From Rhodospirillales bacterium (GTDB taxonomy: Bacteria; Pseudomonadota; Alphaproteobacteria; Acetobacterales; Acetobacteraceae): a stretch of 64,000 nucleotides of DNA. A model generated the notes under the pieces. It ran no database searches, was not told the DNA's origin, and saw nothing but the letters and a program-made list of their open reading frames with translations. Shown here in pieces: positions 1 to 64,000 of the stretch. Both the position numbers and the translations under genes were made by a program. The DNA is taken from the NCBI GenBank assembly GCA_025359905.1, contig JANYDF010000043.1, positions 1-64,000 on the forward strand, in the 5' to 3' direction. The stretch's first letter is position 1. The number at the start of each line of letters is the position of its first letter.

Positions 1-868
<868 letters not shown>

Positions 869-1100
869 CCAAGGTTGCTCCATGCGGTGCCGACATTGGC
901 GGAGTCGCGGCTGCCGGATCGATCCCGGAAGCCGTCATGTTCCAACAAACATGGAGGCACGCCGCACCACAATCTTAAATTCCCGCCATCCCGGCGCAGC
1001 CATGAATGGCCGCGCCGTTGCCCAACATTTGCCGTGTTTGGCGAGCGATATGATGCCAGGTGAGTTGCAACCCCGGCTCGTGCCGCCCCAGGAGGGATGA

Positions 1101-1910
1101 ATGCGCCGATCAATCGGTTTCGCCGCAATGGCCAGCGTGCTGGCAACGTCGGCCTGCACGATCCCGCAGGGCAACGGCCCCAACGTCACCGCAATGCCAG
1201 GCGACGGCAAGAGCTTCGAGGCGTTTCAAGGCGACGACCAGCGCTGCCGTCAGGCGGCGGCGCAGGCCAACGGTTTCGTGACCCCAAAACAGGCGGCCGA
1301 GCGCGACGGCAACGCTGCCGTGTTGTTTGGCCTCGGCGCTGGCACCGGTGCGGGGGCGATGATCGGCTCGTCGATGGCTGCCGTCGGGGCTGGGGCGATC
1401 CTTGGCGCGGGCGCCGGGCTGGCGGCGGGCGGATTGCTGGCGGCCGGGGTGGCGCAGCAATCGGCGCAGAACAATCAGCACCATTACGACGTCACTTATG
1501 TGCAGTGCATGGCGGCGGCTGGGGAGCGGGTGCCGGATTTGGCATCGAACGGCAGCCCCGGTGCCATGACCGGCACTGCCCCGGTGCCCGTCTCCGCCGC
1601 ACCGCTGCCGTCGCAAGGCTATGCGCAGCCGCAAGCCGCCGCCGCGCCATACGAGCCGCCGGCGGCATACCAGCAGGAGACCCCGCCAGCGTATCAACCG
1701 CGCCCGGTGTACTATGCCCAATCGGCCTATCCGCCGCTGCCGCCGCTGCCGCAGTTCCGCCCGAGGCCGGTGTATGCTGCGTACTACGACGCGCCGCCCC
1801 CACCGCCGCGCGCCTACGGCGGTCGGTGCCAGCCGGGGTATTGCGCCCGCCCGCCGATGTATGCGCCGCGCGGCTACCGGGCCCCTGGCTGGGATCAACC
1901 CGATTGGTGA
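1101..1910 (+). CDS. Putative lipoprotein with glycine-zipper segment
   Basis: A 269-residue protein starting at ATG 1101, with an AGGAGGG ribosome site at 1090-1096. The N-terminus MRRSIGFAAMASVLATSAC resembles a lipoprotein signal with Cys19 as the lipidated residue, although Thr rather than Leu at -3 is atypical. Residues 74-117 form a glycine-zipper-like membrane segment of Gly/Ala spaced for helix packing. C49 and C136 flank it. The last 110 residues are rich in Pro, Tyr, Ala and Gln. Known glycine-zipper lipoproteins sit in the outer membrane or periplasm; the precise role is unknown. It stands alone, between the divergent glycine-rich gene and a convergent LacI-type gene. Confidence 0.75.
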   Translation: MRRSIGFAAMASVLATSACTIPQGNGPNVTAMPGDGKSFEAFQGDDQRCRQAAAQANGFVTPKQAAERDGNAAVLFGLGAGTGAGAMIGSSMAAVGAGAILGAGAGLAAGGLLAAGVAQQSAQNNQHHYDVTYVQCMAAAGERVPDLASNGSPGAMTGTAPVPVSAAPLPSQGYAQPQAAAAPYEPPAAYQQETPPAYQPRPVYYAQSAYPPLPPLPQFRPRPVYAAYYDAPPPPPRAYGGRCQPGYCARPPMYAPRGYRAPGWDQPDW

Positions 1911-1945
1911 TCGGCAATTCTTGAGAGAATTCTCTCAGCTTGCTG

Positions 1946-2968
1946 TTACAGACTTTCGGGCGTGTGAACCTCGAACGGCAAAATTGCCTGCTCGGGAATG
2001 CCGGAAGGCGGGCCGTTTGACGTCATCATCGCAATTGTCCGCGCCGCCAAAGCTTCAACCGGATGAGACAGCACCAGCTTCAACGTGCCGTTGAGCAACC
2101 CGGCCCGCGTCGGCGCGGTCAATTCGCTGCTGATGACCGTCACTTTGCCCGCCATGCCGCAATCGGCCAGCGCGCGCATGGTCCCATCGATGCCGCCGCC
2201 CGCAACAAACAGCGCGCGCAAGTCGCGGTTGCGCCGCAGCAAATTCATTGCGGCCTCGTAGGCGTACTCGTCGCTTTGCAGCGTCACCATCGGCTCCAGC
2301 AAGGTGAAGCCGGGCGCATTTTCGCGCAGGTACGAGCGTAGCCCGATCTCGTTGGCTTCCTGGCACTGATAGCGATGGCTGCCGACCGAGACCGCCACCG
2401 TGCCTGGCGGCCCGGCCAGATTGGCGACAAACCACGCCACGGTGCGGCCAAGTTTGCGATTGTCCAAACCGGCATAGCCCCGGCGGCGCTCGGCGCTCAG
2501 GTCGGAAATCAACGCCACAACGCTGACGCCATCGCCATGCAACCGGTCGATGGCGCCTGTTACCGCCGGATGGTCGGCGGCGACCAACGCAATGGACGTG
2601 GCCTTCTGGCCCATTCGCACCAAGCGTTCGGCCACGGCATCCGGCGTCAGATTGTCCATGAACTCAACCAACGGCGTGGCGCGCAATCCAGGTGCTGCCA
2701 GCGTCGCGGCGGTCAGCGCATCGCCCAGATGCCGGTAGAATGCCTGCGACCGGCGTTGCAGCAGGAACCCCAGGGTTTGCTCCGGCGCCTCGCTGCGCAG
2801 GCGATCGCGCAGCAGCCCGGCGGCGTAGAACCCGATGCGCTCGGCGGCTTCCTGCACCCGCCGGGCGGTTTGCCGGCGCACCGCGCCGCGCCCGTTCAGC
2901 AACCGGTCGACGGTGGACACGCCAACGCCCGCCGCCTTGGCCAAATCCTCCAGAGTGGGCCGAGCCAT
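1946..2968 (-). CDS. LacI-family transcriptional regulator
   Basis: A 340-residue protein with an N-terminal LacI helix-turn-helix (residues 5-30, LEDLAKAAGVGVSTVDRLLN) followed by a periplasmic-binding-protein-like sensor domain to the C-terminus. The family binds operator DNA as a dimer and responds to a small sugar-like ligand. The recognition helix reads VSTVDRLLNGRG rather than the common VSRVLN, a variant seen in regulators with an ABC-type substrate-binding sensor. It is divergent from the fatty acid desaturase. A 9-bp inverted repeat in the shared upstream region (2989-3021) is a candidate operator. The ligand cannot be told from sequence, and no transporter or sugar gene lies next to it. 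Confidence 0.9.
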   Translation of the reverse strand: MARPTLEDLAKAAGVGVSTVDRLLNGRGAVRRQTARRVQEAAERIGFYAAGLLRDRLRSEAPEQTLGFLLQRRSQAFYRHLGDALTAATLAAPGLRATPLVEFMDNLTPDAVAERLVRMGQKATSIALVAADHPAVTGAIDRLHGDGVSVVALISDLSAERRRGYAGLDNRKLGRTVAWFVANLAGPPGTVAVSVGSHRYQCQEANEIGLRSYLRENAPGFTLLEPMVTLQSDEYAYEAAMNLLRRNRDLRALFVAGGGIDGTMRALADCGMAGKVTVISSELTAPTRAGLLNGTLKLVLSHPVEALAARTIAMMTSNGPPSGIPEQAILPFEVHTPESL

Positions 2969-2988
2969 TGGACGCTCCGATAAATGAT

Positions 2989-3021
2989 TCCTTTCAAGAG
3001 TGGCCGCGCTATTTGAAAGGA
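2989..3021. promoter_or_regulatory. Inverted repeat, candidate operator between lacI-type gene and desaturase
   Basis: TCCTTTCAA at 2989-2997 and its perfect reverse complement TTGAAAGGA at 3013-3021 are separated by 15 bases. They sit 21 bases upstream of the LacI-type start codon and within 120 bases of the desaturase start. Spacing and position suit a dimeric regulator site; function is inferred. Confidence 0.45.
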
Positions 3022-3137
3022 TATGATAGATAATGCCTCATTTTATTGAATGGGCAAGCTGGGCGATGGCCGCCTGCGGTATGCTTGGCAATGCCCGCCG
3101 GACGCGGAAATCCGGCTGCGCGATCAGGGGGAATGCG

Positions 3138-4184
3138 ATGACCGGGGCTGCCTGGAAGAACTATGCGCTCACCGGCACGGCTGCCGGGGCCGCCGAGATC
3201 ACGGAAGATTCGTTTGAAGATCGCGTGGAAGCCAGTTGGTTTTCCTGCAAAGTCGACCGCAAGGATTTGAAGCGGCTGATCAAACGGGCCGATGGCGCGG
3301 CGTTGCGGTTCTTCGGGCTGTGGCTGGCGCTGCTGGTACTCTCGGGCGCGGCCGCCTATGCCACCTGGGGCACCTGGTGGTGCGTGCCAGCGTTCGCGGT
3401 CTACGGCGTGCTGTATTCGGCGGCGGATCATCGCCACCACGAACTTTCGCACGGCACCCCGTTCAAGACACGCTGGCTGAACGGCGTGCTGTTCCAACTC
3501 TGCGCGTTCATGACGTTGCGTGAGGCGTACTATTATCGCTGGAGCCATTCGCGCCACCACACCCACACCACCATCGTGGGCCGCGACCCGGAAATCGCCG
3601 CGCCGCGCCCGCCGGATGTGCTGGGCTTCGTCGCCGACCTGTTGTTCTTGAAGGACGGCTTCAACCAGTTGAAACGCCTGCTGCGCAACGCCAGCGGGCA
3701 GATCACCGAAGCCGGGCAGCACTTCGTGCCGGACAACGAGCGCGGCAAGATCGTCTGGGCATCACGTATCTATCTGCTGATCATCCTTGCGGTGATTGCG
3801 GCGTGCATCGCCAGCAACAGCATTCTGCCGGCGATGTTCGTGGTGCTGCCGCGCTTCTACGGCGGCGCGTTCTCGATGTTGTTCAACCTGACGCAACATG
3901 CCGGGTTGGATGAGGACGTCTACGACCACCGCCTCAATACCCGCACCGTGCTGATGAGCCCGGTGTTCGACTTTCTGTATGCCAACATGAACTACCACAT
4001 CGAACACCACATGTTCCCGATGGTGCCGTTTTACCGCCTGCCGGAACTGCACCAGATGATCCGCGCGCAGTGCCCGCCGCCCTATCCCAGCCTGTGGGCG
4101 GCACACCGGGAAATCTGGCCGGCGCTGCTTCGCCAGCGCAAAGACCCGGCGTGGTTCGTGCAGCGGGAGTTGCCGGCCGCCTGA
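3138..4184 (+). CDS. Membrane fatty acid desaturase
   Basis: A 348-residue di-iron membrane desaturase. All three histidine boxes are present: HELSH at 101-105, HSRHH at 137-141 and HIEHH at 287-291, plus QH at 253-254. Hydrophobic segments lie at about 57-77, 80-96 and 210-240, as expected for the family. These enzymes use O2 and electrons from ferredoxin or cytochrome b5 to desaturate or hydroxylate lipid acyl chains in the inner membrane. ATG 3138 is preferred because AGGGGGA lies at 3126-3132; an in-frame upstream ATG at 3033 lacks such a site. Substrate is unknown; a sphingolipid or carotenoid type hydroxylase is also possible. Confidence 0.88.
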   Translation: MTGAAWKNYALTGTAAGAAEITEDSFEDRVEASWFSCKVDRKDLKRLIKRADGAALRFFGLWLALLVLSGAAAYATWGTWWCVPAFAVYGVLYSAADHRHHELSHGTPFKTRWLNGVLFQLCAFMTLREAYYYRWSHSRHHTHTTIVGRDPEIAAPRPPDVLGFVADLLFLKDGFNQLKRLLRNASGQITEAGQHFVPDNERGKIVWASRIYLLIILAVIAACIASNSILPAMFVVLPRFYGGAFSMLFNLTQHAGLDEDVYDHRLNTRTVLMSPVFDFLYANMNYHIEHHMFPMVPFYRLPELHQMIRAQCPPPYPSLWAAHREIWPALLRQRKDPAWFVQRELPAA

Positions 4185-4185
4185 C

Positions 4186-4237
4186 GGGGCACGGCGCTGG
4201 GGCACGGCGCTGGGGCGCAGCGTTGGGGCGCTGCGCA
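4186..4237. repeat. Four tandem copies of a 13-bp unit, ending in a hairpin
   Basis: The unit GGGGCACGGCGCT occurs exactly at 4186-4198 and 4199-4211, then in diverged form at 4212-4224 and 4225-4237. The last two copies form a perfect 8-bp stem (GCGCAGCG 4215-4222 with CGCTGCGC 4229-4236). It lies between the convergent stop codons of the desaturase and the giant protein gene, so a bidirectional transcription end is plausible. There is no T-tract. Confidence 0.7.
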
Positions 4238-4246
4238 CCGTCTGCG

Positions 4247-7200
4247 TCAGACGTGGAAGGTGAGCAGCGTTCCCCCGGTTCCGTCGGCGGTCGTGGTGAA
4301 GTTGGCCAGCGTCAGTGCGCCCGGCATCGTGATGCTGGCGCTGTGCGTGCCGTCGGTGACGCTCAGCTTGCCGTTCAGGAACTTGCCGGACTTGGTGGCG
4401 AATTTCAGGTCGGTGAAGTCGATCTTGTCCAGCAGACCGTTGGCGGTGCCGAAACCCTTGATGGTATCGCCGTTGAAGTTTGCTGTCAGATCCTTGAACA
4501 AATCGCCATGGAAGACCGAGGCGATCAGCGTGTCGATGCCGGCGCCGCCCGACAGGGTCTGGCCTTGTCCGGCCGCAGTGATGGTATCGGCCCCCGAACT
4601 GCCAACCGCGACCACGCCGATGGTTTTGTTCAGCGTAAGTTTGCTGGCCTGATCGAGCACGATCTTGTTCACCGTGGTGAGCGGATTGAGGGTGATGGTG
4701 CCGCCCGTGGTGATTTCCAGCGAACATCCGGTGCCGGGGTTCTTGATGATCGCCGTCGCATTGGCCGCCGTGGCCTGCACCTGGTCGTGCGCGCCGTTGA
4801 GGTTGATGGTGTCGCTGGCGGCGCCGGCCACGATGGTGTTGCTGCCGGCGGTGTTGTCGCGGATCGTCAGATTGGGAATGGCGTTGGCGGTGAACACGTA
4901 GGCCGGTGCGCCCGATGTCAGGCCCAACGTCACCAGACTGATCTGGGCCACATTATTGCCCATCGCCATGCTGCCGCCGCCGGTGACCGCCAGCGTGTTG
5001 GTGCCGGTGCCGCCGTTGATGGTGGCCCCAATGGTCGCCCCGGTGACGTTGTAGGTGTTGTTGCCGCTGCCGCCGTTCACCGTCTCGCCGGTGCCGCCGA
5101 GCGTCACGATGTCGCTGCCGCTGCCGAGATTGATGATGTCGTTATTGGCGGCACCGATGATGGTGATGGTGGCCGGGTTGGGGTTGTTCGGGTTCAGCGC
5201 CGGTATCGAGGCGACATTCACCGTCAGGTCGAGCCCGGCCCGCAGCATGAGGGTCTGCGCGGTGTTCGGAATGGCCGGGCCGCTGGGCGGCACGTAGCCC
5301 CGCTGGCCCTCGGTGGCCTGCACGATCTGGATATTGGTCAATTGGGTGGGCTGCGTCATGTCGAACTGGCCCGGGGTGGTCAGCACCAGCTTGTTGGTGC
5401 CGCCGCCGCCGTCGATGGTGTCCCCGCTCCACAACACGCCGTTGCTGGCGTTGAAGGTGTCGTCGGCACTGCTCGCGTTGATGACGGTCGGCGTGAAGGT
5501 GAGGTTCCAAACCGCTGGCAGCGGCGTGACCGTGCCGGTGACCGTCAGTGTGACCGACTGAACGGCAGCGTTGTAGCCGCTGAAGTTGCTGCCATTGCCC
5601 GACAGCACGATCTTTTCCTGGAACGCGCCGATGGTCGAGGTCGAGAAGGTGATCACCGGCGCTTCGGCAAATTGCCCAGCCGAAATATTGCTGAACGACT
5701 TCAGCCCGGTGACGTTGAACGCCGCATCGCCGGATGCAGTGACGGCGCCGGACAGCAGGTCGGCCGTGCCGGTGGCCCCGTTCAGCGCGCCGATCTGGGC
5801 GCTCAGCCCGGCGTTGCCGATGACGACGCTGCCGAGCGCCAGCGTGTAGTTGGTGCCGGAGCCGGTCAGCGTGCCGTTGCCGGCCAGCTTCTGGAATGCG
5901 CCGGCGGCATAGTTGTCGACGGTGGCGTTGAAGCTCAACGCGTTGAGATTGAGGTTGAGGTCGGTCAGATCGCTGTCGTGGCTAGCGAAATTCAGCGCGC
6001 CGCTGCCGCTGAAAAAGCCGGATGTGCTGGTGTTGACGTTCACCGTCAGTTGCCCGGCCGCCCCGGCGGCGATGCCGGTGCCCAGGTTGCCGGAGCCGCT
6101 GAAGATGCTGGAGAAAGCGCCCCAGCCGCCGGTCAGCAGATCGACCAGCGCGCCTTTGCCGATGTTGGGCACGACGATGTTCTGCGACACCACTTGCCCG
6201 ACATGCAGCACGCCGAAGCCAATGCCGCTGACCGCGATGCCGGATTGCGCCGGGGCGTAGACCTTACCGTTCGCCGTGATGGTTTGGCTGGCGAGCGGCG
6301 TATAGCCGAAGCCCGACCCGGCGGCGCCCACCGACCAAGCGTCGACGGTAATTTTGGCGTTGGTGAAATCGCCAGCCGTTTGGGTGTTTGGCAGGATGCC
6401 CAGCGCCGCACTGGCGCCCGAGGCGATGGTGCCAACTTGACCGATGCCATTGTTGTAGCCGAGCGGCGTCTGCTCGACGATGTAGTAAAGCTGCTCCTGA
6501 TAAGCGTCGGGCGCCACGCCGTCGGCAATGGTGAGCCCCTGCCCGGCCGGAGCGGCACCCAGCCGCACCGCGCCGAAGTTCAGCGTGTTGGAGGACAGTA
6601 TCGGTTTGGCATAGGCATAGACCGTGCCGGACAGCGACAGGGCCGGGAGCGAAAGCGACAGATCCGACTGATCGGCATCGTGGCTGTTCAGCGCGAAGGC
6701 AGCGGTGCCGGCGAATACGCCGTCGGCCGCCGTATTCATCGACAGCGATAGCTGGCCGAAGGTGCCGGCAACCGCGTTCAGCGTGCCGCTGCCCTGCCAC
6801 GGGCTGGAGACCGCGCCAAACCCGCCAGTCAAAATGTCGGTCAGCGCGCCACCGGTAGCGTTGCCGACCAGGACGTTCAGGCTCGACGCCTGCCCGGCAT
6901 GGGCGTTGAACGTGTAGGTGCCGCCGAACACCGCAGGCACCGCAGGGGCGTAGACCTTGCCGTTCAGCGTGATGGTCTGGCCGCCCAGCGCGGTATCGGC
7001 CAGCCCGCTGGTGCCGGAGCCAGTGGAGGTTTCCTGAATAACCGCCTTCAGGCCGGTCTCGTCGCCGGAATATGTGGTGTTCAACGACACCGAAATGCTG
7101 GCCGTGCCGCCGGAGTGCACGGTGCCAGACAGCGGGCCATTGAAGTTATAGGTGCCAAACGGCGTCGCTGTGGTGGCGTAGGCCAGCGATTCCTGGAAGG

Positions 7201-10200
7201 CGCTGGCTGACGCGCCATCGGAAATCTTGATGCTCTGCGGCACCGGGGCCACGCCGACCCGGGTGGCGCCGAAGTTCAGCACCGTGGCGTTCAGCGACGG
7301 TGCGGCAAAGTCCCAAGCTGTGCCGCTCAGCGTCACCGGCCCTGCGGCAAGCGGCAGGTCGGCCTGATCGGCGTCGTGGCTGACCAGATTGAGCGGGGCG
7401 CTGCCGCCATAGGCGCCGCCGGTAACCGGCGCGAACGATAGTGCCAATCCGCCCGATGCGCCGGAGGCAAGGCCCGCACCCAGCGTGGCGTTGCTGGAAA
7501 ACGGTGCAGCAATGGCACCGAAGCCGCCCGCCAGCACGTCGGTCAGCGCACCGTATGCGTTGTTTTGCAGATAGATGGTGCCCGCCGAACTGCTGCCGGA
7601 ATGCACCGACCCGAAGTCCAGCGCGCTGTTGATCAGGTTGGCGACTGCCGGGGTGTAGACCTTGCCGGTCACGGTCACGGTCTGCGAGGCCAGAACGGTA
7701 TCGGCAAGCCCGCTGGTGCCGGCCCCCGTCGAGGTGAAATCGATCACCACCGGGCCGGAATAGACGCCCGCGACGCTGGAGTTGACCGAGAACACCGGCC
7801 CGCTGCTGGCGCCGGACGCGACCGTATCGGTGGTGGCCGAGACGATGTTCATGCCAAGCGGCGGCGCCTCGGTGCTGTAGACGAGGCTTTCCTGGTACGG
7901 GTCGGCCACCACGCCGTTGCCAATGGCCAGCGTGCCAATGATCGCGGACCCGCCAACGCGGCTGGCGCCGATGTTGACCGAAGCGCCAGCGAGCACCGGG
8001 GCGGCCAGCGCGTAGACCGTGCCAGAGGCGGTGACGTTTTGCGTGCCGAGGCTGACCGGGCCGTAGCCGTCGCCGGGCACGCTGGTGCCGTCCGAGGCCA
8101 GGGTCAGCGTCGCCGCGCCGTTGCGCACGCCGTCGGCGCTGGTGTCCAGTGTCACGGTCAGGCTGCTGGCGTCGGTCTGACCCGGTGCCAGGCCCGCGAT
8201 GCTGCCGCTGACCTGCATGGCGCCCGATGCCGCGCCGAGGCTGGCGTTGAGGTTTTCCGAGGCACCGCCGGTGCTGGCGTTGTTGGTCAGTGTCAGCGTT
8301 TGGCTGAGCGCATCGCCGACATGGGCATTGGCGAACGTCACCGGTTCCGGCGTGTGCGCCGACGGCACTGCAAGCTGGTAGCCCGTCACGAGGCTGCCGC
8401 CGTGGCCATCGGTGGCGACGCGCAGCGCGCCGGTGCTGGTGTTGCCGGTGACGGTGTAAACCCGCGTGGCACCGCCCGTCAGCGCGACCGTGAGGGTGCT
8501 GCCGGAAATCGTGGCGCCGGTGGCCACGACGCCCGCGAGGTCGAGCAAATCGCCGGTGCCGAAATTGGCGATGCTGCCGGCATAGGTCGCCGGATGGTCG
8601 AGCAGCAGCGTGGCGCCGCCGCCGTTCATCGTGGTCATGGCGCCCGCAGTGGCGCTGCCGCCGAGTTCCAGCGTCGCACCCGCGTCGACCGCATAGTCGC
8701 CAGCGCCGGAAACCGGCTGGCCGATCACCAGCTTACCGCCGTTGGCCTCGATGAGGCCGGTGTTGTTGATGAACAGCGCCGCTTTGCCCGCGCCGAAAGT
8801 GACGTTGCCGAAGCCGAGCAGCGTGCCGGTGGCCCCGATCAGCAGGCCGTTCACCGCCGCCGCCACCGTGAGCGTGCCGCCGCCGAGTTGCAGCATTCCG
8901 TTGTCGGTCAGCGTGGCCCCAGCGGTGAAGCCGCGCCCGCCCAGCACGCGCAGCGCACCGGTTGGGGCAATGGTGGTCAGCGTGGTGTCCATCGCCACTT
9001 GGCTGAAGGTCGCGGTCTTGAAGCTTTGGATGACCGAATTGGCGCCGCTGAGGGTGATATCGGCGGCGTCGGTGACAATCGTGGCGTTGCTGGCCAACTG
9101 CATGGTGCTGTTGGCGCCAACCGCGTAAGTGCCGCCGGTCAGCACCGTGCCGTTCAGGTTGCTGAAGTTGATGCTGGCGAGGTTCAAGCTGCCGCCGTTG
9201 GCGACGCTCAACAGCCCCTGGTTCACCAGCGTGCCGGCGCCTGAGATGGTGAACGTGGAACTCGCGCCGCCTGCGAGGATGCTGCCCTGGTTGATAACGC
9301 GGTCGGTGGCCGTGGCGCCGGTGCGCAGCGCCGCCGTGACGCCGGTCTGCGTGACGCGGAAATTCGGGCCGAGGGTCAGCGTGGACTGCGCCGACGGGCT
9401 GTCCCAGCCATAGAAGGTATCGCCGCCGGCACTGCCGATATTTACATTGACGTTGTCGGCCGTCTCGGTGCCGCCAAACCAGATGCTGCCGCCGTTACCG
9501 GTGAAATTGATTCCGGCTGGGCCGGTATTGGCCAGATTGCTGAAGGTGATGCCGTTGATGCTCGTGAACGCCGCCCCCGGCGCGCTCATGTCCAGCGTGC
9601 CGCGATAAGTAACGTTGTCGAACGTGCCGTAAGCCGCGATCAGCCCGGCGCCGCTGTCGAGCAGCGTGCCATTGTGGATGATGCCGCCGGCTTGCAGCGT
9701 GACGCCACCGAGCATGGTGCCGGCGCCGACTTGCAGCGCGCCGCCTACGCCATCGACCGAGCCATTGATGTTCACCGTGCCGCCGCTGCGGTTGACGGTG
9801 CCGATCTTGGCAAAGGTTCCGGTGCCGCCGAAGGTCAACGTGCCGCCGTTGACATTGATCGCGCCCGCGTTGTTCCAGGCGGTGTTAAACGCCATCGTGC
9901 TGCCCGTTCCCGTCGTCATGGCGCCGAGATTGGAGAACACTGCCGTCCAGACAGTTATATTGCCGCCATTGATCGCCGAGACGGTGCCGATGGTGTCGTT
10001 GGTGAAGCTATGCCCGGAAATCGAGAAGGTGCCGCCCGCATAGCTGTTGGTGATCGTGCCTTGGTTCACCACCCCATCACCAGCGGCGCTGCCGCTCATC
10101 AGCGTCGCCAATTGGCCAACCTGGGTGACAAGGAGCTTGCTGCCCAGCGTCATGACAGAATTGCCGCCGTTGGCGTCCCACGAATCCAGCGCGTTGTTGA

Positions 10201-13054
10201 AGCCGCTGCCGATGCTGACAGTGGCGTTATCCAGCGTGCTCATATTGTAGCCGTACAGCGCCGAATTATTGCCAGTGATAATAATCGTGCCCGGCAGAGT
10301 GCCTGTGGTGTCGGTCACCGTCAGGCTATTGATGAAATTGAGCTTACCGACCGAGGTGCTGAGATCGATAGTGCCGCGATAGGTCACCGTGTCGAACATA
10401 CCGTTCTGGAAGATCATGCCGCCGGAGCCGCCTTGATCGACCAGCGTGGCATTGTGGATCACCGACTGACCTTGCTGGGCCAGGATGCCGAGCGTCGATC
10501 CGGCGCCGAACGTCAGCGTGCCGCCATTGCCTTCCAGATAGCCGTTCAGATTAACCGTGCCACCGGTGCGCTGGATGTTGCCGATGCCGCCAAAACTGGA
10601 GGTGCCCCCCAGCGTCAGCGTCGCGTTGGTTTCGCTAATCTGGCCGGTGTTCGACCACGTGCCGCCGATTTGCAGGAGTCCGCCGGCGGCGGCGTTCATT
10701 GTTCCGGAGTTGGTGAAATGCGTGGCCGCCAAGAACACCGCATCGCCGTTAGCGACAGCAATCGCCCCTGCATTGGCGAAACCATAGCCGCTGACATTGA
10801 AGTTTCCGGTGGCGAGTTTGGCGTTGATGGTACCGTTGTTGATGATCTGGTCGCCGGCGTTCGAACCGGAGATCATATTGGCCCAATAACCGCCGTGATT
10901 GACCGTCAGTCCCGACGCGAGCTGCAACCGGGCATTGCCGCCGCCGAACTGGTCCCATGACCACAAATACACGTTATTGATATTGCTGCCGAGATTGATG
11001 GTCGCGGCATCGAGCGTTGCGTCGCCCAACGTCCCGCCGGCCAACGCATACAGTGCCCCGCTGTTGCCGGACAAATTGACGGTGCCCGGCCCAGTCCCGG
11101 CGGCGTTCGTCAAGGTCAAGGTGTGGATGAAATTGAGCTTGGCCACAACTTGGCTCAAATCCATCGTGCCTTCGTAGGTCATGGCATCGAACGTGCCGCT
11201 CTGCATCAGCATGCCGGCGCCACCGGCGTCGTGCAGCGTGCCGCCGCGCATCACAGCACCGGCACCCAGTGCTGTCAGGCCAAGTGCAGTGCCCTGGCCA
11301 ATGTCCAGCGTTTGGCCCTGCATGTCGAACTGGCCGGTGAACGCCACGGTGCCACCGGTGTTGGTAACGGTGCCGAGCCCGGCCACATTGCCGCTGCCGC
11401 CGAGGTTGATCAGCCCAACGTTGGTGGAAATCGTACCGGTATTGGTCCAGGTGCCGCCAATGGTCACGGTAGCCGACGCGCTGGAGATGGTGCCGGAGTT
11501 GCTGAACGCCGCTGCATTTTCAACGAACGAATCGCCGCCGGACATCGTCACGCTACCCTGGTTCACCCAGGACTTGCCGGACGCCCAAATGACGCCGCCA
11601 GACACCGCACCCGTAATGCTGCCCTGGTTGACCATCACGTCGCCGGTGCCATAACCAGCGGTGAGCTGTGCGTAGGTCGCTTTGTGGACGATTTGCAGGG
11701 ACGGACCGAGCGTTGCAACAAAGTTGCCGGGGCCATTGTCCCAATCGTTGATGTACGAGGTATTGCCCGCGTTGCCGATCTGGACGGTCGCGTTATCTAG
11801 CGTTCCACTGCCATCGATGTAAATCATGGCGCTGGAGCCGGTATCTTTGATGAAGCCCGGATTGACTCCCGCATAGTCGGTGAGCGTTGATGAATTCTTA
11901 AACTCGACGCGAGAGTTGTTCGAAGATAGATCGATTGTGCCACGATATGCGACGCTATCCAGCGTGCCATCGTTAAAGCTCATGCCGCTATTGCTATCGA
12001 GGATCGTGCCGCCTTGAATGGTCGCCGACTGTTGCAGCGTCACCGGCCCAAGATTGGTGCCCGCCCCCACCGCCAGCGTGCCGCCGGCGCCGTTGACTTT
12101 GGCGGACAGATTGGTCGTGCCGCCGCTCACCGCGATGGCATTGATACTGGCAAAATCCGTGGCGCCGCTCAGGTTCAGCGTGGCGTTCGTAACGGAAATC
12201 GTGCCGCTGTTGGTCCAGGCGGCTCCCACGCCGCCAAGGGTGAGGACGCCGCCAGTGGCAAATATGGTGCCAGAGTTGGTGAATTGGGTGGCATTGATCG
12301 CAACCGTTTCGCCAGCCGCCGAAATCCAACCGCTATTGGAGAACGCCGCACCCGACACGGTGAAATTACCGCCGGACTGCGCGAGCGTGATGCTGCCGAG
12401 GTTGCTGATGACATTCCCAGATACGGGCGCGACAGTGAACGTGGCCGATGCGCCAGCTTGCGTGACAGTGCTATTCGCCCCGAGGGTCAGTTGCGAATTG
12501 TGCGGGCCGGTATCGAACATGGAGATTTGGTCGCCACCGGCGGAACCTATGTTGATCGCCGCATTGTCGATGGTATTGACACCCTCAACAACAAAAATGG
12601 CACCATTGCCAGTAATATTTACAATTCCCGGCAGCGTTCCAGTAATATCATTGAATTGGACGCCGCCGGTGAAATCCAATCGCTCACCGGCAAGATTCAA
12701 ATTGAGCGTGCCGTCGATGGTGGTGTTGTCGAGCGTGCCGTCGTTGCCCTGAATGGCACCGCCATTCAGCACCAGCGTGGCGTTATCGATCCAACCTGAT
12801 CCATTCATCGTAAGCGTGCCCGCATTGAGCGAGATCGTGCCGGGCACATTCAGCGTTTGATTGACCGTCAGATTGGCGCCCGCATCGTTCAGCAGCAACG
12901 AATTGGCGAATGACGGCGTGTTGATTGTGATGGTGTAGGCGCCAGCCTGGGAGATCACCACGTCGTCCGTGGTCGCCGGCACGGTGCCGCTGGACCAGTT
13001 GCCCACCGTATTCCACGCGCCGCCGCTCAGATTCGTCCAGGTGATCTTGGCCAT
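4247..13054 (-). CDS. Giant secreted repeat protein (beta-helix, choice-of-anchor-like and Ca-binding repeats)
   Basis: A 2935-residue protein. ATG 13054 is chosen over an upstream in-frame start at 13105 because the mature family N-terminus MAKITWTNLSGG begins here, with GGGAG upstream. Roughly residues 1-1550 are beta-helix built from about five repeats of some 257 residues, each marked by a GTFDxVTYRGTxDLS-like block (near nucleotides 12715, 11955, 11180, 10380 and 9610). Residues of about 1565-2500 hold three units of about 230 residues resembling choice-of-anchor D / HYDIN-like domains. The C-terminal 430 residues carry GGxGxD-like calcium repeats (GGSGNN, GGAGID), typical of type I secretion substrates. 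No secretion genes are adjacent. Likely an adhesin or S-layer-like surface protein. Confidence 0.85.
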   Translation of the reverse strand: MAKITWTNLSGGAWNTVGNWSSGTVPATTDDVVISQAGAYTITINTPSFANSLLLNDAGANLTVNQTLNVPGTISLNAGTLTMNGSGWIDNATLVLNGGAIQGNDGTLDNTTIDGTLNLNLAGERLDFTGGVQFNDITGTLPGIVNITGNGAIFVVEGVNTIDNAAINIGSAGGDQISMFDTGPHNSQLTLGANSTVTQAGASATFTVAPVSGNVISNLGSITLAQSGGNFTVSGAAFSNSGWISAAGETVAINATQFTNSGTIFATGGVLTLGGVGAAWTNSGTISVTNATLNLSGATDFASINAIAVSGGTTNLSAKVNGAGGTLAVGAGTNLGPVTLQQSATIQGGTILDSNSGMSFNDGTLDSVAYRGTIDLSSNNSRVEFKNSSTLTDYAGVNPGFIKDTGSSAMIYIDGSGTLDNATVQIGNAGNTSYINDWDNGPGNFVATLGPSLQIVHKATYAQLTAGYGTGDVMVNQGSITGAVSGGVIWASGKSWVNQGSVTMSGGDSFVENAAAFSNSGTISSASATVTIGGTWTNTGTISTNVGLINLGGSGNVAGLGTVTNTGGTVAFTGQFDMQGQTLDIGQGTALGLTALGAGAVMRGGTLHDAGGAGMLMQSGTFDAMTYEGTMDLSQVVAKLNFIHTLTLTNAAGTGPGTVNLSGNSGALYALAGGTLGDATLDAATINLGSNINNVYLWSWDQFGGGNARLQLASGLTVNHGGYWANMISGSNAGDQIINNGTINAKLATGNFNVSGYGFANAGAIAVANGDAVFLAATHFTNSGTMNAAAGGLLQIGGTWSNTGQISETNATLTLGGTSSFGGIGNIQRTGGTVNLNGYLEGNGGTLTFGAGSTLGILAQQGQSVIHNATLVDQGGSGGMIFQNGMFDTVTYRGTIDLSTSVGKLNFINSLTVTDTTGTLPGTIIITGNNSALYGYNMSTLDNATVSIGSGFNNALDSWDANGGNSVMTLGSKLLVTQVGQLATLMSGSAAGDGVVNQGTITNSYAGGTFSISGHSFTNDTIGTVSAINGGNITVWTAVFSNLGAMTTGTGSTMAFNTAWNNAGAINVNGGTLTFGGTGTFAKIGTVNRSGGTVNINGSVDGVGGALQVGAGTMLGGVTLQAGGIIHNGTLLDSGAGLIAAYGTFDNVTYRGTLDMSAPGAAFTSINGITFSNLANTGPAGINFTGNGGSIWFGGTETADNVNVNIGSAGGDTFYGWDSPSAQSTLTLGPNFRVTQTGVTAALRTGATATDRVINQGSILAGGASSTFTISGAGTLVNQGLLSVANGGSLNLASINFSNLNGTVLTGGTYAVGANSTMQLASNATIVTDAADITLSGANSVIQSFKTATFSQVAMDTTLTTIAPTGALRVLGGRGFTAGATLTDNGMLQLGGGTLTVAAAVNGLLIGATGTLLGFGNVTFGAGKAALFINNTGLIEANGGKLVIGQPVSGAGDYAVDAGATLELGGSATAGAMTTMNGGGATLLLDHPATYAGSIANFGTGDLLDLAGVVATGATISGSTLTVALTGGATRVYTVTGNTSTGALRVATDGHGGSLVTGYQLAVPSAHTPEPVTFANAHVGDALSQTLTLTNNASTGGASENLNASLGAASGAMQVSGSIAGLAPGQTDASSLTVTLDTSADGVRNGAATLTLASDGTSVPGDGYGPVSLGTQNVTASGTVYALAAPVLAGASVNIGASRVGGSAIIGTLAIGNGVVADPYQESLVYSTEAPPLGMNIVSATTDTVASGASSGPVFSVNSSVAGVYSGPVVIDFTSTGAGTSGLADTVLASQTVTVTGKVYTPAVANLINSALDFGSVHSGSSSAGTIYLQNNAYGALTDVLAGGFGAIAAPFSSNATLGAGLASGASGGLALSFAPVTGGAYGGSAPLNLVSHDADQADLPLAAGPVTLSGTAWDFAAPSLNATVLNFGATRVGVAPVPQSIKISDGASASAFQESLAYATTATPFGTYNFNGPLSGTVHSGGTASISVSLNTTYSGDETGLKAVIQETSTGSGTSGLADTALGGQTITLNGKVYAPAVPAVFGGTYTFNAHAGQASSLNVLVGNATGGALTDILTGGFGAVSSPWQGSGTLNAVAGTFGQLSLSMNTAADGVFAGTAAFALNSHDADQSDLSLSLPALSLSGTVYAYAKPILSSNTLNFGAVRLGAAPAGQGLTIADGVAPDAYQEQLYYIVEQTPLGYNNGIGQVGTIASGASAALGILPNTQTAGDFTNAKITVDAWSVGAAGSGFGYTPLASQTITANGKVYAPAQSGIAVSGIGFGVLHVGQVVSQNIVVPNIGKGALVDLLTGGWGAFSSIFSGSGNLGTGIAAGAAGQLTVNVNTSTSGFFSGSGALNFASHDSDLTDLNLNLNALSFNATVDNYAAGAFQKLAGNGTLTGSGTNYTLALGSVVIGNAGLSAQIGALNGATGTADLLSGAVTASGDAAFNVTGLKSFSNISAGQFAEAPVITFSTSTIGAFQEKIVLSGNGSNFSGYNAAVQSVTLTVTGTVTPLPAVWNLTFTPTVINASSADDTFNASNGVLWSGDTIDGGGGTNKLVLTTPGQFDMTQPTQLTNIQIVQATEGQRGYVPPSGPAIPNTAQTLMLRAGLDLTVNVASIPALNPNNPNPATITIIGAANNDIINLGSGSDIVTLGGTGETVNGGSGNNTYNVTGATIGATINGGTGTNTLAVTGGGSMAMGNNVAQISLVTLGLTSGAPAYVFTANAIPNLTIRDNTAGSNTIVAGAASDTINLNGAHDQVQATAANATAIIKNPGTGCSLEITTGGTITLNPLTTVNKIVLDQASKLTLNKTIGVVAVGSSGADTITAAGQGQTLSGGAGIDTLIASVFHGDLFKDLTANFNGDTIKGFGTANGLLDKIDFTDLKFATKSGKFLNGKLSVTDGTHSASITMPGALTLANFTTTADGTGGTLLTFHV

Positions 13055-13359
13055 CTGTGCTTCGCTCCCGTTGTGCCGCCCCGGCCACCGGGACGGCCGC
13101 CGCAATCGGCATCTATCGCGATTGCGGCAACATTTATTAACACATCTTTAGCCATTCACACAACGACATGGTGGACATCACACAAAATGTGCCACCGCAG
13201 CGCTTTCCTGAACGACCCAACTCTTGCAAGAACCGATACGCGCAACGGCCCGCGCGCCGCTTCCCAACGCGTGCAAGAACGCTTCCCATTCCGTGCATTG
13301 GATAAACATTCGTGCACAATTGCCGCGTCGGCGCGGCGGGCACAATGGAGCGCGGGCGC
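13055..13359. other. Intergenic region upstream of the giant surface protein gene
   Basis: No gene is supported here. It holds the leader of the giant repeat protein gene, including an inverted repeat at 13099-13128, then an AT-richer stretch (about 13128-13200) likely to contain its promoter. A short ORF across 13156-13479 on the minus strand is a shadow that overlaps rpsI. Confidence 0.5.
13099..13128. promoter_or_regulatory. 10-bp inverted repeat in leader of the giant repeat protein gene
   Basis: GCCGCAATCG at 13099-13108 pairs perfectly with CGATTGCGGC at 13119-13128 across a 10-base spacer. It is 45 bases upstream of the start codon at 13054. It could be an operator or a 5' leader hairpin. 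Confidence 0.45.
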
Positions 13360-13390
13360 AAAAAAAGGGAACCGGGTTGCCCCGGTTCCC
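13360..13390 (-). terminator. Rho-independent terminator of the rplM-rpsI operon
   Basis: On the minus strand GGGAACCGGG (13390-13381) and CCCGGTTCCC (13376-13367) form a perfect 10-bp stem with a 4-base loop. Seven T residues follow (13366-13360). It starts 28 bases after the rpsI stop. Confidence 0.93.
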
Positions 13391-13417
13391 CTTTCCAGCG
13401 CCCGAAGGCGAAGGCGG

Positions 13418-13906
13418 TTAGCGCTTGCTGAACTGGAACGAGCGGCGAGCCTTGGCGCGGCCGTACTTCTTACGTTCAACCACGCGGCTGTCGCGGGTCA
13501 GGAAGCCAGCGACCTTCAGGATCGGGCGAAGCTCCGGCTCGAAGTGGGTCAGCGCGCGGCTGATGCCGTGGCGCAGCGCACCGGCCTGGCCGGACAGACC
13601 GCCACCGTTCACCGTGCAGAACACGTCGAACTGGTTGTAGCGGTCGGCCACCAGGAACGGCTGGGTGATCAGCATGCGCAGCACCGGGCGGGCGAAATAT
13701 TGGCCCACGCGCTTGCCGTTCACGGTGATCTCGCCCTTGCCGGGCTTGATCCATACGCGGGCGATGGCGTTCTTGCGGCGGCCAGTGGCGTAGCTGCGGC
13801 CCAGCGCATCGCGCTTGGGTTCACGCTTCGGCGCATCGGACGGCAGGGCTGCAGCGACCGCGAGGTCCTTCAGGTCGGCCAGCGTGCGGCTCGGGGTTCC
13901 GGACAT
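13418..13906 (-). CDS. rpsI: 30S ribosomal protein S9
   Basis: A 162-residue S9 (uS9). The conserved core starts near residue 40 with [17 protein letters not shown], continues through [13 protein letters not shown] and [16 protein letters not shown], and ends in the basic [17 protein letters not shown] tail whose C-terminus reaches the ribosomal P-site tRNA. The 35-40 residue N-terminal extension is normal for alphaproteobacteria. It is the second gene of the rplM-rpsI operon, 4 bases after rplM, and is followed by a strong terminator. Confidence 0.98.
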
Positions 13907-13910
13907 CGGC

Positions 13911-14378
13911 TCAGGCCCTCCGGTTCTTGGTGTTCATGGCGGCAACATCCAGCTTCACGGGCTGCTGCCCGTCGTGCGGGTGGGTCGCGCCGCCGTAGAT
14001 GTGGAGGTTCTTCATCTGCTTACGCTGCAACGGGCCGCGCGTGATCATGCGCTCGACGGCCTTTTCCAGCACGCGCTCCGGATGCGCGCTATCAAGGCGG
14101 GCGCGGATGGTGCGCCCCTTGATGCCGCCGGCGTAGCCGGTGTGCCAGTACAGGACCGATTGGTCGGCCTTGTTGCCGGTGACAACGACTTTTTGCGCGT
14201 TGATGACGACGATATTATCGCCGCAATCGACATGCGGGGTGAATTGCGGCTTGTGCTTGCCGCGCAGGCGGGCAGCGATGACGGCGGCGAGGCGGCCGAG
14301 AACCAGACCCTCCGCGTCGATCAATACCCAGGCCTTATTCACCTCCGCGGGCTTCAGCGAGAGGGTGGACTTCATCAT
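13911..14378 (-). CDS. rplM: 50S ribosomal protein L13
   Basis: A 155-residue L13 (uL13), an early 23S rRNA-binding assembly protein. Diagnostic stretches are [37 protein letters not shown] and [21 protein letters not shown]. Two adjacent ATG codons (14378 and 14375) could start it. A longer in-frame start at 14468 is rejected because the added residues are not L13-like and would overlap the likely promoter. It is co-transcribed with rpsI, the standard order in bacteria. Confidence 0.97.
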
Positions 14379-14454
14379 GACAGTGACCGTGTGACCTCGT
14401 AGAACAGGCGGCGGCTTATCGCGGTGTTGCGGCGCTGCGTCAAGGGTTTGTCTG

Positions 14455-14474
14455 TGTGGTAATATCATACCACA
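14455..14474 (-). promoter_or_regulatory. Palindrome with -10-like element upstream of rplM
   Basis: TGTGGTA at 14455-14461 and TACCACA at 14468-14474 form a perfect 7-bp inverted repeat around ATATCA. Read on the minus strand the centre contains TATGAT, a good -10 hexamer, about 85 bases before rplM. No clear -35 was found. Confidence 0.4.
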
Positions 14475-14533
14475 GGATTGGCGGCAGCCCGGCGCGGACC
14501 CTATGCTGTTGAGCCAGCAAGGAATTTCAGCGT

Positions 14534-15400
14534 TTGACCAGCCCGGTTCATGTCATCGGCGCCAGCGGAAAGTCTGGCGCGGCCCTGGTGCGCGCGCTTC
14601 TCGCACGTCGCATCGCCGTGGTGCCGGTGGCGCGCGACGCTGGCCGCTGGCGGGCGGCGGGCATCGCGGCGCATCCGCTGCTCGGCGCCCTGCGGCTGGC
14701 CGATCTTACCGACCCGGTTGCCCTGCGCGCGGCACTGGCCGATGCCAGCCGCGCCGTTTGCACGGCGCACGCCCGCAACACCACCGCCCTGCTGGCGGCG
14801 GCACCGCCCGGCGCGCGGCTGGTGCTGCTGGGCAGCACGCGGCGCTTTACCCGCTGGCTCGACGCGCACGGCGAAGGCGTTCTGCACGGCGAAACGGCGC
14901 TGCTAAACTCAGGCCGCTCGGGCGTGATGCTGCATCCCACTATGATCTATGGCGCGCAGGGCGAGAACAACGTGCGGCGGCTCGCAGCACTGATCCGCCG
15001 CTTGCCGGTGCTGCCGCTGCCGGGCGGCGGATCGGCCCTGGTGCAGCCGATCCATCAAGACGACGTGACCGCCTGCATCGTGGCGGCATTGCAGGTGGAC
15101 TGGCCGGGGCCGCATGTGCTGACCATCGCGGGCCCGTCGCCGCTGCCCTACGCCGATTTCGTCCGCGCCGTGGCCGCCGCCGCCAAATTGGCCCGCCCGC
15201 GCGTGATGACGCTGCCCGCCGGATTGCTGATGGCGCTGGCGCCGCTGGCGGCCCGTGTGCCAGGCTTACCGTCGGTTTCCCCCGATGAAATTCGCCGTCT
15301 TGGGGAGGACAAAGCCTTCGACATTACCCAGATGACTGCCATACTCGGGGTCAAACCTATCTCGCTCACTGAAGGTCTCGCCCGCACCTTCTCGCCGTAA
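14534..15400 (+). CDS. NAD(P)-binding atypical SDR / NmrA-like protein
   Basis: A 288-residue atypical short-chain dehydrogenase with the nucleotide-binding motif GASGKSG at 9-15 at its N-terminus. Later blocks such as [20 protein letters not shown] and VQPIHQDDV match the NDUFA9/NmrA-like branch. These proteins often act as redox sensors or sugar-nucleotide-type reductases; the substrate is unknown. Translation likely starts at TTG 14534, because AAGGAA at 14519-14524 is well placed and no ATG fits. It ends 10 bases before the M20 amidohydrolase and probably shares its transcript. Confidence 0.8.
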
Positions 15401-15409
15401 GGACATGCC

Positions 15410-16582
15410 ATGCCTGTGATCAATCGCATTGCCGCCTTCCACGACGACCTGACGGCGTGGCGGCGCGATCTGCACGAACATCCCGAACTCGGCTTTCAGG
15501 AACACCGCACCGCCGCCGTGGTGGCGGAAAAGCTGCGCGAATTCGGCGTGGACGAGATCGTGACCGGCATCGCGCAAACCGGCGTGGTCGGCGTCATTCG
15601 CGGCCGGTTGCCGGGCGGGGCGATCGGGATGCGGGCGGACATGGACGCGCTGCCGATCCTGGAGGACACCGGGCTGGACTACGCCAGCAAAACGCCGGGC
15701 GTGATGCATGCCTGCGGGCATGACGGGCACACCACCATGCTGCTGGGGGCCGCGCGCTATCTGGCGGAAACCCGCAACTTCGCCGGCACCGTTTACGTGA
15801 TCTTCCAGCCTGCCGAGGAAGGCCAGGCGGGCGGGCGCGTGATGGTCGAGGAAGGGCTGTTCGAGCGTTTCCCGATGGACATGGTGTTCGGCATGCACAA
15901 TTGGCCGCAATTGCCCGAAGGCCAGTTCGTCTGGCGGCACGGCCCGATCATGGCCGCCTGCGCCAGCATCGACATCACCATCACCGGGCGCGGCGCGCAC
16001 GCCGCCATGCCGCATAACGGCATCGACCCGATTGTGGTGGCTGCTCACATCGTCACGGCACTGCAATCCATCGTCTCGCGCAATGTCGAACCGGCCGATT
16101 CCGGCGTTGTCACCATCGGGCATATCTCCGGCGGCGACGCCCACAACGTCATTCCGCAGACCGTGCACATGAAGGGCACCGCGCGCTGGTTCAGCCCGAA
16201 GGTCGGCGACCAGTTGGAAGATGGCGTGCGCCGAATCGCCACCGGCATCGCCGGGAGCTTCGGCGCCCAGGCCAGTATCGACTACCGCCGCACCTATATC
16301 GCCACGGTGAACGACCCGGCGGCCACCGATCTCGCGGCCATCGCGGCACGCGCGGTGGCGGGCGATGCGCGGGTGAAGCACATGGAAAAGCCCACCATGG
16401 GCGGCGAGGATTTCAGCTTCATGCTGGCCGCAAAACAAGGCAGCTACATCATGCTCGGCGGCGCGCGCGGTCCGGACGACGCACAGGTGCATCATCCGAA
16501 ATACGACTTCAACGATGCGATCCTGCCGGTGGGCGCCAGCTATTGGGCGACGCTGGCGGAGCAGTTGCTGCCGGCCGGGTGA
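15410..16582 (+). CDS. M20 family metallopeptidase (amidohydrolase, hippurate hydrolase type)
   Basis: A 390-residue cytosolic amidohydrolase of the M20D group, which removes acyl groups from N-acyl amino acids using two metal ions. Visible ligands and catalytic residues are RADMDALP (75-82), CGHDGH (102-107), the EE pair at 136-137 in PAEEGQAGG, and H163 in FGMHNWP. A C-terminal HHPKYDFND supplies the last histidine. Length is normal for the family. The preceding reductase gene is 10 bases away. The acyl-amino acid used is not predictable. Confidence 0.93.
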   Translation: MPVINRIAAFHDDLTAWRRDLHEHPELGFQEHRTAAVVAEKLREFGVDEIVTGIAQTGVVGVIRGRLPGGAIGMRADMDALPILEDTGLDYASKTPGVMHACGHDGHTTMLLGAARYLAETRNFAGTVYVIFQPAEEGQAGGRVMVEEGLFERFPMDMVFGMHNWPQLPEGQFVWRHGPIMAACASIDITITGRGAHAAMPHNGIDPIVVAAHIVTALQSIVSRNVEPADSGVVTIGHISGGDAHNVIPQTVHMKGTARWFSPKVGDQLEDGVRRIATGIAGSFGAQASIDYRRTYIATVNDPAATDLAAIAARAVAGDARVKHMEKPTMGGEDFSFMLAAKQGSYIMLGGARGPDDAQVHHPKYDFNDAILPVGASYWATLAEQLLPAG

Positions 16583-16597
16583 CGGGACGGCCGCTCA

Positions 16598-16624
16598 TGG
16601 CGGAATGCGCAACGCATTCCGCCA
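16598..16624. repeat. Perfect palindrome downstream of the M20 gene (terminator-like or REP)
   Basis: TGGCGGAATGCG (16598-16609) and CGCATTCCGCCA (16613-16624) make a 12-bp perfect stem with a 3-base loop, 15 bases after the stop. There is no T-run. GGCGGAATGCG palindromes of this kind recur between genes in many proteobacteria. Confidence 0.75.
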
Positions 16625-16784
16625 CCCGATAGTGCGTGGACCGAGGGTGGCAGACACTGCCCCATTCCTCCCAATGGCCATGGGACATACAGATTCGTGC
16701 GCAACGCCAATTGATGATTCGGTTTACGAAGATTACTCTGCCAACAAGGCTGCCGACTTGATGGCAACTTCGTGGGAGGAATCT

Positions 16785-17690
16785 GTGCGCACCGCATTTA
16801 TTTCGGTCACAATTTTGGGCGCGATGCTGGCGCTGCCGGTTCATGCCGCCAGCGTCGATGCATATGCCTACTCGGTCTCGGTGCAATCCGGCTGCGCCAC
16901 ATCGGGCCCCACGCCGAATATCACAGCGACCGGCTTGAACTTGATCCATGCGGCCTTTCAAGCCCTGCCCTGCACGGCAGGCCAGAACCTGCAAACCCGT
17001 GTGCGGACAACGGCGCAAGCCAACGCGGTAAGTGGCGAGACTGGCAACGGCCTGAGCTCATTCGGCAGTTGGTCCGAATCCGGCACATCGGTTGGCCAAG
17101 GGTTCTACGCCAAGATCGCGGCGAAAGCGCATGCGGCGCTGTCGGGCCATACGGATGGGTTCACGTTGGCAGGTCACGAAGCGTTCGGGCGGTTCGATGA
17201 TATGCTCACCTTCACGAATGGCAGTGGACCCGGCATTGCCCATCTGGTGTTTACCACCACGGGTCATGGCACATTCAATACGCGAGGCAGCGGCGAAGTT
17301 TCACTCAACTACATCGGCAGCAACAGCGCCGGCTCACGTGAATTGATGCGGCTCGTCGGCAGCTCCGCGAGCGGCTGGGATTTGCGCAATGACGGACAAT
17401 ACTTGATGCTCGGAAGCAATATCCCCAATCTCCTGCCCAGCAGTGTAAAACGGATGCTGTATGGCTGGAATTTGTTAAATTTCCAGTCGCATTTCGATGT
17501 GTCGTTTACGTATGGAACTCCGATGGAGCTGCGCATGCTGCTGTTTGCTTCGGCATTCGGGGCATCGGCTGACACAACCAATGTGTCGGACTTCATGGCT
17601 CGCACCGAGCTGACCGGTATCACGGTGAGCGGCAATCCAACCGCTCAGGTCACCGCAGGCTCCGGCCACGTCTACCCGATCACGCCGTAG
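16785..17690 (+). CDS. Secreted protein of unknown function
   Basis: A 301-residue protein read from GTG 16785, with GGGAGGA at 16774-16780 just upstream. This start gives a clean Sec signal peptide (about residues 1-22, cleaved after PVHAA). The mature part is rich in Ser, Gly, Thr and Asn with alternating hydrophobic strands, suggesting an all-beta secreted domain. It resembles the PEP-CTERM/choice-of-anchor style of exported proteins, but no PEP-CTERM or LPXTG-type tail is visible. I do not recognise a catalytic motif. It stands alone between the palindrome at 16598 and the dehydrogenase remnant. Confidence 0.75.
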   Translation: MRTAFISVTILGAMLALPVHAASVDAYAYSVSVQSGCATSGPTPNITATGLNLIHAAFQALPCTAGQNLQTRVRTTAQANAVSGETGNGLSSFGSWSESGTSVGQGFYAKIAAKAHAALSGHTDGFTLAGHEAFGRFDDMLTFTNGSGPGIAHLVFTTTGHGTFNTRGSGEVSLNYIGSNSAGSRELMRLVGSSASGWDLRNDGQYLMLGSNIPNLLPSSVKRMLYGWNLLNFQSHFDVSFTYGTPMELRMLLFASAFGASADTTNVSDFMARTELTGITVSGNPTAQVTAGSGHVYPITP

Positions 17691-17699
17691 CGCGCCGCT

Positions 17700-17902
17700 G
17701 CTGGCGGCCGCGAAATCGCCGGCAGAAGTCCTTCGGTTACTGCGCCAAGTAGCCGCCGGGCGGCGCCCGCTTGGTCCATCCGCGCAACGGCCGGGGTGCG
17801 GATGGTGCCGGGTGCGACGGCATTGACCCGCAAACCCTTGCCCGCAAGGTCGATGTCCTGTTCCCCCAACGTATCGGCAGCGCGCCTGCGATTGCGGCAC
17901 AT
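17700..17902 (-). pseudogene. Remnant of a short-chain dehydrogenase/reductase
   Basis: On the minus strand, 17851-17783 encodes GKGLRVNAVAPGTIRTPAV, the conserved region just after the SDR active site (usually GIRVNAVAPGTI-T). No Rossmann motif, YxxxK or C-terminal PVDGG block is present in any frame nearby, and the open frame starts with unrelated residues. This is the debris of a gene, wedged between the secreted protein gene and the MFS gene. It resembles the SDR at 44261-45028 in this block. Confidence 0.65.
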
Positions 17903-18055
17903 CGGCGGGGTACCGGGATTCTGCCGTTACCCCGCAACGCTGCGTCAGTTTTATGGCAGAGCGGCTGACCAAAGCGCCACGCTGCAATGCAGCAAATTTT
18001 ATTGAATCAAGCTGCTCGATACGCAAGGCTGTCAGCTCAAAGACAGGATCGCACG

Positions 18056-19225
18056 ATGCTCGGTCTGCCACTGCTTGCCCTGGCGATTGCCTCGTTCGGC
18101 ATCGGCACCACGGAATTCATCGTGATGGGCTTGCTGCCCGAATTGTCGGCCGATCTTGGGGTGAGCATTCCCAGTGCTGGCAATCTAGTCACGGGATATG
18201 CGCTCAGTGTGACCTTCGGCGCGCCGCTGGTGGCGCTGGCCACCGCACGGCTGGCGCGCAAGACCACGCTTCTGGGCCTGATCGGCGTGTTCATTCTCGG
18301 CAACGCGCTGTGCGCGATGGCGCCGGGCTACTGGACATTGATGGTGGCCCGCGTCCTCACCGCGCTGTGCCACGGTGCCTTCTTCGGCGTCGGCTCGGTG
18401 GTTGCCACCACCCTGGTGCCACGCGCCCAGCGCAGCCGGGCGATTTCGCTGATGTTCACCGGCCTCACGCTGGCCAATATTCTCGGCGTGCCGCTGGGCA
18501 CCGCATTGGGTCAGGCGGCCGGGTGGCGGATGGCGTTCTGGGCGATTGTGCCAATCGGCTGCTTTGCCGCAGCCGCACTGGCCATCTGGCTGCCGCGCCA
18601 GCCCGCTCCGCAGGGCAACCGGCTGCTCGGCGAATTCGCCGTGCTGCGCCGCAGTCAGGTCATGCTGGCGATGAGCATGAGCGTGCTGTGCTCGGCCAGC
18701 CTATTCACCGTGTTCACCTACATCGCCCCGCTGCTGGAAACGGTGACCGATATTCCGGCAAAAAGCGTCACCACGGTGCTGCTGCTATTCGGGCTGGGCG
18801 TCACGATGGGCAATCTGGCGGGCGGGCGGCTGGCCGACTGGCGGCAAATGCCCGCACTGATCGGCATATTGGCAGCGTACACTCTGATGAGCGTTGTGCT
18901 TGTATTCACCAGCCACGCCGTCGTGCCGGCCGTCATCAGCCTGCTGTTCTGGGGCATGGTGAGCTTTGCCCCGGGGGCGGCGTTGCAAACCCGCGTGGTG
19001 GACTACGCGTTCGAAGCGCCGAATCTGGCCGCCACGCTGAACCAGAGCGCATTTAACCTGGGCAATGCCGCCGGCGCTTGGGCGGGCGGCGCGGCACTCA
19101 CTGCCGGGATGGGTTATGATGGGCTGCCATGGATCGCCGCCGGTTTCACGATGGTTGCCCTGGCGCTGGCGCTGGCATCGGCCAATCTGCAACGCCGCCC
19201 GCGGCTGGCCATGGCCGCCGAGTGA
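18056..19225 (+). CDS. MFS transporter, DHA1 drug-exporter type
   Basis: A 389-residue inner-membrane protein with about 12 hydrophobic segments. The N-terminus FGIGTTEFIVMGLLP and the later GYALSVTFGAPLVAL are typical of the AraJ/CmlR (drug:H+ antiporter 1) group that exports sugars or drugs. ATG 18056 is preferred to the longer in-frame ATG at 17987 because the added residues are not membrane-like and AGGAT precedes 18056. Its last 112 bases overlap antisense with the 3' end of the epimerase gene. The exported compound is unknown. Confidence 0.9.
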   Translation: MLGLPLLALAIASFGIGTTEFIVMGLLPELSADLGVSIPSAGNLVTGYALSVTFGAPLVALATARLARKTTLLGLIGVFILGNALCAMAPGYWTLMVARVLTALCHGAFFGVGSVVATTLVPRAQRSRAISLMFTGLTLANILGVPLGTALGQAAGWRMAFWAIVPIGCFAAAALAIWLPRQPAPQGNRLLGEFAVLRRSQVMLAMSMSVLCSASLFTVFTYIAPLLETVTDIPAKSVTTVLLLFGLGVTMGNLAGGRLADWRQMPALIGILAAYTLMSVVLVFTSHAVVPAVISLLFWGMVSFAPGAALQTRVVDYAFEAPNLAATLNQSAFNLGNAAGAWAGGAALTAGMGYDGLPWIAAGFTMVALALALASANLQRRPRLAMAAE

Positions 19226-20268
19226 TGCGTCCAGCGCAGCGCGGCGCTGAGTTGGCCAGACCGGATCAGCCCAGACAGCGCATGCAACCGAATGGCGGCA
19301 GGCGAGTCGCGGAACCCGGTATCGTTGAACCCGAGGCCGCGCAACCCGTGGATCATCCCGGCAATCGACGTTGCGAGACCAATCTGCGGCTGATGCGCCG
19401 GTGCGAGGGCGCGAAATAGACTGAAATCCGCCCGATACGACCGCCGGTCGGGCGGTGCGGCGGCGTTGATCTGCACGGTGGTGCCCGGCAACGCGGCGGC
19501 AACGGCGTTTGCCAGGCCAGCGACCTGATGGTTACCCGCGTCGGACCCGGTATTGACCACCAGAAACGGTCCGCCTTGGGCCATGGGCCGGCCAACCGCC
19601 CAAGCGATAGCGCGGGCCATGTCCTGCACATCGATCAACGGCCGCCACGGCGAACCATCGCTGAGCACATCGATGCGCCCGCCGGTCAGAGCGCTTGCGA
19701 CGAAATCGTTCAGCACCAAATCCAGCCGGGGCCGCGCCGACATGCCACATGCCGTGGCGAAGCGCAGACAGGTGACAATCATGCCGTCGGCGCTCAGGCG
19801 GCGCAGCCCAGCTTCGGCGCACAGCTTGGAGCTCGCATAGGCCGTCAAAGGCTGCGCGGCGTCATCCTCCCGCCGCGCCGCAACGCCGCCCGCGCCATAC
19901 ACACTGCAACTGGAGGCAAACACGAAATGCCGCACGCCGGCGGCAGCCGCCAACGCAGCGAGGCGCAGGCTGGCAGCACGGTTGATCGAGTCGGTCATTG
20001 CAGCGAATTGCGTGCCGAGTGGGTCATTGGAAACAGCGGCCAGATGCACCACGGCGTCCACACCGCGCAGCAGGCTAAGATCGATGTCGCGCACATCACC
20101 GCTGCGCTGCATCACCCGTGCCGCCGCGAGCGCCTGCGGTACCGTGAGGCAGCTGGTGAACCAACCAGCGTCAAAGCCAATCAGCGCGGCATCGGGCCAG
20201 TCCTGCCGCAGCCGCGCCGATACAGCGGGGCCGACGTACCCAAGATTGCCCGTGATCAAAATGCGCAT
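19114..20268 (-). CDS. NAD-dependent epimerase/dehydratase (extended SDR)
   Basis: A 384-residue extended SDR. The cofactor motif TGNLGYVG lies at 6-13. The catalytic triad is seen as SSCSVY (119-124) and Y144-x3-K148, so it should act on a nucleotide sugar in the cytosol. ATG 20268 with AAGG about 9 bases upstream is chosen over a 96-residue longer frame that would run into the divergent rfbC. The last 40 or so residues are basic and low in conservation, and overlap the MFS gene by 112 bases. The divergent neighbour rfbC-like gene suggests a deoxysugar or surface-polysaccharide pathway. Confidence 0.87.
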   Translation of the reverse strand: MRILITGNLGYVGPAVSARLRQDWPDAALIGFDAGWFTSCLTVPQALAAARVMQRSGDVRDIDLSLLRGVDAVVHLAAVSNDPLGTQFAAMTDSINRAASLRLAALAAAAGVRHFVFASSCSVYGAGGVAARREDDAAQPLTAYASSKLCAEAGLRRLSADGMIVTCLRFATACGMSARPRLDLVLNDFVASALTGGRIDVLSDGSPWRPLIDVQDMARAIAWAVGRPMAQGGPFLVVNTGSDAGNHQVAGLANAVAAALPGTTVQINAAAPPDRRSYRADFSLFRALAPAHQPQIGLATSIAGMIHGLRGLGFNDTGFRDSPAAIRLHALSGLIRSGQLSAALRWTHHSAAMASRGRRCRLADASASARATIVKPAAIHGSPS

Positions 20269-20352
20269 CGTTAACCTTGCGTGAACCAAAGCCAGTGCAC
20301 TGAGGCTGGCAGGTGAATATTGCCGCCGGGTAAACGCCGGGTTGGGGGGCGG

Positions 20353-20946
20353 ATGCGCTTCGATGCGACCAGCATCGCCGGGCTTTGGTTGCTGCGGCAG
20401 GACAGCGCCGCCGATCAGCGCGGCAGCTTCAGCCGGTTGTTCTGCGCCGAAAGCTTCGCGGCGCACGGCCTGTGCACTGCGGTGGCGCAGACCAGCCTGT
20501 CGCTCACCCGCCGCGCCGGAACGCTGCGCGGCCTGCATTTCCAGCGCCCGCCGCACGCCGAAGCCAAGCTGGTGTGCTGCCTGCGTGGCGCGCTGTTCGA
20601 CGTGGTGGCCGATTTGCGCGCCGGATCGGCAACCTACCGGCGCTGGGCCGCGTTTGAACTGTCAGCCGGCGACGGGCAGGCGCTGGCGATTCCACCGGGC
20701 TGCGCGCACGGCTTCCTCACCCTGCGCGGCAACACCCAGGTGCTGTATCAGATGTCGCACACCTACGCGCCAAGCCACGCAGACGGCATCCGCTACAATG
20801 ATCCAGCCCTTGGCGTGGTCTGGCCCCGCCAGCCCAGCGTGGTGGCGGCGCGACTTGGCTTGGCCGCTGCTCGGCCCGTCATGAACGGAAACGGGCGCCA
20901 ACCGGCGCCCGTTCCAATCAGTTCGCCAAGGCGGCCGCGCGATTAA
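20353..20946 (+). CDS. rfbC: dTDP-4-dehydrorhamnose 3,5-epimerase
   Basis: A 197-residue RmlC-type cupin that epimerises C3 and C5 of dTDP-4-keto-6-deoxyglucose in dTDP-L-rhamnose synthesis. Conserved blocks are DQRGSFSRLF (21-30), TLRGLHFQ with catalytic H62, and PPGCAHGF (114-121) with H119 and Y132. ATG 20353 is favoured over 20320 since GGGGGG lies just upstream. It is divergent from the nucleotide-sugar epimerase across 84 bases. rfbA, rfbB and rfbD are not in the window. Its stop shares TTAA with the cold-shock gene's stop on the other strand. Confidence 0.92.
   Translation: MRFDATSIAGLWLLRQDSAADQRGSFSRLFCAESFAAHGLCTAVAQTSLSLTRRAGTLRGLHFQRPPHAEAKLVCCLRGALFDVVADLRAGSATYRRWAAFELSAGDGQALAIPPGCAHGFLTLRGNTQVLYQMSHTYAPSHADGIRYNDPALGVVWPRQPSVVAARLGLAAARPVMNGNGRQPAPVPISSPRRPRD
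20890..20913 (-). terminator. Hairpin inside the rfbC 3' end, candidate terminator of the cold-shock gene
   Basis: AACGGGCGCC (20890-20899) and GGCGCCCGTT (20904-20913) form a perfect 10-bp stem with a 4-base loop. On the minus strand it lies 30 bases after the cold-shock stop. Only a short T-rich tail follows, so this is a weak terminator call. It also falls in the last 20 codons of rfbC. Confidence 0.45.
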
Positions 20947-21596
20947 TCAACCGCGACGGACGATGCCTCGGGGCCCTTCTTGCCCTGCACGACCTGCATC
21001 CGAACCGCCTGCCCTTCGGACAGGCTCGGAATGCCGCCACGCTCCAGCGCCGTGGCATGGACGAACACGTCCTTGCCGCCAGTGTCGGGGGCCACGAAGC
21101 CGAAGCCCTTCTGCGCGTTGTACCACTTCACGGTGCCGCGCACTTCCTGGCCGCCGCCAGCGCTGGCGCTGTATCCGTAGTCGCCACCACCGCCGCCGCC
21201 CATCGGCGCGCGCGGAGGCGCACGGCGCGGCGCCTGGGCCGGCGCCTCACCCTCACGGATGTCAGTGACTTCCATCACCTGCGGGCCTTTGGCGCCCTGG
21301 CCGAGCCGCACCTTCAGTTTGGCGCCTGGGTTGACCGACTGCGCGCCGGCCCCAGACAGCACACTGACGTGCAAGAACGCGTCACCCGAGCCGTCGGACA
21401 CTTCGACAAAGCCGAAGCCCTTCTCGGAATTGAACCATTTTACGACGGCTTCCACCTCAGGACCGCCGGCGCTGGTGGCTTGGCGGGGCGGCGGATATGA
21501 ACTGGGCGGGGGTGCCCAGCGCGGCTCCTGCGGAACGTCGTCGTCGAATCCGCGCTTCCGGGTCGGGCGCTGTCGCCAGCTGTCGGGCTTAGCCAT
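20943..21596 (-). CDS. Double cold-shock-domain protein
   Basis: A 217-residue protein with two cold-shock domains, about residues 48-112 and 152-217. Each has RNP1 (KGFGFV at 59-64 and again near 169) and RNP2-like FLHVSVL / FVHATAL. They are joined by a Pro/Ala/Arg-rich linker containing a run of six Gly. Double-CSD proteins bind single-stranded RNA or DNA and are typical of alphaproteobacteria, where they act as RNA chaperones during stress. ATG 21596 is preferred to 21638 because MAKPDS is the usual start and GAGAGCACGAG lies before it. Its stop shares TTAA with the convergent rfbC. Confidence 0.93.
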   Translation of the reverse strand: MAKPDSWRQRPTRKRGFDDDVPQEPRWAPPPSSYPPPRQATSAGGPEVEAVVKWFNSEKGFGFVEVSDGSGDAFLHVSVLSGAGAQSVNPGAKLKVRLGQGAKGPQVMEVTDIREGEAPAQAPRRAPPRAPMGGGGGGDYGYSASAGGGQEVRGTVKWYNAQKGFGFVAPDTGGKDVFVHATALERGGIPSLSEGQAVRMQVVQGKKGPEASSVAVD

Positions 21597-21852
21597 CTCG
21601 TGCTCTCGCAATGCATCAATATCGCACCTTAGCGGCACAGTGCCACGTCGTCACCGGGGTGCGGTGACGTATCAAGCATGCGAACGGCAGTGCCGACAAC
21701 CGGCAATCGCATCTCTTGCGCCCCAGAGTGAGCGTTCTGCGGCCTGGGAGCAAAAAAACTGCGGGCGCGCCCGCTGGACACGTTAAAGTTCTTGTTTTGT
21801 TCAATCGTCGCCGCTACGGTGCCTGAGACCGAAAGGTGAACAGGGGCATACC

Positions 21853-22128
21853 ATGCAGTGCAACCAGTGTGGCGACAAGACCCAGCCGGAAACCGTTGTG
21901 CGCATCACGCGCAGCTTCGGCGGCACAACCGCGCTGCGGACGCAGGGCTGGTATTGTTGGAACTGCAAGACGAGCCTTTGCACCCAAGCCGCCCCGGTGG
22001 CGGACATGCGGCGTTCCAGCGGCTGGGGCACGTGGCTGCACGCCACGCTCAGCCGGATGGCGCCGCCGTCCGACTCGATCACCCAGCGCGGCACTTGGCA
22101 GGCAGCCGGGCGATATGTTGCGTCATAA
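21853..22128 (+). CDS. Small zinc-ribbon-like protein
   Basis: A 91-residue protein with Cys pairs at C3/C6 and C35/C38 plus C43, forming a likely zinc ribbon (MQCNQCGDK and WYCWNCKTSLC). AGGGG at 21842-21846 gives a proper ribosome site for ATG 21853. Function is unknown; such small zinc ribbons bind nucleic acid or protein partners. It is a single gene, 139 bases ahead of the MucR-type regulator frame. Confidence 0.65.
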   Translation: MQCNQCGDKTQPETVVRITRSFGGTTALRTQGWYCWNCKTSLCTQAAPVADMRRSSGWGTWLHATLSRMAPPSDSITQRGTWQAAGRYVAS

Positions 22129-22287
22129 CCAGTTCTACACGTTCTGTTGGCCGCGTAGGCCACGCGGCAATAGATAGGCCAAAGATTCTTCGCCGCAGCG
22201 GGCGCCAATTACGCCTTCGCTCGTTTTATTGGATTGGCAGCGCCGAAAAGCAGAATATAATGGGACATGTACGATTCGCAGGAAAAA

Positions 22288-22788
22288 ATGAGCGACACGT
22301 CTTCCCGGGCGCAAGTCCTTGGCCTTACGGCCCAAATCGTATCGGCCCATGTATCGCATAACGCGGTCCGCGCCGATGCAGTTCCCGCATTGATCCAATC
22401 GGTTTATGCCACGTTGTCGACAGTCGGCGCCGAACCGGTGCAGGCTGAAAAGCAGCAGCCGGCGGTGCCGATCAAGCGGTCGGTGTTCCCCGACTATATC
22501 GTCTGCCTTGAGGACGGAAAAAAGCTGAAGATGCTGAAACGGCATCTCCAGACGTCCTATGGCATGTCGCCGGAACAGTACCGCGAGCGTTGGGGTCTGT
22601 CCGCCGATTATCCGATGGTCGCGCCGAATTACGCCGAGCGCCGGTCGGATTTGGCCAAGAAGATTGGTCTTGGCCGCAAGCGCGCCGCACCGGAAATCGT
22701 ACCGGAACCAGTGGTCGAAGCGCCGCCACCGCCGCCGCCCGCAGCCCCCGCCAAGCGGGGCCGCAAGCCGAAGGTCGCCGGAAGCTAA
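22288..22788 (+). CDS. Ros/MucR-family transcriptional regulator
   Basis: A 166-residue MucR-type regulator. The DNA-binding core at about 62-130 (SVFPDYIVCLEDGKKLKMLK, then WGLSADYPMVAPNY and LAKKIGLGR) is near-canonical. C73, D76 and H86 occupy zinc-ligand positions, but the second His position is Tyr91, so the site may not bind zinc as classical Ros does. The C-terminus is a Pro/Ala/Lys tail ending in KRGRKPKVAGS. MucR proteins bind AT-rich DNA and silence surface-polysaccharide, motility and stress genes. A strong terminator follows. ATG 22288 fits the family better than 22267. Confidence 0.9.
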   Translation: MSDTSSRAQVLGLTAQIVSAHVSHNAVRADAVPALIQSVYATLSTVGAEPVQAEKQQPAVPIKRSVFPDYIVCLEDGKKLKMLKRHLQTSYGMSPEQYRERWGLSADYPMVAPNYAERRSDLAKKIGLGRKRAAPEIVPEPVVEAPPPPPPAAPAKRGRKPKVAGS

Positions 22789-22805
22789 GGCCTAAGCTAT
22801 CAGAA

Positions 22806-22842
22806 AAGGGCGGTGGCGTGAAAACGCCACCGCCCTTTTTTT
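22806..22842 (+). terminator. Rho-independent terminator after the mucR-type gene
   Basis: AAGGGCGGTGGCGT (22806-22819) and ACGCCACCGCCCTT (22824-22837) give a perfect 14-bp stem with a GAAA tetraloop, followed by Ts through 22842. Confidence 0.95.
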
Positions 22843-23144
22843 GTCTACGGCCAGGCACGGCTCCTCCAGCGCAACGCGGCATCACCAAGCGCCATGGCGG
22901 AACTGCGAGACAATACTTCATCAATCCACCATCAATTTCTAATCAATGCCACGCTATTTCGCGCGAATTTTGCCACATATAACTTCAACACGCGCAGTTG
23001 TTTCTCGGCCGTTGTTTCATTGACCGATAAAATGGGTGCTGATAGCATTATCGCCTCGCTTCTATTACTACCCCTCAAGGTGTTGGCGATGCCGGGGAAC
23101 GCTGCGGTAACCGGGTGGCGGCTGGTGCATTTTGGCAAAACGCG
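22843..23144. other. AT-rich intergenic region
   Basis: No gene is supported. The stretch 22920-23075 is clearly richer in A and T than its neighbours and lies just after a MucR-type gene, so it may hold promoter or MucR-binding sites for the glycosyltransferase-like gene at 23145. Nothing more specific is seen. Confidence 0.4.
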
Positions 23145-24548
23145 ATGAACGCCGGACCGCCCGGTCTGCGGCGCATCACACTCGCCTCCCGGGCACGCCT
23201 GATGACCGAACGGGCCAGCGCCGTGCTGGCGGGAATTTGGCCGCACGCCAACCTTTCCGCGGCCGACCCTCCGGCCGGACCAGCGTTGTCGCCGCGACAA
23301 TTGACCCGTGGCCTCGCAAGACGAACCCGGGCGGCCGCCCTCGCCCGGCTCAATCGGCTGCCTTGTTTCCAGGCGGCCGACTACGCCGCACTCAATCCCG
23401 ACGTTGAAGCGGCCGGGTTCGATGCAGCATTTCATGCACTTTTTATTGGCGCCATCGAAGGCCGCCAGTTATTCCGCCGCGATCGGCTGGCGCGCGCGCT
23501 CGGCGGCTTGAATGGCTTTGCGGTTTGCCAAACCGCCCCGCCGCAACAGCCGGTGCCTGTTGGCATTTATGTGAGCAGCCTCGGCAATGTGTTCATGCAG
23601 GACATTGCCCGCGATCTGGCGGATTGCCTCGCCGCCGCCGGGGTGCCAGTGACATTGCGCGATGAGGCGGCCCCCGCCGCACGCCGTCCGCCTTTCAACA
23701 TCTTCGTTGCCCCGCACGAGTTCTTTGCACTCGGGCGCGGTCCGGCCTGGGTGCGCGATGACGTGGTGAGCACGGCGGTGATGCTCAACACCGAGCAGGC
23801 GCAAACACCTTGGTTTGCCACCGCACTGCCGTTCCTGTTGGCCGCGCGCGGCGTCATCGACCTGTCGGCGCAGCATACGGCTCTGTTTGCCAACGCCGGA
23901 ATTCCGGCACACCACGCAACGCCGGTGCCCGCCCGCAGCCTGCCGCGTCTCAATTCCGCCGTGCGGGCGCATCCGCTGTACCGTGCGCTCCCAGACGCCG
24001 CCTTGCTGGCCGCCGACCCCGCCGCGCCGCTGACGGCGCGGCCGCTCGACATCGCGTTTTTCGGCGGCCATACCCCGGATCGTGAGGCGTGGCATGCGCG
24101 CAACACGGCGTTCCTTGCCAGTTACAACACGTTCTTCTACGACCGCCGCCAAGGCGATGGCCCGCTGCGCGCCGGCACGCCGGACGGCGCATTATCCGCC
24201 CTTGCCAGCCATGTCTGCGGGCACAGCAAGCTGCTGCTTAATCTGCACCGCGACGAGTTCGGCTATTTTGAATGGCATCGTATTGTCCGGCTCGGCATGG
24301 CCTCCGGATGCGTGGTGGTCTCCGAACCCTGCCCGCCCCATCCGGTGTTGCTCCCCGGTGTGCATTTCTTTGCCGCGGCGGCACGGCAAATCCCCGATCT
24401 GATCGAGTGGCTGCTGCGCTCCGAAGATGGCCGCCAGCGCGCGCAGGAAGTGCAGGAAGCCGCCGCCGACGCGCTGGCTTACGCGCTCGACCCTGCCTGC
24501 ACCGGGCACGCGCTGATGGCGTTTCTGCTTCAAGCGGCCAGCAGATGA
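23145..24548 (+). CDS. Glycosyltransferase-like protein of unknown function
   Basis: A 467-residue protein. The C-terminal 120 residues (HRDEFGYFEWHRIVRLGMAS, then CPPHPVLLPGVHFF) resemble the nucleotide-sugar-binding half of GT-B glycosyltransferases. The first 100 residues are basic and helical, with a segment YAALNPDVEAAGFDAAFHAL resembling the short N-terminal repeats found in some multi-domain glycosyltransferases. ATG 23145 is chosen, but GTG 23115 in frame is possible. Its stop overlaps the next gene's ATG by 4 bases, so the two glycosyltransferase-like genes are translationally coupled. The acceptor is unknown. Confidence 0.7.
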   Translation: MNAGPPGLRRITLASRARLMTERASAVLAGIWPHANLSAADPPAGPALSPRQLTRGLARRTRAAALARLNRLPCFQAADYAALNPDVEAAGFDAAFHALFIGAIEGRQLFRRDRLARALGGLNGFAVCQTAPPQQPVPVGIYVSSLGNVFMQDIARDLADCLAAAGVPVTLRDEAAPAARRPPFNIFVAPHEFFALGRGPAWVRDDVVSTAVMLNTEQAQTPWFATALPFLLAARGVIDLSAQHTALFANAGIPAHHATPVPARSLPRLNSAVRAHPLYRALPDAALLAADPAAPLTARPLDIAFFGGHTPDREAWHARNTAFLASYNTFFYDRRQGDGPLRAGTPDGALSALASHVCGHSKLLLNLHRDEFGYFEWHRIVRLGMASGCVVVSEPCPPHPVLLPGVHFFAAAARQIPDLIEWLLRSEDGRQRAQEVQEAAADALAYALDPACTGHALMAFLLQAASR

Positions 24549-25306
24549 TCAATCCGGTCTGCGTCGATACCGTGCTGAAGCACGCCGGTGCCGCTCCGGG
24601 TGGCGATGATTTGGTTTCTATCGCCGTCAGTCTGCATAACTATGGCCGCTTCCTGCCGGAATGCCTGGAGTCAGTTGCCGCCCAGTTGCATGGTCCGCTG
24701 GAACTCATCGTGGTCGACGACGCCTCGGCCAAGGATGACTCGCTCGCCGTGGCGCAGGCCTGGATGGCCGCCAACAGCCAGCGTTTTGTCCGCACCCTAT
24801 TACTGCGCCATCGGCGCAACCAAGGCTTGGCGCAAACCCGCAATACCGCATTTGCCGCTGCGCATGCCGCTTATGTGTTTGTGCTGGACGCCGACAATGC
24901 CTTGTATCCGCGCGCCATCGGCCGGATGCACAGTGTTGCCCGCCGCGAGGCCGCCGCCGCCGCATACTGCCAGTTGGAGTTTTTCGGCAACCAAAGCTGC
25001 CTGGGTCATGCCGATGTGTGGGACAGCCGGCGTTTGCAGCGCGGCAACTACATCGACGCAATGGCGCTGGTGAATAAGCGCGCCTGGCACGACGCAGGCG
25101 GCTACACACATCTGGAAGGCGGCTGGGACGACTATGATTTCTGGTGCAAATTCGCCGGACAGGGACTGAGCGCCCTCTATATCCCCGAAACGCTTTGCCG
25201 CTACCGCGTCCATGACGGCTCGATGCTGCGCACCGAACACGCCGCGCACAGCGAACGGCTGGCGGTGCAAATGTCGCTCCGCCATCCGTGGCTGCGTCTT
25301 GGTTAG
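24545..25306 (+). CDS. Glycosyltransferase family 2
   Basis: A 253-residue GT-A enzyme. The hallmark VSIAVSLHNYGRFLPECLES (24-43), VVDDAS (56-61) and VFVLDADNALYP with the DxD-like metal motif are all present. It ends with YIPETLCRYRVHDGSML, common in the family. It should transfer a sugar from a nucleotide-sugar donor at the cytosolic face of the membrane. It overlaps the preceding gene by 4 bases, and its stop overlaps by 4 bases with the convergent FAD oxidoreductase. Likely part of surface glycan synthesis. Confidence 0.9.
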   Translation: MINPVCVDTVLKHAGAAPGGDDLVSIAVSLHNYGRFLPECLESVAAQLHGPLELIVVDDASAKDDSLAVAQAWMAANSQRFVRTLLLRHRRNQGLAQTRNTAFAAAHAAYVFVLDADNALYPRAIGRMHSVARREAAAAAYCQLEFFGNQSCLGHADVWDSRRLQRGNYIDAMALVNKRAWHDAGGYTHLEGGWDDYDFWCKFAGQGLSALYIPETLCRYRVHDGSMLRTEHAAHSERLAVQMSLRHPWLRLG

Positions 25307-26472
25307 ACGATGTTCTTTTCCCACATCGGCGTGTTGTCGATCAGCCGCTGCCAGCCAAGCGGCGACAAATCGAGCGTGGTGAAGCCGCCGTGCGCCACCA
25401 ATTCGGCCACGCCGCGCCCACTGGCCGGGGAATGCTGCATGCCGTGGCCACTGAAACCGGCGGCGAACACCACGTTCGGCACCGCCGGATGGCGGCCGAC
25501 AATGCCGTTGTGGTCGAACAGATTCAGTTCGTAATACCCGGCCCAGGAACTGGTGATCTTCACCGACTCGAAGGCCGGCACCCGGTGCGCCAGCGCGGGC
25601 CAGACGTAGTCGAAGAACATGTCCTCGGTCACCAGCAGCGGCGGCTCATCCGGGTCCGGCTCGCCTGCCTCCGGCGAGCGGCCGGACAGGAAGAACGCGC
25701 CTTCCTGGCGGAACCAGTTGCCAGTCGGGTCGATCACCAGCGGGCAGCCGGGCAGCGGCTCGCGGCAGGAAATCACGTACACCATGCGCTTGCGCGGCAC
25801 GACCGGCATATCGATGCCGAGGAATCCGGCGACCTTGCCCGACCATGCGCCGGCGCTCACCACGGCGGTGTCGCAGTCCAGCACTTCGCCATTGCCCAAC
25901 TGCACGCCTGTCACGCGCTCACCCTGGCGCACGAAGCCGGTGCATTCCTCGGCCACGTAGCGCACGCCGAGGGCACGAGCCTTGCGGCGCAGCGCCTGCA
26001 ACATGCCGGGACCGTCGAACGAGCCTTCGCCGGTTACGCCGAATGCGCCCAGCGCCAGCCCCTCGGTGGATATCCACGGGAACCGCGCCGTGATCCCGGC
26101 CGGGTCCAGCAACGCGATATTCGCCCCGTGTTCGCATTGCAGCGCATGGTTTTCGCGCAGCACGCTGGCCCCGGACTCGCTGGCCAGGAACAGATAGCCG
26201 TGTTCCTTAAAGCCCAGCACCGGCCCCTGCCCGTCCACCGCCAGCGCGGTATCGGCAGCGCGGATGAAGTTCAGCCCATATTGCGACATATGGATACTAA
26301 CCGGCGTGGAAAACTGCTGCCGGATCCCGCTGGCCGACAGCATCGACGACGCACGCGCGTAAGTCGGGTCACGCTCCGCCACCACGATCTCGCCGCGAAA
26401 ATTCGGGTCGCTGGCAAGATGATAGGCGGCCGAACTGCCAATCGCGCCGCCGCCGACAATGACAACTTTCAT
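25303..26472 (-). CDS. FAD-dependent amino-acid oxidoreductase (DAO family)
   Basis: A 389-residue DAO-fold flavoprotein. The ADP-binding motif VVIVGGGAIGSSAAYHLA is at 3-20. The C-terminal FAD-contact region reads NVVFAAGFSGHGMQHSPASG. These enzymes oxidise amines of amino acids such as sarcosine, proline, glycine or D-amino acids. ATG 26472 is preferred to 26478, because AAAGGA lies 5 bases before it. It is divergent from the polar amino-acid ABC transporter, and the OCD family gene in that operon could reduce the resulting imine. Substrate is unknown. Confidence 0.9.
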   Translation of the reverse strand: MKVVIVGGGAIGSSAAYHLASDPNFRGEIVVAERDPTYARASSMLSASGIRQQFSTPVSIHMSQYGLNFIRAADTALAVDGQGPVLGFKEHGYLFLASESGASVLRENHALQCEHGANIALLDPAGITARFPWISTEGLALGAFGVTGEGSFDGPGMLQALRRKARALGVRYVAEECTGFVRQGERVTGVQLGNGEVLDCDTAVVSAGAWSGKVAGFLGIDMPVVPRKRMVYVISCREPLPGCPLVIDPTGNWFRQEGAFFLSGRSPEAGEPDPDEPPLLVTEDMFFDYVWPALAHRVPAFESVKITSSWAGYYELNLFDHNGIVGRHPAVPNVVFAAGFSGHGMQHSPASGRGVAELVAHGGFTTLDLSPLGWQRLIDNTPMWEKNIV

Positions 26473-26567
26473 AGGCATCCTTTAATGCGGCGCGCCGCCT
26501 CTTCTTAGCGCTCAGATTTTGGTGCAAAGTCTCGCCGCACTCAACAGCCGCCCTCCAGGAGCTCCGC

Positions 26568-27413
26568 ATGATCCGCGTTCCCACCGCATCGCGCCGCACA
26601 TTGCTCAAAACCGGCCTTGCCGCCGGCGCCGCCGCCATTGCCGGCGTTCGCCCGGCACTGGCCGATACGCTGGCCGAGGTGAAGAAGCGCGGCGAATTGA
26701 TCTGCGCCACCGAAATGGAATTCGCGCCGTTCGATTTCCTGGTCGGCGACGTCTACACCGGCGTGGACCGCGACCTGATCGACGAAGTCGGCAAGGAACT
26801 CGGCGTGAAGGTCAAATACCTCGACCTGCCGTGGACCAGCGTGCTGCCGGGCCTGGAGGCCAAAAAGTTCGACTTCGTGATCGCCCCGGTCACCATCACT
26901 TCGGAGCGCATGAAGCGCTATTCGTTCACCGTGCCGATTGCCGAGGCGACCGTCGCGCTGATGAAGCGCGTCGATGACGCCAGCATCACCAAACCGGCCG
27001 ATCTGGCCGGCAAAAGCGTCGGCGGCCAGAAGGGCACCGCGCAGGTGGCGCAGCTTGCCGAGTTCTCCAAGACGCTGCCCAAGCCGATCGACATCAAGGA
27101 ATACGTCGACAATAACCAGTCGTACGCCGATCTCGCTGCGGGCCGTCTCGATGCCTCGGTCAACTCGCTGCCCAACCTGGGCTACGTGGTGTCCAAGCGC
27201 GCCGACACATTCGCGCTGGTGCTGCCGCCGTTCGGCAAGCCGAGTTACTACTCGTGGGTCGGCCGCCTGGGGGCCGAAGATCAGCCGCTGACCGACGCGA
27301 TCAGCGCCGCACTGGTAAAGATGCAGGACGACGGCCGCCTTGCCGCCATTCAAAAGAAGTGGTTCGGCCAACCGATCGCGCTGCCCAAGACGGTACCGAC
27401 GCCGGCGGTTTGA
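26568..27413 (+). CDS. Polar amino-acid ABC transporter, periplasmic binding protein
   Basis: A 281-residue type 2 periplasmic binding protein (SBP_bac_3). The N-terminus has a Tat-like signal (SRRTLLKTG, then AGAAAIAGVRPALA, cleaved near 32). The mature region begins TLAEVKKRGELICATEM and contains GKSVGGQKGTAQ and DVVIAPVTITSERMKRYSFT-like blocks typical of amino-acid receptors. ATG 26568 has GGAG upstream (26559-26562). It is the first gene of the operon 26568-31271. Confidence 0.93.
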   Translation: MIRVPTASRRTLLKTGLAAGAAAIAGVRPALADTLAEVKKRGELICATEMEFAPFDFLVGDVYTGVDRDLIDEVGKELGVKVKYLDLPWTSVLPGLEAKKFDFVIAPVTITSERMKRYSFTVPIAEATVALMKRVDDASITKPADLAGKSVGGQKGTAQVAQLAEFSKTLPKPIDIKEYVDNNQSYADLAAGRLDASVNSLPNLGYVVSKRADTFALVLPPFGKPSYYSWVGRLGAEDQPLTDAISAALVKMQDDGRLAAIQKKWFGQPIALPKTVPTPAV

Positions 27414-27477
27414 ACAGCACGTCTGCCTTGATGCCGATGGCACCGTCCCCGCGCTGCGGGGGCGGGCTTTCTGCTCC

Positions 27478-28128
27478 ATGAAACTTGCCGCTGTCCAAGA
27501 AGCGCTGCCCTGGCTGCTGCATGCGGCCGTCGCCACGCTATGGATTTCGCTGGCCGGGATCGCGCTCGGCCAAGTGCTCGGCGGGCTGATCTGCCTGTGC
27601 CGGGTGTCGCGGCATCGCGCGTTGGCGCGCTTTGGCGCGCTGTATGTCAGCTTCTTTCGCGGCGTGCCGCTGCTGGTGCAGTTGTTGCTGGTGTACTATT
27701 TCCTCCCCTACGTCGGCATCGACGTGCCGCCGCTGGCCGCCGCCATCGGCTCGCTCGGCCTCGCCTCTGGCGCCTATAGCTGTGAGATCTATCGCGGCGC
27801 GCTCACCGCCATTCCGCGCGGCCAAGCTGAAGCAGCTCAGGCGCTGGGGTTTTCCGCCCCTGCGGTGTGGCTGCGCATCCTGCTGCCGCAGGCGCTGCGG
27901 CTGTCCTCGCCGGCTTTGGTCAATGAGCTGATTTTGCTGCTCAAAGCCTCCTCGCTGATCTCCACCGTCGGCGTCACTGAGCTCACCCGCACCAGCCACA
28001 CGCTGGCAGCGGCCACCTACCGCCCGTTCGAAGTCTACCTGACGGCGGCGGCGATTTATCTGGCGATGAACCTTGTGCTGGCGGCGGCGGGCGGGCTGGC
28101 CGAGCGCAGGCTGGCGGCGGGCGGCTGA
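27478..28128 (+). CDS. Amino-acid ABC transporter permease
   Basis: A 216-residue inner-membrane permease of the HisMQ group, with about five hydrophobic segments. The EAA loop, EAAQALGFSAPAVWLRILLP, contacts the ATPase. ATG 27478 is preferred to a long in-frame start at 27340 that lies inside the binding-protein gene. Its stop TGATG overlaps the next start by one base. Confidence 0.92.
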   Translation: MKLAAVQEALPWLLHAAVATLWISLAGIALGQVLGGLICLCRVSRHRALARFGALYVSFFRGVPLLVQLLLVYYFLPYVGIDVPPLAAAIGSLGLASGAYSCEIYRGALTAIPRGQAEAAQALGFSAPAVWLRILLPQALRLSSPALVNELILLLKASSLISTVGVTELTRTSHTLAAATYRPFEVYLTAAAIYLAMNLVLAAAGGLAERRLAAGG

Positions 28129-28787
28129 TGGATTTTTCGGTCTATTTGCAATATTGGCCCAAGCTGCTCAGCGGTTTCGGCGAGACGTTGCTGTGCTGGT
28201 TTGCCGGTGCGGCGTTTGGCATCGCGCTGGGCTTCGCTATCGCGCTGCTGCGGCGGCTGAACATCAAACCGCTGCAATGGCTGCTGCGCGCCATAATCGA
28301 GGTGGTGCGCGGCACGCCGTTTCTCATTCAGCTATACCTGCTGTACGACGGCGGCCCCGCCATCGGGTTGAAATTGCAGGCAACCCAGGCGGGCATCGTC
28401 GCACTTGGCATCTACGGCAGCGCCTATTTCGCCGAGATTTTCCGCGCTGGGTTCGCCGCCGTGCCGGTTGGGCAGGTCGAGGCCGCGCAGAGCCTTGGCA
28501 TGTCCAGCAGCACGATTTTACTGCGGGTCCGCCTGCCCGCCATGCTGGTCGCCATCGTCCCCGCCCTGACCAACATGCTGATTATTCTCAGCAAGGAAAC
28601 CGTGGTGCTGTCGGTCATCACCGTGCCGGAATTGATGTATCAAATGCAAAGCATGGCGGCGGAAACCTTCGCCGCGTTTGAGACCATTCTGGCGATGGCG
28701 CTGTTGTACTGGCTGATGGTCGAAGCCGCCTCCCGCCTCGGCCGCGCCGCCGAATGGCGGGTGACGGCGTATATGAGGGCGGCATGA
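28128..28787 (+). CDS. Amino-acid ABC transporter permease
   Basis: A 219-residue partner permease of the same HisMQ type. Its EAA loop reads [20 protein letters not shown]. It forms the membrane channel with the preceding permease as a heterodimer. ATG 28128 overlaps the upstream stop by one base, and its own stop overlaps the ATPase start by 4 bases. Confidence 0.93.
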
Positions 28788-29566
28788 GCGGCACACCGGC
28801 GGTTGAGATGCGCGATGTGCACAAGCGCTTCGGCAAGCTGGAAGTGCTGCACGGCGTCGGCCTGACCGTGCATCGCTCAGACGTGGTGTGCCTGATCGGG
28901 CCGAGCGGCTCGGGCAAAAGCACGCTGCTGCGCTGCATTAACTTCATGGAAAGCTACGACAGCGGCGAGGTGCGCATCGACGGCCGCCTGATCGGCTACC
29001 GCGACGAGGCTGGACGCCGCCGCCCGATGCCGGGGCGCGACTTGCAGAAGATGCGCGAAAGCATCGGCATGGTGTTCCAGCATTTCAATTTGTGGCCGCA
29101 TATGACGGCACTCGGCAACGTCGCCGAGGCGCTGGTGCGGGTGCGCAAACTGCCGCAGGCCGAAGCAACCGGCCGGGCGCGGGCCATGCTGGCGCGGGTG
29201 GGGCTGTCGGACAAGGAAACCACCTACCCGGCCCGGCTATCGGGCGGCCAGCAGCAGCGCGTCGCCATCGCCCGCTCGCTGGCGATGGAACCCAAATTGA
29301 TGCTGTTCGACGAACCCACATCGGCGCTCGACCCGGAATTGGTCGGCGAGGTGTTGCAAGTGATGCGCAGCCTTGCGGCCGAGGGCATGACGATGATTGT
29401 CGTGACCCACGAAATGGGCTTCGCCGTCAGCGTCGCCACCCGCATCGCCTTTCTGGACCGTGGCCGCATCGCCGCCGACGGCACGCCGCGCGCGGTGCTG
29501 CACGAGAGCGAGGAACCGCGCGTGCGGCAATTCCTGCAAACCTATCACGAACGGAACAGCTTCTGA
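28784..29566 (+). CDS. Amino-acid ABC transporter ATP-binding protein
   Basis: A 260-residue ABC ATPase of the polar amino-acid class. Walker [10 protein letters not shown] is at 39-47, the signature LSGGQQQR and Walker [15 protein letters not shown] are downstream, and the H-loop THEMGF follows. It energises uptake through the two permeases. ATG 28784 overlaps the permease stop; an upstream in-frame ATG at 28754 lies inside the permease gene. Its stop overlaps the next start by one base. Confidence 0.96.
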
Positions 29567-30513
29567 TGGCCCCTTCCCCCGGCCCCGCGATGATCGACGC
29601 CGCGCGAACCCGTGCAGCGTTGCCGATGGGTGCATTGGTCGATGCGCTGCATGAAGCCTTCGTTCAGGGTGCCGAAGCGCCGCTGCGCCATCGCCATCCA
29701 CTCCCGGAAGGTGCGGCATTATTGCTGATGCCGGCGTGGCAAGGGCGCAGCGCGTTGGGCGTGAAGATTGTCACGGTGTTCCCTGGCAACGGCGCGCTGG
29801 GGCTAAACGCGGTGTCGTCCAGCTATCTGCTGTGCGACGGCGCGACCGGCAAGCATTTGGCGATGATCGACGGCAACGAGATCACCGGCCGCCGCACCGC
29901 CGCCGCCTCGGCGCTGGCCGGGCGCTTTCTGGCGCGGGCCGATGCATCGCATCTGCTGATCGTGGGTAGCGGCCATGTCGCAGGGATGATGGCCGAAGCG
30001 TGGTCCGCCGTGCGGCCGATCGAGCGCATCACGGTGTGGAACCTGCGCGCCGCCGGGGCGGAACGGCTGGCCGCCGAATTGCGCGCCCAGGGCTACAACG
30101 CCGCCGCCTCGCAAGATTTGCCCGAGGCCGCCGGGGCCGCCGATATCGTCAGTTGCGCCACACTGTCGCAATCGGCGCTGATCCACGGCGCATGGCTGCG
30201 CCCCGGCACGCATCTGGACCTGGTCGGCGCGTATATGCCCACCATGCGGGAATGCGACGACAACGCGGTGCGCCAGGCGCGGGTATTCATCGACACCGGC
30301 GCGGCGCTGGCCGAAGCGGGCGACATCGTGCAACCGCTGAACGATGGCGTCATCGGGGCCGATCATGTGGCCGGCACGCTGTTCTCGCTGTGCCGGGGCG
30401 AGGTGCAGGGCCGCGAGTCAGCCGATCAGTTTACGCTGTTCAAGTCGGTTGGCAGCGCCCTGGAAGATCTAGCGGCGGCCGCGTTGGTGATGGCGGCACA
30501 CGGCAGACCATGA
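29566..30513 (+). CDS. Ornithine cyclodeaminase / mu-crystallin family protein
   Basis: A 315-residue NAD(P)-dependent enzyme. Hallmarks are VKIVTVFPGN (substrate-binding Lys region), SSYLLCDGATGKHLAMIDGN and the Rossmann LIVGSGHVAGM. The family includes ornithine cyclodeaminase, alanine dehydrogenase and delta1-pyrroline-2-carboxylate reductase. Given the amino-acid transporter and the divergent amino-acid oxidase, an imine-reducing role in amino-acid catabolism is inferred. ATG 29566 overlaps the ATPase stop by one base; the longer upstream frame lies inside the ATPase gene. Confidence 0.9.
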   Translation: MAPSPGPAMIDAARTRAALPMGALVDALHEAFVQGAEAPLRHRHPLPEGAALLLMPAWQGRSALGVKIVTVFPGNGALGLNAVSSSYLLCDGATGKHLAMIDGNEITGRRTAAASALAGRFLARADASHLLIVGSGHVAGMMAEAWSAVRPIERITVWNLRAAGAERLAAELRAQGYNAAASQDLPEAAGAADIVSCATLSQSALIHGAWLRPGTHLDLVGAYMPTMRECDDNAVRQARVFIDTGAALAEAGDIVQPLNDGVIGADHVAGTLFSLCRGEVQGRESADQFTLFKSVGSALEDLAAAALVMAAHGRP

Positions 30514-31271
30514 GCGGGGCGCGCAGGCTCGGCATCGTGGTGCCCTACCGCGACCGCCAGCAGCATCTGGACGCACTGCTGCCGTTGCTGGCGGATTTTT
30601 TCGCCAGCCCAGAGCTTCGCGGCGCACTGACGGTCAAGCTGCTGGTCGTCGAGCAGGCCACCGGACTGCCGTTCAATCGCGGGATGATCAAGAACATCGG
30701 CTACAACCTGCTGGCCCCGGAGGTGGACTACATCTGCTTCCACGACGTGGATCTGGTGCCGCTGGACGCCGACTATTCCTGGCCATCGCAGCCGGCCATG
30801 GCTTGCTTTCACGGGCTGGACTTCAAGCCAGATTTCGTCCGGCAGTTATTCGGCGGCGTCGTTCTGCTGCAAAAGCTGCATTTCGAGGCCGCCAACGGCT
30901 ATTCAAACGCCTATTGGAACTGGGGCTTCGAGGACGTCGATCTGCGCGAACGCCTGCTGCGTTGCGGCCTGCCGCCGCAGCACCGCGAAGGCACCTACCG
31001 CAAGCTGCCGCATAACGACGAAGGCAGCCACCCGGACGGCAAGCCGACCGAAGCGCACCAGCAAAACCAGCGCAAATACACCAGCCAGTGGTTCAGAAAG
31101 ACCGAAACGGGATGGGCCCGTAAGCCGAATTTGGTTGGCGCGTGGCGGGCCGAGGGGCTCAATTCCGCGCAGTTCGACCAACTCACGCCGCGCTGCCCTA
31201 TCGGGCCGCAGGGTGCGAACGCCGAACACGTTATTGTGGCGCTGCGCCACGCACCAGAGGCCGCCGGTTAG
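30510..31271 (+). CDS. GT7-like galactosyltransferase
   Basis: A 253-residue protein matching beta-1,4-galactosyltransferase family 7. The three family signatures occur in order: FNRGMIKNIGYNLL (55-68), the metal-binding CFHDVDLVP (77-84) and the acceptor loop WNWGFEDVDLRERL (136-149). The acidic triad E141, D142 and D144 matches the animal WGWGGEDDD motif. GT7 enzymes add galactose to N-acetylglucosamine or xylose; here the acceptor is unknown. It starts at ATG 30510, overlapping the OCD stop, so it is the last gene of the amino-acid transport operon. Its stop overlaps the convergent SDR by 4 bases. Confidence 0.85.
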   Translation: MSGARRLGIVVPYRDRQQHLDALLPLLADFFASPELRGALTVKLLVVEQATGLPFNRGMIKNIGYNLLAPEVDYICFHDVDLVPLDADYSWPSQPAMACFHGLDFKPDFVRQLFGGVVLLQKLHFEAANGYSNAYWNWGFEDVDLRERLLRCGLPPQHREGTYRKLPHNDEGSHPDGKPTEAHQQNQRKYTSQWFRKTETGWARKPNLVGAWRAEGLNSAQFDQLTPRCPIGPQGANAEHVIVALRHAPEAAG

Positions 31272-32002
31272 ACGTGCTGGCCCCCGTTGATGTGCAGTTC
31301 GGCGCCGTTCACGTAACTGGCAGCATCGCTGCACAGGAAATAGATCGCCGAGGCCACTTCGGACGGCTTGCCCAACCGCCGCATCGGAACCTCGCGGTCA
31401 GCGAACGCGGCAGTGCCCGGCGACAGAATCGCGGTATCGATCTCGCCCGGCGAAATCGCGTTGGTGCGCACACCGAGCGGGGCGAATTCGGCCGCCATTT
31501 CGCGCGTCAGCGACAACAGCGCCGCCTTGCTTCCGGCATATGCCGCCCCGGCGTACGGATGCACCCGGGTGCCGGCAATCGAGGTGACGTTGACGATCGA
31601 GCCCTTCGCCGCCGACAGCAGGTCAACCAGCCCCTTGGCGAGCAGCGCGGTGGAGAACAGATTGACGCTGAACACGTGCAGCCAATTGGCGTAGGTCGAT
31701 TGCAGCACGCCAAGCCGCGCGCCGTCCGGACCCTTCGGCGAGATCCCGGCGTTATTCACCAGCGCATCGAGTTTGCCCTCAGGCAGCCGCGAGCGGATTT
31801 CTTCCAGCCCGGCGCCGATATGATCCAGATTGCCGAGATCGAGCTGCACATGATTCTCCGGCCCGCCAAGCCACGGACAACGCGGCGAAAATGCCTGCCG
31901 CGATAGCGTCACCACACGCCAGCCTTCATCGGCGAAAAGTTTGCCGGTGGCGTGCCCGATTCCCCGGCTCGCTCCGGTCAGCAACAGCGTTCGCTGGCTC
32001 AT
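31268..32002 (-). CDS. Short-chain dehydrogenase/reductase (FabG-like)
   Basis: A 244-residue classical SDR. The cofactor motif TGASRGIG lies at 9-16. The catalytic YAGSK, LVNNAGIS and IAPGEID-type segments follow, and the C-terminus is the usual VNGAELHINGGQHV. It is divergent from the zinc-dependent dehydrogenase at 32090. That pairing suits sugar-acid metabolism (L-idonate and gluconate 5-dehydrogenase), but FabG-like reductases of other pathways look the same. Confidence 0.9.
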   Translation of the reverse strand: MSQRTLLLTGASRGIGHATGKLFADEGWRVVTLSRQAFSPRCPWLGGPENHVQLDLGNLDHIGAGLEEIRSRLPEGKLDALVNNAGISPKGPDGARLGVLQSTYANWLHVFSVNLFSTALLAKGLVDLLSAAKGSIVNVTSIAGTRVHPYAGAAYAGSKAALLSLTREMAAEFAPLGVRTNAISPGEIDTAILSPGTAAFADREVPMRRLGKPSEVASAIYFLCSDAASYVNGAELHINGGQHV

Positions 32003-32089
32003 GCGTTCTGTCTCCTATCCGCCTCATACAATAGTGATGCATCGCGCCGCATGCCATGATCGGCGTGACGATTCAGGAGGAAAGCCGGC

Positions 32090-33130
32090 ATGACTGAAAC
32101 CACACGGGCCGCCGTGATCCATGCCGCGCACGATCTGCGCATCGAACCGTTCGACGTGCCCGCCACCGGGCCGCACGATGTGCGGGTGCGGGTGCGCGCA
32201 GGCGGCATCTGCGGCTCGGACCTACACTATTTCAACCACGGCGGCTTCGGCGTGGTGCGGGTGCGCGAGCCGATGGTGCTTGGCCATGAAGTGGCCGGCG
32301 TGGTCGAGTCGGTGGGATCGGCGGTCACCCGCGTGCGGGCAGGCGACAGCGTGGCGGTCAACCCGAGTCTGCCCTGCGGCGCGTGCCGGTTTTGCCTGAT
32401 GGGTATAGCCAATCATTGTCTCGAAATGCGCTTTTACGGTAGCGCGATGCGCTTCCCGCACGTCCAAGGCGGCTTCCGCGAAACCTTGGTGTGCCACGAA
32501 AGCCAGGCCATCCTGGCCGACATGCCGTTCGAACGCGCGGCCTTCGCCGAGCCCCTGGCGGTGTGCCTGCACGCCGCCCGGCAAGCCGGCAACCTGATGG
32601 GCGCCCGCGTGCTGGTCACCGGCGCGGGGCCAATTGGCGCCTTGTGCGCGATGGCGGCACGGCTTGGCGGCGCGCGGGAGATTGTGGCCACCGACCTGAT
32701 GGCCGCCCCGCTCGCCACCATCCGCCGCGTCGCCGCCGATCACGCGCTGAACTTGCGCGAGCAACCGGACGCGCTGGCGCCGTTCGCCGCCGATAAGGGC
32801 TTTTTCGACGTGGCATTCGAATGTTCCGGCAGCGGCATCGCGCTGACCGGCGCGCTGGCCGTGGTGCGGCCGGGCGGCACCATCGTGCAGGTCGGCCTGG
32901 GTGGCGGCGAGGCGACGTTGCCGCTCAACATGGTGGTCGCCAAGGAAATCAACCTGCGCGGCACCTTCCGCTTTCACGAGGAATTCGCGCTGGCGGTCGA
33001 TGTGCTGCAACGCGGCGCACTGGATGTCGCGCCACTGCTGACCGAGACGCTGCCGCTGGACGAAGCGGAACGCGCCTTCACCCTGGCCACCGACCGCAGC
33101 CGGGCGATGAAAGTGCAAATTGCCTTTTGA
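32090..33130 (+). CDS. Zinc-dependent medium-chain dehydrogenase, L-idonate 5-dehydrogenase type
   Basis: A 346-residue MDR. Catalytic zinc ligands are C41, H66 and E67. The structural zinc site is C96, C99, C102 and C110. The NAD-binding loop is [15 protein letters not shown]. The sequence [15 protein letters not shown] and the NHCLEM spacing fit the L-idonate 5-dehydrogenase group, which oxidises L-idonate to 5-ketogluconate. Start at ATG 32090 with AGGAGGAAAG upstream. The divergent SDR could act on the next step. Confidence 0.92.
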
Positions 33131-33177
33131 AAGCCGCACGCCGATACACCGCGCCACGCATGCGCCCGGAGCCGCCG

Positions 33178-33816
33178 ATGTTCACCCACCCGAATTTGAC
33201 CGTGTTGAATCACCCGCTGGTGCAGCACAAGCTCACGCTACTGCGGCAGAAGGAAACATCGGTCGCCGATTTCCGCCGCATCGCGCGGGAAATTAGCCTG
33301 CTGATGTGTTTCGAAGTGACCCGCGACTTGCCGTTGGAGCTGGTCACGATCGAAACGCCGCTGGAGCAGATGCAATCGCCCATGCTGGAAGGCAAGAAGC
33401 TCTGCCTCGTCTCGATCCTGCGCGCCGGGAACGGCATTCTGGAAGGCATGCTGGACGCCGTGCCATCCGCCCGCGTTGGCCATATTGGGCTGTACCGCGA
33501 CCCCAAGACGCTGGAACCTGTTGAATACTATATGAAAGTGCCGGAGGACATCAGCGAGCGGCTGGTGATCGTGGTCGACCCGATGCTGGCAACCGGCCAC
33601 TCCGCCGCCGCGGCGGTGACGCGCTTGAAAGCGGCGGGCGCGACGCAATTCAGTTTCGTTTGCCTGATCTCCGCCCCCGAGGGTCTCACGGTGTTTACCA
33701 AGGCGCACCCGGATGTGCCGGTGTTTACATGCGCGGTGGACCGGCAACTCGACGATCACGGTTATATCCGCCCTGGCCTGGGCGATGCCGGGGACCGCCT
33801 GTTCGGCACCAAGTAA
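33178..33816 (+). CDS. upp: Uracil phosphoribosyltransferase
   Basis: A 212-residue enzyme making UMP from uracil and PRPP (pyrimidine salvage). Diagnostic stretches are [16 protein letters not shown] and the PRPP loop [16 protein letters not shown]. The C-terminus has [21 protein letters not shown] 33178 with GGAG at 33168-33171 is favoured; ATG 33160 in frame is also possible. It follows the dehydrogenase after 47 bases. Confidence 0.95.
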
Positions 33817-33887
33817 GGATTGCGGGGCTAAGACACTTTACGACATTCTCCCTTCGCAGCCGGACCAACCGGCGCGGAGGGGGCAAT

Positions 33888-34391
33888 ATGAAAAATAAAC
33901 GAAACATTGCGTTCTTGGCTGCAGCATTCATTGTTGCAGGCTATGGCAGTATCACCGCCAAAGCCGATGATGCGGTGGCGCGCGGCGGCTACTTGGTCCG
34001 TGTCATGGGCTGCGGCGACTGTCATACTCCCGGTGTGTTTCTCGGCAAGCCGGATTTCGCCCATGCACTTTCTGGTTCCGATGTCGGCTTCGAAGTGCCC
34101 GGCCTGGGTATCCATTGGGGACCGAACCTGACGCCGGACCCGGAAACCGGGCTCGGCAAGTGGACCGAAGCCGAGGTCATCACCGCATTTACCCGCGGCA
34201 TCGCGCCGGATGGCACGCGGCTCATCCCGACCATGCCGTATAACGACTTCGCCGGTCTGACCGAGGCCGACCAGCACGCGGTTGCCGCCTATCTGATGAG
34301 TTTGGCACCGATCAAGCACCAAGTGACCGCCCCAGCCAAGCCGGGCGAGGCGGCCAAGGGGCCGTATATGACGGTGGTTATGCCGAAGTAA
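33888..34391 (+). CDS. Class I c-type cytochrome
   Basis: A 167-residue exported cytochrome c. Residues 1-25 form a Sec signal. Heme is attached at C42-G-D-C45-H46 and the likely sixth ligand is M116 in IPTMPYND. The NLTPDPETGLGKWTEAEVI block is typical of the small alcohol-dehydrogenase-type cytochromes found with oxidoreductases. A strong GGAGGGGG site precedes ATG 33888. It may serve a periplasmic dehydrogenase; no partner is next to it. Confidence 0.88.
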   Translation: MKNKRNIAFLAAAFIVAGYGSITAKADDAVARGGYLVRVMGCGDCHTPGVFLGKPDFAHALSGSDVGFEVPGLGIHWGPNLTPDPETGLGKWTEAEVITAFTRGIAPDGTRLIPTMPYNDFAGLTEADQHAVAAYLMSLAPIKHQVTAPAKPGEAAKGPYMTVVMPK

Positions 34392-34402
34392 CGCCGGGAA
34401 AT

Positions 34403-34431
34403 CCGTAGGGTGGGTTGCACCCACTCTACGG
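34403..34431. repeat. Palindromic repeat/terminator-like hairpin, GGGTGGGT class
   Basis: CCGTAGGGTGGGT (34403-34415) pairs with ACCCACTCTACGG (34419-34431) across TGC, with one G-T wobble. It spans the convergent ends of the cytochrome and nucleoside hydrolase genes and resembles the hairpin at 40221-40247. Confidence 0.75.
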
Positions 34432-35355
34432 CAGGCGCGCCAGCCGTTCGATCACCAGATCGAAAAAGCCGTCCGCGTTCACTTTGTCCAGGAAGCGCGC
34501 ATTCGGTGCGCGGGGTTTGCGGCCCCAGCGGTCGATGACGGTGCGGCCGCGCCCGATGCCTTGGCTGCAATCCACCCGCGCCGCCACATCCGCATGGGTG
34601 AACAAGTGCGGCGCCACCGCCCAGGCCACCGCGCAGGCGTCGTGCTGCTCGTGACCTTGCTCGCCGGAGCGGCGCGATGGCGCAACGCTGTCCCAGATGT
34701 CCGCCGCCGCCGTGGCGCACGCGCCTTGGCTCGCGGCGCGCAGGGCGGTCACATGCTTCGGGCGGCACAGCGCCTGATTGGTCACATCCAACGTCGCCAG
34801 CGTCACCGGCGCGCCAGCGGTCAGCACGATGTCCAGCGCTTCCGGATCGTTCCAGGCGTTGAACTCGGCGGACGGCGTGACGTTGCCCTCGCCAAGTGCG
34901 CCAGTCATCAGCACGATCTCGGCGACATTGTCGGCCAGCGCCGGTTCAGTGGCGAACACCAACCCAAGATTGGTCGCGGGGCCCAGCCCGATCAGCGTCA
35001 TCGAATGACGCGGCGCAGCGCGCAGTGCCGCACGGATCGCATCGGCCGCCAGCCCATGTGCTGCGGGCGGCCCCTCGGGCAACACCAAACCGCCGAGGCC
35101 GTTATCGCCGTGCACATAGGCGGCGTCCTCGAAGCGGCCAAGCAAGGGCCGGTCCGCGCCGCCCACGACCGGCACGCTACATCCGCTGAGACCAACGACG
35201 GCGCGGGCATTCGCCAGCGTGGCTTGCAGCCCCACATTGCCGCCGACCACCGTCACCATGCGAACGTCCAACTCTGGCGAGGCGAGCGCCAGCCACAGCG
35301 CAATGGCGTCATCGGTGCCGGGATCGCAGTCGATAATGGTTGGGCGCGGCGTCAT
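34426..35355 (-). CDS. Inosine-uridine preferring nucleoside hydrolase family protein
   Basis: A 309-residue nucleoside N-ribohydrolase. The calcium-binding CDPGTDDA occurs at 10-17 with D11, D15 and D16. Family blocks MTGALGEGNVTPSAEFN, NAWNDPEALDIV and the C-terminal HDACAVAWA complete the active site. It cleaves nucleosides to free base and ribose, supplying uracil for upp. ATG 35355 is preferred to 35403. The stop lies inside the hairpin at 34403-34431. Confidence 0.94.
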   Translation of the reverse strand: MTPRPTIIDCDPGTDDAIALWLALASPELDVRMVTVVGGNVGLQATLANARAVVGLSGCSVPVVGGADRPLLGRFEDAAYVHGDNGLGGLVLPEGPPAAHGLAADAIRAALRAAPRHSMTLIGLGPATNLGLVFATEPALADNVAEIVLMTGALGEGNVTPSAEFNAWNDPEALDIVLTAGAPVTLATLDVTNQALCRPKHVTALRAASQGACATAAADIWDSVAPSRRSGEQGHEQHDACAVAWAVAPHLFTHADVAARVDCSQGIGRGRTVIDRWGRKPRAPNARFLDKVNADGFFDLVIERLARLP

Positions 35356-35369
35356 GCGGGAACTTTCGT

Positions 35370-36113
35370 CTAAGCCCAAACGGGCAAGCCAATGCCTAGC
35401 CATTCCACCAGCCGCGTCAACGGTCCAGCGCGGCGCGGCAGCGGTGCGGCGGGGCGGCGCGGGGCAGGAGCCGCCGCCGGCGCGGCGGCGGCTGGACCGT
35501 CGCTTAGCAACTCGATCGTCCGGCGTACTCGTCCGCGCGCGCGGTGCAAGAGTACGCGCTGGTTTTCCGACGAAATGGTCAGCAACTCGCAGGCTTCCTC
35601 GGCGGTGCGGCCTTCGATGTCACGTAAGATGATGACCGCCTGCTGCCCCGGCGGCAGCTTCTCGATGGCCTCTTGCACGTGCTGCCACAACTGGCGGCCT
35701 GACAGCATCCGCTCCGGATCCAACTCGTCCCACAGCCGGGGTGCCTCGGCCCAATGTCCGTCGGGCATGAAGCGGTCGAGCGGCACGGCGCGTTCGGCGG
35801 CGTCCGACGCATCGAGTGCCGGCAACGCGACAGTACGGCTCTCGCGGCTAATCCGGGTGCGGGCGCGGTTCATCACAATGGCGAACAGCCAACTCGACAG
35901 GCTCGACCGTCCCTCGAAGCGGCCAATGCCGGCAAACACCGCAAGCCAAGCATCCTGCACCACTTCCTCGGCTTGCGCGCGGCTGCCGATGATGGCGCTG
36001 GCGGTGCCGACCAGCGAGCCGTGAAAGCGGCGGATCAAACGGCGGTAAGCGCCCGCGTCGCCCGCGCGCAGCAACGCCAGGAAGGCCGGATCATCGAACT
36101 CGGTCTCAGCCAT
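35370..36113 (-). CDS. RNA polymerase sigma factor, ECF type
   Basis: A 247-residue sigma-70 factor. Region 2 lies at about 18-85 (RAQAEEVVQDAWLAVF, then SSLSSWLFAIVMNRARTRIS). Region 4 lies at about 145-200 (EAIEKLPPGQQAVIILRDIEG, then EACELLTISSENQRVLLHRA). A Pro/Ala/Arg-rich tail and a hydrophobic end, LVEWLGIGLPVWA, follow, and are unusual. It ends 14 bases from the nucleoside hydrolase start. The zinc-finger gene is divergent, across 107 bases. Confidence 0.9.
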   Translation of the reverse strand: MAETEFDDPAFLALLRAGDAGAYRRLIRRFHGSLVGTASAIIGSRAQAEEVVQDAWLAVFAGIGRFEGRSSLSSWLFAIVMNRARTRISRESRTVALPALDASDAAERAVPLDRFMPDGHWAEAPRLWDELDPERMLSGRQLWQHVQEAIEKLPPGQQAVIILRDIEGRTAEEACELLTISSENQRVLLHRARGRVRRTIELLSDGPAAAAPAAAPAPRRPAAPLPRRAGPLTRLVEWLGIGLPVWA

Positions 36114-36220
36114 GCGGTGATGCGATCCAGCAGGTTGGTCTGCGCGCTATGTAACGCGGCAGGCGTGTGCGAGTCTTGGTAAAGTGCATGGCCCGAGGCT
36201 GGGTCGAAGGAGACGGCAGG

Positions 36221-36457
36221 GTGCCGAAGTGTAGCGAAATGACAGAGCTGGCCACCGACTATCTGGAGGGTGCGCTGCCCTGGCGCGCGAAGCTGCGGGC
36301 GCGCTGGCATTTGGCGCTATGCAGCTTGTGCCGCGCCTACTTCGTCCAGATCGGCCGGACCCGCCGCCTGTTGCGCGGCCGGCCGCTCGCCGGTGCGGCA
36401 CCGGACGTCGAAGCCCGGCTCATTGACGCCAGACGGACGATGAAGCCAGAAAACTAA
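36221..36457 (+). CDS. Small zinc-finger protein, putative anti-sigma factor
   Basis: A 78-residue protein with a HC2-type zinc finger: an N-terminal Cys, then HLALCSLC (H-x3-C-x2-C). That motif defines zinc-dependent anti-sigma factors that hold ECF sigma factors. No membrane helix follows. GTG 36221 with AAGGAG at 36207-36212 fits; a longer frame begins at GTG 36167. It is divergent from the ECF sigma gene, while anti-sigma genes normally follow on the same strand. It overlaps the trmO 3' end by 4 bases. Confidence 0.7.
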   Translation: MPKCSEMTELATDYLEGALPWRAKLRARWHLALCSLCRAYFVQIGRTRRLLRGRPLAGAAPDVEARLIDARRTMKPEN

Positions 36458-36930
36458 CCGCGCTGCGTGGCGTGCGGCGCCAGCCAGCCGATGCTGGCGT
36501 CTGGCTCGGCGTCGGTGGTTGGCAAATACGGTTTAATGTCGAGCAGCGGTGTGCCGTCGATGCAGTCGAGATAGCGCACGCGCAGCCGCCCAGGCGCCGC
36601 GAAGCCGTCGAACTTCACCACAGACAGGCCAATCGGGTTCGGCCGGACCGGTGCGCGCGTGGCGAATACGCCGCGCGGCTGGCCGTCGAACGGTGGAACC
36701 AATACCAGCTCGGCCGGCCCAGCCTGGTCCAGCCAATACAGCAAAATCAAATGGGAAAAGCCGTCCAAGCCAGCAAGTCCGGGCTGGAAAGCGGCATCGA
36801 GCACCGCAAAACACTCTGGCGCAGGCGCGCGCTGGCGGCCATTGCGCGGGCAATCGCCCTTGGTTCGAAACGGGGTTTCGAGCCGCCCGATGGGGCGGAA
36901 CAACGCGGCGGCGGTTTCAAGCGTGTCCAT
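36454..36930 (-). CDS. trmO: tRNA m6t6A37 methyltransferase TrmO
   Basis: A 158-residue TrmO (formerly TsaA/YaeB) enzyme. The family blocks GVFATRAPVRPNPIGLSVV and the C-terminal LLDIKPYLP are intact. It methylates N6-threonylcarbamoyladenosine at position 37 of certain tRNAs. ATG 36930 with AGGG nearby is preferred to GTG 36960. It has no functional link to its neighbours. Confidence 0.92.
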   Translation of the reverse strand: MDTLETAAALFRPIGRLETPFRTKGDCPRNGRQRAPAPECFAVLDAAFQPGLAGLDGFSHLILLYWLDQAGPAELVLVPPFDGQPRGVFATRAPVRPNPIGLSVVKFDGFAAPGRLRVRYLDCIDGTPLLDIKPYLPTTDAEPDASIGWLAPHATQRG

Positions 36931-37047
36931 CAGCGCCCTGTGCCGCGAAATCGTGCCCACGGCAAGCGGACAGCGATTGCGCGCAACAGTTAGGGCAAAG
37001 CGTCATCCGGCGGCTAAGCACCCGCCGCCGGTGCGCCTTGCTGCGTC

Positions 37048-37446
37048 TCAGCGGTCGCGCAGCGCACGCGGATAGAGGATTTCCATTGACTCATTCACCG
37101 AGGCAAGTTGCTCGTCGGTGAGCGGGCAAAGCGCCAACAGCGCAGTGCGCAGGCTGGCAAAGCGGCCAACTTCCATCGCCTCGCCTTTGCCGCTCGGCGC
37201 GAGCCAGCTCAGAACAACTTCGCGGCCCTTCCAATACAGGAAAAAGGTCGGGGCATCGGCGCCCGGCGGCACGACCGACACCAGCCGAGTGCGGCGCTCG
37301 TCGTCGATCAGCACATCCCAGCCGCCCATGCCAGGGGCGACGGCGGACCATTCCAGCGAGAACAGCACATCGCTGCGATGAAACTTGGTCTTTCCCTCGT
37401 CCGGACCGAGAACCAGGGTGTCTTCGCGCTTGGGCTTCCTGAACAT
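37048..37446 (-). CDS. Conserved small protein of unknown function
   Basis: A 132-residue protein from ATG 37446, with GGAG upstream. It alternates hydrophobic and charged strands (DVLFSLEWSAVAPGMGGWDV, then FFLYWKGREVVLSWLAPSG). No signal peptide or membrane helix is seen, and I do not recognise a family. It follows the Gfo/Idh oxidoreductase on the same strand, with a long hairpin between. Confidence 0.6.
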   Translation of the reverse strand: MFRKPKREDTLVLGPDEGKTKFHRSDVLFSLEWSAVAPGMGGWDVLIDDERRTRLVSVVPPGADAPTFFLYWKGREVVLSWLAPSGKGEAMEVGRFASLRTALLALCPLTDEQLASVNESMEILYPRALRDR

Positions 37447-37521
37447 GGCGAACTCCGGGGTGCTTACCGACGGATGACGTCTCGGTAAGACCGATAATGC
37501 AGCCCCCGTGTCAGAAGGATT

Positions 37522-37558
37522 TCGCGTTTGGCATCGCACTTTGCGACGCCAAACGCGA
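37522..37558. repeat. 17-bp inverted repeat after the oxidoreductase gene
   Basis: TCGCGTTTGGCATCGCA (37522-37538) and TGCGACGCCAAACGCGA (37542-37558) pair over 17 positions with one mismatch and a 3-base loop, which reads as G-U in the minus-strand RNA. It lies 12 bases after the oxidoreductase stop. Without a T-tract it is a terminator or processing hairpin. Confidence 0.65.
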
Positions 37559-37570
37559 TTTCGTCTTGGT

Positions 37571-38659
37571 CTAAAGGCTGACGACCTGTTTGACACGGAT
37601 GCTCTCATCGGCGGCAAGAACAATTCTAAGGCTGTTGACAGCGTCGTTCATGTGATCTGTGAGGTCAATGTCCTCGCGAATTGCATTTAGCAGATAAACC
37701 TGTTCGCGGGCGCACAGCTCGTCGTGCCCGGGCTCGTCGTCCATGCGAAAAATCTCGTCGGGCTGGGCCAGCGAGTTGTCGGCATTCAATGCCGCGTGAT
37801 GCAAACGGATCACACTTGTCTTGGTATGCGTGTCCATATCCGACGAACTGGTCGTCGAAGCGCCCTCGTCAGCGGCGGCGCTCTGCTCGGCCATCACGAT
37901 GCTGACCGCGCCCTTCGGGCCGACCACGTCTTTCACGAAGAATGCCACTTCGCTCATCATCGGACCCCAGCCGGCCTCATACCAGCCAACCGATCCGTCT
38001 TCGAACTCCACGTGCAAGTGACCGTAGTTATCCACCTTGACCTCATCGGACAGGTGGGCGCCGATGCCATGCACCCGCACCGGACGGGACTGGGTCATCT
38101 GGCACATCACATCGACGTAATGGACCCCGCAGTCGACCAGCGGCGTAAGGTTTTGCATCAAATTGCGATGCCACGTCCAAGCTGGGCCAATGGATTGCTG
38201 ATTGAGGTTCATCCGCATGACCAGCGGCTTACCCAAGGTGCGCGCCAGCTCGACAAACTTGGTCCAGGACGGGTGAACGCGCAGGATGTAGCCAACCACC
38301 AGCTTCTTGCCGTGCTTGACCGCCGTATCCACCACGCGCTGCGCATCGGCCACGGTTTCGGCCAGCGGCTTTTCGACAAACACATGCGCCCCGGCCTCAA
38401 TCGCGCGGATGGCGAAGTCGGCGTGCGTGCCGGACCACGTGTTGATCGACACCACATCCGGCTTTACTGCCGCCAGCGCCTCGCCGTAATCGGCAAAACG
38501 CGGCACGGCGGCCCAGGCCTCCGGCAGATCGGTGCGGCTGGCGATCGAGCGGGCGCACAGCCCGGCGAGTTCGAACCCATCCAGCGCGGCATAGGCCCGC
38601 GCGTGCGAAATGCCCATGTTGCCAAGGCCGACAACCAGAACGCGAAGCGGCTTGCTCAT
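37571..38659 (-). CDS. Gfo/Idh/MocA family oxidoreductase
   Basis: A 362-residue NAD(P)-dependent oxidoreductase. The Rossmann motif VVGLGNMGISHARAYAAL and the family EKPLAETVADAQ motif are present, followed by a C-terminal alpha/beta domain. Family members act on sugars, inositols and related polyols. ATG 38659 with GAAGGGAT upstream is preferred to 38710. The divergent amidase gene starts 103 bases away. Substrate cannot be assigned. Confidence 0.92.
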   Translation of the reverse strand: MSKPLRVLVVGLGNMGISHARAYAALDGFELAGLCARSIASRTDLPEAWAAVPRFADYGEALAAVKPDVVSINTWSGTHADFAIRAIEAGAHVFVEKPLAETVADAQRVVDTAVKHGKKLVVGYILRVHPSWTKFVELARTLGKPLVMRMNLNQQSIGPAWTWHRNLMQNLTPLVDCGVHYVDVMCQMTQSRPVRVHGIGAHLSDEVKVDNYGHLHVEFEDGSVGWYEAGWGPMMSEVAFFVKDVVGPKGAVSIVMAEQSAAADEGASTTSSSDMDTHTKTSVIRLHHAALNADNSLAQPDEIFRMDDEPGHDELCAREQVYLLNAIREDIDLTDHMNDAVNSLRIVLAADESIRVKQVVSL

Positions 38660-38762
38660 TGCGATCCCTTCCCCCTTTGGCGCCAAGCAATCTGTTCGCT
38701 GGCGCTCCACGCGCTATACTGTAGGGAAACCACGCCAGAAGACCATCCGAAGGGTAAGTGAA

Positions 38763-40205
38763 ATGGCCAGCGTCACCGAAGATCTGCTGCGGCTCTACAC
38801 ATCGTCCGACGCGCTCGCCCTCGGCGAATTGGTCCGCAAGCGCCAAGTCACTCCGGCGGAGCTGGTCGAGACTGCGGCGACCGTGATCGACCGGCTCAAT
38901 CCGCAACTGAATGCGGTCATCCATAAGCTGTACGACATGGCCCGCGCGCAGGTGCCATCGGTCTCTCTGGACGCACCGTTCGCCGGGGTGCCGTATCTGC
39001 TGAAGGAATTGGCATCGATGTGGCAAGGCGCGCCGCTGACCAATTCCAGCGCGTGGATGAAGGGCGTCATCTCGCCCATCGATTCCGAGGCCGCGCGGCG
39101 CACCAAGGCGGCTGGGTTCGTGCTGGTCGGCAAGTCCAACGCGCCGGAGAACGGCTGGTCGATTTCCACCGAGCCCAAACTGTACGGCGTCACCCACAAT
39201 CCGTGGCGCGCCGATGTCACGGCAGGCGGCTCGTCGGGCGGCGCGGCTTCGGCGGTGGCGTCACGCATGGTGCCGCTGGCCGAAGCCAGCGACGGCGCGG
39301 GGTCGATCCGCGTTCCTGCTTCCAATTGCGGTCTGGTCGGGCTGAAGCCGTCGCGCGGGCGGGTCACCATCGCGCCGTTCGGCGACTATTGGTATGGCGG
39401 GGCCTATTTCCTCTGCGTCTCGCGCACCGTGCGCGACACGGCGGCGTATCTGGACGCGATGGCTGGTGCGATGCCCGGCGACGCCTATACCCCGCCCTCG
39501 CCGGCTGAAACTTGGCTGGCGCTGTCGGCCCGCGCGCCGCGCCGCCTGCGGGTGGGCTTCACCGTGACGCCACCGGACGGCAATCCGATCGACCCGGAAG
39601 CAGTGGCCGCCGTGCGCAATGCCGCCGCCCTGCTGGAACGCCTCGGCCACGATGTCGAGGAAAAGAACATGACGCTGGACGGCGCGGCCGCCTGGAAAAC
39701 CTACACTACGATGACCCCGGCCGAGACCGCCGCCGCGTTCGAAAATCTCGCCGGTCTGGTCGGCCGCCCGGTGACGCAGGCCGATGTCGAGCCGACCACC
39801 TGGGCGGTGATCCAGGCCGGGCGGGCGCAGACCGCCGTGCAGCACGTCAACCTGATGAACGCGCTGCGCGGCCTGTCGCGCGAGATCGCCGCCGATTTGC
39901 TGCCGTATGACGTATACCTAACCCCGACGCTGACGCAGAAGCCGCGCCCGCTGGGCTTCTACGACATGAGCGAGACCGATCTGGCGCGCTACAACGCCAA
40001 ATGGACCGACGCCGCCTTCATGTTCCCGTTCAACATCACCAGCCTGCCCGCCATCTCGCTGCCGCTGCACATGTCGGCGGACGGTCTGCCGATGGGCGTG
40101 CAAGCCATCGGCCGCTACGGCGACGAGGCGACGCTACTGGCGGTGGCGTCGGTGTTCGAGGCGGAGGTGAAGTGGGGCGACCGGCGGCCGCTCGTGTGTG
40201 CGTAG
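38763..40205 (+). CDS. Amidase signature family enzyme
   Basis: A 480-residue amidase. The Ser-cisSer-Lys triad is K81, S157 (in GGSSGG) and S181 (in DGAGSIRVPAS). The family glycine/serine-rich region TAGGSSGGAASAVAS is intact. Such enzymes hydrolyse amides to acid and ammonia in the cytosol. ATG 38763 follows AAGGG. The C-terminal residues (MFPFNITSLPAISLPL) fit the usual amidase core. Substrate is unknown. Confidence 0.93.
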   Translation: MASVTEDLLRLYTSSDALALGELVRKRQVTPAELVETAATVIDRLNPQLNAVIHKLYDMARAQVPSVSLDAPFAGVPYLLKELASMWQGAPLTNSSAWMKGVISPIDSEAARRTKAAGFVLVGKSNAPENGWSISTEPKLYGVTHNPWRADVTAGGSSGGAASAVASRMVPLAEASDGAGSIRVPASNCGLVGLKPSRGRVTIAPFGDYWYGGAYFLCVSRTVRDTAAYLDAMAGAMPGDAYTPPSPAETWLALSARAPRRLRVGFTVTPPDGNPIDPEAVAAVRNAAALLERLGHDVEEKNMTLDGAAAWKTYTTMTPAETAAAFENLAGLVGRPVTQADVEPTTWAVIQAGRAQTAVQHVNLMNALRGLSREIAADLLPYDVYLTPTLTQKPRPLGFYDMSETDLARYNAKWTDAAFMFPFNITSLPAISLPLHMSADGLPMGVQAIGRYGDEATLLAVASVFEAEVKWGDRRPLVCA

Positions 40206-40220
40206 CCGCCAAAGCACGTT

Positions 40221-40247
40221 GGGTGGGTTGCGCGCGGCAACCCACCC
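40221..40247. repeat. Palindromic repeat/terminator-like hairpin, GGGTGGGT class
   Basis: GGGTGGGTTGC (40221-40231) pairs perfectly with GCAACCCACCC (40237-40247) across a 5-base loop. It lies between the convergent ends of the amidase and BKACE genes and matches the hairpin at 34403-34431. Confidence 0.8.
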
Positions 40248-40257
40248 GTTGCATCCG

Positions 40258-41184
40258 TTAGAAGTCGACCTTATCGCCGCCCTTCAGCGACAAGATCTCA
40301 CGCGCCTCGTCCGGCGACGCGATTTCCAGGCCAAGGCCTTCGATAATCTGGCGCACCTTGCGCACCTGATCGGCGTTGCTTTGCGCCAGCTTGCCGGCGC
40401 CGATCCACAGGCTGTCCTCCAGGCCGACGCGCACGTTGCCGCCCATCGCCGCCGCCTGGGCGGCAATCGGCAACTGGTTGCGCCCGGCGCCGAGCACCGA
40501 CCAGCGGTACTGCTTGCCGAACAGCCGGTCCGCGGTGCGCTTCATGTGCATCACGTCTTCCGGGTGCGGGCCGATGCCGCCGAGGATGCCGAACACCGTC
40601 TGCACGAACAGCGGGGTTTTCACCAAGCCACGGTCGAGGAAGTGCGCCAGGTTGTACAGGTGCGAGGTATCGTAGCACTCGAATTCGAAGCGGGTGCCCG
40701 ACTCGCCCAGCGTGTTCAGCACGAATTCGATATCGGCAAAGCTGTTGCGGAACACCAGATCGCGCGAGCCTTCCAGCGCCTTCGGCTCCCAATCGTGCTT
40801 GAACTCCTTGAAGCGGTTCAGCATCGGGTACAGGCCAAAATTCATCGACCCCATGTTGAGCGATGCCACTTCCGGCTTGAAGGTTGCCGCCGGCAGCACG
40901 CGCTCGCGCACCGTCATGTGCGGCGCGCCGCCGGTGGTCAGGTTCACCACCGCGTTGGTGGCCTGCTTGATCTGCGGCAGGAAGCGGGCGAACGCTTCCG
41001 GGCTTTGATCCGGGCGGCCATCTTCCGGGTTGCGGGCGTGCAGATGCACGATGGCGGCGCCGGCCTCGGCGGCGCCGACCGCCGCTTCGGCGATCTCGGC
41101 CGCAGTCACCGGCAGGTACGGCGACATGCTCGGCGTGTGAATGGCGCCGGTGACGGCGCAGGTGATGATGACTTTGTTGGCCAT
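40258..41184 (-). CDS. 3-keto-5-aminohexanoate cleavage (BKACE) family protein
   Basis: A 308-residue BKACE (DUF849) enzyme. Zinc ligands H47 and H49 (HLHARNPEDG), the LTTGGAP segment, FEFECYDTSHLYNL and the late GLEDSLW are conserved. BKACE enzymes condense a beta-keto acid with acetyl-CoA and cleave it to acetoacetate and a new CoA thioester. With the 3-hydroxyacyl-CoA-type dehydrogenase immediately upstream, a beta-hydroxy acid is probably oxidised and then cleaved, as in carnitine breakdown. Confidence 0.95.
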   Translation of the reverse strand: MANKVIITCAVTGAIHTPSMSPYLPVTAAEIAEAAVGAAEAGAAIVHLHARNPEDGRPDQSPEAFARFLPQIKQATNAVVNLTTGGAPHMTVRERVLPAATFKPEVASLNMGSMNFGLYPMLNRFKEFKHDWEPKALEGSRDLVFRNSFADIEFVLNTLGESGTRFEFECYDTSHLYNLAHFLDRGLVKTPLFVQTVFGILGGIGPHPEDVMHMKRTADRLFGKQYRWSVLGAGRNQLPIAAQAAAMGGNVRVGLEDSLWIGAGKLAQSNADQVRKVRQIIEGLGLEIASPDEAREILSLKGGDKVDF

Positions 41185-41198
41185 GGTGCGAGTTCCCG

Positions 41199-42143
41199 TT
41201 ACGATCCGATGTCTTTTGCCGCGCGCCGCTTATGCGCCATCAACGCCATCAAGCGCCGGTCGCGCCACGCCTGACGCTCCGGCAACTTCTCCGCCGGCAC
41301 ATGGGCACGGCGGTCGCGTTCGATATTGTCCAGCACCGGCCCGGCCCAATCGACGCGCCGCTGCATGGTGGCGGTGAGGCCAGCGTACAGGCCCTGATAG
41401 CGGTTCACGTAGTCGCGCACGCCGCCCGGTGCGTTCAGATCGATGGTCTCGAACGGGCCGATGAAGCTCCAGCGCAGCGCCAGACCGTCGCGGATGCCGA
41501 TATCGACGTCCTCCGGGCTGGCATAGCCGTCGGCGACCAGCCGGAAGGCTTCTTCGAGCAACGCGCCTTGCAGGCGGTTCATCACGAAGCCGTCGAGTTC
41601 CTTCTGCATCACAATCGGCGCGTGACCGGCGGCGCGCAGGAAGCCGGCGGCGCGCGCCAGCACCGCCGGGTCGGTCCACGGGGCCGGCACCACTTCGGCG
41701 GCCGGGATTAGATATGGCGGGTTGATCGGGTGCACCACGAGGCAGCGTGCCCGCCCGGCCAGTTGTTCGGTGAACATCGATGGCAGAATGGCGGAGGTCG
41801 AACTGGCCAGGATGGCATCCGGCGGGGCCAGCGCATCCAGGCGGGCAAATATCTCCCGCTTTACCGCCACATCCTCGAAGGTGCTTTCCTGCACATAGGC
41901 CACGCCCGCCAGCGCATCTTCCAGCGTCGCCGCCGCGCGCATCCGGCTGCGCACTGCTTCGGGCGAGTCGTTCAGAAGGCCGTTGGCGGCAAGGTCAGGG
42001 AGCAACTTTTCGATATAGCCAAGCGCTGCCGCCGGGGCGTCCTGCTGGCCATCCCACAGGGCGACCTCGTGGCCCGCCCGCGCGTAGCTGATCGCCCAGG
42101 CACGGCCGACGAACCCGGTTCCGACAATTGCAACGCGGGCCAT
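41199..42143 (-). CDS. 3-hydroxyacyl-CoA dehydrogenase family protein
   Basis: A 314-residue protein of the hydroxyacyl-CoA/lambda-crystallin/carnitine dehydrogenase family. NAD binding is by VGTGFVG (7-13); the C-terminal domain carries the VHPINPPYLIP and the DGFVMNRLQGALLEEA segments. It is upstream of and 14 bases from BKACE. ATG 42143 with GGAGG just before it is preferred to 42155. Carnitine (3-dehydrocarnitine-forming) or L-gulonate dehydrogenase are the closest guesses. Confidence 0.88.
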   Translation of the reverse strand: MARVAIVGTGFVGRAWAISYARAGHEVALWDGQQDAPAAALGYIEKLLPDLAANGLLNDSPEAVRSRMRAAATLEDALAGVAYVQESTFEDVAVKREIFARLDALAPPDAILASSTSAILPSMFTEQLAGRARCLVVHPINPPYLIPAAEVVPAPWTDPAVLARAAGFLRAAGHAPIVMQKELDGFVMNRLQGALLEEAFRLVADGYASPEDVDIGIRDGLALRWSFIGPFETIDLNAPGGVRDYVNRYQGLYAGLTATMQRRVDWAGPVLDNIERDRRAHVPAEKLPERQAWRDRRLMALMAHKRRAAKDIGS

Positions 42144-42215
42144 CGTTTCCTCCATCGTATTGGCCTTAGCCTGCGCTGCCCGGCGCGCCGTGCCAAGCCC
42201 GATTGTCCGACAAGC

Positions 42216-42698
42216 CTATGCAGCGGGAGCAGCCCACCCCTGGCCGGTGTCGTGATCCGGATGTTGATAGTTCACTAACTTGGCCACGATCGGGTCGCCA
42301 CCCTGGTTGGCGCTTTGCGGCAAAGCGTCCAGCACCGCAGACGCCATCCATGGCAGGCGGCTCTCGACGCCGACATGCGCGACGGGCGTGATTTTCTCCG
42401 GATGGTCCAGCGTGCCCACTGCCACCTCCATCTCGCCGCGCGCCACATAGCGGAAGGTGAGCGGCGTGCCGCACTGCGGGCAGAAATGCCGCTCGGCGGC
42501 GCTGGAACTGCGAAAGGCGGGCGGGGTGCCGCGCGTCCAGGCAAAATCAGCCATTGGCACGCTGGCGTAGGCCGCGAATGGCTGGCCGACGGCTTTCTGG
42601 CACATGCGGCAATGGCACAGCGTGGTGCGCGCCGGGACTGTGGCCAATGCGTAGCGAATGGCGCCGCATTGGCAGCCGCCGGTGAGGGCTGGGGTCAT
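42216..42698 (-). CDS. GFA/CENP-V domain protein
   Basis: A 160-residue GFA-family (glutathione-dependent formaldehyde-activating type) zinc protein. The cysteines are C9, C11, C28, C30, C33, C73 and C76. ATG 42698 follows GGAGACACC and overlaps the toxin's stop by 4 bases. Despite the name, most family members are not shown to act on formaldehyde. The end of the toxin gene is thus coupled to this one. Confidence 0.88.
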   Translation of the reverse strand: MTPALTGGCQCGAIRYALATVPARTTLCHCRMCQKAVGQPFAAYASVPMADFAWTRGTPPAFRSSSAAERHFCPQCGTPLTFRYVARGEMEVAVGTLDHPEKITPVAHVGVESRLPWMASAVLDALPQSANQGGDPIVAKLVNYQHPDHDTGQGWAAPAA

Positions 42699-43063
42699 TG
42701 AGGTGTCTCCTGACCGCGCAGATCTGGCAAGAACGTCGAAAAGCCGAACACCCCGAAGAAGCCGGCCGCGTTCTCCAGCAGCCATGCCGGGTCGGCTTTG
42801 CCCAGCGTGCCGGTCACGATGCCCTTCTCAAGCGTTGCAACCTTATCGAACCGCGCGACGGAAGCGACCTTCAGGCCGGTTGCCGTGTTGGCGGGCAATG
42901 CCGCCATGCCAGGACCAGAGCGAGGCACCGAGGTGATAAAACAGGCGACGATACCGAGGCGGCTGACATTGTCGGGCGGCACAACCAAAAGCGGCCTGCG
43001 TTTGGAGCCCGAGAAGTCCGTGAACGGAAATTGCGCAATAACAATATCGCCGAAATCAAACAC
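42695..43063 (-). CDS. Type II toxin, MazF/PemK-like
   Basis: A 122-residue toxin of the MazF/PemK endoribonuclease fold. The N-terminus MFDFGDIVIAQFPFTD and the basic KRRPLLVVP loop are the family core. It is read from GTG 43063, directly after the antitoxin stop. Such toxins cleave mRNA unless bound by the antitoxin. The C-terminus is longer than MazF, with hydrophobic segments. Confidence 0.8.
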   Translation of the reverse strand: MFDFGDIVIAQFPFTDFSGSKRRPLLVVPPDNVSRLGIVACFITSVPRSGPGMAALPANTATGLKVASVARFDKVATLEKGIVTGTLGKADPAWLLENAAGFFGVFGFSTFLPDLRGQETPQ

Positions 43064-43282
43064 CTAACTACGGCGCTCAATCGTGTCGGCGTCCGTATAA
43101 AGGTCTGGCTCGTCGCGCAGAAAGTCGAACGCGCCGCCGGCTTGCGCCATGGCCGCCAGCGGGAACGGCGCATCCTCAAGCAATTCGACGACAACCTGCA
43201 CCCGTGTCTCACTGCCAACGCCGCGCCGGGCAAGTTCCTCTGACAAGCGGCCAGCTTTGGATGTCAGCGTCAGTGTGTGCAT
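43064..43282 (-). CDS. Antitoxin of the MazF/PemK-like pair
   Basis: A 72-residue protein directly upstream of the toxin, no gap between stop TAG and GTG. The charged helical sequence (LSEELARRGVGSETRVQVVV) and acidic C-terminus fit a small antitoxin. A clear CTGGAGG ribosome site lies before ATG 43282. I do not recognise a DNA-binding motif with certainty; function is inferred from position. Confidence 0.65.
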   Translation of the reverse strand: MHTLTLTSKAGRLSEELARRGVGSETRVQVVVELLEDAPFPLAAMAQAGGAFDFLRDEPDLYTDADTIERRS

Positions 43283-43406
43283 AGGGCAACCTCCAGAACA
43301 GTCATGTTATCAGTTTGCCGCTGCCGTGTCGCGGCGCACATCTGCGCACAGCTTGGCCACACCGCTCGCCGCCCGTAAGAAACGTGCCAACCGCCAGGAG
43401 CCGCCC

Positions 43407-44213
43407 GTGCCAGAGACCGCCGAAGCCGAACTGCGCCGCCTGCTCGATGTAATGGCCGCATTGCGCGATCCCGCCACTGGCTGCCCGTGGGACAAGGTGC
43501 AGAGCTTCGCCACTATCGCGCCGTACACCATCGAGGAAGCCTACGAAGTCGCCGACGCCATCGCGCGGCAGGATTTCGCGGCATTGCCGGATGAATTGGG
43601 CGATCTGCTGCTTCAGGTGGTCTACCACGCCCGCATGGCCGAGGAAGCCGGCCTGTTTGGCTTTGCCGATGTGGCGCAGGCGATCACCGATAAGATGATC
43701 CGCCGCCATCCGCACGTGTTCGGCGACGCCGCCGCGCGCAATGCCAGTATGCAAACCCACGCGTGGGAGGAACAGAAACGCCGCGAGCGCGCCGCCCGCG
43801 CGCAAACCGGCACGCTGGCCGGGGTGGCTGGCGGTTTGCCCGCGCTGACAGTGGCCGAAAAGCTCACCAAACGCGCCGCCCGCGTCGGGTTCGACTGGCC
43901 GGATGCCGCCGCCGTGCTGGACAAACTGGATGAAGAAACCGCCGAGTTGCGCGCCGAGCTGGACGGTGCCGATCCGGCGCGGCTGGCCGACGAGGTCGGC
44001 GACATGCTGTTCGTGCTGGCCAATCTGGCGCGCAAGCTGCACCTCGACCCGGAGGCGTGCCTGCGCGGCGCCAACCGCAAATTCACCCGCCGGTTTGGCG
44101 CCATCGAGGCATCGCTCGCTGGCGAGGGCCGCACCCCGGCGGATGCGACGCTAAACGAAATGGAAGCCGCGTGGCAGGCAGCCAAGCGCGCCGAGCGGCA
44201 GCCGGTCTTGTGA
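43407..44213 (+). CDS. mazG: Nucleoside triphosphate pyrophosphohydrolase MazG
   Basis: A 268-residue two-domain MazG. Each half has the metal-binding pattern: EEAYE (43-47) with ELGD (63-66) in the first, and EETAEL with EVGDMLFVLANLA in the second. It converts NTPs to NMP and PPi in the cytosol, limiting ppGpp-related stress and damaged nucleotides. GTG 43407 with CAGGAG at 43395-43400 is preferred to the longer frame at 43149. It is divergent from the toxin-antitoxin genes. Confidence 0.94.
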   Translation: MPETAEAELRRLLDVMAALRDPATGCPWDKVQSFATIAPYTIEEAYEVADAIARQDFAALPDELGDLLLQVVYHARMAEEAGLFGFADVAQAITDKMIRRHPHVFGDAAARNASMQTHAWEEQKRRERAARAQTGTLAGVAGGLPALTVAEKLTKRAARVGFDWPDAAAVLDKLDEETAELRAELDGADPARLADEVGDMLFVLANLARKLHLDPEACLRGANRKFTRRFGAIEASLAGEGRTPADATLNEMEAAWQAAKRAERQPVL

Positions 44214-44260
44214 GCCTGCCGCCGCGCAGCGATGCTGGCGCGTCAAGACAGGAGACGGCC

Positions 44261-45028
44261 ATGCCGCAAAACAACCCATCCACCGGCCGCCTGGCCGGGC
44301 AAACCGCCGTTGTCACCGGGGCCGCCAACGGCATCGGCCGGGCCACCGCCGAACGCTTCGCAGCCGAAGGCGCCGCCGTCGTGCTCAACGACCGCAATGG
44401 CGAAGCGCTCGCCAGTCTGGTGGCCGAGCTTGCCGCCAAGGGCGCGAAGGTGCGCGGCGTGGCGGGCGATGTAGCGCAGGAAGCCGACGTGAAGCGCGTG
44501 ATGCAAACCGCTATCGACACGTTCGGCGGCATCGACATTCTGGTGGCCAACGCGGGCGTGATCCCAGAAGCCACACTGGCCAGCGCCACCGCCGAGTTAT
44601 GGGACGCCACGATGGCGGTCAACGCGCGCGGCATGTTCCTGTGCTGCAAATACGCCGCCGAGCCAATGGTGGCGCGCGGCAAAGGGGCGATTGTCTGCGT
44701 GTCGTCGATCTCAGCGGTGATCGGGCAAGCCGGTCAGGTGGTGTATGGCCCGGCCAAATTCGTCGCCTCCGGCCTGACCGCGCATCTGGCTATCGACCTT
44801 GCCGCCAAGGGCATCCGGGTGAACGCGGTGGCGCCGGGCACCATCAACACGCCGTCGGTACGGGCGATGGACCCGGAGGGCATCGCCGCAGGGGTACGCC
44901 GCCATCCGCTTGGCCGCATCGGTCAGCCGGAGGAAGTCGCCGCCGCGATCTTGTTCCTGGCGTCAGACGAGGCCTCGTTCATCACCGGCGTGGTGCTGCC
45001 GGTCGATGGCGGGTTCCTGGCGCAGTAA
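44261..45028 (+). CDS. SDR family NAD(P)-dependent oxidoreductase
   Basis: A 255-residue classical SDR. TGAANGIGRA (cofactor), ILVANAGV, YGPAK (catalytic Tyr and Lys) and RVNAVAPGTINTP follow in the usual order, ending PVDGGFLAQ. ATG 44261 has AGGAGA upstream. The SDR debris at 17700-17902 is similar in the last region. Substrate unknown. Confidence 0.92.
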   Translation: MPQNNPSTGRLAGQTAVVTGAANGIGRATAERFAAEGAAVVLNDRNGEALASLVAELAAKGAKVRGVAGDVAQEADVKRVMQTAIDTFGGIDILVANAGVIPEATLASATAELWDATMAVNARGMFLCCKYAAEPMVARGKGAIVCVSSISAVIGQAGQVVYGPAKFVASGLTAHLAIDLAAKGIRVNAVAPGTINTPSVRAMDPEGIAAGVRRHPLGRIGQPEEVAAAILFLASDEASFITGVVLPVDGGFLAQ

Positions 45029-45047
45029 ATTCGACCAGCTTCGCCCA

Positions 45048-46928
45048 TCACGCCGCGCGCGCCGCCCCGGCCAACCGCTGGCGCAGTGCCTGCGGCAACT
45101 GGCGGGCCGATTTGGCGCGCGGCAAATCCATCTCGTTCTGCGGCGGCAGCGCCGGGCGAGCGTGGCGGTTGTCGAACGCCATCTCCTCGGCGGTGGGCAC
45201 ATAGCTTTCCGCCGCGAGCCCCTCGGCCAGCAAAAGCGCGTGCTCATCTAACTCGACGTGCCAGTAGGTGAAGACCTCCGGCATCGCTGCTTCGCGGATA
45301 ATGCTGGCGCCGTTCACCAGAGCACCGGCCTGCGCCAGCACGCCGTCCAGCGCCAGCGCGTGTCCCGGCGAGACCAGCAGATCGCGGCGCGGCAGCCCCT
45401 CGCCCAGCGCCCCGGCGCAAATCCGCACCGGCAGCGCCCGCGCCTTGTCGGCGAACCGGAGCGCAATCGTCTGCCGCCCGAGCCAGCGCACCGGCAGGGC
45501 GCGGCCATCGGCCAGCCGCACCAGATCGCCCGCGCGCAGTGCCTCCACCGGCACTTCACCGGCGGGGGTGGCGATCCGGGTGCCCGCGAGGAAGCAGAAC
45601 AGGCTGGACGCGGGCACAGTCTGGCCAGCGAAATTCACTGTCGTGATATGCGTCAGGTAATCGACTGTGCTGGTCGATATATTGAGCACTTGCAGCGTGC
45701 TGCCGGACGACGAGAAGCTGTAGGTGGCCATGCTGCTGGGGAACATGACGATATTTGTGCCGGTCCCACCGTCGATGTGGTCGCTGTCGGCATTGACCCA
45801 AATTGTGTCGTTGCCAGTGCCGCCGATCACGGTATCGATCGCGGTGTTAAAGTCGATGCCAAGATTGTTGGTCAGACCGGCGACGCTGCTGAACGTGCCA
45901 GGGTTCAGGTTGATGGTCTGGGTGACGGTGTAGCCGGACAGATCCAAAGTGTTGCCGGGCGCGCTGTCGTACAGCGTGATGACTGGCTTGGCATCCACGG
46001 TGAAGTCGAAATACGGCCGCAGCGGGTCGTTGGCCGCCAGCGTGGTGTTGAAGCCGAAGGTCTGGGCGGTATTGAGCGAGGTGCCGGAGGAAGTGCCGTA
46101 GAGTTGCTGGGCCGCGAGGATGTCATCGACCATCGGGGTGTAAGGGGCGCGATAGTACGAATCGGACGTAGCGCCCCAATCTGTTCCTGACGGCGAATAA
46201 CTATTGAAATAATGCGCGGTCGTATCCCACGGATTGATATACGACATTAGAGAATATAACCGATTGTCGGTCGCACTCAGTTGCTGGGAGCTTGGATTGA
46301 CAGATCCATTATATGGCCCATCATGGCCAAGACCTATGGCGTGCCCCATTTCATGCACCAACGCGTCGATGCCGTAGCCGCCGTAGGTCGAGAATGATGT
46401 AATATCGCCATAACTGCCGATAGCTTGCGTCTGGAGCGAGATATAGGAAATCGCGGTACTTCCTATAGTCGAAGTGCCAACGCTTCCCGCGTAATAACCA
46501 TCATTCTCATAATACCCTGGGCTAAGCGGTGGAATACCAGATGGAACCGTCAGCGATCCATATCGGAAAAACAGCAGGGTCGCGCTGCTTTCGCTGGCAG
46601 CCGGCGTGAACGTAACGTTCGCAACCCCTGCCCACAACGCCATCGCACCGAGAAACGCCGACTGCTCGGCCCCGCTCCAGTTCGATCCAGTATCAAAAAA
46701 ATATGCGGCCGTCCCGCCGGTTCCAACGGTGCTGGTATGACTGGCGTCGGCAGCCCACTTATGTGCCAACCCCTGCAATGCCGAGATCGTTCCATACGTC
46801 GCTGGATTATCGCCACTCCAATTCCAAAAATTGGTCAGGTTCAGATTACCGTCCTGATCGAGACCGTTAAGATACGAAATGCTGAGCAGTTGTGCTGCTG
46901 AAAGCGACGCCGGGAGCTTGAATACCAT
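45048..46928 (-). CDS. Metalloprotease with C-terminal Hint domain
   Basis: A 626-residue protein. A zinc metallopeptidase domain (M10/serralysin-like) carries HEMGHAIGLGH at 192-202, with ligands H192, H196 and H202, catalytic E193 and the Met-turn YSLMSY (225-230). A calcium-binding-like segment GGTGNDTIWVNADSDHIDGG follows (369-388). From C445 a Hint domain starts (CFLAGTRIATPAGEVPVEAL), continuing to about residue 600 with VSPGHALALDG and LDEHALLLAEGLAAESY. Hint domains in such secreted proteins are thought to self-cleave. There is no Sec signal; type I-like export is plausible. Confidence 0.88.
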   Translation of the reverse strand: MVFKLPASLSAAQLLSISYLNGLDQDGNLNLTNFWNWSGDNPATYGTISALQGLAHKWAADASHTSTVGTGGTAAYFFDTGSNWSGAEQSAFLGAMALWAGVANVTFTPAASESSATLLFFRYGSLTVPSGIPPLSPGYYENDGYYAGSVGTSTIGSTAISYISLQTQAIGSYGDITSFSTYGGYGIDALVHEMGHAIGLGHDGPYNGSVNPSSQQLSATDNRLYSLMSYINPWDTTAHYFNSYSPSGTDWGATSDSYYRAPYTPMVDDILAAQQLYGTSSGTSLNTAQTFGFNTTLAANDPLRPYFDFTVDAKPVITLYDSAPGNTLDLSGYTVTQTINLNPGTFSSVAGLTNNLGIDFNTAIDTVIGGTGNDTIWVNADSDHIDGGTGTNIVMFPSSMATYSFSSSGSTLQVLNISTSTVDYLTHITTVNFAGQTVPASSLFCFLAGTRIATPAGEVPVEALRAGDLVRLADGRALPVRWLGRQTIALRFADKARALPVRICAGALGEGLPRRDLLVSPGHALALDGVLAQAGALVNGASIIREAAMPEVFTYWHVELDEHALLLAEGLAAESYVPTAEEMAFDNRHARPALPPQNEMDLPRAKSARQLPQALRQRLAGAARAA

Positions 46929-47158
46929 CGCGCTAAGACCCTCAGTACGCCGCAGCGTCCGTGAAAAACGTCACCACCGGCCCGGCAGTTGAAATTTGAT
47001 AACATATCGCGCCGCCGTGTGCAGCACCGGGCGCGCATGCCGGACCTAACCGCAGGCAGCCGCATCCGCCGGCCGGCATGCGAACGCTACGTTATCGACT
47101 TCGCCGCCTGCCTAGGGTCTAACCTCCGCCACGCGCCCAAACCGCCGAAAGCGAGGCT

Positions 47159-48127
47159 ATGGATATTGGCAAGCTAACCGGTTTCTTCACTGCCGCCAGT
47201 GAGGACGCTGTGGCGATGGTGCAGGCCCTGATGCGTGGTGAAGCGCCGCCTGCCGTTCGGCCAGCGCCCGTTGCCCCGGATGGGCAGCGCAGCGCCGCGT
47301 TTCTCGCGGCCACCTATTCCGGCCCGGAAGGCAGCCGCCCATACAAACTCTTCGTGCCAAGCGGCTATCACGGCCAACGCGTGCCGCTGCTGGTCATGCT
47401 GCACGCCTGCGCACAGTCGCCAGACGACTTTGCCGCCGGTACGCGCATGAACGCGCTGGCCGAACAGCACGCCTGTCTGGTGGCGTATCCGGCGCAAACC
47501 CAAGCGGCCAACATGCAGCGTTGCTGGAACTGGTTTAACGCCGCCGACCAGCAGCGCGGCAGCGGCGAGGCGGCGCTGCTCGCCGGGCTGACCCGGCAGA
47601 TTATCGCTGAATATGCCGTCGATCCAGCGCGGGTGTATGTCGCGGGACTGTCGGCCGGCGGCGCAGGGGCTGCGATTTTGGGGGCCCGTTATCCCGAATT
47701 GTTCGCCGCCATTGGCGTGCATTCCGGCCTCGCCTGCGGTGCGGCGCGCGACATGCCGTCAGGCTTTGCCGCCATGGGTCAACCGAGCAAGGGCGTGCGG
47801 CTGGACCATACGCTGCCCGCCATCGTGTTCCACGGCGACCGCGACGGCACCGTGCATCCGGGCAACGGCGATCAGGTGATCGTGCAGGCCTTGGCCGGGC
47901 GGCCAGTGGCGCCGCACATCACGGCCGGCAAAGCCGCCGGGGGACTCGGCTTCAGCGTGGCCGACTACCGCGACAGTTTCGGCAGCAGCTTGCTGGAGCA
48001 TTGGGTGGTATTCGGCGCCGGCCACGCATGGTCCGGCGGCAGCGCCGATGGGTCGTATACCGAGCCACGCGGCCCGGATGCCAGCGCTGAAATGCTGCGG
48101 TTTTTCTTGGCACACCCCAAGACATGA
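47159..48127 (+). CDS. PHB depolymerase/esterase family protein
   Basis: A 322-residue alpha/beta hydrolase of the extracellular PHB-depolymerase type. The serine box is GLSAGG (163-168) with S165; the Asp is in FHGDRDGTVHP and the His in FGAGHAWSGG, in the right order. An oxyanion segment VMLHACAQSPDD precedes. No clear signal peptide is visible, so it may be intracellular or exported by another route. It is divergent from the metalloprotease gene across 230 bases. Confidence 0.9.
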   Translation: MDIGKLTGFFTAASEDAVAMVQALMRGEAPPAVRPAPVAPDGQRSAAFLAATYSGPEGSRPYKLFVPSGYHGQRVPLLVMLHACAQSPDDFAAGTRMNALAEQHACLVAYPAQTQAANMQRCWNWFNAADQQRGSGEAALLAGLTRQIIAEYAVDPARVYVAGLSAGGAGAAILGARYPELFAAIGVHSGLACGAARDMPSGFAAMGQPSKGVRLDHTLPAIVFHGDRDGTVHPGNGDQVIVQALAGRPVAPHITAGKAAGGLGFSVADYRDSFGSSLLEHWVVFGAGHAWSGGSADGSYTEPRGPDASAEMLRFFLAHPKT

Positions 48128-48303
48128 CACACCCCAGCGTGCCGCATCTGGAAGTGCTGCCAGCGCATCTATAATAACCGCGCATGGCGGACATGCCGGG
48201 CGTTGACAAGCCCGCATAGCTGACATGAGATATGTGGAACGTATAAATGGGAGGATGCATCTTTCGGGATGCGCCAGCACACGTGTCAGTAACCAATAAT
48301 AAG

Positions 48304-49317
48304 ATGCCGTCCATTCGCGCCGTCGCTAGCCGCGCCGGGGTGTCCACCGCGACCGTTTCCAACGTCCTCAATGCGCGCCGCAGCGTCGCGCCGGATTTGG
48401 CGGCGCGGGTCCATTCGGCGGTGCAGGAACTTGGCTACATCGCCGATCTCGGGGCGTCGCGGCTGCGTTCGCGCAAGTCGTCCATCGCGGGTGTGCTGGT
48501 GCCCGACATCGCCAACCCGTTCTTTGGCGCCTTCGTCGGCGCATTGGAAGCCGCCGCGCGGCGCGATGGTTACGATCTGCTGATTGTCTCCTCCGGCGGC
48601 GATCCGGTGCAGGAAGCCGCCCGGTTGCGCGCATTGCTGACGTGGCGGCCCGCAGGCGTGGTGGTCATCCCGTGCGACGACTCGCTGGCTGCGCGCGACG
48701 TGGCGATTGCCGCCGGGGTGCCAATGGTCGCCGCCGACCGCATCCCGAGCGGCGAGCCGATCGATTTAGTCGCGGTGGACAATTTCGCCATCGCCAAGCA
48801 GGTGGCGGAACACCTCCTCGCGGGCGGGCGCCGGCATATCCTGGCCGCCACCGGGCATCTGGCGATCAGCAACGTCAACGAACGGATCGACGGCACCAGG
48901 GCGGCGGTGCGCGAATTGGGCGGCACGCTTGAGGTGATCGAGGTTGGCCTCAGCTACCCCGAAAGCCGCGCCCGCCTTGACGCCCGCTTCGCGGCCGGTC
49001 CGTTGCCGGACGCTCTGTTTACGTTGAACAATCTCGCCACGCTGGGCGCGCTGGATGCGCTGTCCGCGCATGGGCTGACGGTGCCGGGCGATATCGCGCT
49101 GGTCGGGTTCGATGACGAACCGTGGATGCACGTGGTCTCGCCGCCGCTTACCGCCGTGCGTCAGCCGGTTGAGCAGATGGGCTTCGAAGCTTGGGCAAGG
49201 CTGATGGCGCGGATTGGTGGCGACGTCTCGCCGCCCGTGCAAGTGCGGCTGCCCTGCACGTTGATAACCCGCGCCTCCAGCCTGCCAATCGACGCTGCTG
49301 CGATGGCCAGCGCCTGA
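48304..49317 (+). CDS. LacI-family transcriptional regulator
   Basis: A 337-residue regulator with a canonical N-terminal HTH (MPSIRAVASRAGVSTATVSN, LNARRSVAPD). A PBP1-like sensor domain follows, with IPCDDSLAARDVA and VGFDDEPW family segments. ATG 48304 gives the usual N-terminus; GTG 48283 or ATG 48247 are possible longer starts. It ends one base before the first of two FGGY kinases and presumably represses the kinase-aldolase operon, responding to its sugar. Confidence 0.93.
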   Translation: MPSIRAVASRAGVSTATVSNVLNARRSVAPDLAARVHSAVQELGYIADLGASRLRSRKSSIAGVLVPDIANPFFGAFVGALEAAARRDGYDLLIVSSGGDPVQEAARLRALLTWRPAGVVVIPCDDSLAARDVAIAAGVPMVAADRIPSGEPIDLVAVDNFAIAKQVAEHLLAGGRRHILAATGHLAISNVNERIDGTRAAVRELGGTLEVIEVGLSYPESRARLDARFAAGPLPDALFTLNNLATLGALDALSAHGLTVPGDIALVGFDDEPWMHVVSPPLTAVRQPVEQMGFEAWARLMARIGGDVSPPVQVRLPCTLITRASSLPIDAAAMASA

Positions 49318-49318
49318 C

Positions 49319-50797
49319 GTGACATGCTTCCTCGGCATCGACCTCGGAACGTCGGCGGTCAAGGCGCTGCTGGTCGATGAGAACGAGTCGGTCCGGGCCG
49401 AAGCCGAAGCGCCGCTGACCGTCAGCAATCCCGGCCCGCTGGCGTCCGAGCAAGACCCGGACGCGTGGTGGGCAGCCGTTTGCGTGGCGCTGGACAAGAT
49501 CAAAGCCGCTGCCCCGGCGGCCATGGCCGAAGTGGCTGGCATCGGCCTGTCCGGCCAGATGCATGCCTCGGTTTTGCTGGATGCGCAGGACCGGCCAATC
49601 CGCCCGGCGATGCTGTGGAACGACGGGCGCGCCCATGCGGAAGCCGATGAATTGAAGCGGCTCGGCCCGGAATTGGCCGCCGAACTGGGCGTGCCGGCGC
49701 TGTCCAGCTTCAATGCCCCCAAGCTGTTGTGGCTGGCGCGGCATGAACCCGAGACATTGGCCCGCACGGCCTCGCTGTTACTGCCAAAGGACTACATCCG
49801 GCTGCATCTGACCGGCGAGCGCGCCACCGACCCGTCGGACGCCGCCGGAACCTGGCTGTTCGACCAAGCGCGCCGCGCCTGGAGCCCGCACGCGGTGGCC
49901 GCTGTCGGCCTCAACCCGGCGCTGCTGCCGCGCGTGGTCGATGGCAGTGCGCCGAGCGGCATCGTGCGCTCCGAAATCGCCGCGCGCTTCGGCCTGCGCC
50001 CCGGCGTGGTGGTGGCGGGCGGCGGCGGCGACACCATGGTGGGCGGCGTTGGAATTGGCGCGGTGGAAGATGGCCGGGCGTTCGTCGGGCTGTCGACCTC
50101 GGCGCAACTGTTCGTCGCCGCCAGCGCGCATCGTCCGGCGCCGGAATATCTGGTGCACTCGTATTGCCACGCGCTGCCGAACCGCTGGTGCCAAATGGCC
50201 GCGCTGCAAAACGGCGCCAGCGTGCTGGCCGCCGTGGCGCACTGGACCGGCGATGCCAGCATTCCCACGCTGCTGGCCGAAGCCGAGGCGCAGTACTGCG
50301 CACCGTCGCGCCTGTTGGTGCTGCCGTATCTGTCTGGCGAACGTACCCCGCATGACGACCCGTATGCGCGCGGCGTGGTGTTCGGCCTGACGCGCGACAC
50401 CGCGCGCGCTGAATTGGTGCAGGCGGCGCTGGAAGGTGTCGCGTTCAGCCTCGCCGACGGTCAAGCGGCACTGGCGGCGGCGGGTGCGCCGATTGCCTCG
50501 GCCGGTATCGTCGGCGGCGGCGCGCGGTCGCTGTTCTGGACGCAACTTATCGCCAGCGTGCTGGGCATTCCGCTGCGGGTTTACGCGGGTGCGGCGCGCG
50601 GCCCGGCGTTCGGCGCCACCCGCCTCGCCCGTTTGGCGCTCGGCCAGGATGACCCAGCGAGCGTGCTGGTGGAACCGCCGGTGCTGCAAACCGTCGAACC
50701 CGATGCACGGCTGACCGAGGCGTACCTTCCGCGCATCGCAGCCTTCCGCCGCTTGTATCGCGCGCTGCGCCCGGAATTCGCCGAGGCGGCGCGGTGA
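49319..50797 (+). CDS. xylB: Xylulokinase-type FGGY carbohydrate kinase
   Basis: A 492-residue FGGY kinase. DLGTSAVKALLVDE (phosphate loop), GIGLSGQMH, MLWNDGRA, and the C-terminal ASAGIVGGGARSLFW match xylulokinase. It phosphorylates a ketopentose with ATP. GTG 49319 begins one base after the regulator's stop. The next kinase overlaps its stop by 4 bases. Confidence 0.9.
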   Translation: MTCFLGIDLGTSAVKALLVDENESVRAEAEAPLTVSNPGPLASEQDPDAWWAAVCVALDKIKAAAPAAMAEVAGIGLSGQMHASVLLDAQDRPIRPAMLWNDGRAHAEADELKRLGPELAAELGVPALSSFNAPKLLWLARHEPETLARTASLLLPKDYIRLHLTGERATDPSDAAGTWLFDQARRAWSPHAVAAVGLNPALLPRVVDGSAPSGIVRSEIAARFGLRPGVVVAGGGGDTMVGGVGIGAVEDGRAFVGLSTSAQLFVAASAHRPAPEYLVHSYCHALPNRWCQMAALQNGASVLAAVAHWTGDASIPTLLAEAEAQYCAPSRLLVLPYLSGERTPHDDPYARGVVFGLTRDTARAELVQAALEGVAFSLADGQAALAAAGAPIASAGIVGGGARSLFWTQLIASVLGIPLRVYAGAARGPAFGATRLARLALGQDDPASVLVEPPVLQTVEPDARLTEAYLPRIAAFRRLYRALRPEFAEAAR

Positions 50798-52185
50798 TCG
50801 CGGTCCTCGACATCGGCAAGACCAACGTCAAATTGTCGGTAGCGACGGCGGACGGCGCGATTATCGAAACCCTGTCAACGCCGAACGCAGTCTATCCCGC
50901 GCCCCCGTACCGGCATCACGACGTCGTGGCACTCGAAGACTGGCTGGCGGGGGCGCTGGCGGCACTGGGCCGCCGCCATGTTATCGACGCCATCATGCCG
51001 TGCGGCCATGGCTCCGGCGCGGTGCTGGTCAATGCCACCGGCCCGGCGATGCCGATGATCGACTACGAAGACGAACCGCCCGCCGCACTGAATGCGCTGT
51101 ATCGCCACATCGTCGGCTGTTACCGCGAACGCGGCAGTGCCGTGATGATGGGTGCGTCGCACATCGCCCGGCAATTGCTGTGGCTGCAAACCGGCTGGCC
51201 GGATGCGGTGGCCAATGCCACGGCATTCCTGGCCTTGCCGCAATACTGGGCGTGGCGCTTGAGCGGCGTGGCGGCGGCGGAACCGTCCTGCCTCGGGGCG
51301 CAATCGCATCTGTGGTCGGCCATCTCGGGCGTGTACGCCCCCATTGTTGCGGCACGCGGCTGGGAACGGCTGTTGCCGGCCATCCGCCCCGGCTGGACGG
51401 CCCTCGGTCCGCTCAGCCCGGAATGGGCGGTGCGCACTGGCCTGCCGGCCGACGTGCCGGTGCTGTGCGGCGTGCATGACAGCACCGCCAACTTCTACCG
51501 CTACCAGGCTGCGGGGATGCGCGGCCTGACGGTGATTTCCACCGGCACCTGGATCGTCGGCATCAGCGACGAGACCCGGCTGGAGGCGCTGGACGAAGCA
51601 CGCGGCATGACCAGCAACGCCGACCCGGCGGGCCGCCCGCTGGCGGGCGCGTTGTGCATGGGCGGGCGCGAATACGCGCTGATCGCCGGGCAGCAATCAG
51701 CCCCCGGCCATGCCGATCCCGCCATCGCCGCAGCCCTGATCGCCCGTGGCACCATCCCGGTGCCCTGCTTCGGCGAGGAGGACGGCATGCTGCCGGGCCG
51801 GGGGGGGCGCGGCTATTTCGACGGTCCGCCGCCCGAGTCTGCCGCCGAGCGGCGGGCGCTGGCGGTGATCGCCACCGCGCTGCTGACCTGCCACGTGCTC
51901 GACTCGCTGGCCAGCCAGGGCAGCGTGGTGCTGGACGGCACGTTCGCCACCGATCCGCTGTATCCGGCGCTGGTGGCATCGCTGCGGCCGGATCAACGCA
52001 TTCTGTTTAACCTCGATACGTACGGTGTTGCCGCAGGGGCGGCCTTGCTCGCCGGGCACGCCAGCCGTACCAACCCAGCGCCGGTGGCCCTGCTGACCGC
52101 CCAACCGCTCACCCTTCCTGCGCTGCCCGCCTATCGCGCCCGCTGGCGCCGGCTGGCCGCTGAACCGACGGAGACACCGACATGA
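50794..52185 (+). CDS. FGGY-family carbohydrate kinase (fuculokinase/rhamnulokinase-like)
   Basis: A 463-residue second FGGY kinase. The N-terminal VLDIGKTNVKLSVA fits the loop, and CGVHDSTANFYRY and VISTGTWIVG mark the branch that includes L-rhamnulose and L-fuculose kinases. GTG 50794 overlaps the xylB stop. With the class II aldolase next, the product is probably a deoxy-ketose 1-phosphate. The substrate is not certain. Confidence 0.85.
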   Translation: MIAVLDIGKTNVKLSVATADGAIIETLSTPNAVYPAPPYRHHDVVALEDWLAGALAALGRRHVIDAIMPCGHGSGAVLVNATGPAMPMIDYEDEPPAALNALYRHIVGCYRERGSAVMMGASHIARQLLWLQTGWPDAVANATAFLALPQYWAWRLSGVAAAEPSCLGAQSHLWSAISGVYAPIVAARGWERLLPAIRPGWTALGPLSPEWAVRTGLPADVPVLCGVHDSTANFYRYQAAGMRGLTVISTGTWIVGISDETRLEALDEARGMTSNADPAGRPLAGALCMGGREYALIAGQQSAPGHADPAIAAALIARGTIPVPCFGEEDGMLPGRGGRGYFDGPPPESAAERRALAVIATALLTCHVLDSLASQGSVVLDGTFATDPLYPALVASLRPDQRILFNLDTYGVAAGAALLAGHASRTNPAPVALLTAQPLTLPALPAYRARWRRLAAEPTETPT

Positions 52186-53039
52186 ACAAAGCCCAAGAAA
52201 ACGCCCTGCGCCGCGAGATGGTCACCACGTGCCGCAAGATGAACAGCACCGGCATCAACCAGGGCACGGCGGGCAACCTGTCGATCCGGCTGGATGACGA
52301 CAGCTTTCTGATCACCCCGTCGTCGCTGCCGTACGACATCATGCAACCGGACGACATCATGAAGATGTGGTTCGACGGCACGTTCGAGGGCAAGCACCGC
52401 CCGTCGTCGGAATGGCGTTTCCACCGCGACATCCTGCGCCACCGCGAAGACATGAACGTGGTGCTGCACTGTCACTCGATGTACGCCACCACGCTGGCGG
52501 TGCACCACAAAACCATCCCGTCGTTTCACTACATGACCGGCGTGGCGGGCGGCATTACCATTCGCTGCGCGCGCTACGCCACCTTCGGCACGCAAGCCCT
52601 GTCCGATGCCGCCATCGAGGCGCTCGACGGCCGCCTCGCCTGCCTGCTCGGCCAGCATGGCCAGATCTCGCTGGGCAAAAGCTTCGCCAGCGCGCTGTGG
52701 CTGGCCGTCGAGGTGGAAACCATCTCGCGCATGTATGTCCAGGCGCTGACGCTGGGCGAGCCGCCGATCCTCAGCGATGAGGAAATGGCCCGCGTGATCG
52801 GCCAGATGCAGCGCATGAGCTACGGCCAGATGCCGGAAGCCGACGGCAGCAACGATGTGGCCCGTCCGAAGGCGGCACCGAAGAAGGCCGCGGCCAAAAA
52901 GGCGGCGCCCGCAAAGAAGGTAGCGGCTGTGAAGAAGGCAGCACCGGCGAAGAAGGCGGCACCGGCTCGGGGGGCGGCGCCCGCGAAGAAGCCGGCTGGC
53001 CGCAAGCCGGCGGCCAAGGCGGCGCGCAAACGCAACTGA
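52182..53039 (+). CDS. Class II aldolase/adducin family protein with histone-H1-like tail
   Basis: A 285-residue protein. Residues 1-215 are a class II aldolase (L-fuculose/rhamnulose phosphate type): E77 and zinc ligands H96 and H98 (LHCHSM), then H159 (LGQHGQ). It would cleave a ketose 1-phosphate to DHAP and an aldehyde. From about residue 228 to 285 the sequence is a Lys/Ala/Pro repeat (AAPKKAAAKKAAPAKK), like the bacterial histone H1-type DNA-binding tails, which is unexpected for an aldolase. ATG 52182 overlaps the kinase stop by 4 bases. Confidence 0.88.
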   Translation: MNKAQENALRREMVTTCRKMNSTGINQGTAGNLSIRLDDDSFLITPSSLPYDIMQPDDIMKMWFDGTFEGKHRPSSEWRFHRDILRHREDMNVVLHCHSMYATTLAVHHKTIPSFHYMTGVAGGITIRCARYATFGTQALSDAAIEALDGRLACLLGQHGQISLGKSFASALWLAVEVETISRMYVQALTLGEPPILSDEEMARVIGQMQRMSYGQMPEADGSNDVARPKAAPKKAAAKKAAPAKKVAAVKKAAPAKKAAPARGAAPAKKPAGRKPAAKAARKRN

Positions 53040-53071
53040 CGCGGGTTGGCCGGATGTGCTAGGCTTTTGCC

Positions 53072-53215
53072 ATGTTCGCATCCGCCAAGATCCCGGATCA
53101 TATCACGGCGGCAGAGTTCCTCGCGTGGGATCCGCAGGACGGACAAGCGTGGCAACTGGTCGATGGCGAGCCGCAGGCCATGTCGCCAGCGGGCGTCTCG
53201 CACGCAGGCCGTTGA
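53072..53215 (+). pseudogene. Truncated Uma2-family (DUF820) nuclease start
   Basis: ATG 53072 opens 47 codons, ending at TGA 53213-53215. The residues ITAAEFLAWDPQDGQAWQLV and DGEPQAMSPAGVSHAGR match the N-terminus of Uma2/DUF820 proteins, which normally continue for about 140 more residues with the nuclease core. The rest is absent, so this is a remnant between the aldolase and the molybdenum operon. Confidence 0.6.
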
Positions 53216-53269
53216 CAGCGGCGCGCGCCGCATTCGATCATACGTATACAAATGATCGGACGGCGCCGC

Positions 53270-54109
53270 ATGGGCCTATATCTGACCCCCGCCAGCCTGG
53301 AAGCGGCACTCGATGCCTTGGCCAGCCAGCGCCTGACGGTCCTGGCGGGCGGCACCGATCATTTCCCCGCCCGCGTGCTGCATGCGCCGGACGAAGCCAT
53401 TCTCGACATTACCCGTCTGCCCGGACTGCGCGGCATCGCGCGTCAGGGCAACGCGTGGTGGCTGCCGTGCCTGACCACCTGGGCGGACATCGCCGAAGCC
53501 AGACTTCCGCCGCTGTTCCACGGGTTGCAGCAGGCGGCACGGCAGGTCGGCGGCGCGCAAGTACAGAATGTGGCGACGCTGGCGGGCAATATCTGCAACG
53601 CCAGCCCGGCGGCGGACGGCGTGCCCGCGCTGCTGGCGCTGGACGCCGAAGTGGTGCTGGCCTGCGCCACCGGCGAGCGCACACTGACACTGCAAGACTT
53701 TCTGCGCGGCCCGCGCGAAACCGCACGTCGGCCGGATGAATTGGTGCTTGGCCTGCGTATCCCGGCGGCGGACGCGCGCTCCTGCTTTCTCAAGCTCGGT
53801 GCGCGCGCCTACTTGGTCATCTCAATTGCCATGGTATCCGCCGCCGCCGCATTCGCTGGCGATGGCCGCATTGTCCGCGCCCGCGTGGCCGTCGGCGCGT
53901 GCTCGCCGGTCGCGGCGCGGCTGCCCGCGTTGGAGGCGGCATTGACTGGGCAGTTCCCCGACCCGGCGCTGGTGCGGCCCGAGCATCTTGCGCCGCTGGC
54001 CCCCATCGACGACATCCGCGCCTCGGCAGCCTATCGCCGCCACGCCGCACTCGAACTGGTACGCCGTGCGGTCGCTGCATTGGCCGAAGCGCAGGCGGTG
54101 GCGGCATGA
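53270..54109 (+). CDS. Molybdenum hydroxylase FAD-binding subunit
   Basis: A 279-residue FAD subunit (xanthine dehydrogenase medium-chain type). FAD-binding motifs are LAGGTDHF (25-32) and GGAQVQNVATLAGN (94-107), with a C-terminal CO-dehydrogenase-flavoprotein-like domain. It passes electrons from the Mo/Fe-S subunit to an acceptor. ATG 53270 is chosen because MGLYLTPAS is the usual start; ATG 53252 is in frame. Its stop overlaps the next start by 4 bases. Confidence 0.9.
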   Translation: MGLYLTPASLEAALDALASQRLTVLAGGTDHFPARVLHAPDEAILDITRLPGLRGIARQGNAWWLPCLTTWADIAEARLPPLFHGLQQAARQVGGAQVQNVATLAGNICNASPAADGVPALLALDAEVVLACATGERTLTLQDFLRGPRETARRPDELVLGLRIPAADARSCFLKLGARAYLVISIAMVSAAAAFAGDGRIVRARVAVGACSPVAARLPALEAALTGQFPDPALVRPEHLAPLAPIDDIRASAAYRRHAALELVRRAVAALAEAQAVAA

Positions 54110-56805
54110 ACATCGCGTTCACGCTGAACGGCCGCGCCGTCAGCCTGGATAGCGCGCCGGGCAAACGGCTCGCCGATGTGCTGCGCGACGATCTCGGGCT
54201 GACCGGCACCAAGATCGGCTGCAATGCCGGCGATTGCGGCGCCTGCACGGTGCTGCTCGATGGGCGGCAGGTCTGCGCCTGCATGGTGCCGGTGGCCCGC
54301 GCCGAGGGCCGCAGCGTGCAAACGGTGGAAGGACTGGCCGATGCCGGCGTTTTGTCTGCACTGCAAGCCGCCTTTCTGCGCCACGGGGCGGCACAATGCG
54401 GCATCTGCTCGCCCGGCATGCTGATGGCGGCCAGCGATCTGCTGACGCGCAACGCGAACCCGAGCGAGCCCGAGGTATTGGACGCGCTCGGCGGCGTGCT
54501 GTGCCGCTGCACCGGCTACCGCAAGATTGTCGAGGCAATTCTGGACGTTGGCGGGCAAACGGCGGAGCCTGCGCCCGGTGCGTCGGTCGGCGCGCGGCTG
54601 CCCAAGATCGACGGCCCGGCCAAACTGACCGGCGTTGAGCAATTCGGCGCCGACGCGCTGCCGCCTGAGCCGTGTCTTTCGCTGCACGTGATGCGCAGTC
54701 CGCACCCGCACGCCCGCTTTACGCTCGGAGATTTCACGGCACTGCATGCCGCCCATCCCGGCTTGGCCCGCGTGCTGACAGCCGCCGATATTCCCGGCCG
54801 CAATCTGTATGGCATATACCCAACCGGCAAAGACCAGCCAGTGCTGGCCGAAGGCTACGTGCGCCATCGCGGTGAAGCTGTTTGCGCGCTGGTGGGCGAT
54901 GCCGACACGCTCGCCCGCATCCGCGACGCCGATGTGCCGATTACCTGGGAGATGCTTCCGGCGGTGACTTTCGACGGCGGCGGGGCGGATCTGCACGCCC
55001 ACGCCCCTGATAACGTGCTGTGCCGCGGCCACGTGGCGCGCGGCGATGTGGCCGCCGGACTGCGTGGCGCCGCCCACGCCGCCATCGAAACCCGCTCCGG
55101 CTTCGTCGAGCACGCCTATATCGAGCCCGAGGCCGGTTATGCCCGGCGCACTGGCGAGCGTATCGAAGTGGTGGCCTGCACCCAGACGCCGTACATGGAC
55201 CGCGACGAACTGGCACCGATTCTCGGTATAACACCGGAACAGGTACGTGTCATACCGACCGCCGTCGGCGGCGGGTTTGGCGGCAAACTGGACCTCAGCC
55301 TGCAACCGCTCGCCTGCATCGCGGCGTGGCTGCTGAACCGCCCGGTGCGCGTGGTCTACACGCGGCCCGAAAGCATGGTCTCCACCACCAAGCGCCACCC
55401 ATCGCGCATCGCAGCCGAGGCGGCAGCGGATGCCGATGGGCGGCTGACCGGCTTTCGTTTCCACGGCGATTTCGATACCGGCGCCTATGCCAGTTGGGGG
55501 CCGACGGTGGCCAACCGGGTGCCGGTGCACGCCACCGGCCCGTACCAAGTGCCCAATCTGCTGTGCACCAGCACCGCCATTCACACCAACGGCCCGCCGT
55601 CCGGCGCGTTTCGCGGCTTCGGCGTGCCGCAGGCGGCGATTGCCGGTGAGGCGCTGATGGACATGCTGGCCGCGCAATTGGGCCTCGACCCGTGGGCAAT
55701 CCGCCGCATCAACGCGCTCGGCGTCGATGGCGTGACCGCGACTGGGCAGGTGCTGGGCGAAGGTGCGGCGTTGCCGGAATGCCTGGACGCGATCAAGCCA
55801 CGCTGGGACGCACTGCGCGCGGAAGCGGCCGCGTTCAACGCACGCCAAACCGGGCCTCTGCGGCGCGGCGCGGGTATCGCTTGCATGTGGTACGGCATCG
55901 GCAACACCAGCCTCGCCAACCCGTCAGAAATGAGCGTTGGCATCACCCAGGATGGCCGCGCGGTGCTGTTCTCGGGCGCGGTGGATATTGGCCAGGGTTC
56001 CAACACTATCATGCTGCAAATCGCCGCCGATGCTCTGGGCATTCCAGCGAATGCGCTGGACCTGGTGGCGGGCGACACCGGCCGCACCCGCGATGCTGGG
56101 AAAACCAGCGCATCGCGGCAAACCTTCGTCAGCGGCAATGCGGCGAAACGGGCAGGCGAGGCGTTGCGCGCCGAGATTCTCCGCCGGGTGAATGCCGGGC
56201 CGAGTGCCGCCATCGCGCTGACGGACGGCAAGATCGCCGTGACCGATGCTGGGCAAACCACCCTGCTCGACCCGTCGTTGCTACCGGCCGAAGCGGAGGG
56301 TGTGGTGCTGCGCGGCGTGGGCCGCTTCGATCCGCCCACCACGCCGCTGGACGCCAACGGCCAGGGCATCCCGTACGCGGCGTACGCCTTCGCGGCGCAG
56401 GCAGCCTTGGTGGAGGTGGATACCGCGCTCGGCACCGTGCGCGTGTTGCGCATCGTGGCGGCACATGACGTGGGGCGGGCAGTGAACCCAACGCAGGTCG
56501 AAGGCCAAATCCACGGCGGTATCGCGCAAGGTCTGGGCCTTGCCTTGATGGAGGAATACGTGCCCGGCCGCACCGATAACCTGCACGATTACTTGATCCC
56601 CACCATCGGCGACATCCCGCCCATCGAGACGCTGTTGATCGAACGACCCGACCCGCTCGGCCCGTACGGTGCGAAGGGCGTCGGCGAGCCGGCACTGGTG
56701 GCCACGGCACCGGCCATTCTGAACGCCATTCATCACGCCACCGGCGCGCGCATCACCCAGGTACCGGCAACGCCGGATCGCGTGCTGGCGGCGCTGCGCC
56801 AATGA
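54106..56805 (+). CDS. Molybdopterin hydroxylase, fused 2Fe-2S and Mo-binding subunit
   Basis: An 899-residue fusion. The first 150 residues form a two-cluster 2Fe-2S domain: C39, C44, C47 and C59, then C98, C101, C133 and C135. From about 165 the molybdenum domain begins; Mo-cofactor contacts appear as VGGGFGGKLDL, and the catalytic Glu is E861 in GAKGVGEPALV. No FAD domain is present; that is the preceding gene. The fusion arrangement resembles XdhD-like enzymes that hydroxylate purines or N-heterocycles. The start overlaps the FAD gene's stop, and its stop overlaps the next gene. Confidence 0.94.
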   Translation: MNIAFTLNGRAVSLDSAPGKRLADVLRDDLGLTGTKIGCNAGDCGACTVLLDGRQVCACMVPVARAEGRSVQTVEGLADAGVLSALQAAFLRHGAAQCGICSPGMLMAASDLLTRNANPSEPEVLDALGGVLCRCTGYRKIVEAILDVGGQTAEPAPGASVGARLPKIDGPAKLTGVEQFGADALPPEPCLSLHVMRSPHPHARFTLGDFTALHAAHPGLARVLTAADIPGRNLYGIYPTGKDQPVLAEGYVRHRGEAVCALVGDADTLARIRDADVPITWEMLPAVTFDGGGADLHAHAPDNVLCRGHVARGDVAAGLRGAAHAAIETRSGFVEHAYIEPEAGYARRTGERIEVVACTQTPYMDRDELAPILGITPEQVRVIPTAVGGGFGGKLDLSLQPLACIAAWLLNRPVRVVYTRPESMVSTTKRHPSRIAAEAAADADGRLTGFRFHGDFDTGAYASWGPTVANRVPVHATGPYQVPNLLCTSTAIHTNGPPSGAFRGFGVPQAAIAGEALMDMLAAQLGLDPWAIRRINALGVDGVTATGQVLGEGAALPECLDAIKPRWDALRAEAAAFNARQTGPLRRGAGIACMWYGIGNTSLANPSEMSVGITQDGRAVLFSGAVDIGQGSNTIMLQIAADALGIPANALDLVAGDTGRTRDAGKTSASRQTFVSGNAAKRAGEALRAEILRRVNAGPSAAIALTDGKIAVTDAGQTTLLDPSLLPAEAEGVVLRGVGRFDPPTTPLDANGQGIPYAAYAFAAQAALVEVDTALGTVRVLRIVAAHDVGRAVNPTQVEGQIHGGIAQGLGLALMEEYVPGRTDNLHDYLIPTIGDIPPIETLLIERPDPLGPYGAKGVGEPALVATAPAILNAIHHATGARITQVPATPDRVLAALRQ

Positions 56806-58292
56806 CCACCGCCCACGCCGGACCTCCCGGCCCGGACCAAGCGGCGCTGTCCGCCGCCGTCGAACCCGGCCCCGAACCTACGATTGTCACCTGCGACGCC
56901 TGCCCGGTGCTGTGCCGCATCCGTGCCGGCAAGACCGGGGCCTGCGACCGCTACGGCAACACCGGTGGCCGCCTGACCCGCCTGGACCCGCTGACCGTGC
57001 TGACCCGCTCGCCCGAGGCGGTGCGGTTTGCCGGCGCCGACTGGACCGGCAACCCGATTGCGGCGCGCGACGTGTTCGTCACCGCCATCGGCGCGGGCAC
57101 CACCTACCCGGACTACAAGCCCGCGCCGTTCATCGTCGGCAGCGAGGTCGATGGCGTCGATATGGTGACCGTCGTGTCCGAAGGCGTGTTCAGCTATTGC
57201 GGCCTGAAGGTCAAAATCGACACCGACCGCTTTCTCGGCCAGGAATGCGCCGCCGTGCGAGCCCATGGCGAGGCGATCGGCCACATCACCACCGCCGAAT
57301 ACGGCAGCCAGATGCTCTCGCTCGGCGGCGTGCATCATCTGACCGGCGGCTCCAAGCGCGAAGGCGTGGTGACCTGCGAAACGTTGCTGGCGCTGGCCAA
57401 CGGCGGTGCTGTCGAACTGACAGTCGATGGCGGCGCCACGGTGCTGGTGCAATCCGGCGCCGCCCCGGTGGTCGATGGCGTGCCCGAGCACCGGATGCGG
57501 GTCGGCTGCGGCAGCGCCACCATCGGGATTTTCGCCAATCAGTGGCTCGGCCATGCCGACGAGGTGATCGTGGTGGATGACCACATCACTGGCGTGTTGA
57601 GCGAACACCAGGCGGGCAAATTCCTTGGCCTGCGCCCGGCGGGCATCCGGGTGCGCGGGCGGCGATCCACCCCAGGACGGTATTTTCAGGTGGCCAATCC
57701 GGGCCAGGGCTGGGGCGGCACCGATATCGCTGAGCCGTTGAGCATCATCGAGAAGATCGACCCCAAGCTTGCGTGGCCCGGCCTGCGGCTGCTGATGGTG
57801 TCCACCACTGGCGAACATGCGGCGTGGTTCGTGCTGGACGACGCCTTGCGCCCGCAACCGGCTGGAATGCCGCCCGCGATTGCCGCCGCCGTGGCGCGCA
57901 TCGGCGAGAACTGCGAACCGGCGCTTTGCACCGTGCTGTTCATGGCGGGCGCTGGCGGAAGCTTGCGCGCCGGAGCGACGGAAAATCCGGTGCTGCTGAC
58001 CCGCTCGGTGCAATCCGGGCGCGCCCGCGTCACCTCGGGCGGGGCACCGGTTTACGTGTGGCCGGGCGGCGGGATCACCTACATGGCCGATGTCGCCACG
58101 ATGCCGGCCGACGCCTTCGGCAGCGTGCCGACCCCGGCGCTGGTGGCGCCGATTGAATTCACCCTGCCGCTGGCCGATTACGCAGCACTGGGCGGGCACA
58201 TGGAACGGGTTCGGCCGGTGGCCGAATTGCTCGCCGATGCGCGGCCGCGCGGCGTCGTGCTGCCGCCGGGCGTATCGTTTCCAGTTTTGTGA
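56802..58292 (+). CDS. 6-hydroxynicotinate reductase-like iron-sulfur protein
   Basis: A 496-residue protein with a ferredoxin-like [4Fe-4S] cluster at the N-terminus: C31, C34, C38 and C48 (TCDACPVLCRIRAGKTGACD). The rest is a large beta-rich domain with many Gly turns, which I match to 6-hydroxynicotinate reductase. The characterised enzyme, from an anaerobic nicotinate fermenter, reduces 6-hydroxynicotinate to tetrahydro-6-oxonicotinate with ferredoxin. Its coupling to a molybdenum hydroxylase fits a hydroxylate-then-reduce pathway. ATG 56802 overlaps the upstream stop; the stop overlaps the DUF559 start. Confidence 0.8.
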   Translation: MTTAHAGPPGPDQAALSAAVEPGPEPTIVTCDACPVLCRIRAGKTGACDRYGNTGGRLTRLDPLTVLTRSPEAVRFAGADWTGNPIAARDVFVTAIGAGTTYPDYKPAPFIVGSEVDGVDMVTVVSEGVFSYCGLKVKIDTDRFLGQECAAVRAHGEAIGHITTAEYGSQMLSLGGVHHLTGGSKREGVVTCETLLALANGGAVELTVDGGATVLVQSGAAPVVDGVPEHRMRVGCGSATIGIFANQWLGHADEVIVVDDHITGVLSEHQAGKFLGLRPAGIRVRGRRSTPGRYFQVANPGQGWGGTDIAEPLSIIEKIDPKLAWPGLRLLMVSTTGEHAAWFVLDDALRPQPAGMPPAIAAAVARIGENCEPALCTVLFMAGAGGSLRAGATENPVLLTRSVQSGRARVTSGGAPVYVWPGGGITYMADVATMPADAFGSVPTPALVAPIEFTLPLADYAALGGHMERVRPVAELLADARPRGVVLPPGVSFPVL

Positions 58293-58708
58293 CAAGCGTC
58301 GTGCTCGCCCGCCAGATGCGCCAGAACCCGACGCCAGCCGAACGGTTACTGTGGCAGGCGTTCCGGCGCAAAGCCTTTGCTGGACTGAAGATTCGACGGC
58401 AAGTGCCATTCTGGTACTACATTTTGGACTTCTATATTCCGGCGCTGCGCATCGCCATTGAGGTCGATGGCGAAAGCCATGTTGATGCTGCTGCCGACGT
58501 TGCGCGGGATGCTTGGTTCCTGGCTCAGGGCATTCGCACAGTCCGCTATTGGAACAATGCGGTGACAGCAAACCTCGAAGGCGTGCTGTTGTCGCTACTT
58601 GCTGAATTCTTCCCTGCGGCACCGCCCCCTCCCCCCAACCCCCTCCCGCAAGGGGAGGGGGTGTTCGCTTCCCCCCTCCCCTTGCGGGAGGGGCCGGGGG
58701 AGGGGTGA
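58289..58708 (+). CDS. DUF559 domain protein (VSR-like endonuclease fold)
   Basis: A 139-residue protein. The first 105 residues are a DUF559 domain, with DFYIPALRIAIEVDGESH carrying the acidic residues of a VSR/restriction-like nuclease core. GTG 58289 overlaps the upstream stop. The last 35 codons are read through a palindromic repeat (58625-58706), giving a Pro/Gly-rich tail. It interrupts an otherwise metabolic operon and probably arrived separately. Confidence 0.75.
   Translation: MTSVVLARQMRQNPTPAERLLWQAFRRKAFAGLKIRRQVPFWYYILDFYIPALRIAIEVDGESHVDAAADVARDAWFLAQGIRTVRYWNNAVTANLEGVLLSLLAEFFPAAPPPPPNPLPQGEGVFASPLPLREGPGEG
58625..58706. repeat. GC-rich palindromic repeat overlapping the DUF559 gene end
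   Basis: CCCCTCCCGCAAGGGGAGG (near 58640-58658) and its reverse complement (CCTCCCCTTGCGGGAGGGG, near 58675-58693) are separated by a short spacer, with further pairing arms outside. This is a common proteobacterial intergenic palindrome, here coding for the end of the DUF559 gene. Confidence 0.8.
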
Positions 58709-58723
58709 CACCCCGATCCCACC

Positions 58724-59587
58724 GTGTCGCATCAAATCGACCTGCTGCCCGGCCAGCGCCTGCATTTGCAACACGGGCCGATTGACCTGATTTGCCGTGC
58801 GTGGGGCGATGCGGACGAAGTGCAAGCCGCCTACGCGCAAGCCGCTGCCGCATTTCCATCAGTGCTGCCTGACTTATGCGCCGAACTGCCGCTGCTGCGT
58901 ACCCCCCTGCCCGCCCCGCTGCCGCACGGTGCGGTGGCGCGGGCGATGCACGCCGCCTGCATGCCTTATGCAGGCGATTTCATCACCCCTATGGCAGCCG
59001 TCGCGGGGGCCGTGGCCGATTACGTCTTGTCGGCGATGACCGCCGGGCGGCGTTTGCAACGCGCCTACGTCAACAACGGCGGCGACATCGCGTTTTATTT
59101 GCCGCCCGGTGCCGAATTGCGCTGCGGGCTGGTAGCCGACCTCGCGGCCCCGGCGCTGAACGGCATTTTCGTTTTGCAGTCGGCGCATCCGGCGCGCGGG
59201 CTGGCAACATCCGGGCGGGCTTGCAAAGGCCAGGGCGGGCGCAGTTTTTCGTTTGGCGTTGCCGACGCGGTAAGCGTGCTGGCCGACAGCGCCGCGATGG
59301 CCGACGCGGCGGCCAGCATGGTGGGCAACGCGGTGGACTTGCCCGGCCATCCGGCCATCGCCCGCCGCCCGGCCAACGCGGTCGACCCGGACTCCGATCT
59401 TGGCGGACGGCTCATCACCTGGGCGCTCGGTCCGCTGAATGAAATTGAAATTATCAGCGCGCTAGACGCCGGGGCAGCACGCGCGGATGCTCTGCTGCAA
59501 GCGGGGCTGATTCGCGGCGCGGCGCTGGCGTTGCGCGGGCAGATCAGACTATGCGGCCAAACCGTTCCGCTTTTGGAGAGCACATGA
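58724..59587 (+). CDS. UPF0280 family protein (ApbE-like fold)
   Basis: A 287-residue UPF0280 protein. The central YVNNGGDIAFYLPPG, LATSGRACKGQGGRSFSFGV and AVSVLADSAAMADAA blocks are the family core and resemble ApbE flavin transferases in their Gly-rich active region. GTG 58724 starts 15 bases after the DUF559 stop. Family function is unproven; close linkage with 6-hydroxynicotinate-reductase-like genes and DUF1185 suggests a shared pathway. Confidence 0.85.
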   Translation: MSHQIDLLPGQRLHLQHGPIDLICRAWGDADEVQAAYAQAAAAFPSVLPDLCAELPLLRTPLPAPLPHGAVARAMHAACMPYAGDFITPMAAVAGAVADYVLSAMTAGRRLQRAYVNNGGDIAFYLPPGAELRCGLVADLAAPALNGIFVLQSAHPARGLATSGRACKGQGGRSFSFGVADAVSVLADSAAMADAAASMVGNAVDLPGHPAIARRPANAVDPDSDLGGRLITWALGPLNEIEIISALDAGAARADALLQAGLIRGAALALRGQIRLCGQTVPLLEST

Positions 59588-60159
59588 TCCGCAAACTGCT
59601 GACCGTGATCGAGGAAACCCACCAGGAGGCGGGCCAGCCCGTGAAGCCGGCCACTCGCAAGGCCGCCGCCATCGCGGTGATCGAAAATCCGTTCGCCGGG
59701 CGGCATGTCGCCGATCTGGCCGACCTGATCGAAATTGGCGAGATGCTGGGCGGCTTGCTTGGCGAGCGCGCGGTGCGGGCGCTGGGCATCCAGCCCAGTC
59801 AGGCGGAAAGCTACGGCAAGGCGGCGATTGTCGGCGAGGACGGCGAGTTGGAACACGCCGCCGCCATCCTGCACCCCAAGCTCGGCGCGCCGTTGCGCGT
59901 GGCGGTGGAAAGGGGCGCCGCCCTGGTACCGAGTGCCAAAAAGCGCGGCGGCATGGGGGCGGCCATCGACGTGCCGCTTGGCCATAAGGACGCGGCCTTC
60001 GTGCGCAGCCATTTCGACGCCATGGAAATCCGCGTGACCGACGCGCCGCGCCGCAACGAGATCGTCGTCGCGGTGGTGGTGACCGATTCCGGCCGCCCGC
60101 TGCCGCGTGTCGGCGGTCTCAAGGCAGCGGACATCACCGGCAAAGACGGATTGCGCTGA
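59584..60159 (+). CDS. Amino acid synthesis family protein (DUF1185)
   Basis: A 191-residue DUF1185 protein. It begins MIRKLLTVIEETHQEAGQPV; the region AAIAVIENPFAGRHVADL and the later SAKKRGGMGAAIDVPLGHKD are conserved. Despite the database name, the reaction is not established. ATG 59584 overlaps the UPF0280 stop by 4 bases, so translation is coupled. Confidence 0.85.
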   Translation: MIRKLLTVIEETHQEAGQPVKPATRKAAAIAVIENPFAGRHVADLADLIEIGEMLGGLLGERAVRALGIQPSQAESYGKAAIVGEDGELEHAAAILHPKLGAPLRVAVERGAALVPSAKKRGGMGAAIDVPLGHKDAAFVRSHFDAMEIRVTDAPRRNEIVVAVVVTDSGRPLPRVGGLKAADITGKDGLR

Positions 60160-60161
60160 GC

Positions 60162-60815
60162 ATGTTCATCGTTCGCATCGTCAAAGGCCGCCCACGGCTA
60201 TTCCTGGGCGCGCTGTTCGGTCTGTTGGTGTGCGTTTTGCTGCCGGCGCATGTCTCGGTGCTCGGGCGGCTATTGCTGGCATGGGACGCCGGATGCGCCG
60301 CGTTCCTGGTATTGGCCGCGCAAATGTTCAGCAGTTCGCGCCATGCCGACATCGCCGCCGATGCTGAACGGCAGGAAGAAGGTGAGTGGACCATCTTCTG
60401 GCTCACCGTCGGCAGCGTGACCGCAAGTTTTGCCGCCATTTTGGGCGAGTTCGCGGTGATCAAGGACTTGCCGCCGACCATTCGCGGCTTGCATGTCGGC
60501 TTGGTCGCGGTGACGCTGTTTCTGTCCTGGCTGATGACGCACACGGTGTTCGCCTACCGCTACGCGCATGAGTATTACGAATGCGATGCGTCGGGCAAAA
60601 TCGTCGGCGGCTTGATGTTCCCCGACGACGAGGTGCCGGACTACTGGGATTTCTTTTACTTCTCCATCGTGCTAGGCATGACCTTTCAGGTCAGCGATGT
60701 GCAAATCACCAGCCGCAAACTACGGCGGCTGGCGGCGGCGCACGGCCTGCTGGGGTTTCTGTTTAACACCGTTATTCTGGCGCTGACCGTCAATATCGGC
60801 GCCAGCCTGTTGTGA
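60162..60815 (+). CDS. DUF1345 membrane protein
   Basis: A 217-residue inner-membrane protein of the DUF1345 group, with about five hydrophobic segments. The block DDEVPDYWDFFYFSIVLGMT is its hallmark. It starts 2 bases after DUF1185. Function is unknown, and it may be a passenger in the operon. A hairpin follows its stop. Confidence 0.85.
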   Translation: MFIVRIVKGRPRLFLGALFGLLVCVLLPAHVSVLGRLLLAWDAGCAAFLVLAAQMFSSSRHADIAADAERQEEGEWTIFWLTVGSVTASFAAILGEFAVIKDLPPTIRGLHVGLVAVTLFLSWLMTHTVFAYRYAHEYYECDASGKIVGGLMFPDDEVPDYWDFFYFSIVLGMTFQVSDVQITSRKLRRLAAAHGLLGFLFNTVILALTVNIGASLL

Positions 60816-60837
60816 GCGTGCCCAATTGACGCCAAAC

Positions 60838-60861
60838 GCCGGGCGGCAGAGGCTGCCCGGC
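60838..60861 (+). terminator. Hairpin between the DUF1345 and binding-protein genes
   Basis: GCCGGGCGGC (60838-60847) pairs with GCTGCCCGGC (60852-60861) with one G-T wobble and a 4-base loop. There are no strong Ts after it, so partial termination or RNA processing is more likely than a full stop. Confidence 0.45.
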
Positions 60862-60887
60862 CTTGGTTCCGCGACCCGGAGACTGCC

Positions 60888-62096
60888 ATGATGCTGCGCC
60901 GCCGCACGCTGCTTGCCGCCACCGCCGCCGGGCTTGCCGCCCCGGCCATCGTTCGCGCCCAAAGTGCGGACACCATTCGCATCGGCGAAATCAATTCCTA
61001 CACCGCCGTGCCCGCCTTCACCCTGCCGTATCGCAACGGCTGGCAACTGGCGGTCGAGCAGATCAACGCGGCGGGCGGCGTGCTGGGCCGCAAGCTGGAG
61101 GTGATCAGCCGCGACGACGCCGGGCGGCCGCAAGACGCCATCCGGCTGGCCGGCGAGTTGGTGAACGAACAGAAAGTCGATCTGCTGGCTGGCGGCTTCC
61201 TGTCCAATATCGGCCTCGCGATCAGCGACTTCGCCAAGCAGCAGGGCAAATTGTTCGTGGCCGGTGAGCCGTTGAGCGATGCGTTGGTGTGGCAGAAGGG
61301 CCATCGGCTGTGCTTCCGGCTGCGCCCGTCCACCTATATGCAGGCGGCGATGCTGGTACCGGATGCCGCGAAGCTGAAAGCCAAGCGCTGGGTAACGGTG
61401 GCGCCGAACTATGAATACGGCACATCAACCGTGAAGTGGTTCAAGCAATTGCTGAGTGCCGCCCGCCCGGACGTGGCGTTTGTCGGCGAGCAGTGGCCCG
61501 CCCTGGGCAAGATCGACGCGGGGGCCACGGTGGCGGCCCTAGCCGAAGCCAAGCCAGACGCCATCCTGAACGTGACGTTCGGCGCCGACCTGACCAATTT
61601 CGTCCGCCAGGGCAATACGCGCGGGCTGTTCGAAGGCCGCGACGTGGTCTCGGTGCTGACCGGCGAGCCGGAATACCTCGACCCGCTGGCCGATGAGACG
61701 CCGCCGGGCTGGATTGTCACCGGTTATCCGGTGGACAGCGTGACGGACGCCGCCAACCGCGTCTTTATCGACGCCTACAAGGCCAAGTTTGGCGAACGCC
61801 CGCGCATGGGGTCGGTGGTGGGTTACGCGCTGATCCAGGCGATTGCCGCCGGCATTACCCAGGCGGGCAGCACGAATACCGATGCGATGGCCGGCAAGGG
61901 CTTCCCCGGCGCGTCGTTCGCCACCCCGTTCGGCCCGGCGCAATGGCGGGCGCAGGACCATCAATCGACGCTTGGCACATATGTTGGGCGCACCGCGCTG
62001 GTGGATGGGCACGGCACGATGGTGGATTGGCGCTATGTGGACGGCGCCGCCGCCCTGCCCGACGACAACACCGTGAAGTCGCTGCGCCCGGCATGA
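60888..62096 (+). CDS. ABC transporter binding protein (branched-chain amino-acid type)
   Basis: A 402-residue periplasmic binding protein of the Peripla_BP_6 group. It has a Tat-like signal (LRRRTLLAATAAGLAA, then PAIVRAQ). The mature sequence has IRIGEINSYTAVPAF and LGRKLEVISRDDAGRPQDAI. It would bind a small carboxylic or amino acid for an ABC permease; no permease genes follow here. The stop overlaps the methyltransferase start by 4 bases. Confidence 0.92.
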   Translation: MMLRRRTLLAATAAGLAAPAIVRAQSADTIRIGEINSYTAVPAFTLPYRNGWQLAVEQINAAGGVLGRKLEVISRDDAGRPQDAIRLAGELVNEQKVDLLAGGFLSNIGLAISDFAKQQGKLFVAGEPLSDALVWQKGHRLCFRLRPSTYMQAAMLVPDAAKLKAKRWVTVAPNYEYGTSTVKWFKQLLSAARPDVAFVGEQWPALGKIDAGATVAALAEAKPDAILNVTFGADLTNFVRQGNTRGLFEGRDVVSVLTGEPEYLDPLADETPPGWIVTGYPVDSVTDAANRVFIDAYKAKFGERPRMGSVVGYALIQAIAAGITQAGSTNTDAMAGKGFPGASFATPFGPAQWRAQDHQSTLGTYVGRTALVDGHGTMVDWRYVDGAAALPDDNTVKSLRPA

Positions 62097-63163
62097 GTTT
62101 GGACTTTTCCGCCGTTCTGCGCCCGCCGCGCCGCGATCTGGCGGGGGCGCTCGGGCGGATCGACGGCATGGTGATCGCCGAGGTCTGGGGCTCGGTGGTC
62201 GGCTGGATGGTGCACCCGATCCACCGGATCGAGCGGGTGCGGCTATTGCTGAACGGCGCGGTGCTGGGCGAGGCGGACACGCAGGAGCGCGCCGATGTCG
62301 GCGGGTTTTTCCCCGGTGTGGCGCACGCCGCGCACGGCTATTTCCATGTGCAGGGCAAAGTGAAGCAACTGCGCGGGCAGACCGTGCACGTGCAAATGAT
62401 CGGCCTGTCCGGCGGCCAGGAAGTTGTCTGCGCCGAGGACTTCTTCCCCGGCGAGGCGCTGGCGGATATTGCCTCGCCGGACGAAGATTTGATGCACCGG
62501 GTCGCGTCAACACGGGACAGCGAAGAATTCCGCCGCCTCGGCTTCGCCATCGCGGCACAGTTGCTGCAGGCCATGCGCGACAACCTGCCCGGCAACGCCG
62601 CCCCGCGCGTGCTGGACTGGGGCTGCGGCTCCGGGCGGGCGACGCGTTTCATGCCGCTACTGTGGCCGGCGTTGCGGCTGACCGGCTGCGATATCGATGC
62701 GACTGCCGTTGAGTGGTGCCGCGCACATATCCCAGGCCCGCAATTCGACGTCACCGGCCCGTTCCCGCCGCTGCCGTATGCCGGCGGCGCATTCGATGCG
62801 GTGGTGGCGTCATCGGTGATGACCCATCTGACCGCCGATGTCCAGGTGGCATGGCTGCGCGAAGTGCGCCGTATTTTGGCCCCCGGCGGCGTGTTCGTGG
62901 CCAGCGTGCTGGGCGCGCTGTCGATGACCAGCCAGCCGGCCAGCGAGCGCGAGGCGCTGGACCGCGAGGGGATTCGCGACGCCAAGCCGGACCCGGCGTT
63001 GGATGGCGTCGCCCCGGCGGGATATTATCGCTCGACGTTTCAGACCGAGGCTTACACGCAGCAGGTTTGGTCGCCAGTGTTGCCGGTGATCGAATACCGG
63101 CACGCTGGGCTGACCAATTATCAGGATTTGGTGATTATGCGGCGGAAGGTGGCGGAGAGCTGA
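62093..63163 (+). CDS. Class I SAM-dependent methyltransferase with extra N-terminal domain
   Basis: A 356-residue protein. Residues 170-300 form a class I Rossmann methyltransferase with motif I VLDWGCGSGRATR (173-185), and FDAVVASSVMTHL as motif IV. The first 130 residues form a beta-rich domain (VWGSVVGWMVHPIHRIERVR and a Gly/Phe/His-rich stretch) that I do not recognise. ATG 62093 overlaps the binding-protein stop by 4 bases. Whether it belongs to the catabolic pathway is uncertain. Confidence 0.85.
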   Translation: MSLDFSAVLRPPRRDLAGALGRIDGMVIAEVWGSVVGWMVHPIHRIERVRLLLNGAVLGEADTQERADVGGFFPGVAHAAHGYFHVQGKVKQLRGQTVHVQMIGLSGGQEVVCAEDFFPGEALADIASPDEDLMHRVASTRDSEEFRRLGFAIAAQLLQAMRDNLPGNAAPRVLDWGCGSGRATRFMPLLWPALRLTGCDIDATAVEWCRAHIPGPQFDVTGPFPPLPYAGGAFDAVVASSVMTHLTADVQVAWLREVRRILAPGGVFVASVLGALSMTSQPASEREALDREGIRDAKPDPALDGVAPAGYYRSTFQTEAYTQQVWSPVLPVIEYRHAGLTNYQDLVIMRRKVAES

Positions 63164-63199
63164 ATAGGAGGTACGATGCCCTATCGAGCTCCGGACGCC

Positions 63200-63226
63200 C
63201 TGGATTCTGGCCTATGCCGGAATGAC
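63200..63226. repeat. REP-like palindromic repeat
   Basis: ATTCTGGC and GCCGGAAT (63204-63211 and 63216-63223) pair around CTAT inside the CTGGATTC...GGAATGAC context common to proteobacterial intergenic repeats. The short open frame from ATG 63177 with a strong AGGAGGT site is read through it and is not taken as a gene. Confidence 0.6.
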
Positions 63227-63277
63227 CATGACCCGTTATGAAACGGCGTTCAAGAATACAGCACCGCAGATCAACGC

Positions 63278-63318
63278 CGAATTCGCCCTCCCCCAGCATA
63301 CGAGAGAGGGCGAATTCG
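63278..63318. terminator. Hairpin between the methyltransferase and hydantoinase genes
   Basis: CGAATTCGCCCTC (63278-63290) pairs perfectly with GAGGGCGAATTCG (63306-63318) across a 15-base loop. It sits between convergent genes. No T-run, so a weak terminator call. Confidence 0.5.
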
Positions 63319-63337
63319 TTGGCTTGGTCTGGTTCGC

Positions 63338-64000
63338 TCAGCCCTTCCGCAATGCCGCCCGCCGCGCCGCCGTCTTTTCGGCGTTCACCGCGTAGCCGTA
63401 ACCGTCGTCGACTTCATCGAACACCACGCCGTACACCTCGAAGGCGTGTGCCGCGTTGATGAACTCGTCGAGCACGTCGTCCAGCACCTTGGCCGGGTCA
63501 CGGTCCAGCGGGTCGCCGTAGCCGCCGCCGACCGGGCTGAAATACGTCACCACATCGCCCGCTTCGGCGCGCAGGCCGGAGAACTTGGCGTATTCGGCGC
63601 GGGCGTTTTCCGGATTGGCGATGTTGTGCACCTGCATCCGCCCGCCATGCCCGGCCTGTCCGCCGAATATGCCCCACGGGGCATCCTCGTGGCGATCCGA
63701 TTCATGGGTGACGAAGCCGGGCGACAGAAAGCGTTGCGACTTCACCACGCCCTGCCCGCCGCGGAACTTGCCCGCACCGGGGAACACGTCGTCGCGCACT
63801 TCGTAGCGGTCGCAGATCAGCGGCAGATGCATGCCGAGATCTTCCAGCGGGTTGTTGCGGGTGTTGCGCATCAACTCTTCCACCGTGTCCGGCCCGTCCG
63901 AACGCGGACGCCCGCCCATCGCGGCTTCGTTGACTTCGAGGAACACCCAGTAATTACCGTTCGGCCGCACGCCGGAATAAGCGGCGAAGCTCAGCGTCGC
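63338..64000 (-). CDS. Hydantoinase B/oxoprolinase family protein (partial, N-terminus outside window)
   Basis: About 221 residues of the C-terminal part are visible; the frame stays open past the right edge (the edge codons read ATLSFAAYSG). Family marks are GGRPRSDGPDTVEELMRNTR, NNPLEDLGMHLPL, FPGAGKFRGGQG and VTYFSPVGGGYGDPLDRDP. Hydantoinase B works with a separate A subunit in ATP-dependent opening of hydantoin or 5-oxoproline rings; that partner gene is outside. It is convergent with the molybdenum operon. Confidence 0.92.
   Translation of the reverse strand, partial: ATLSFAAYSGVRPNGNYWVFLEVNEAAMGGRPRSDGPDTVEELMRNTRNNPLEDLGMHLPLICDRYEVRDDVFPGAGKFRGGQGVVKSQRFLSPGFVTHESDRHEDAPWGIFGGQAGHGGRMQVHNIANPENARAEYAKFSGLRAEAGDVVTYFSPVGGGYGDPLDRDPAKVLDDVLDEFINAAHAFEVYGVVFDEVDDGYGYAVNAEKTAARRAALRKG

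Follow-up and report, generated by a model that had tools for sequence, protein, structure and literature searches.

A FucA-type class II aldolase with a lineage-specific, histone-H1-like Lys/Ala/Pro tail in Acetobacteraceae

Described tails and aldolase relatives

H1-like tails have been described on mycobacterial HupB and actinobacterial TopA, and removal of the PAKK/KAAK tail of HupB impairs nucleoid binding (PMC5676037). The Pseudomonas proteins AlgP and PhaF carry H1-like KPAA tails, and granule spacing is impaired when the tail of AlgP is removed (PMC9239181). Prokaryotic lysine-rich low-complexity regions have been linked with DNA binding in a survey that also recalls eukaryotic proteome analyses, according to which low-complexity regions are underrepresented in metabolic proteins (PMC6821194). 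Here we describe such a tail on an enzyme encoded in the window, a 64,000-nucleotide stretch of an Acetobacteraceae genome. Like the tails of HupB, TopA, AlgP and PhaF, with their PAKK/KAAK or KPAA units, it is low-complexity, disordered, strongly basic and terminal; its length is 55 residues, compared with 154 for the repeat region of AlgP. Unlike those hosts, which are DNA- or granule-associated, the host in the window is a sugar aldolase, and Pfam detected no nucleic-acid- or granule-associated partner domain beside Aldolase_II. We do not claim the protein as a member of the HupB/TopA/AlgP type; a similar mode of working is possible.

The closest solved relatives of the window aldolase are the structures of E. 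coli FucA. FucA entries are also the best Foldseek matches to its predicted structure, with a TM-score (target) of 0.96 and 42% identity to E. coli FucA. The two proteins (1FUA and mutants for FucA) share the fold, the metal histidines, the catalytic Glu and the equivalent of Tyr113. In contrast to the window aldolase, E. coli FucA has 215 residues, stops right after the C-terminal loop and has no basic tail. In FucA this loop is located at the active site of the tetramer.

Like the window protein, eukaryotic adducin, of the class II aldolase/adducin family, has an aldolase-fold head; this head is inactive as an enzyme and binds actin and spectrin, and a lysine-rich, MARCKS-related tail follows at the C-terminus. 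The spectrin-actin junctional complex 8iah, of which adducin is a component, appeared as a distant fold match to the model of the window aldolase (Foldseek). The tail sequences are unrelated, and the resemblance would be convergent.

The aldolase, its operon and its tail

The PF00596 match of the window protein is full length (profile positions 1-183 of 183, E=5e-49), which places it in the class II aldolase/adducin family (Table 1). As the preliminary description proposed, the metal site is intact: the catalytic Glu and the metal-binding His triad are invariant, together with Y117, in 36 aligned sequences. In the same alignment Y214 is nearly invariant and, with the alignment extended by eye, it is probably the counterpart of E. 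coli FucA Tyr209. AlphaFold models the core with a pLDDT of 94-98. Scores against the NCBIfam fucA equivalogs fall below the curated cutoffs (TIGR01086, 193 of 400 bits; NF005302, 177 of 264 bits). Thus, we do not file the protein as FucA proper.

Table 1. Features of the aldolase locus in the window
Feature	Position	Strand	Description and basis
LacI-family regulator	48247..49317	+	Operon head; Pfam, synteny
XylB-type xylulokinase	49319..50797	+	NCBIfam TIGR01312, 480.7 bits (cutoff 380.25), synteny; kept in relatives
FGGY_C_2 carbohydrate kinase	50794..52185	+	Stop codon overlaps the ATG start of the aldolase; Pfam, synteny; nearest solved structure 3h6e
Whole aldolase ORF	52182..53039	+	285 aa, FucA-type class II aldolase with Lys/Ala/Pro-rich C-terminal tail
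Aldolase_II (PF00596) catalytic domain	52212..52739	+	Residues 11-186; Pfam
E77	52410-52412	+
H96	52467-52469	+
H98	52473-52475	+
H159	52656-52658	+
Conserved C-terminal linker MSYGQMPEADGSNDVARPK	52815..52871	+	Residues 212-230; common to orthologs
Imperfect 15-nt and 18-nt tandem repeats	52868..52996	+	Encode AAPKK / AAPAKK units; TRF, unit comparison
Lys/Ala/Pro/Arg tail, predicted disordered	52872..53036	+	55 residues (231-285), starting where the conserved ARPK motif ends
FAD-binding subunit, molybdopterin dehydrogenase	53252..54109	+	Pfam; synteny in L077, L079
Molybdopterin aldehyde oxidase/xanthine dehydrogenase-like large subunit	54109..56805 (start provisional)	+	Pfam, NCBIfam, synteny

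The order of LacI regulator, XylB, FGGY_C_2 kinase and aldolase is kept in relatives as far as their contigs extend, and the molybdenum oxidoreductase subunits lie downstream of the aldolase in two loci (L077 and L079). The operon ends with a 496-residue protein (56802-58292, + strand), which is 77-78% identical in L077 (partial) and L079 and has no significant match in Pfam, NCBIfam or the PDB. Between the aldolase and the FAD subunit lies a short frame (53073-53216; MFASAKIPDHITAAEFLAWDPQDGQAWQLVDGEPQAMSPAGVSHAGR) that resembles, by eye, a truncated Uma2-type nuclease start and has no Pfam match. In Skermanella the ortholog lies beside both XylB and an FGGY kinase; in Aureimonas and Chelatococcus its neighbour is an FGGY kinase. 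The Aminobacter ortholog adjoins rhaI and rhaM, a placement that points to rhamnulose-1-phosphate or a similar ketose-1-phosphate as its substrate. The window aldolase probably cleaves a ketose-1-phosphate to DHAP and a short aldehyde, either lactaldehyde or glycolaldehyde, and the downstream oxidoreductase could oxidise the aldehyde so released.

The reading frame runs uninterrupted into the tail, and the length of about 58 residues first given for it was right to within a few (55, or 56 counted from K230). These 56 residues comprise 16 K, 4 R, 24 A, 7 P, 2 V, 2 G and 1 N, with no D or E, and the net charge of the tail is about +20. AlphaFold gives it a mean pLDDT of 49-70 and no secondary structure. 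Being Lys/Ala/Pro-rich, predicted disordered and built of PAKK/KAAK-like repeats, it is H1-like. Differences between the repeat units are mainly synonymous (pS 0.58 against pN 0.20, from five 18-nt units and few sites), which suggests, as far as so few sites can, that amino-acid composition was kept after duplication and hints that the amino acids of the tail are under selection. The genome is 66% GC (sample). Random GC-rich frames yield arginine, as in the read-through end of L016 (20 R, 0 K), whereas lysine exceeds arginine in the window tail; judged by its composition, the tail is unlike such read-through.

Orthologs and the origin of the long form

In 6 genomes of the GTDB family to which the window belongs, the orthologs (75-84% identity) have the same junction as the window copy, and the motif SYGQ.P...ND.ARP(K/R) at this junction is common to orthologs at 72-84% identity. 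Five of the six family relatives continue for 6-22 further residues that are rich in basic amino acids (for example RPPAAARKRR, AAKAARKLSGKRG and GVAKRTRAKGAGATAKRPVRRA). In the nearest ortholog (L075, on G028:C297; 83-84% identity) the contig end cuts the tail after 10 residues, and the tail is possibly longer and repetitive beyond it; a close copy of the FAD subunit was not found in G028. The 13 plasmid copies from rhizobia and Skermanella (72-80% identity), from genera that include Sinorhizobium, Rhizobium, Ensifer, Aminobacter and Chelatococcus, share the motif SYGxAPDxxGxND with the window copy but lack the long tail. Most stop 0-5 residues beyond ARPR or its equivalent; as exceptions, L315 extends 10 residues and L322 has its own end in place of the motif. 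Homologs ending near residue 220, which the preliminary description named as one part of what would refute it, are not the rule, since ortholog C-termini lie at about residue 223-251.

The sequence after ARPK is not alignable among orthologs, and the 55-residue form is seen, in the 20-sequence ortholog set, in the window copy only (one genome). A search for the tail in homologous aldolases, advised at the outset, returned short basic ends in family relatives and the 55-residue form in none of the orthologs. In a tree of the catalytic core, from which the more distant L139 was left out, all 20 sequences form one well-supported group (100/99), and the window copy is placed beside G028 with modest support (92/79). 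Given the ortholog tail lengths and this placement, the simplest reading of the 55-residue form is that it expanded along the branch leading to the window copy alone, with the reservation that the contig edge cuts the G028 tail. The short basic tails would be either ancestral, with loss in the rhizobia, or gained in the window's family.

The initial picture of an intact aldolase with a real H1-like tail is supported, but neither of the explanations offered with it, a fusion or a frame extension (taken in the sense of sequencing or assembly error), is. A fusion to a separate DNA-binding domain was rejected, as Aldolase_II is the sole Pfam domain in the protein. Nor does 'fusion' describe the change well, since it involved the lengthening of a short basic end through 15/18-nt repeats and not the joining of another domain.

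In another alphaproteobacterial family, one FucA-type aldolase (L139:1480-2328) has its own Lys/Ala/Thr/Pro-rich C-terminal end. Past the YG in the C-terminal loop this end runs for 71 residues, 23 of them K/R and 1 acidic; by the same measure the window copy runs 70. Three other aldolases (L032, L030 and L049) have basic ends 33-39 residues past this YG. We rejected a single origin for the long tails of L139 and the window copy, as L139 is only 42-47% identical and most aldolases that distant are short-tailed.

Similar tails and possible roles

Scanning six frames of 1.75 Mb of the 4.63-Mb window genome, we found four recognisable proteins with such tails: the aldolase, HisE, hydantoinase B and topoisomerase I. 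The tail is N-terminal in HisE and hydantoinase B and C-terminal in topoisomerase I, where such tails are already known to occur. Because only these four recognised-protein frames carry such a stretch, the window tail is not a product of chance. The extension of HisE (phosphoribosyl-ATP pyrophosphatase; L081, G000:C1:8333-8818, and L091-L120) is Lys/Ala/Pro-rich and about 30-60 residues long. Scored as at least 6 Lys within a 25-residue stretch upstream of the core, it occurs at 29 of 30 loci of the window's family and, in other families of the class, at only 1 of 28; the former fraction is biased upward to some degree, as the 30 are the top-scoring loci from a search that took in the tail. 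It is absent in L151, from a smaller genome of the window's family, and its composition is conserved while its sequence is not. The hydantoinase B (L203:13203-15086, on G000:C128) is of the caprolactamase-beta type (1130 bits against a cutoff of 1000) and has a Lys/Ala/Pro N-terminal tail of ~45 residues; tailed orthologs were not found in the window's family, where only distant paralogs (33-40% identity), all tailless, were recovered. Neither HisE tails in Acetobacteraceae nor bacterial aldolases with tails turned up in our literature search.

Our preferred reading, at even odds when taken as a whole with the consequence given below, is that the protein is a working ketose-1-phosphate aldolase in which repeat duplication drew a short basic C-terminal extension out into a disordered polycation. 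Catalysis would be the usual class II aldol cleavage, and a floppy polycation would follow just past the C-terminal loop. In family relatives the extension after this loop is short, basic, variable in sequence and unstructured, and in the window lineage it very probably grew to 55 residues through repeated 15/18-nt duplications. Four tails would surround the enzyme if, as we infer, it forms a homotetramer in the manner of FucA. The most likely consequence, at about even odds, is weak electrostatic contact, regardless of sequence, with polyanions (RNA, DNA or polyphosphate) and/or better solubility, with catalysis unchanged. Such putative loose contact is plausible and expected from chemistry; the tail may adhere loosely to polyanionic polymers or have little effect. 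Composition alone does not imply that the tail localises the enzyme to DNA, and contact with RNA or polyphosphate, or no function, is also possible. As a counterpoint, relatives differ freely in tail length and sequence, as would also be expected of a region under no selection.

A functionless tail, accreted neutrally as low-complexity sequence through replication slippage in GC-rich repeats, is possible but rather doubtful. Neutral accretion would account for ortholog tails of any length from 0 to 55 residues, for the failure of the sequence after ARPK to align and for a long form seen in the window lineage only, but it sits less well with the basic end kept by all family relatives, the lysine that persists against GC bias, the chiefly synonymous differences between repeat units and the independent rise of a similar tail in L139.

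It is quite unlikely that the tail is a localisation tag which, as in HupB, PhaF and AlgP, would tether the aldolase to the nucleoid or to polyphosphate granules. The composition does resemble the PAKK/KAAK and KPAA tails of HupB and AlgP (PMC5676037, PMC9239181), and several enzymes of the genome bear such tails, that of HisE family-wide. However, composition does not identify a ligand, a partner DNA-binding domain is absent (Pfam), orthologs in equivalent operons do without the long tail, and the known cases are DNA- or granule-associated proteins.

An earlier true stop, with the tail arising from a misread frame or a misassembled repeat, is scarcely credible. Repetitive DNA is easily misassembled and the G028 contig stops inside the tail, but the junction common to orthologs speaks against a frameshift or misassembly, the frame matches theirs through ARPK and into basic residues with no indel needed, relatives have short basic ends, and the imperfect units, mostly synonymous in their differences, read as K/A/P codons throughout, although their exact number could be off.

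The window holds an ordinary aldolase with a lineage-specific tail of an already known type. It seems very unlikely that H1-like tails serve in the window's family as a general, interchangeable tag that brings HisE, the aldolase and the caprolactamase-type hydantoinase to a polyanion compartment (RNA, nucleoid or polyphosphate). The aldolase offers a clear case of an enzyme that gained an H1-like tail stepwise, starting out with a short basic end, and its tailless orthologs serve as natural controls. Alongside the conserved tail of HisE, which is family-wide and the better lead, it raises the question of whether metabolic enzymes of bacteria draw any function from polycationic tails.
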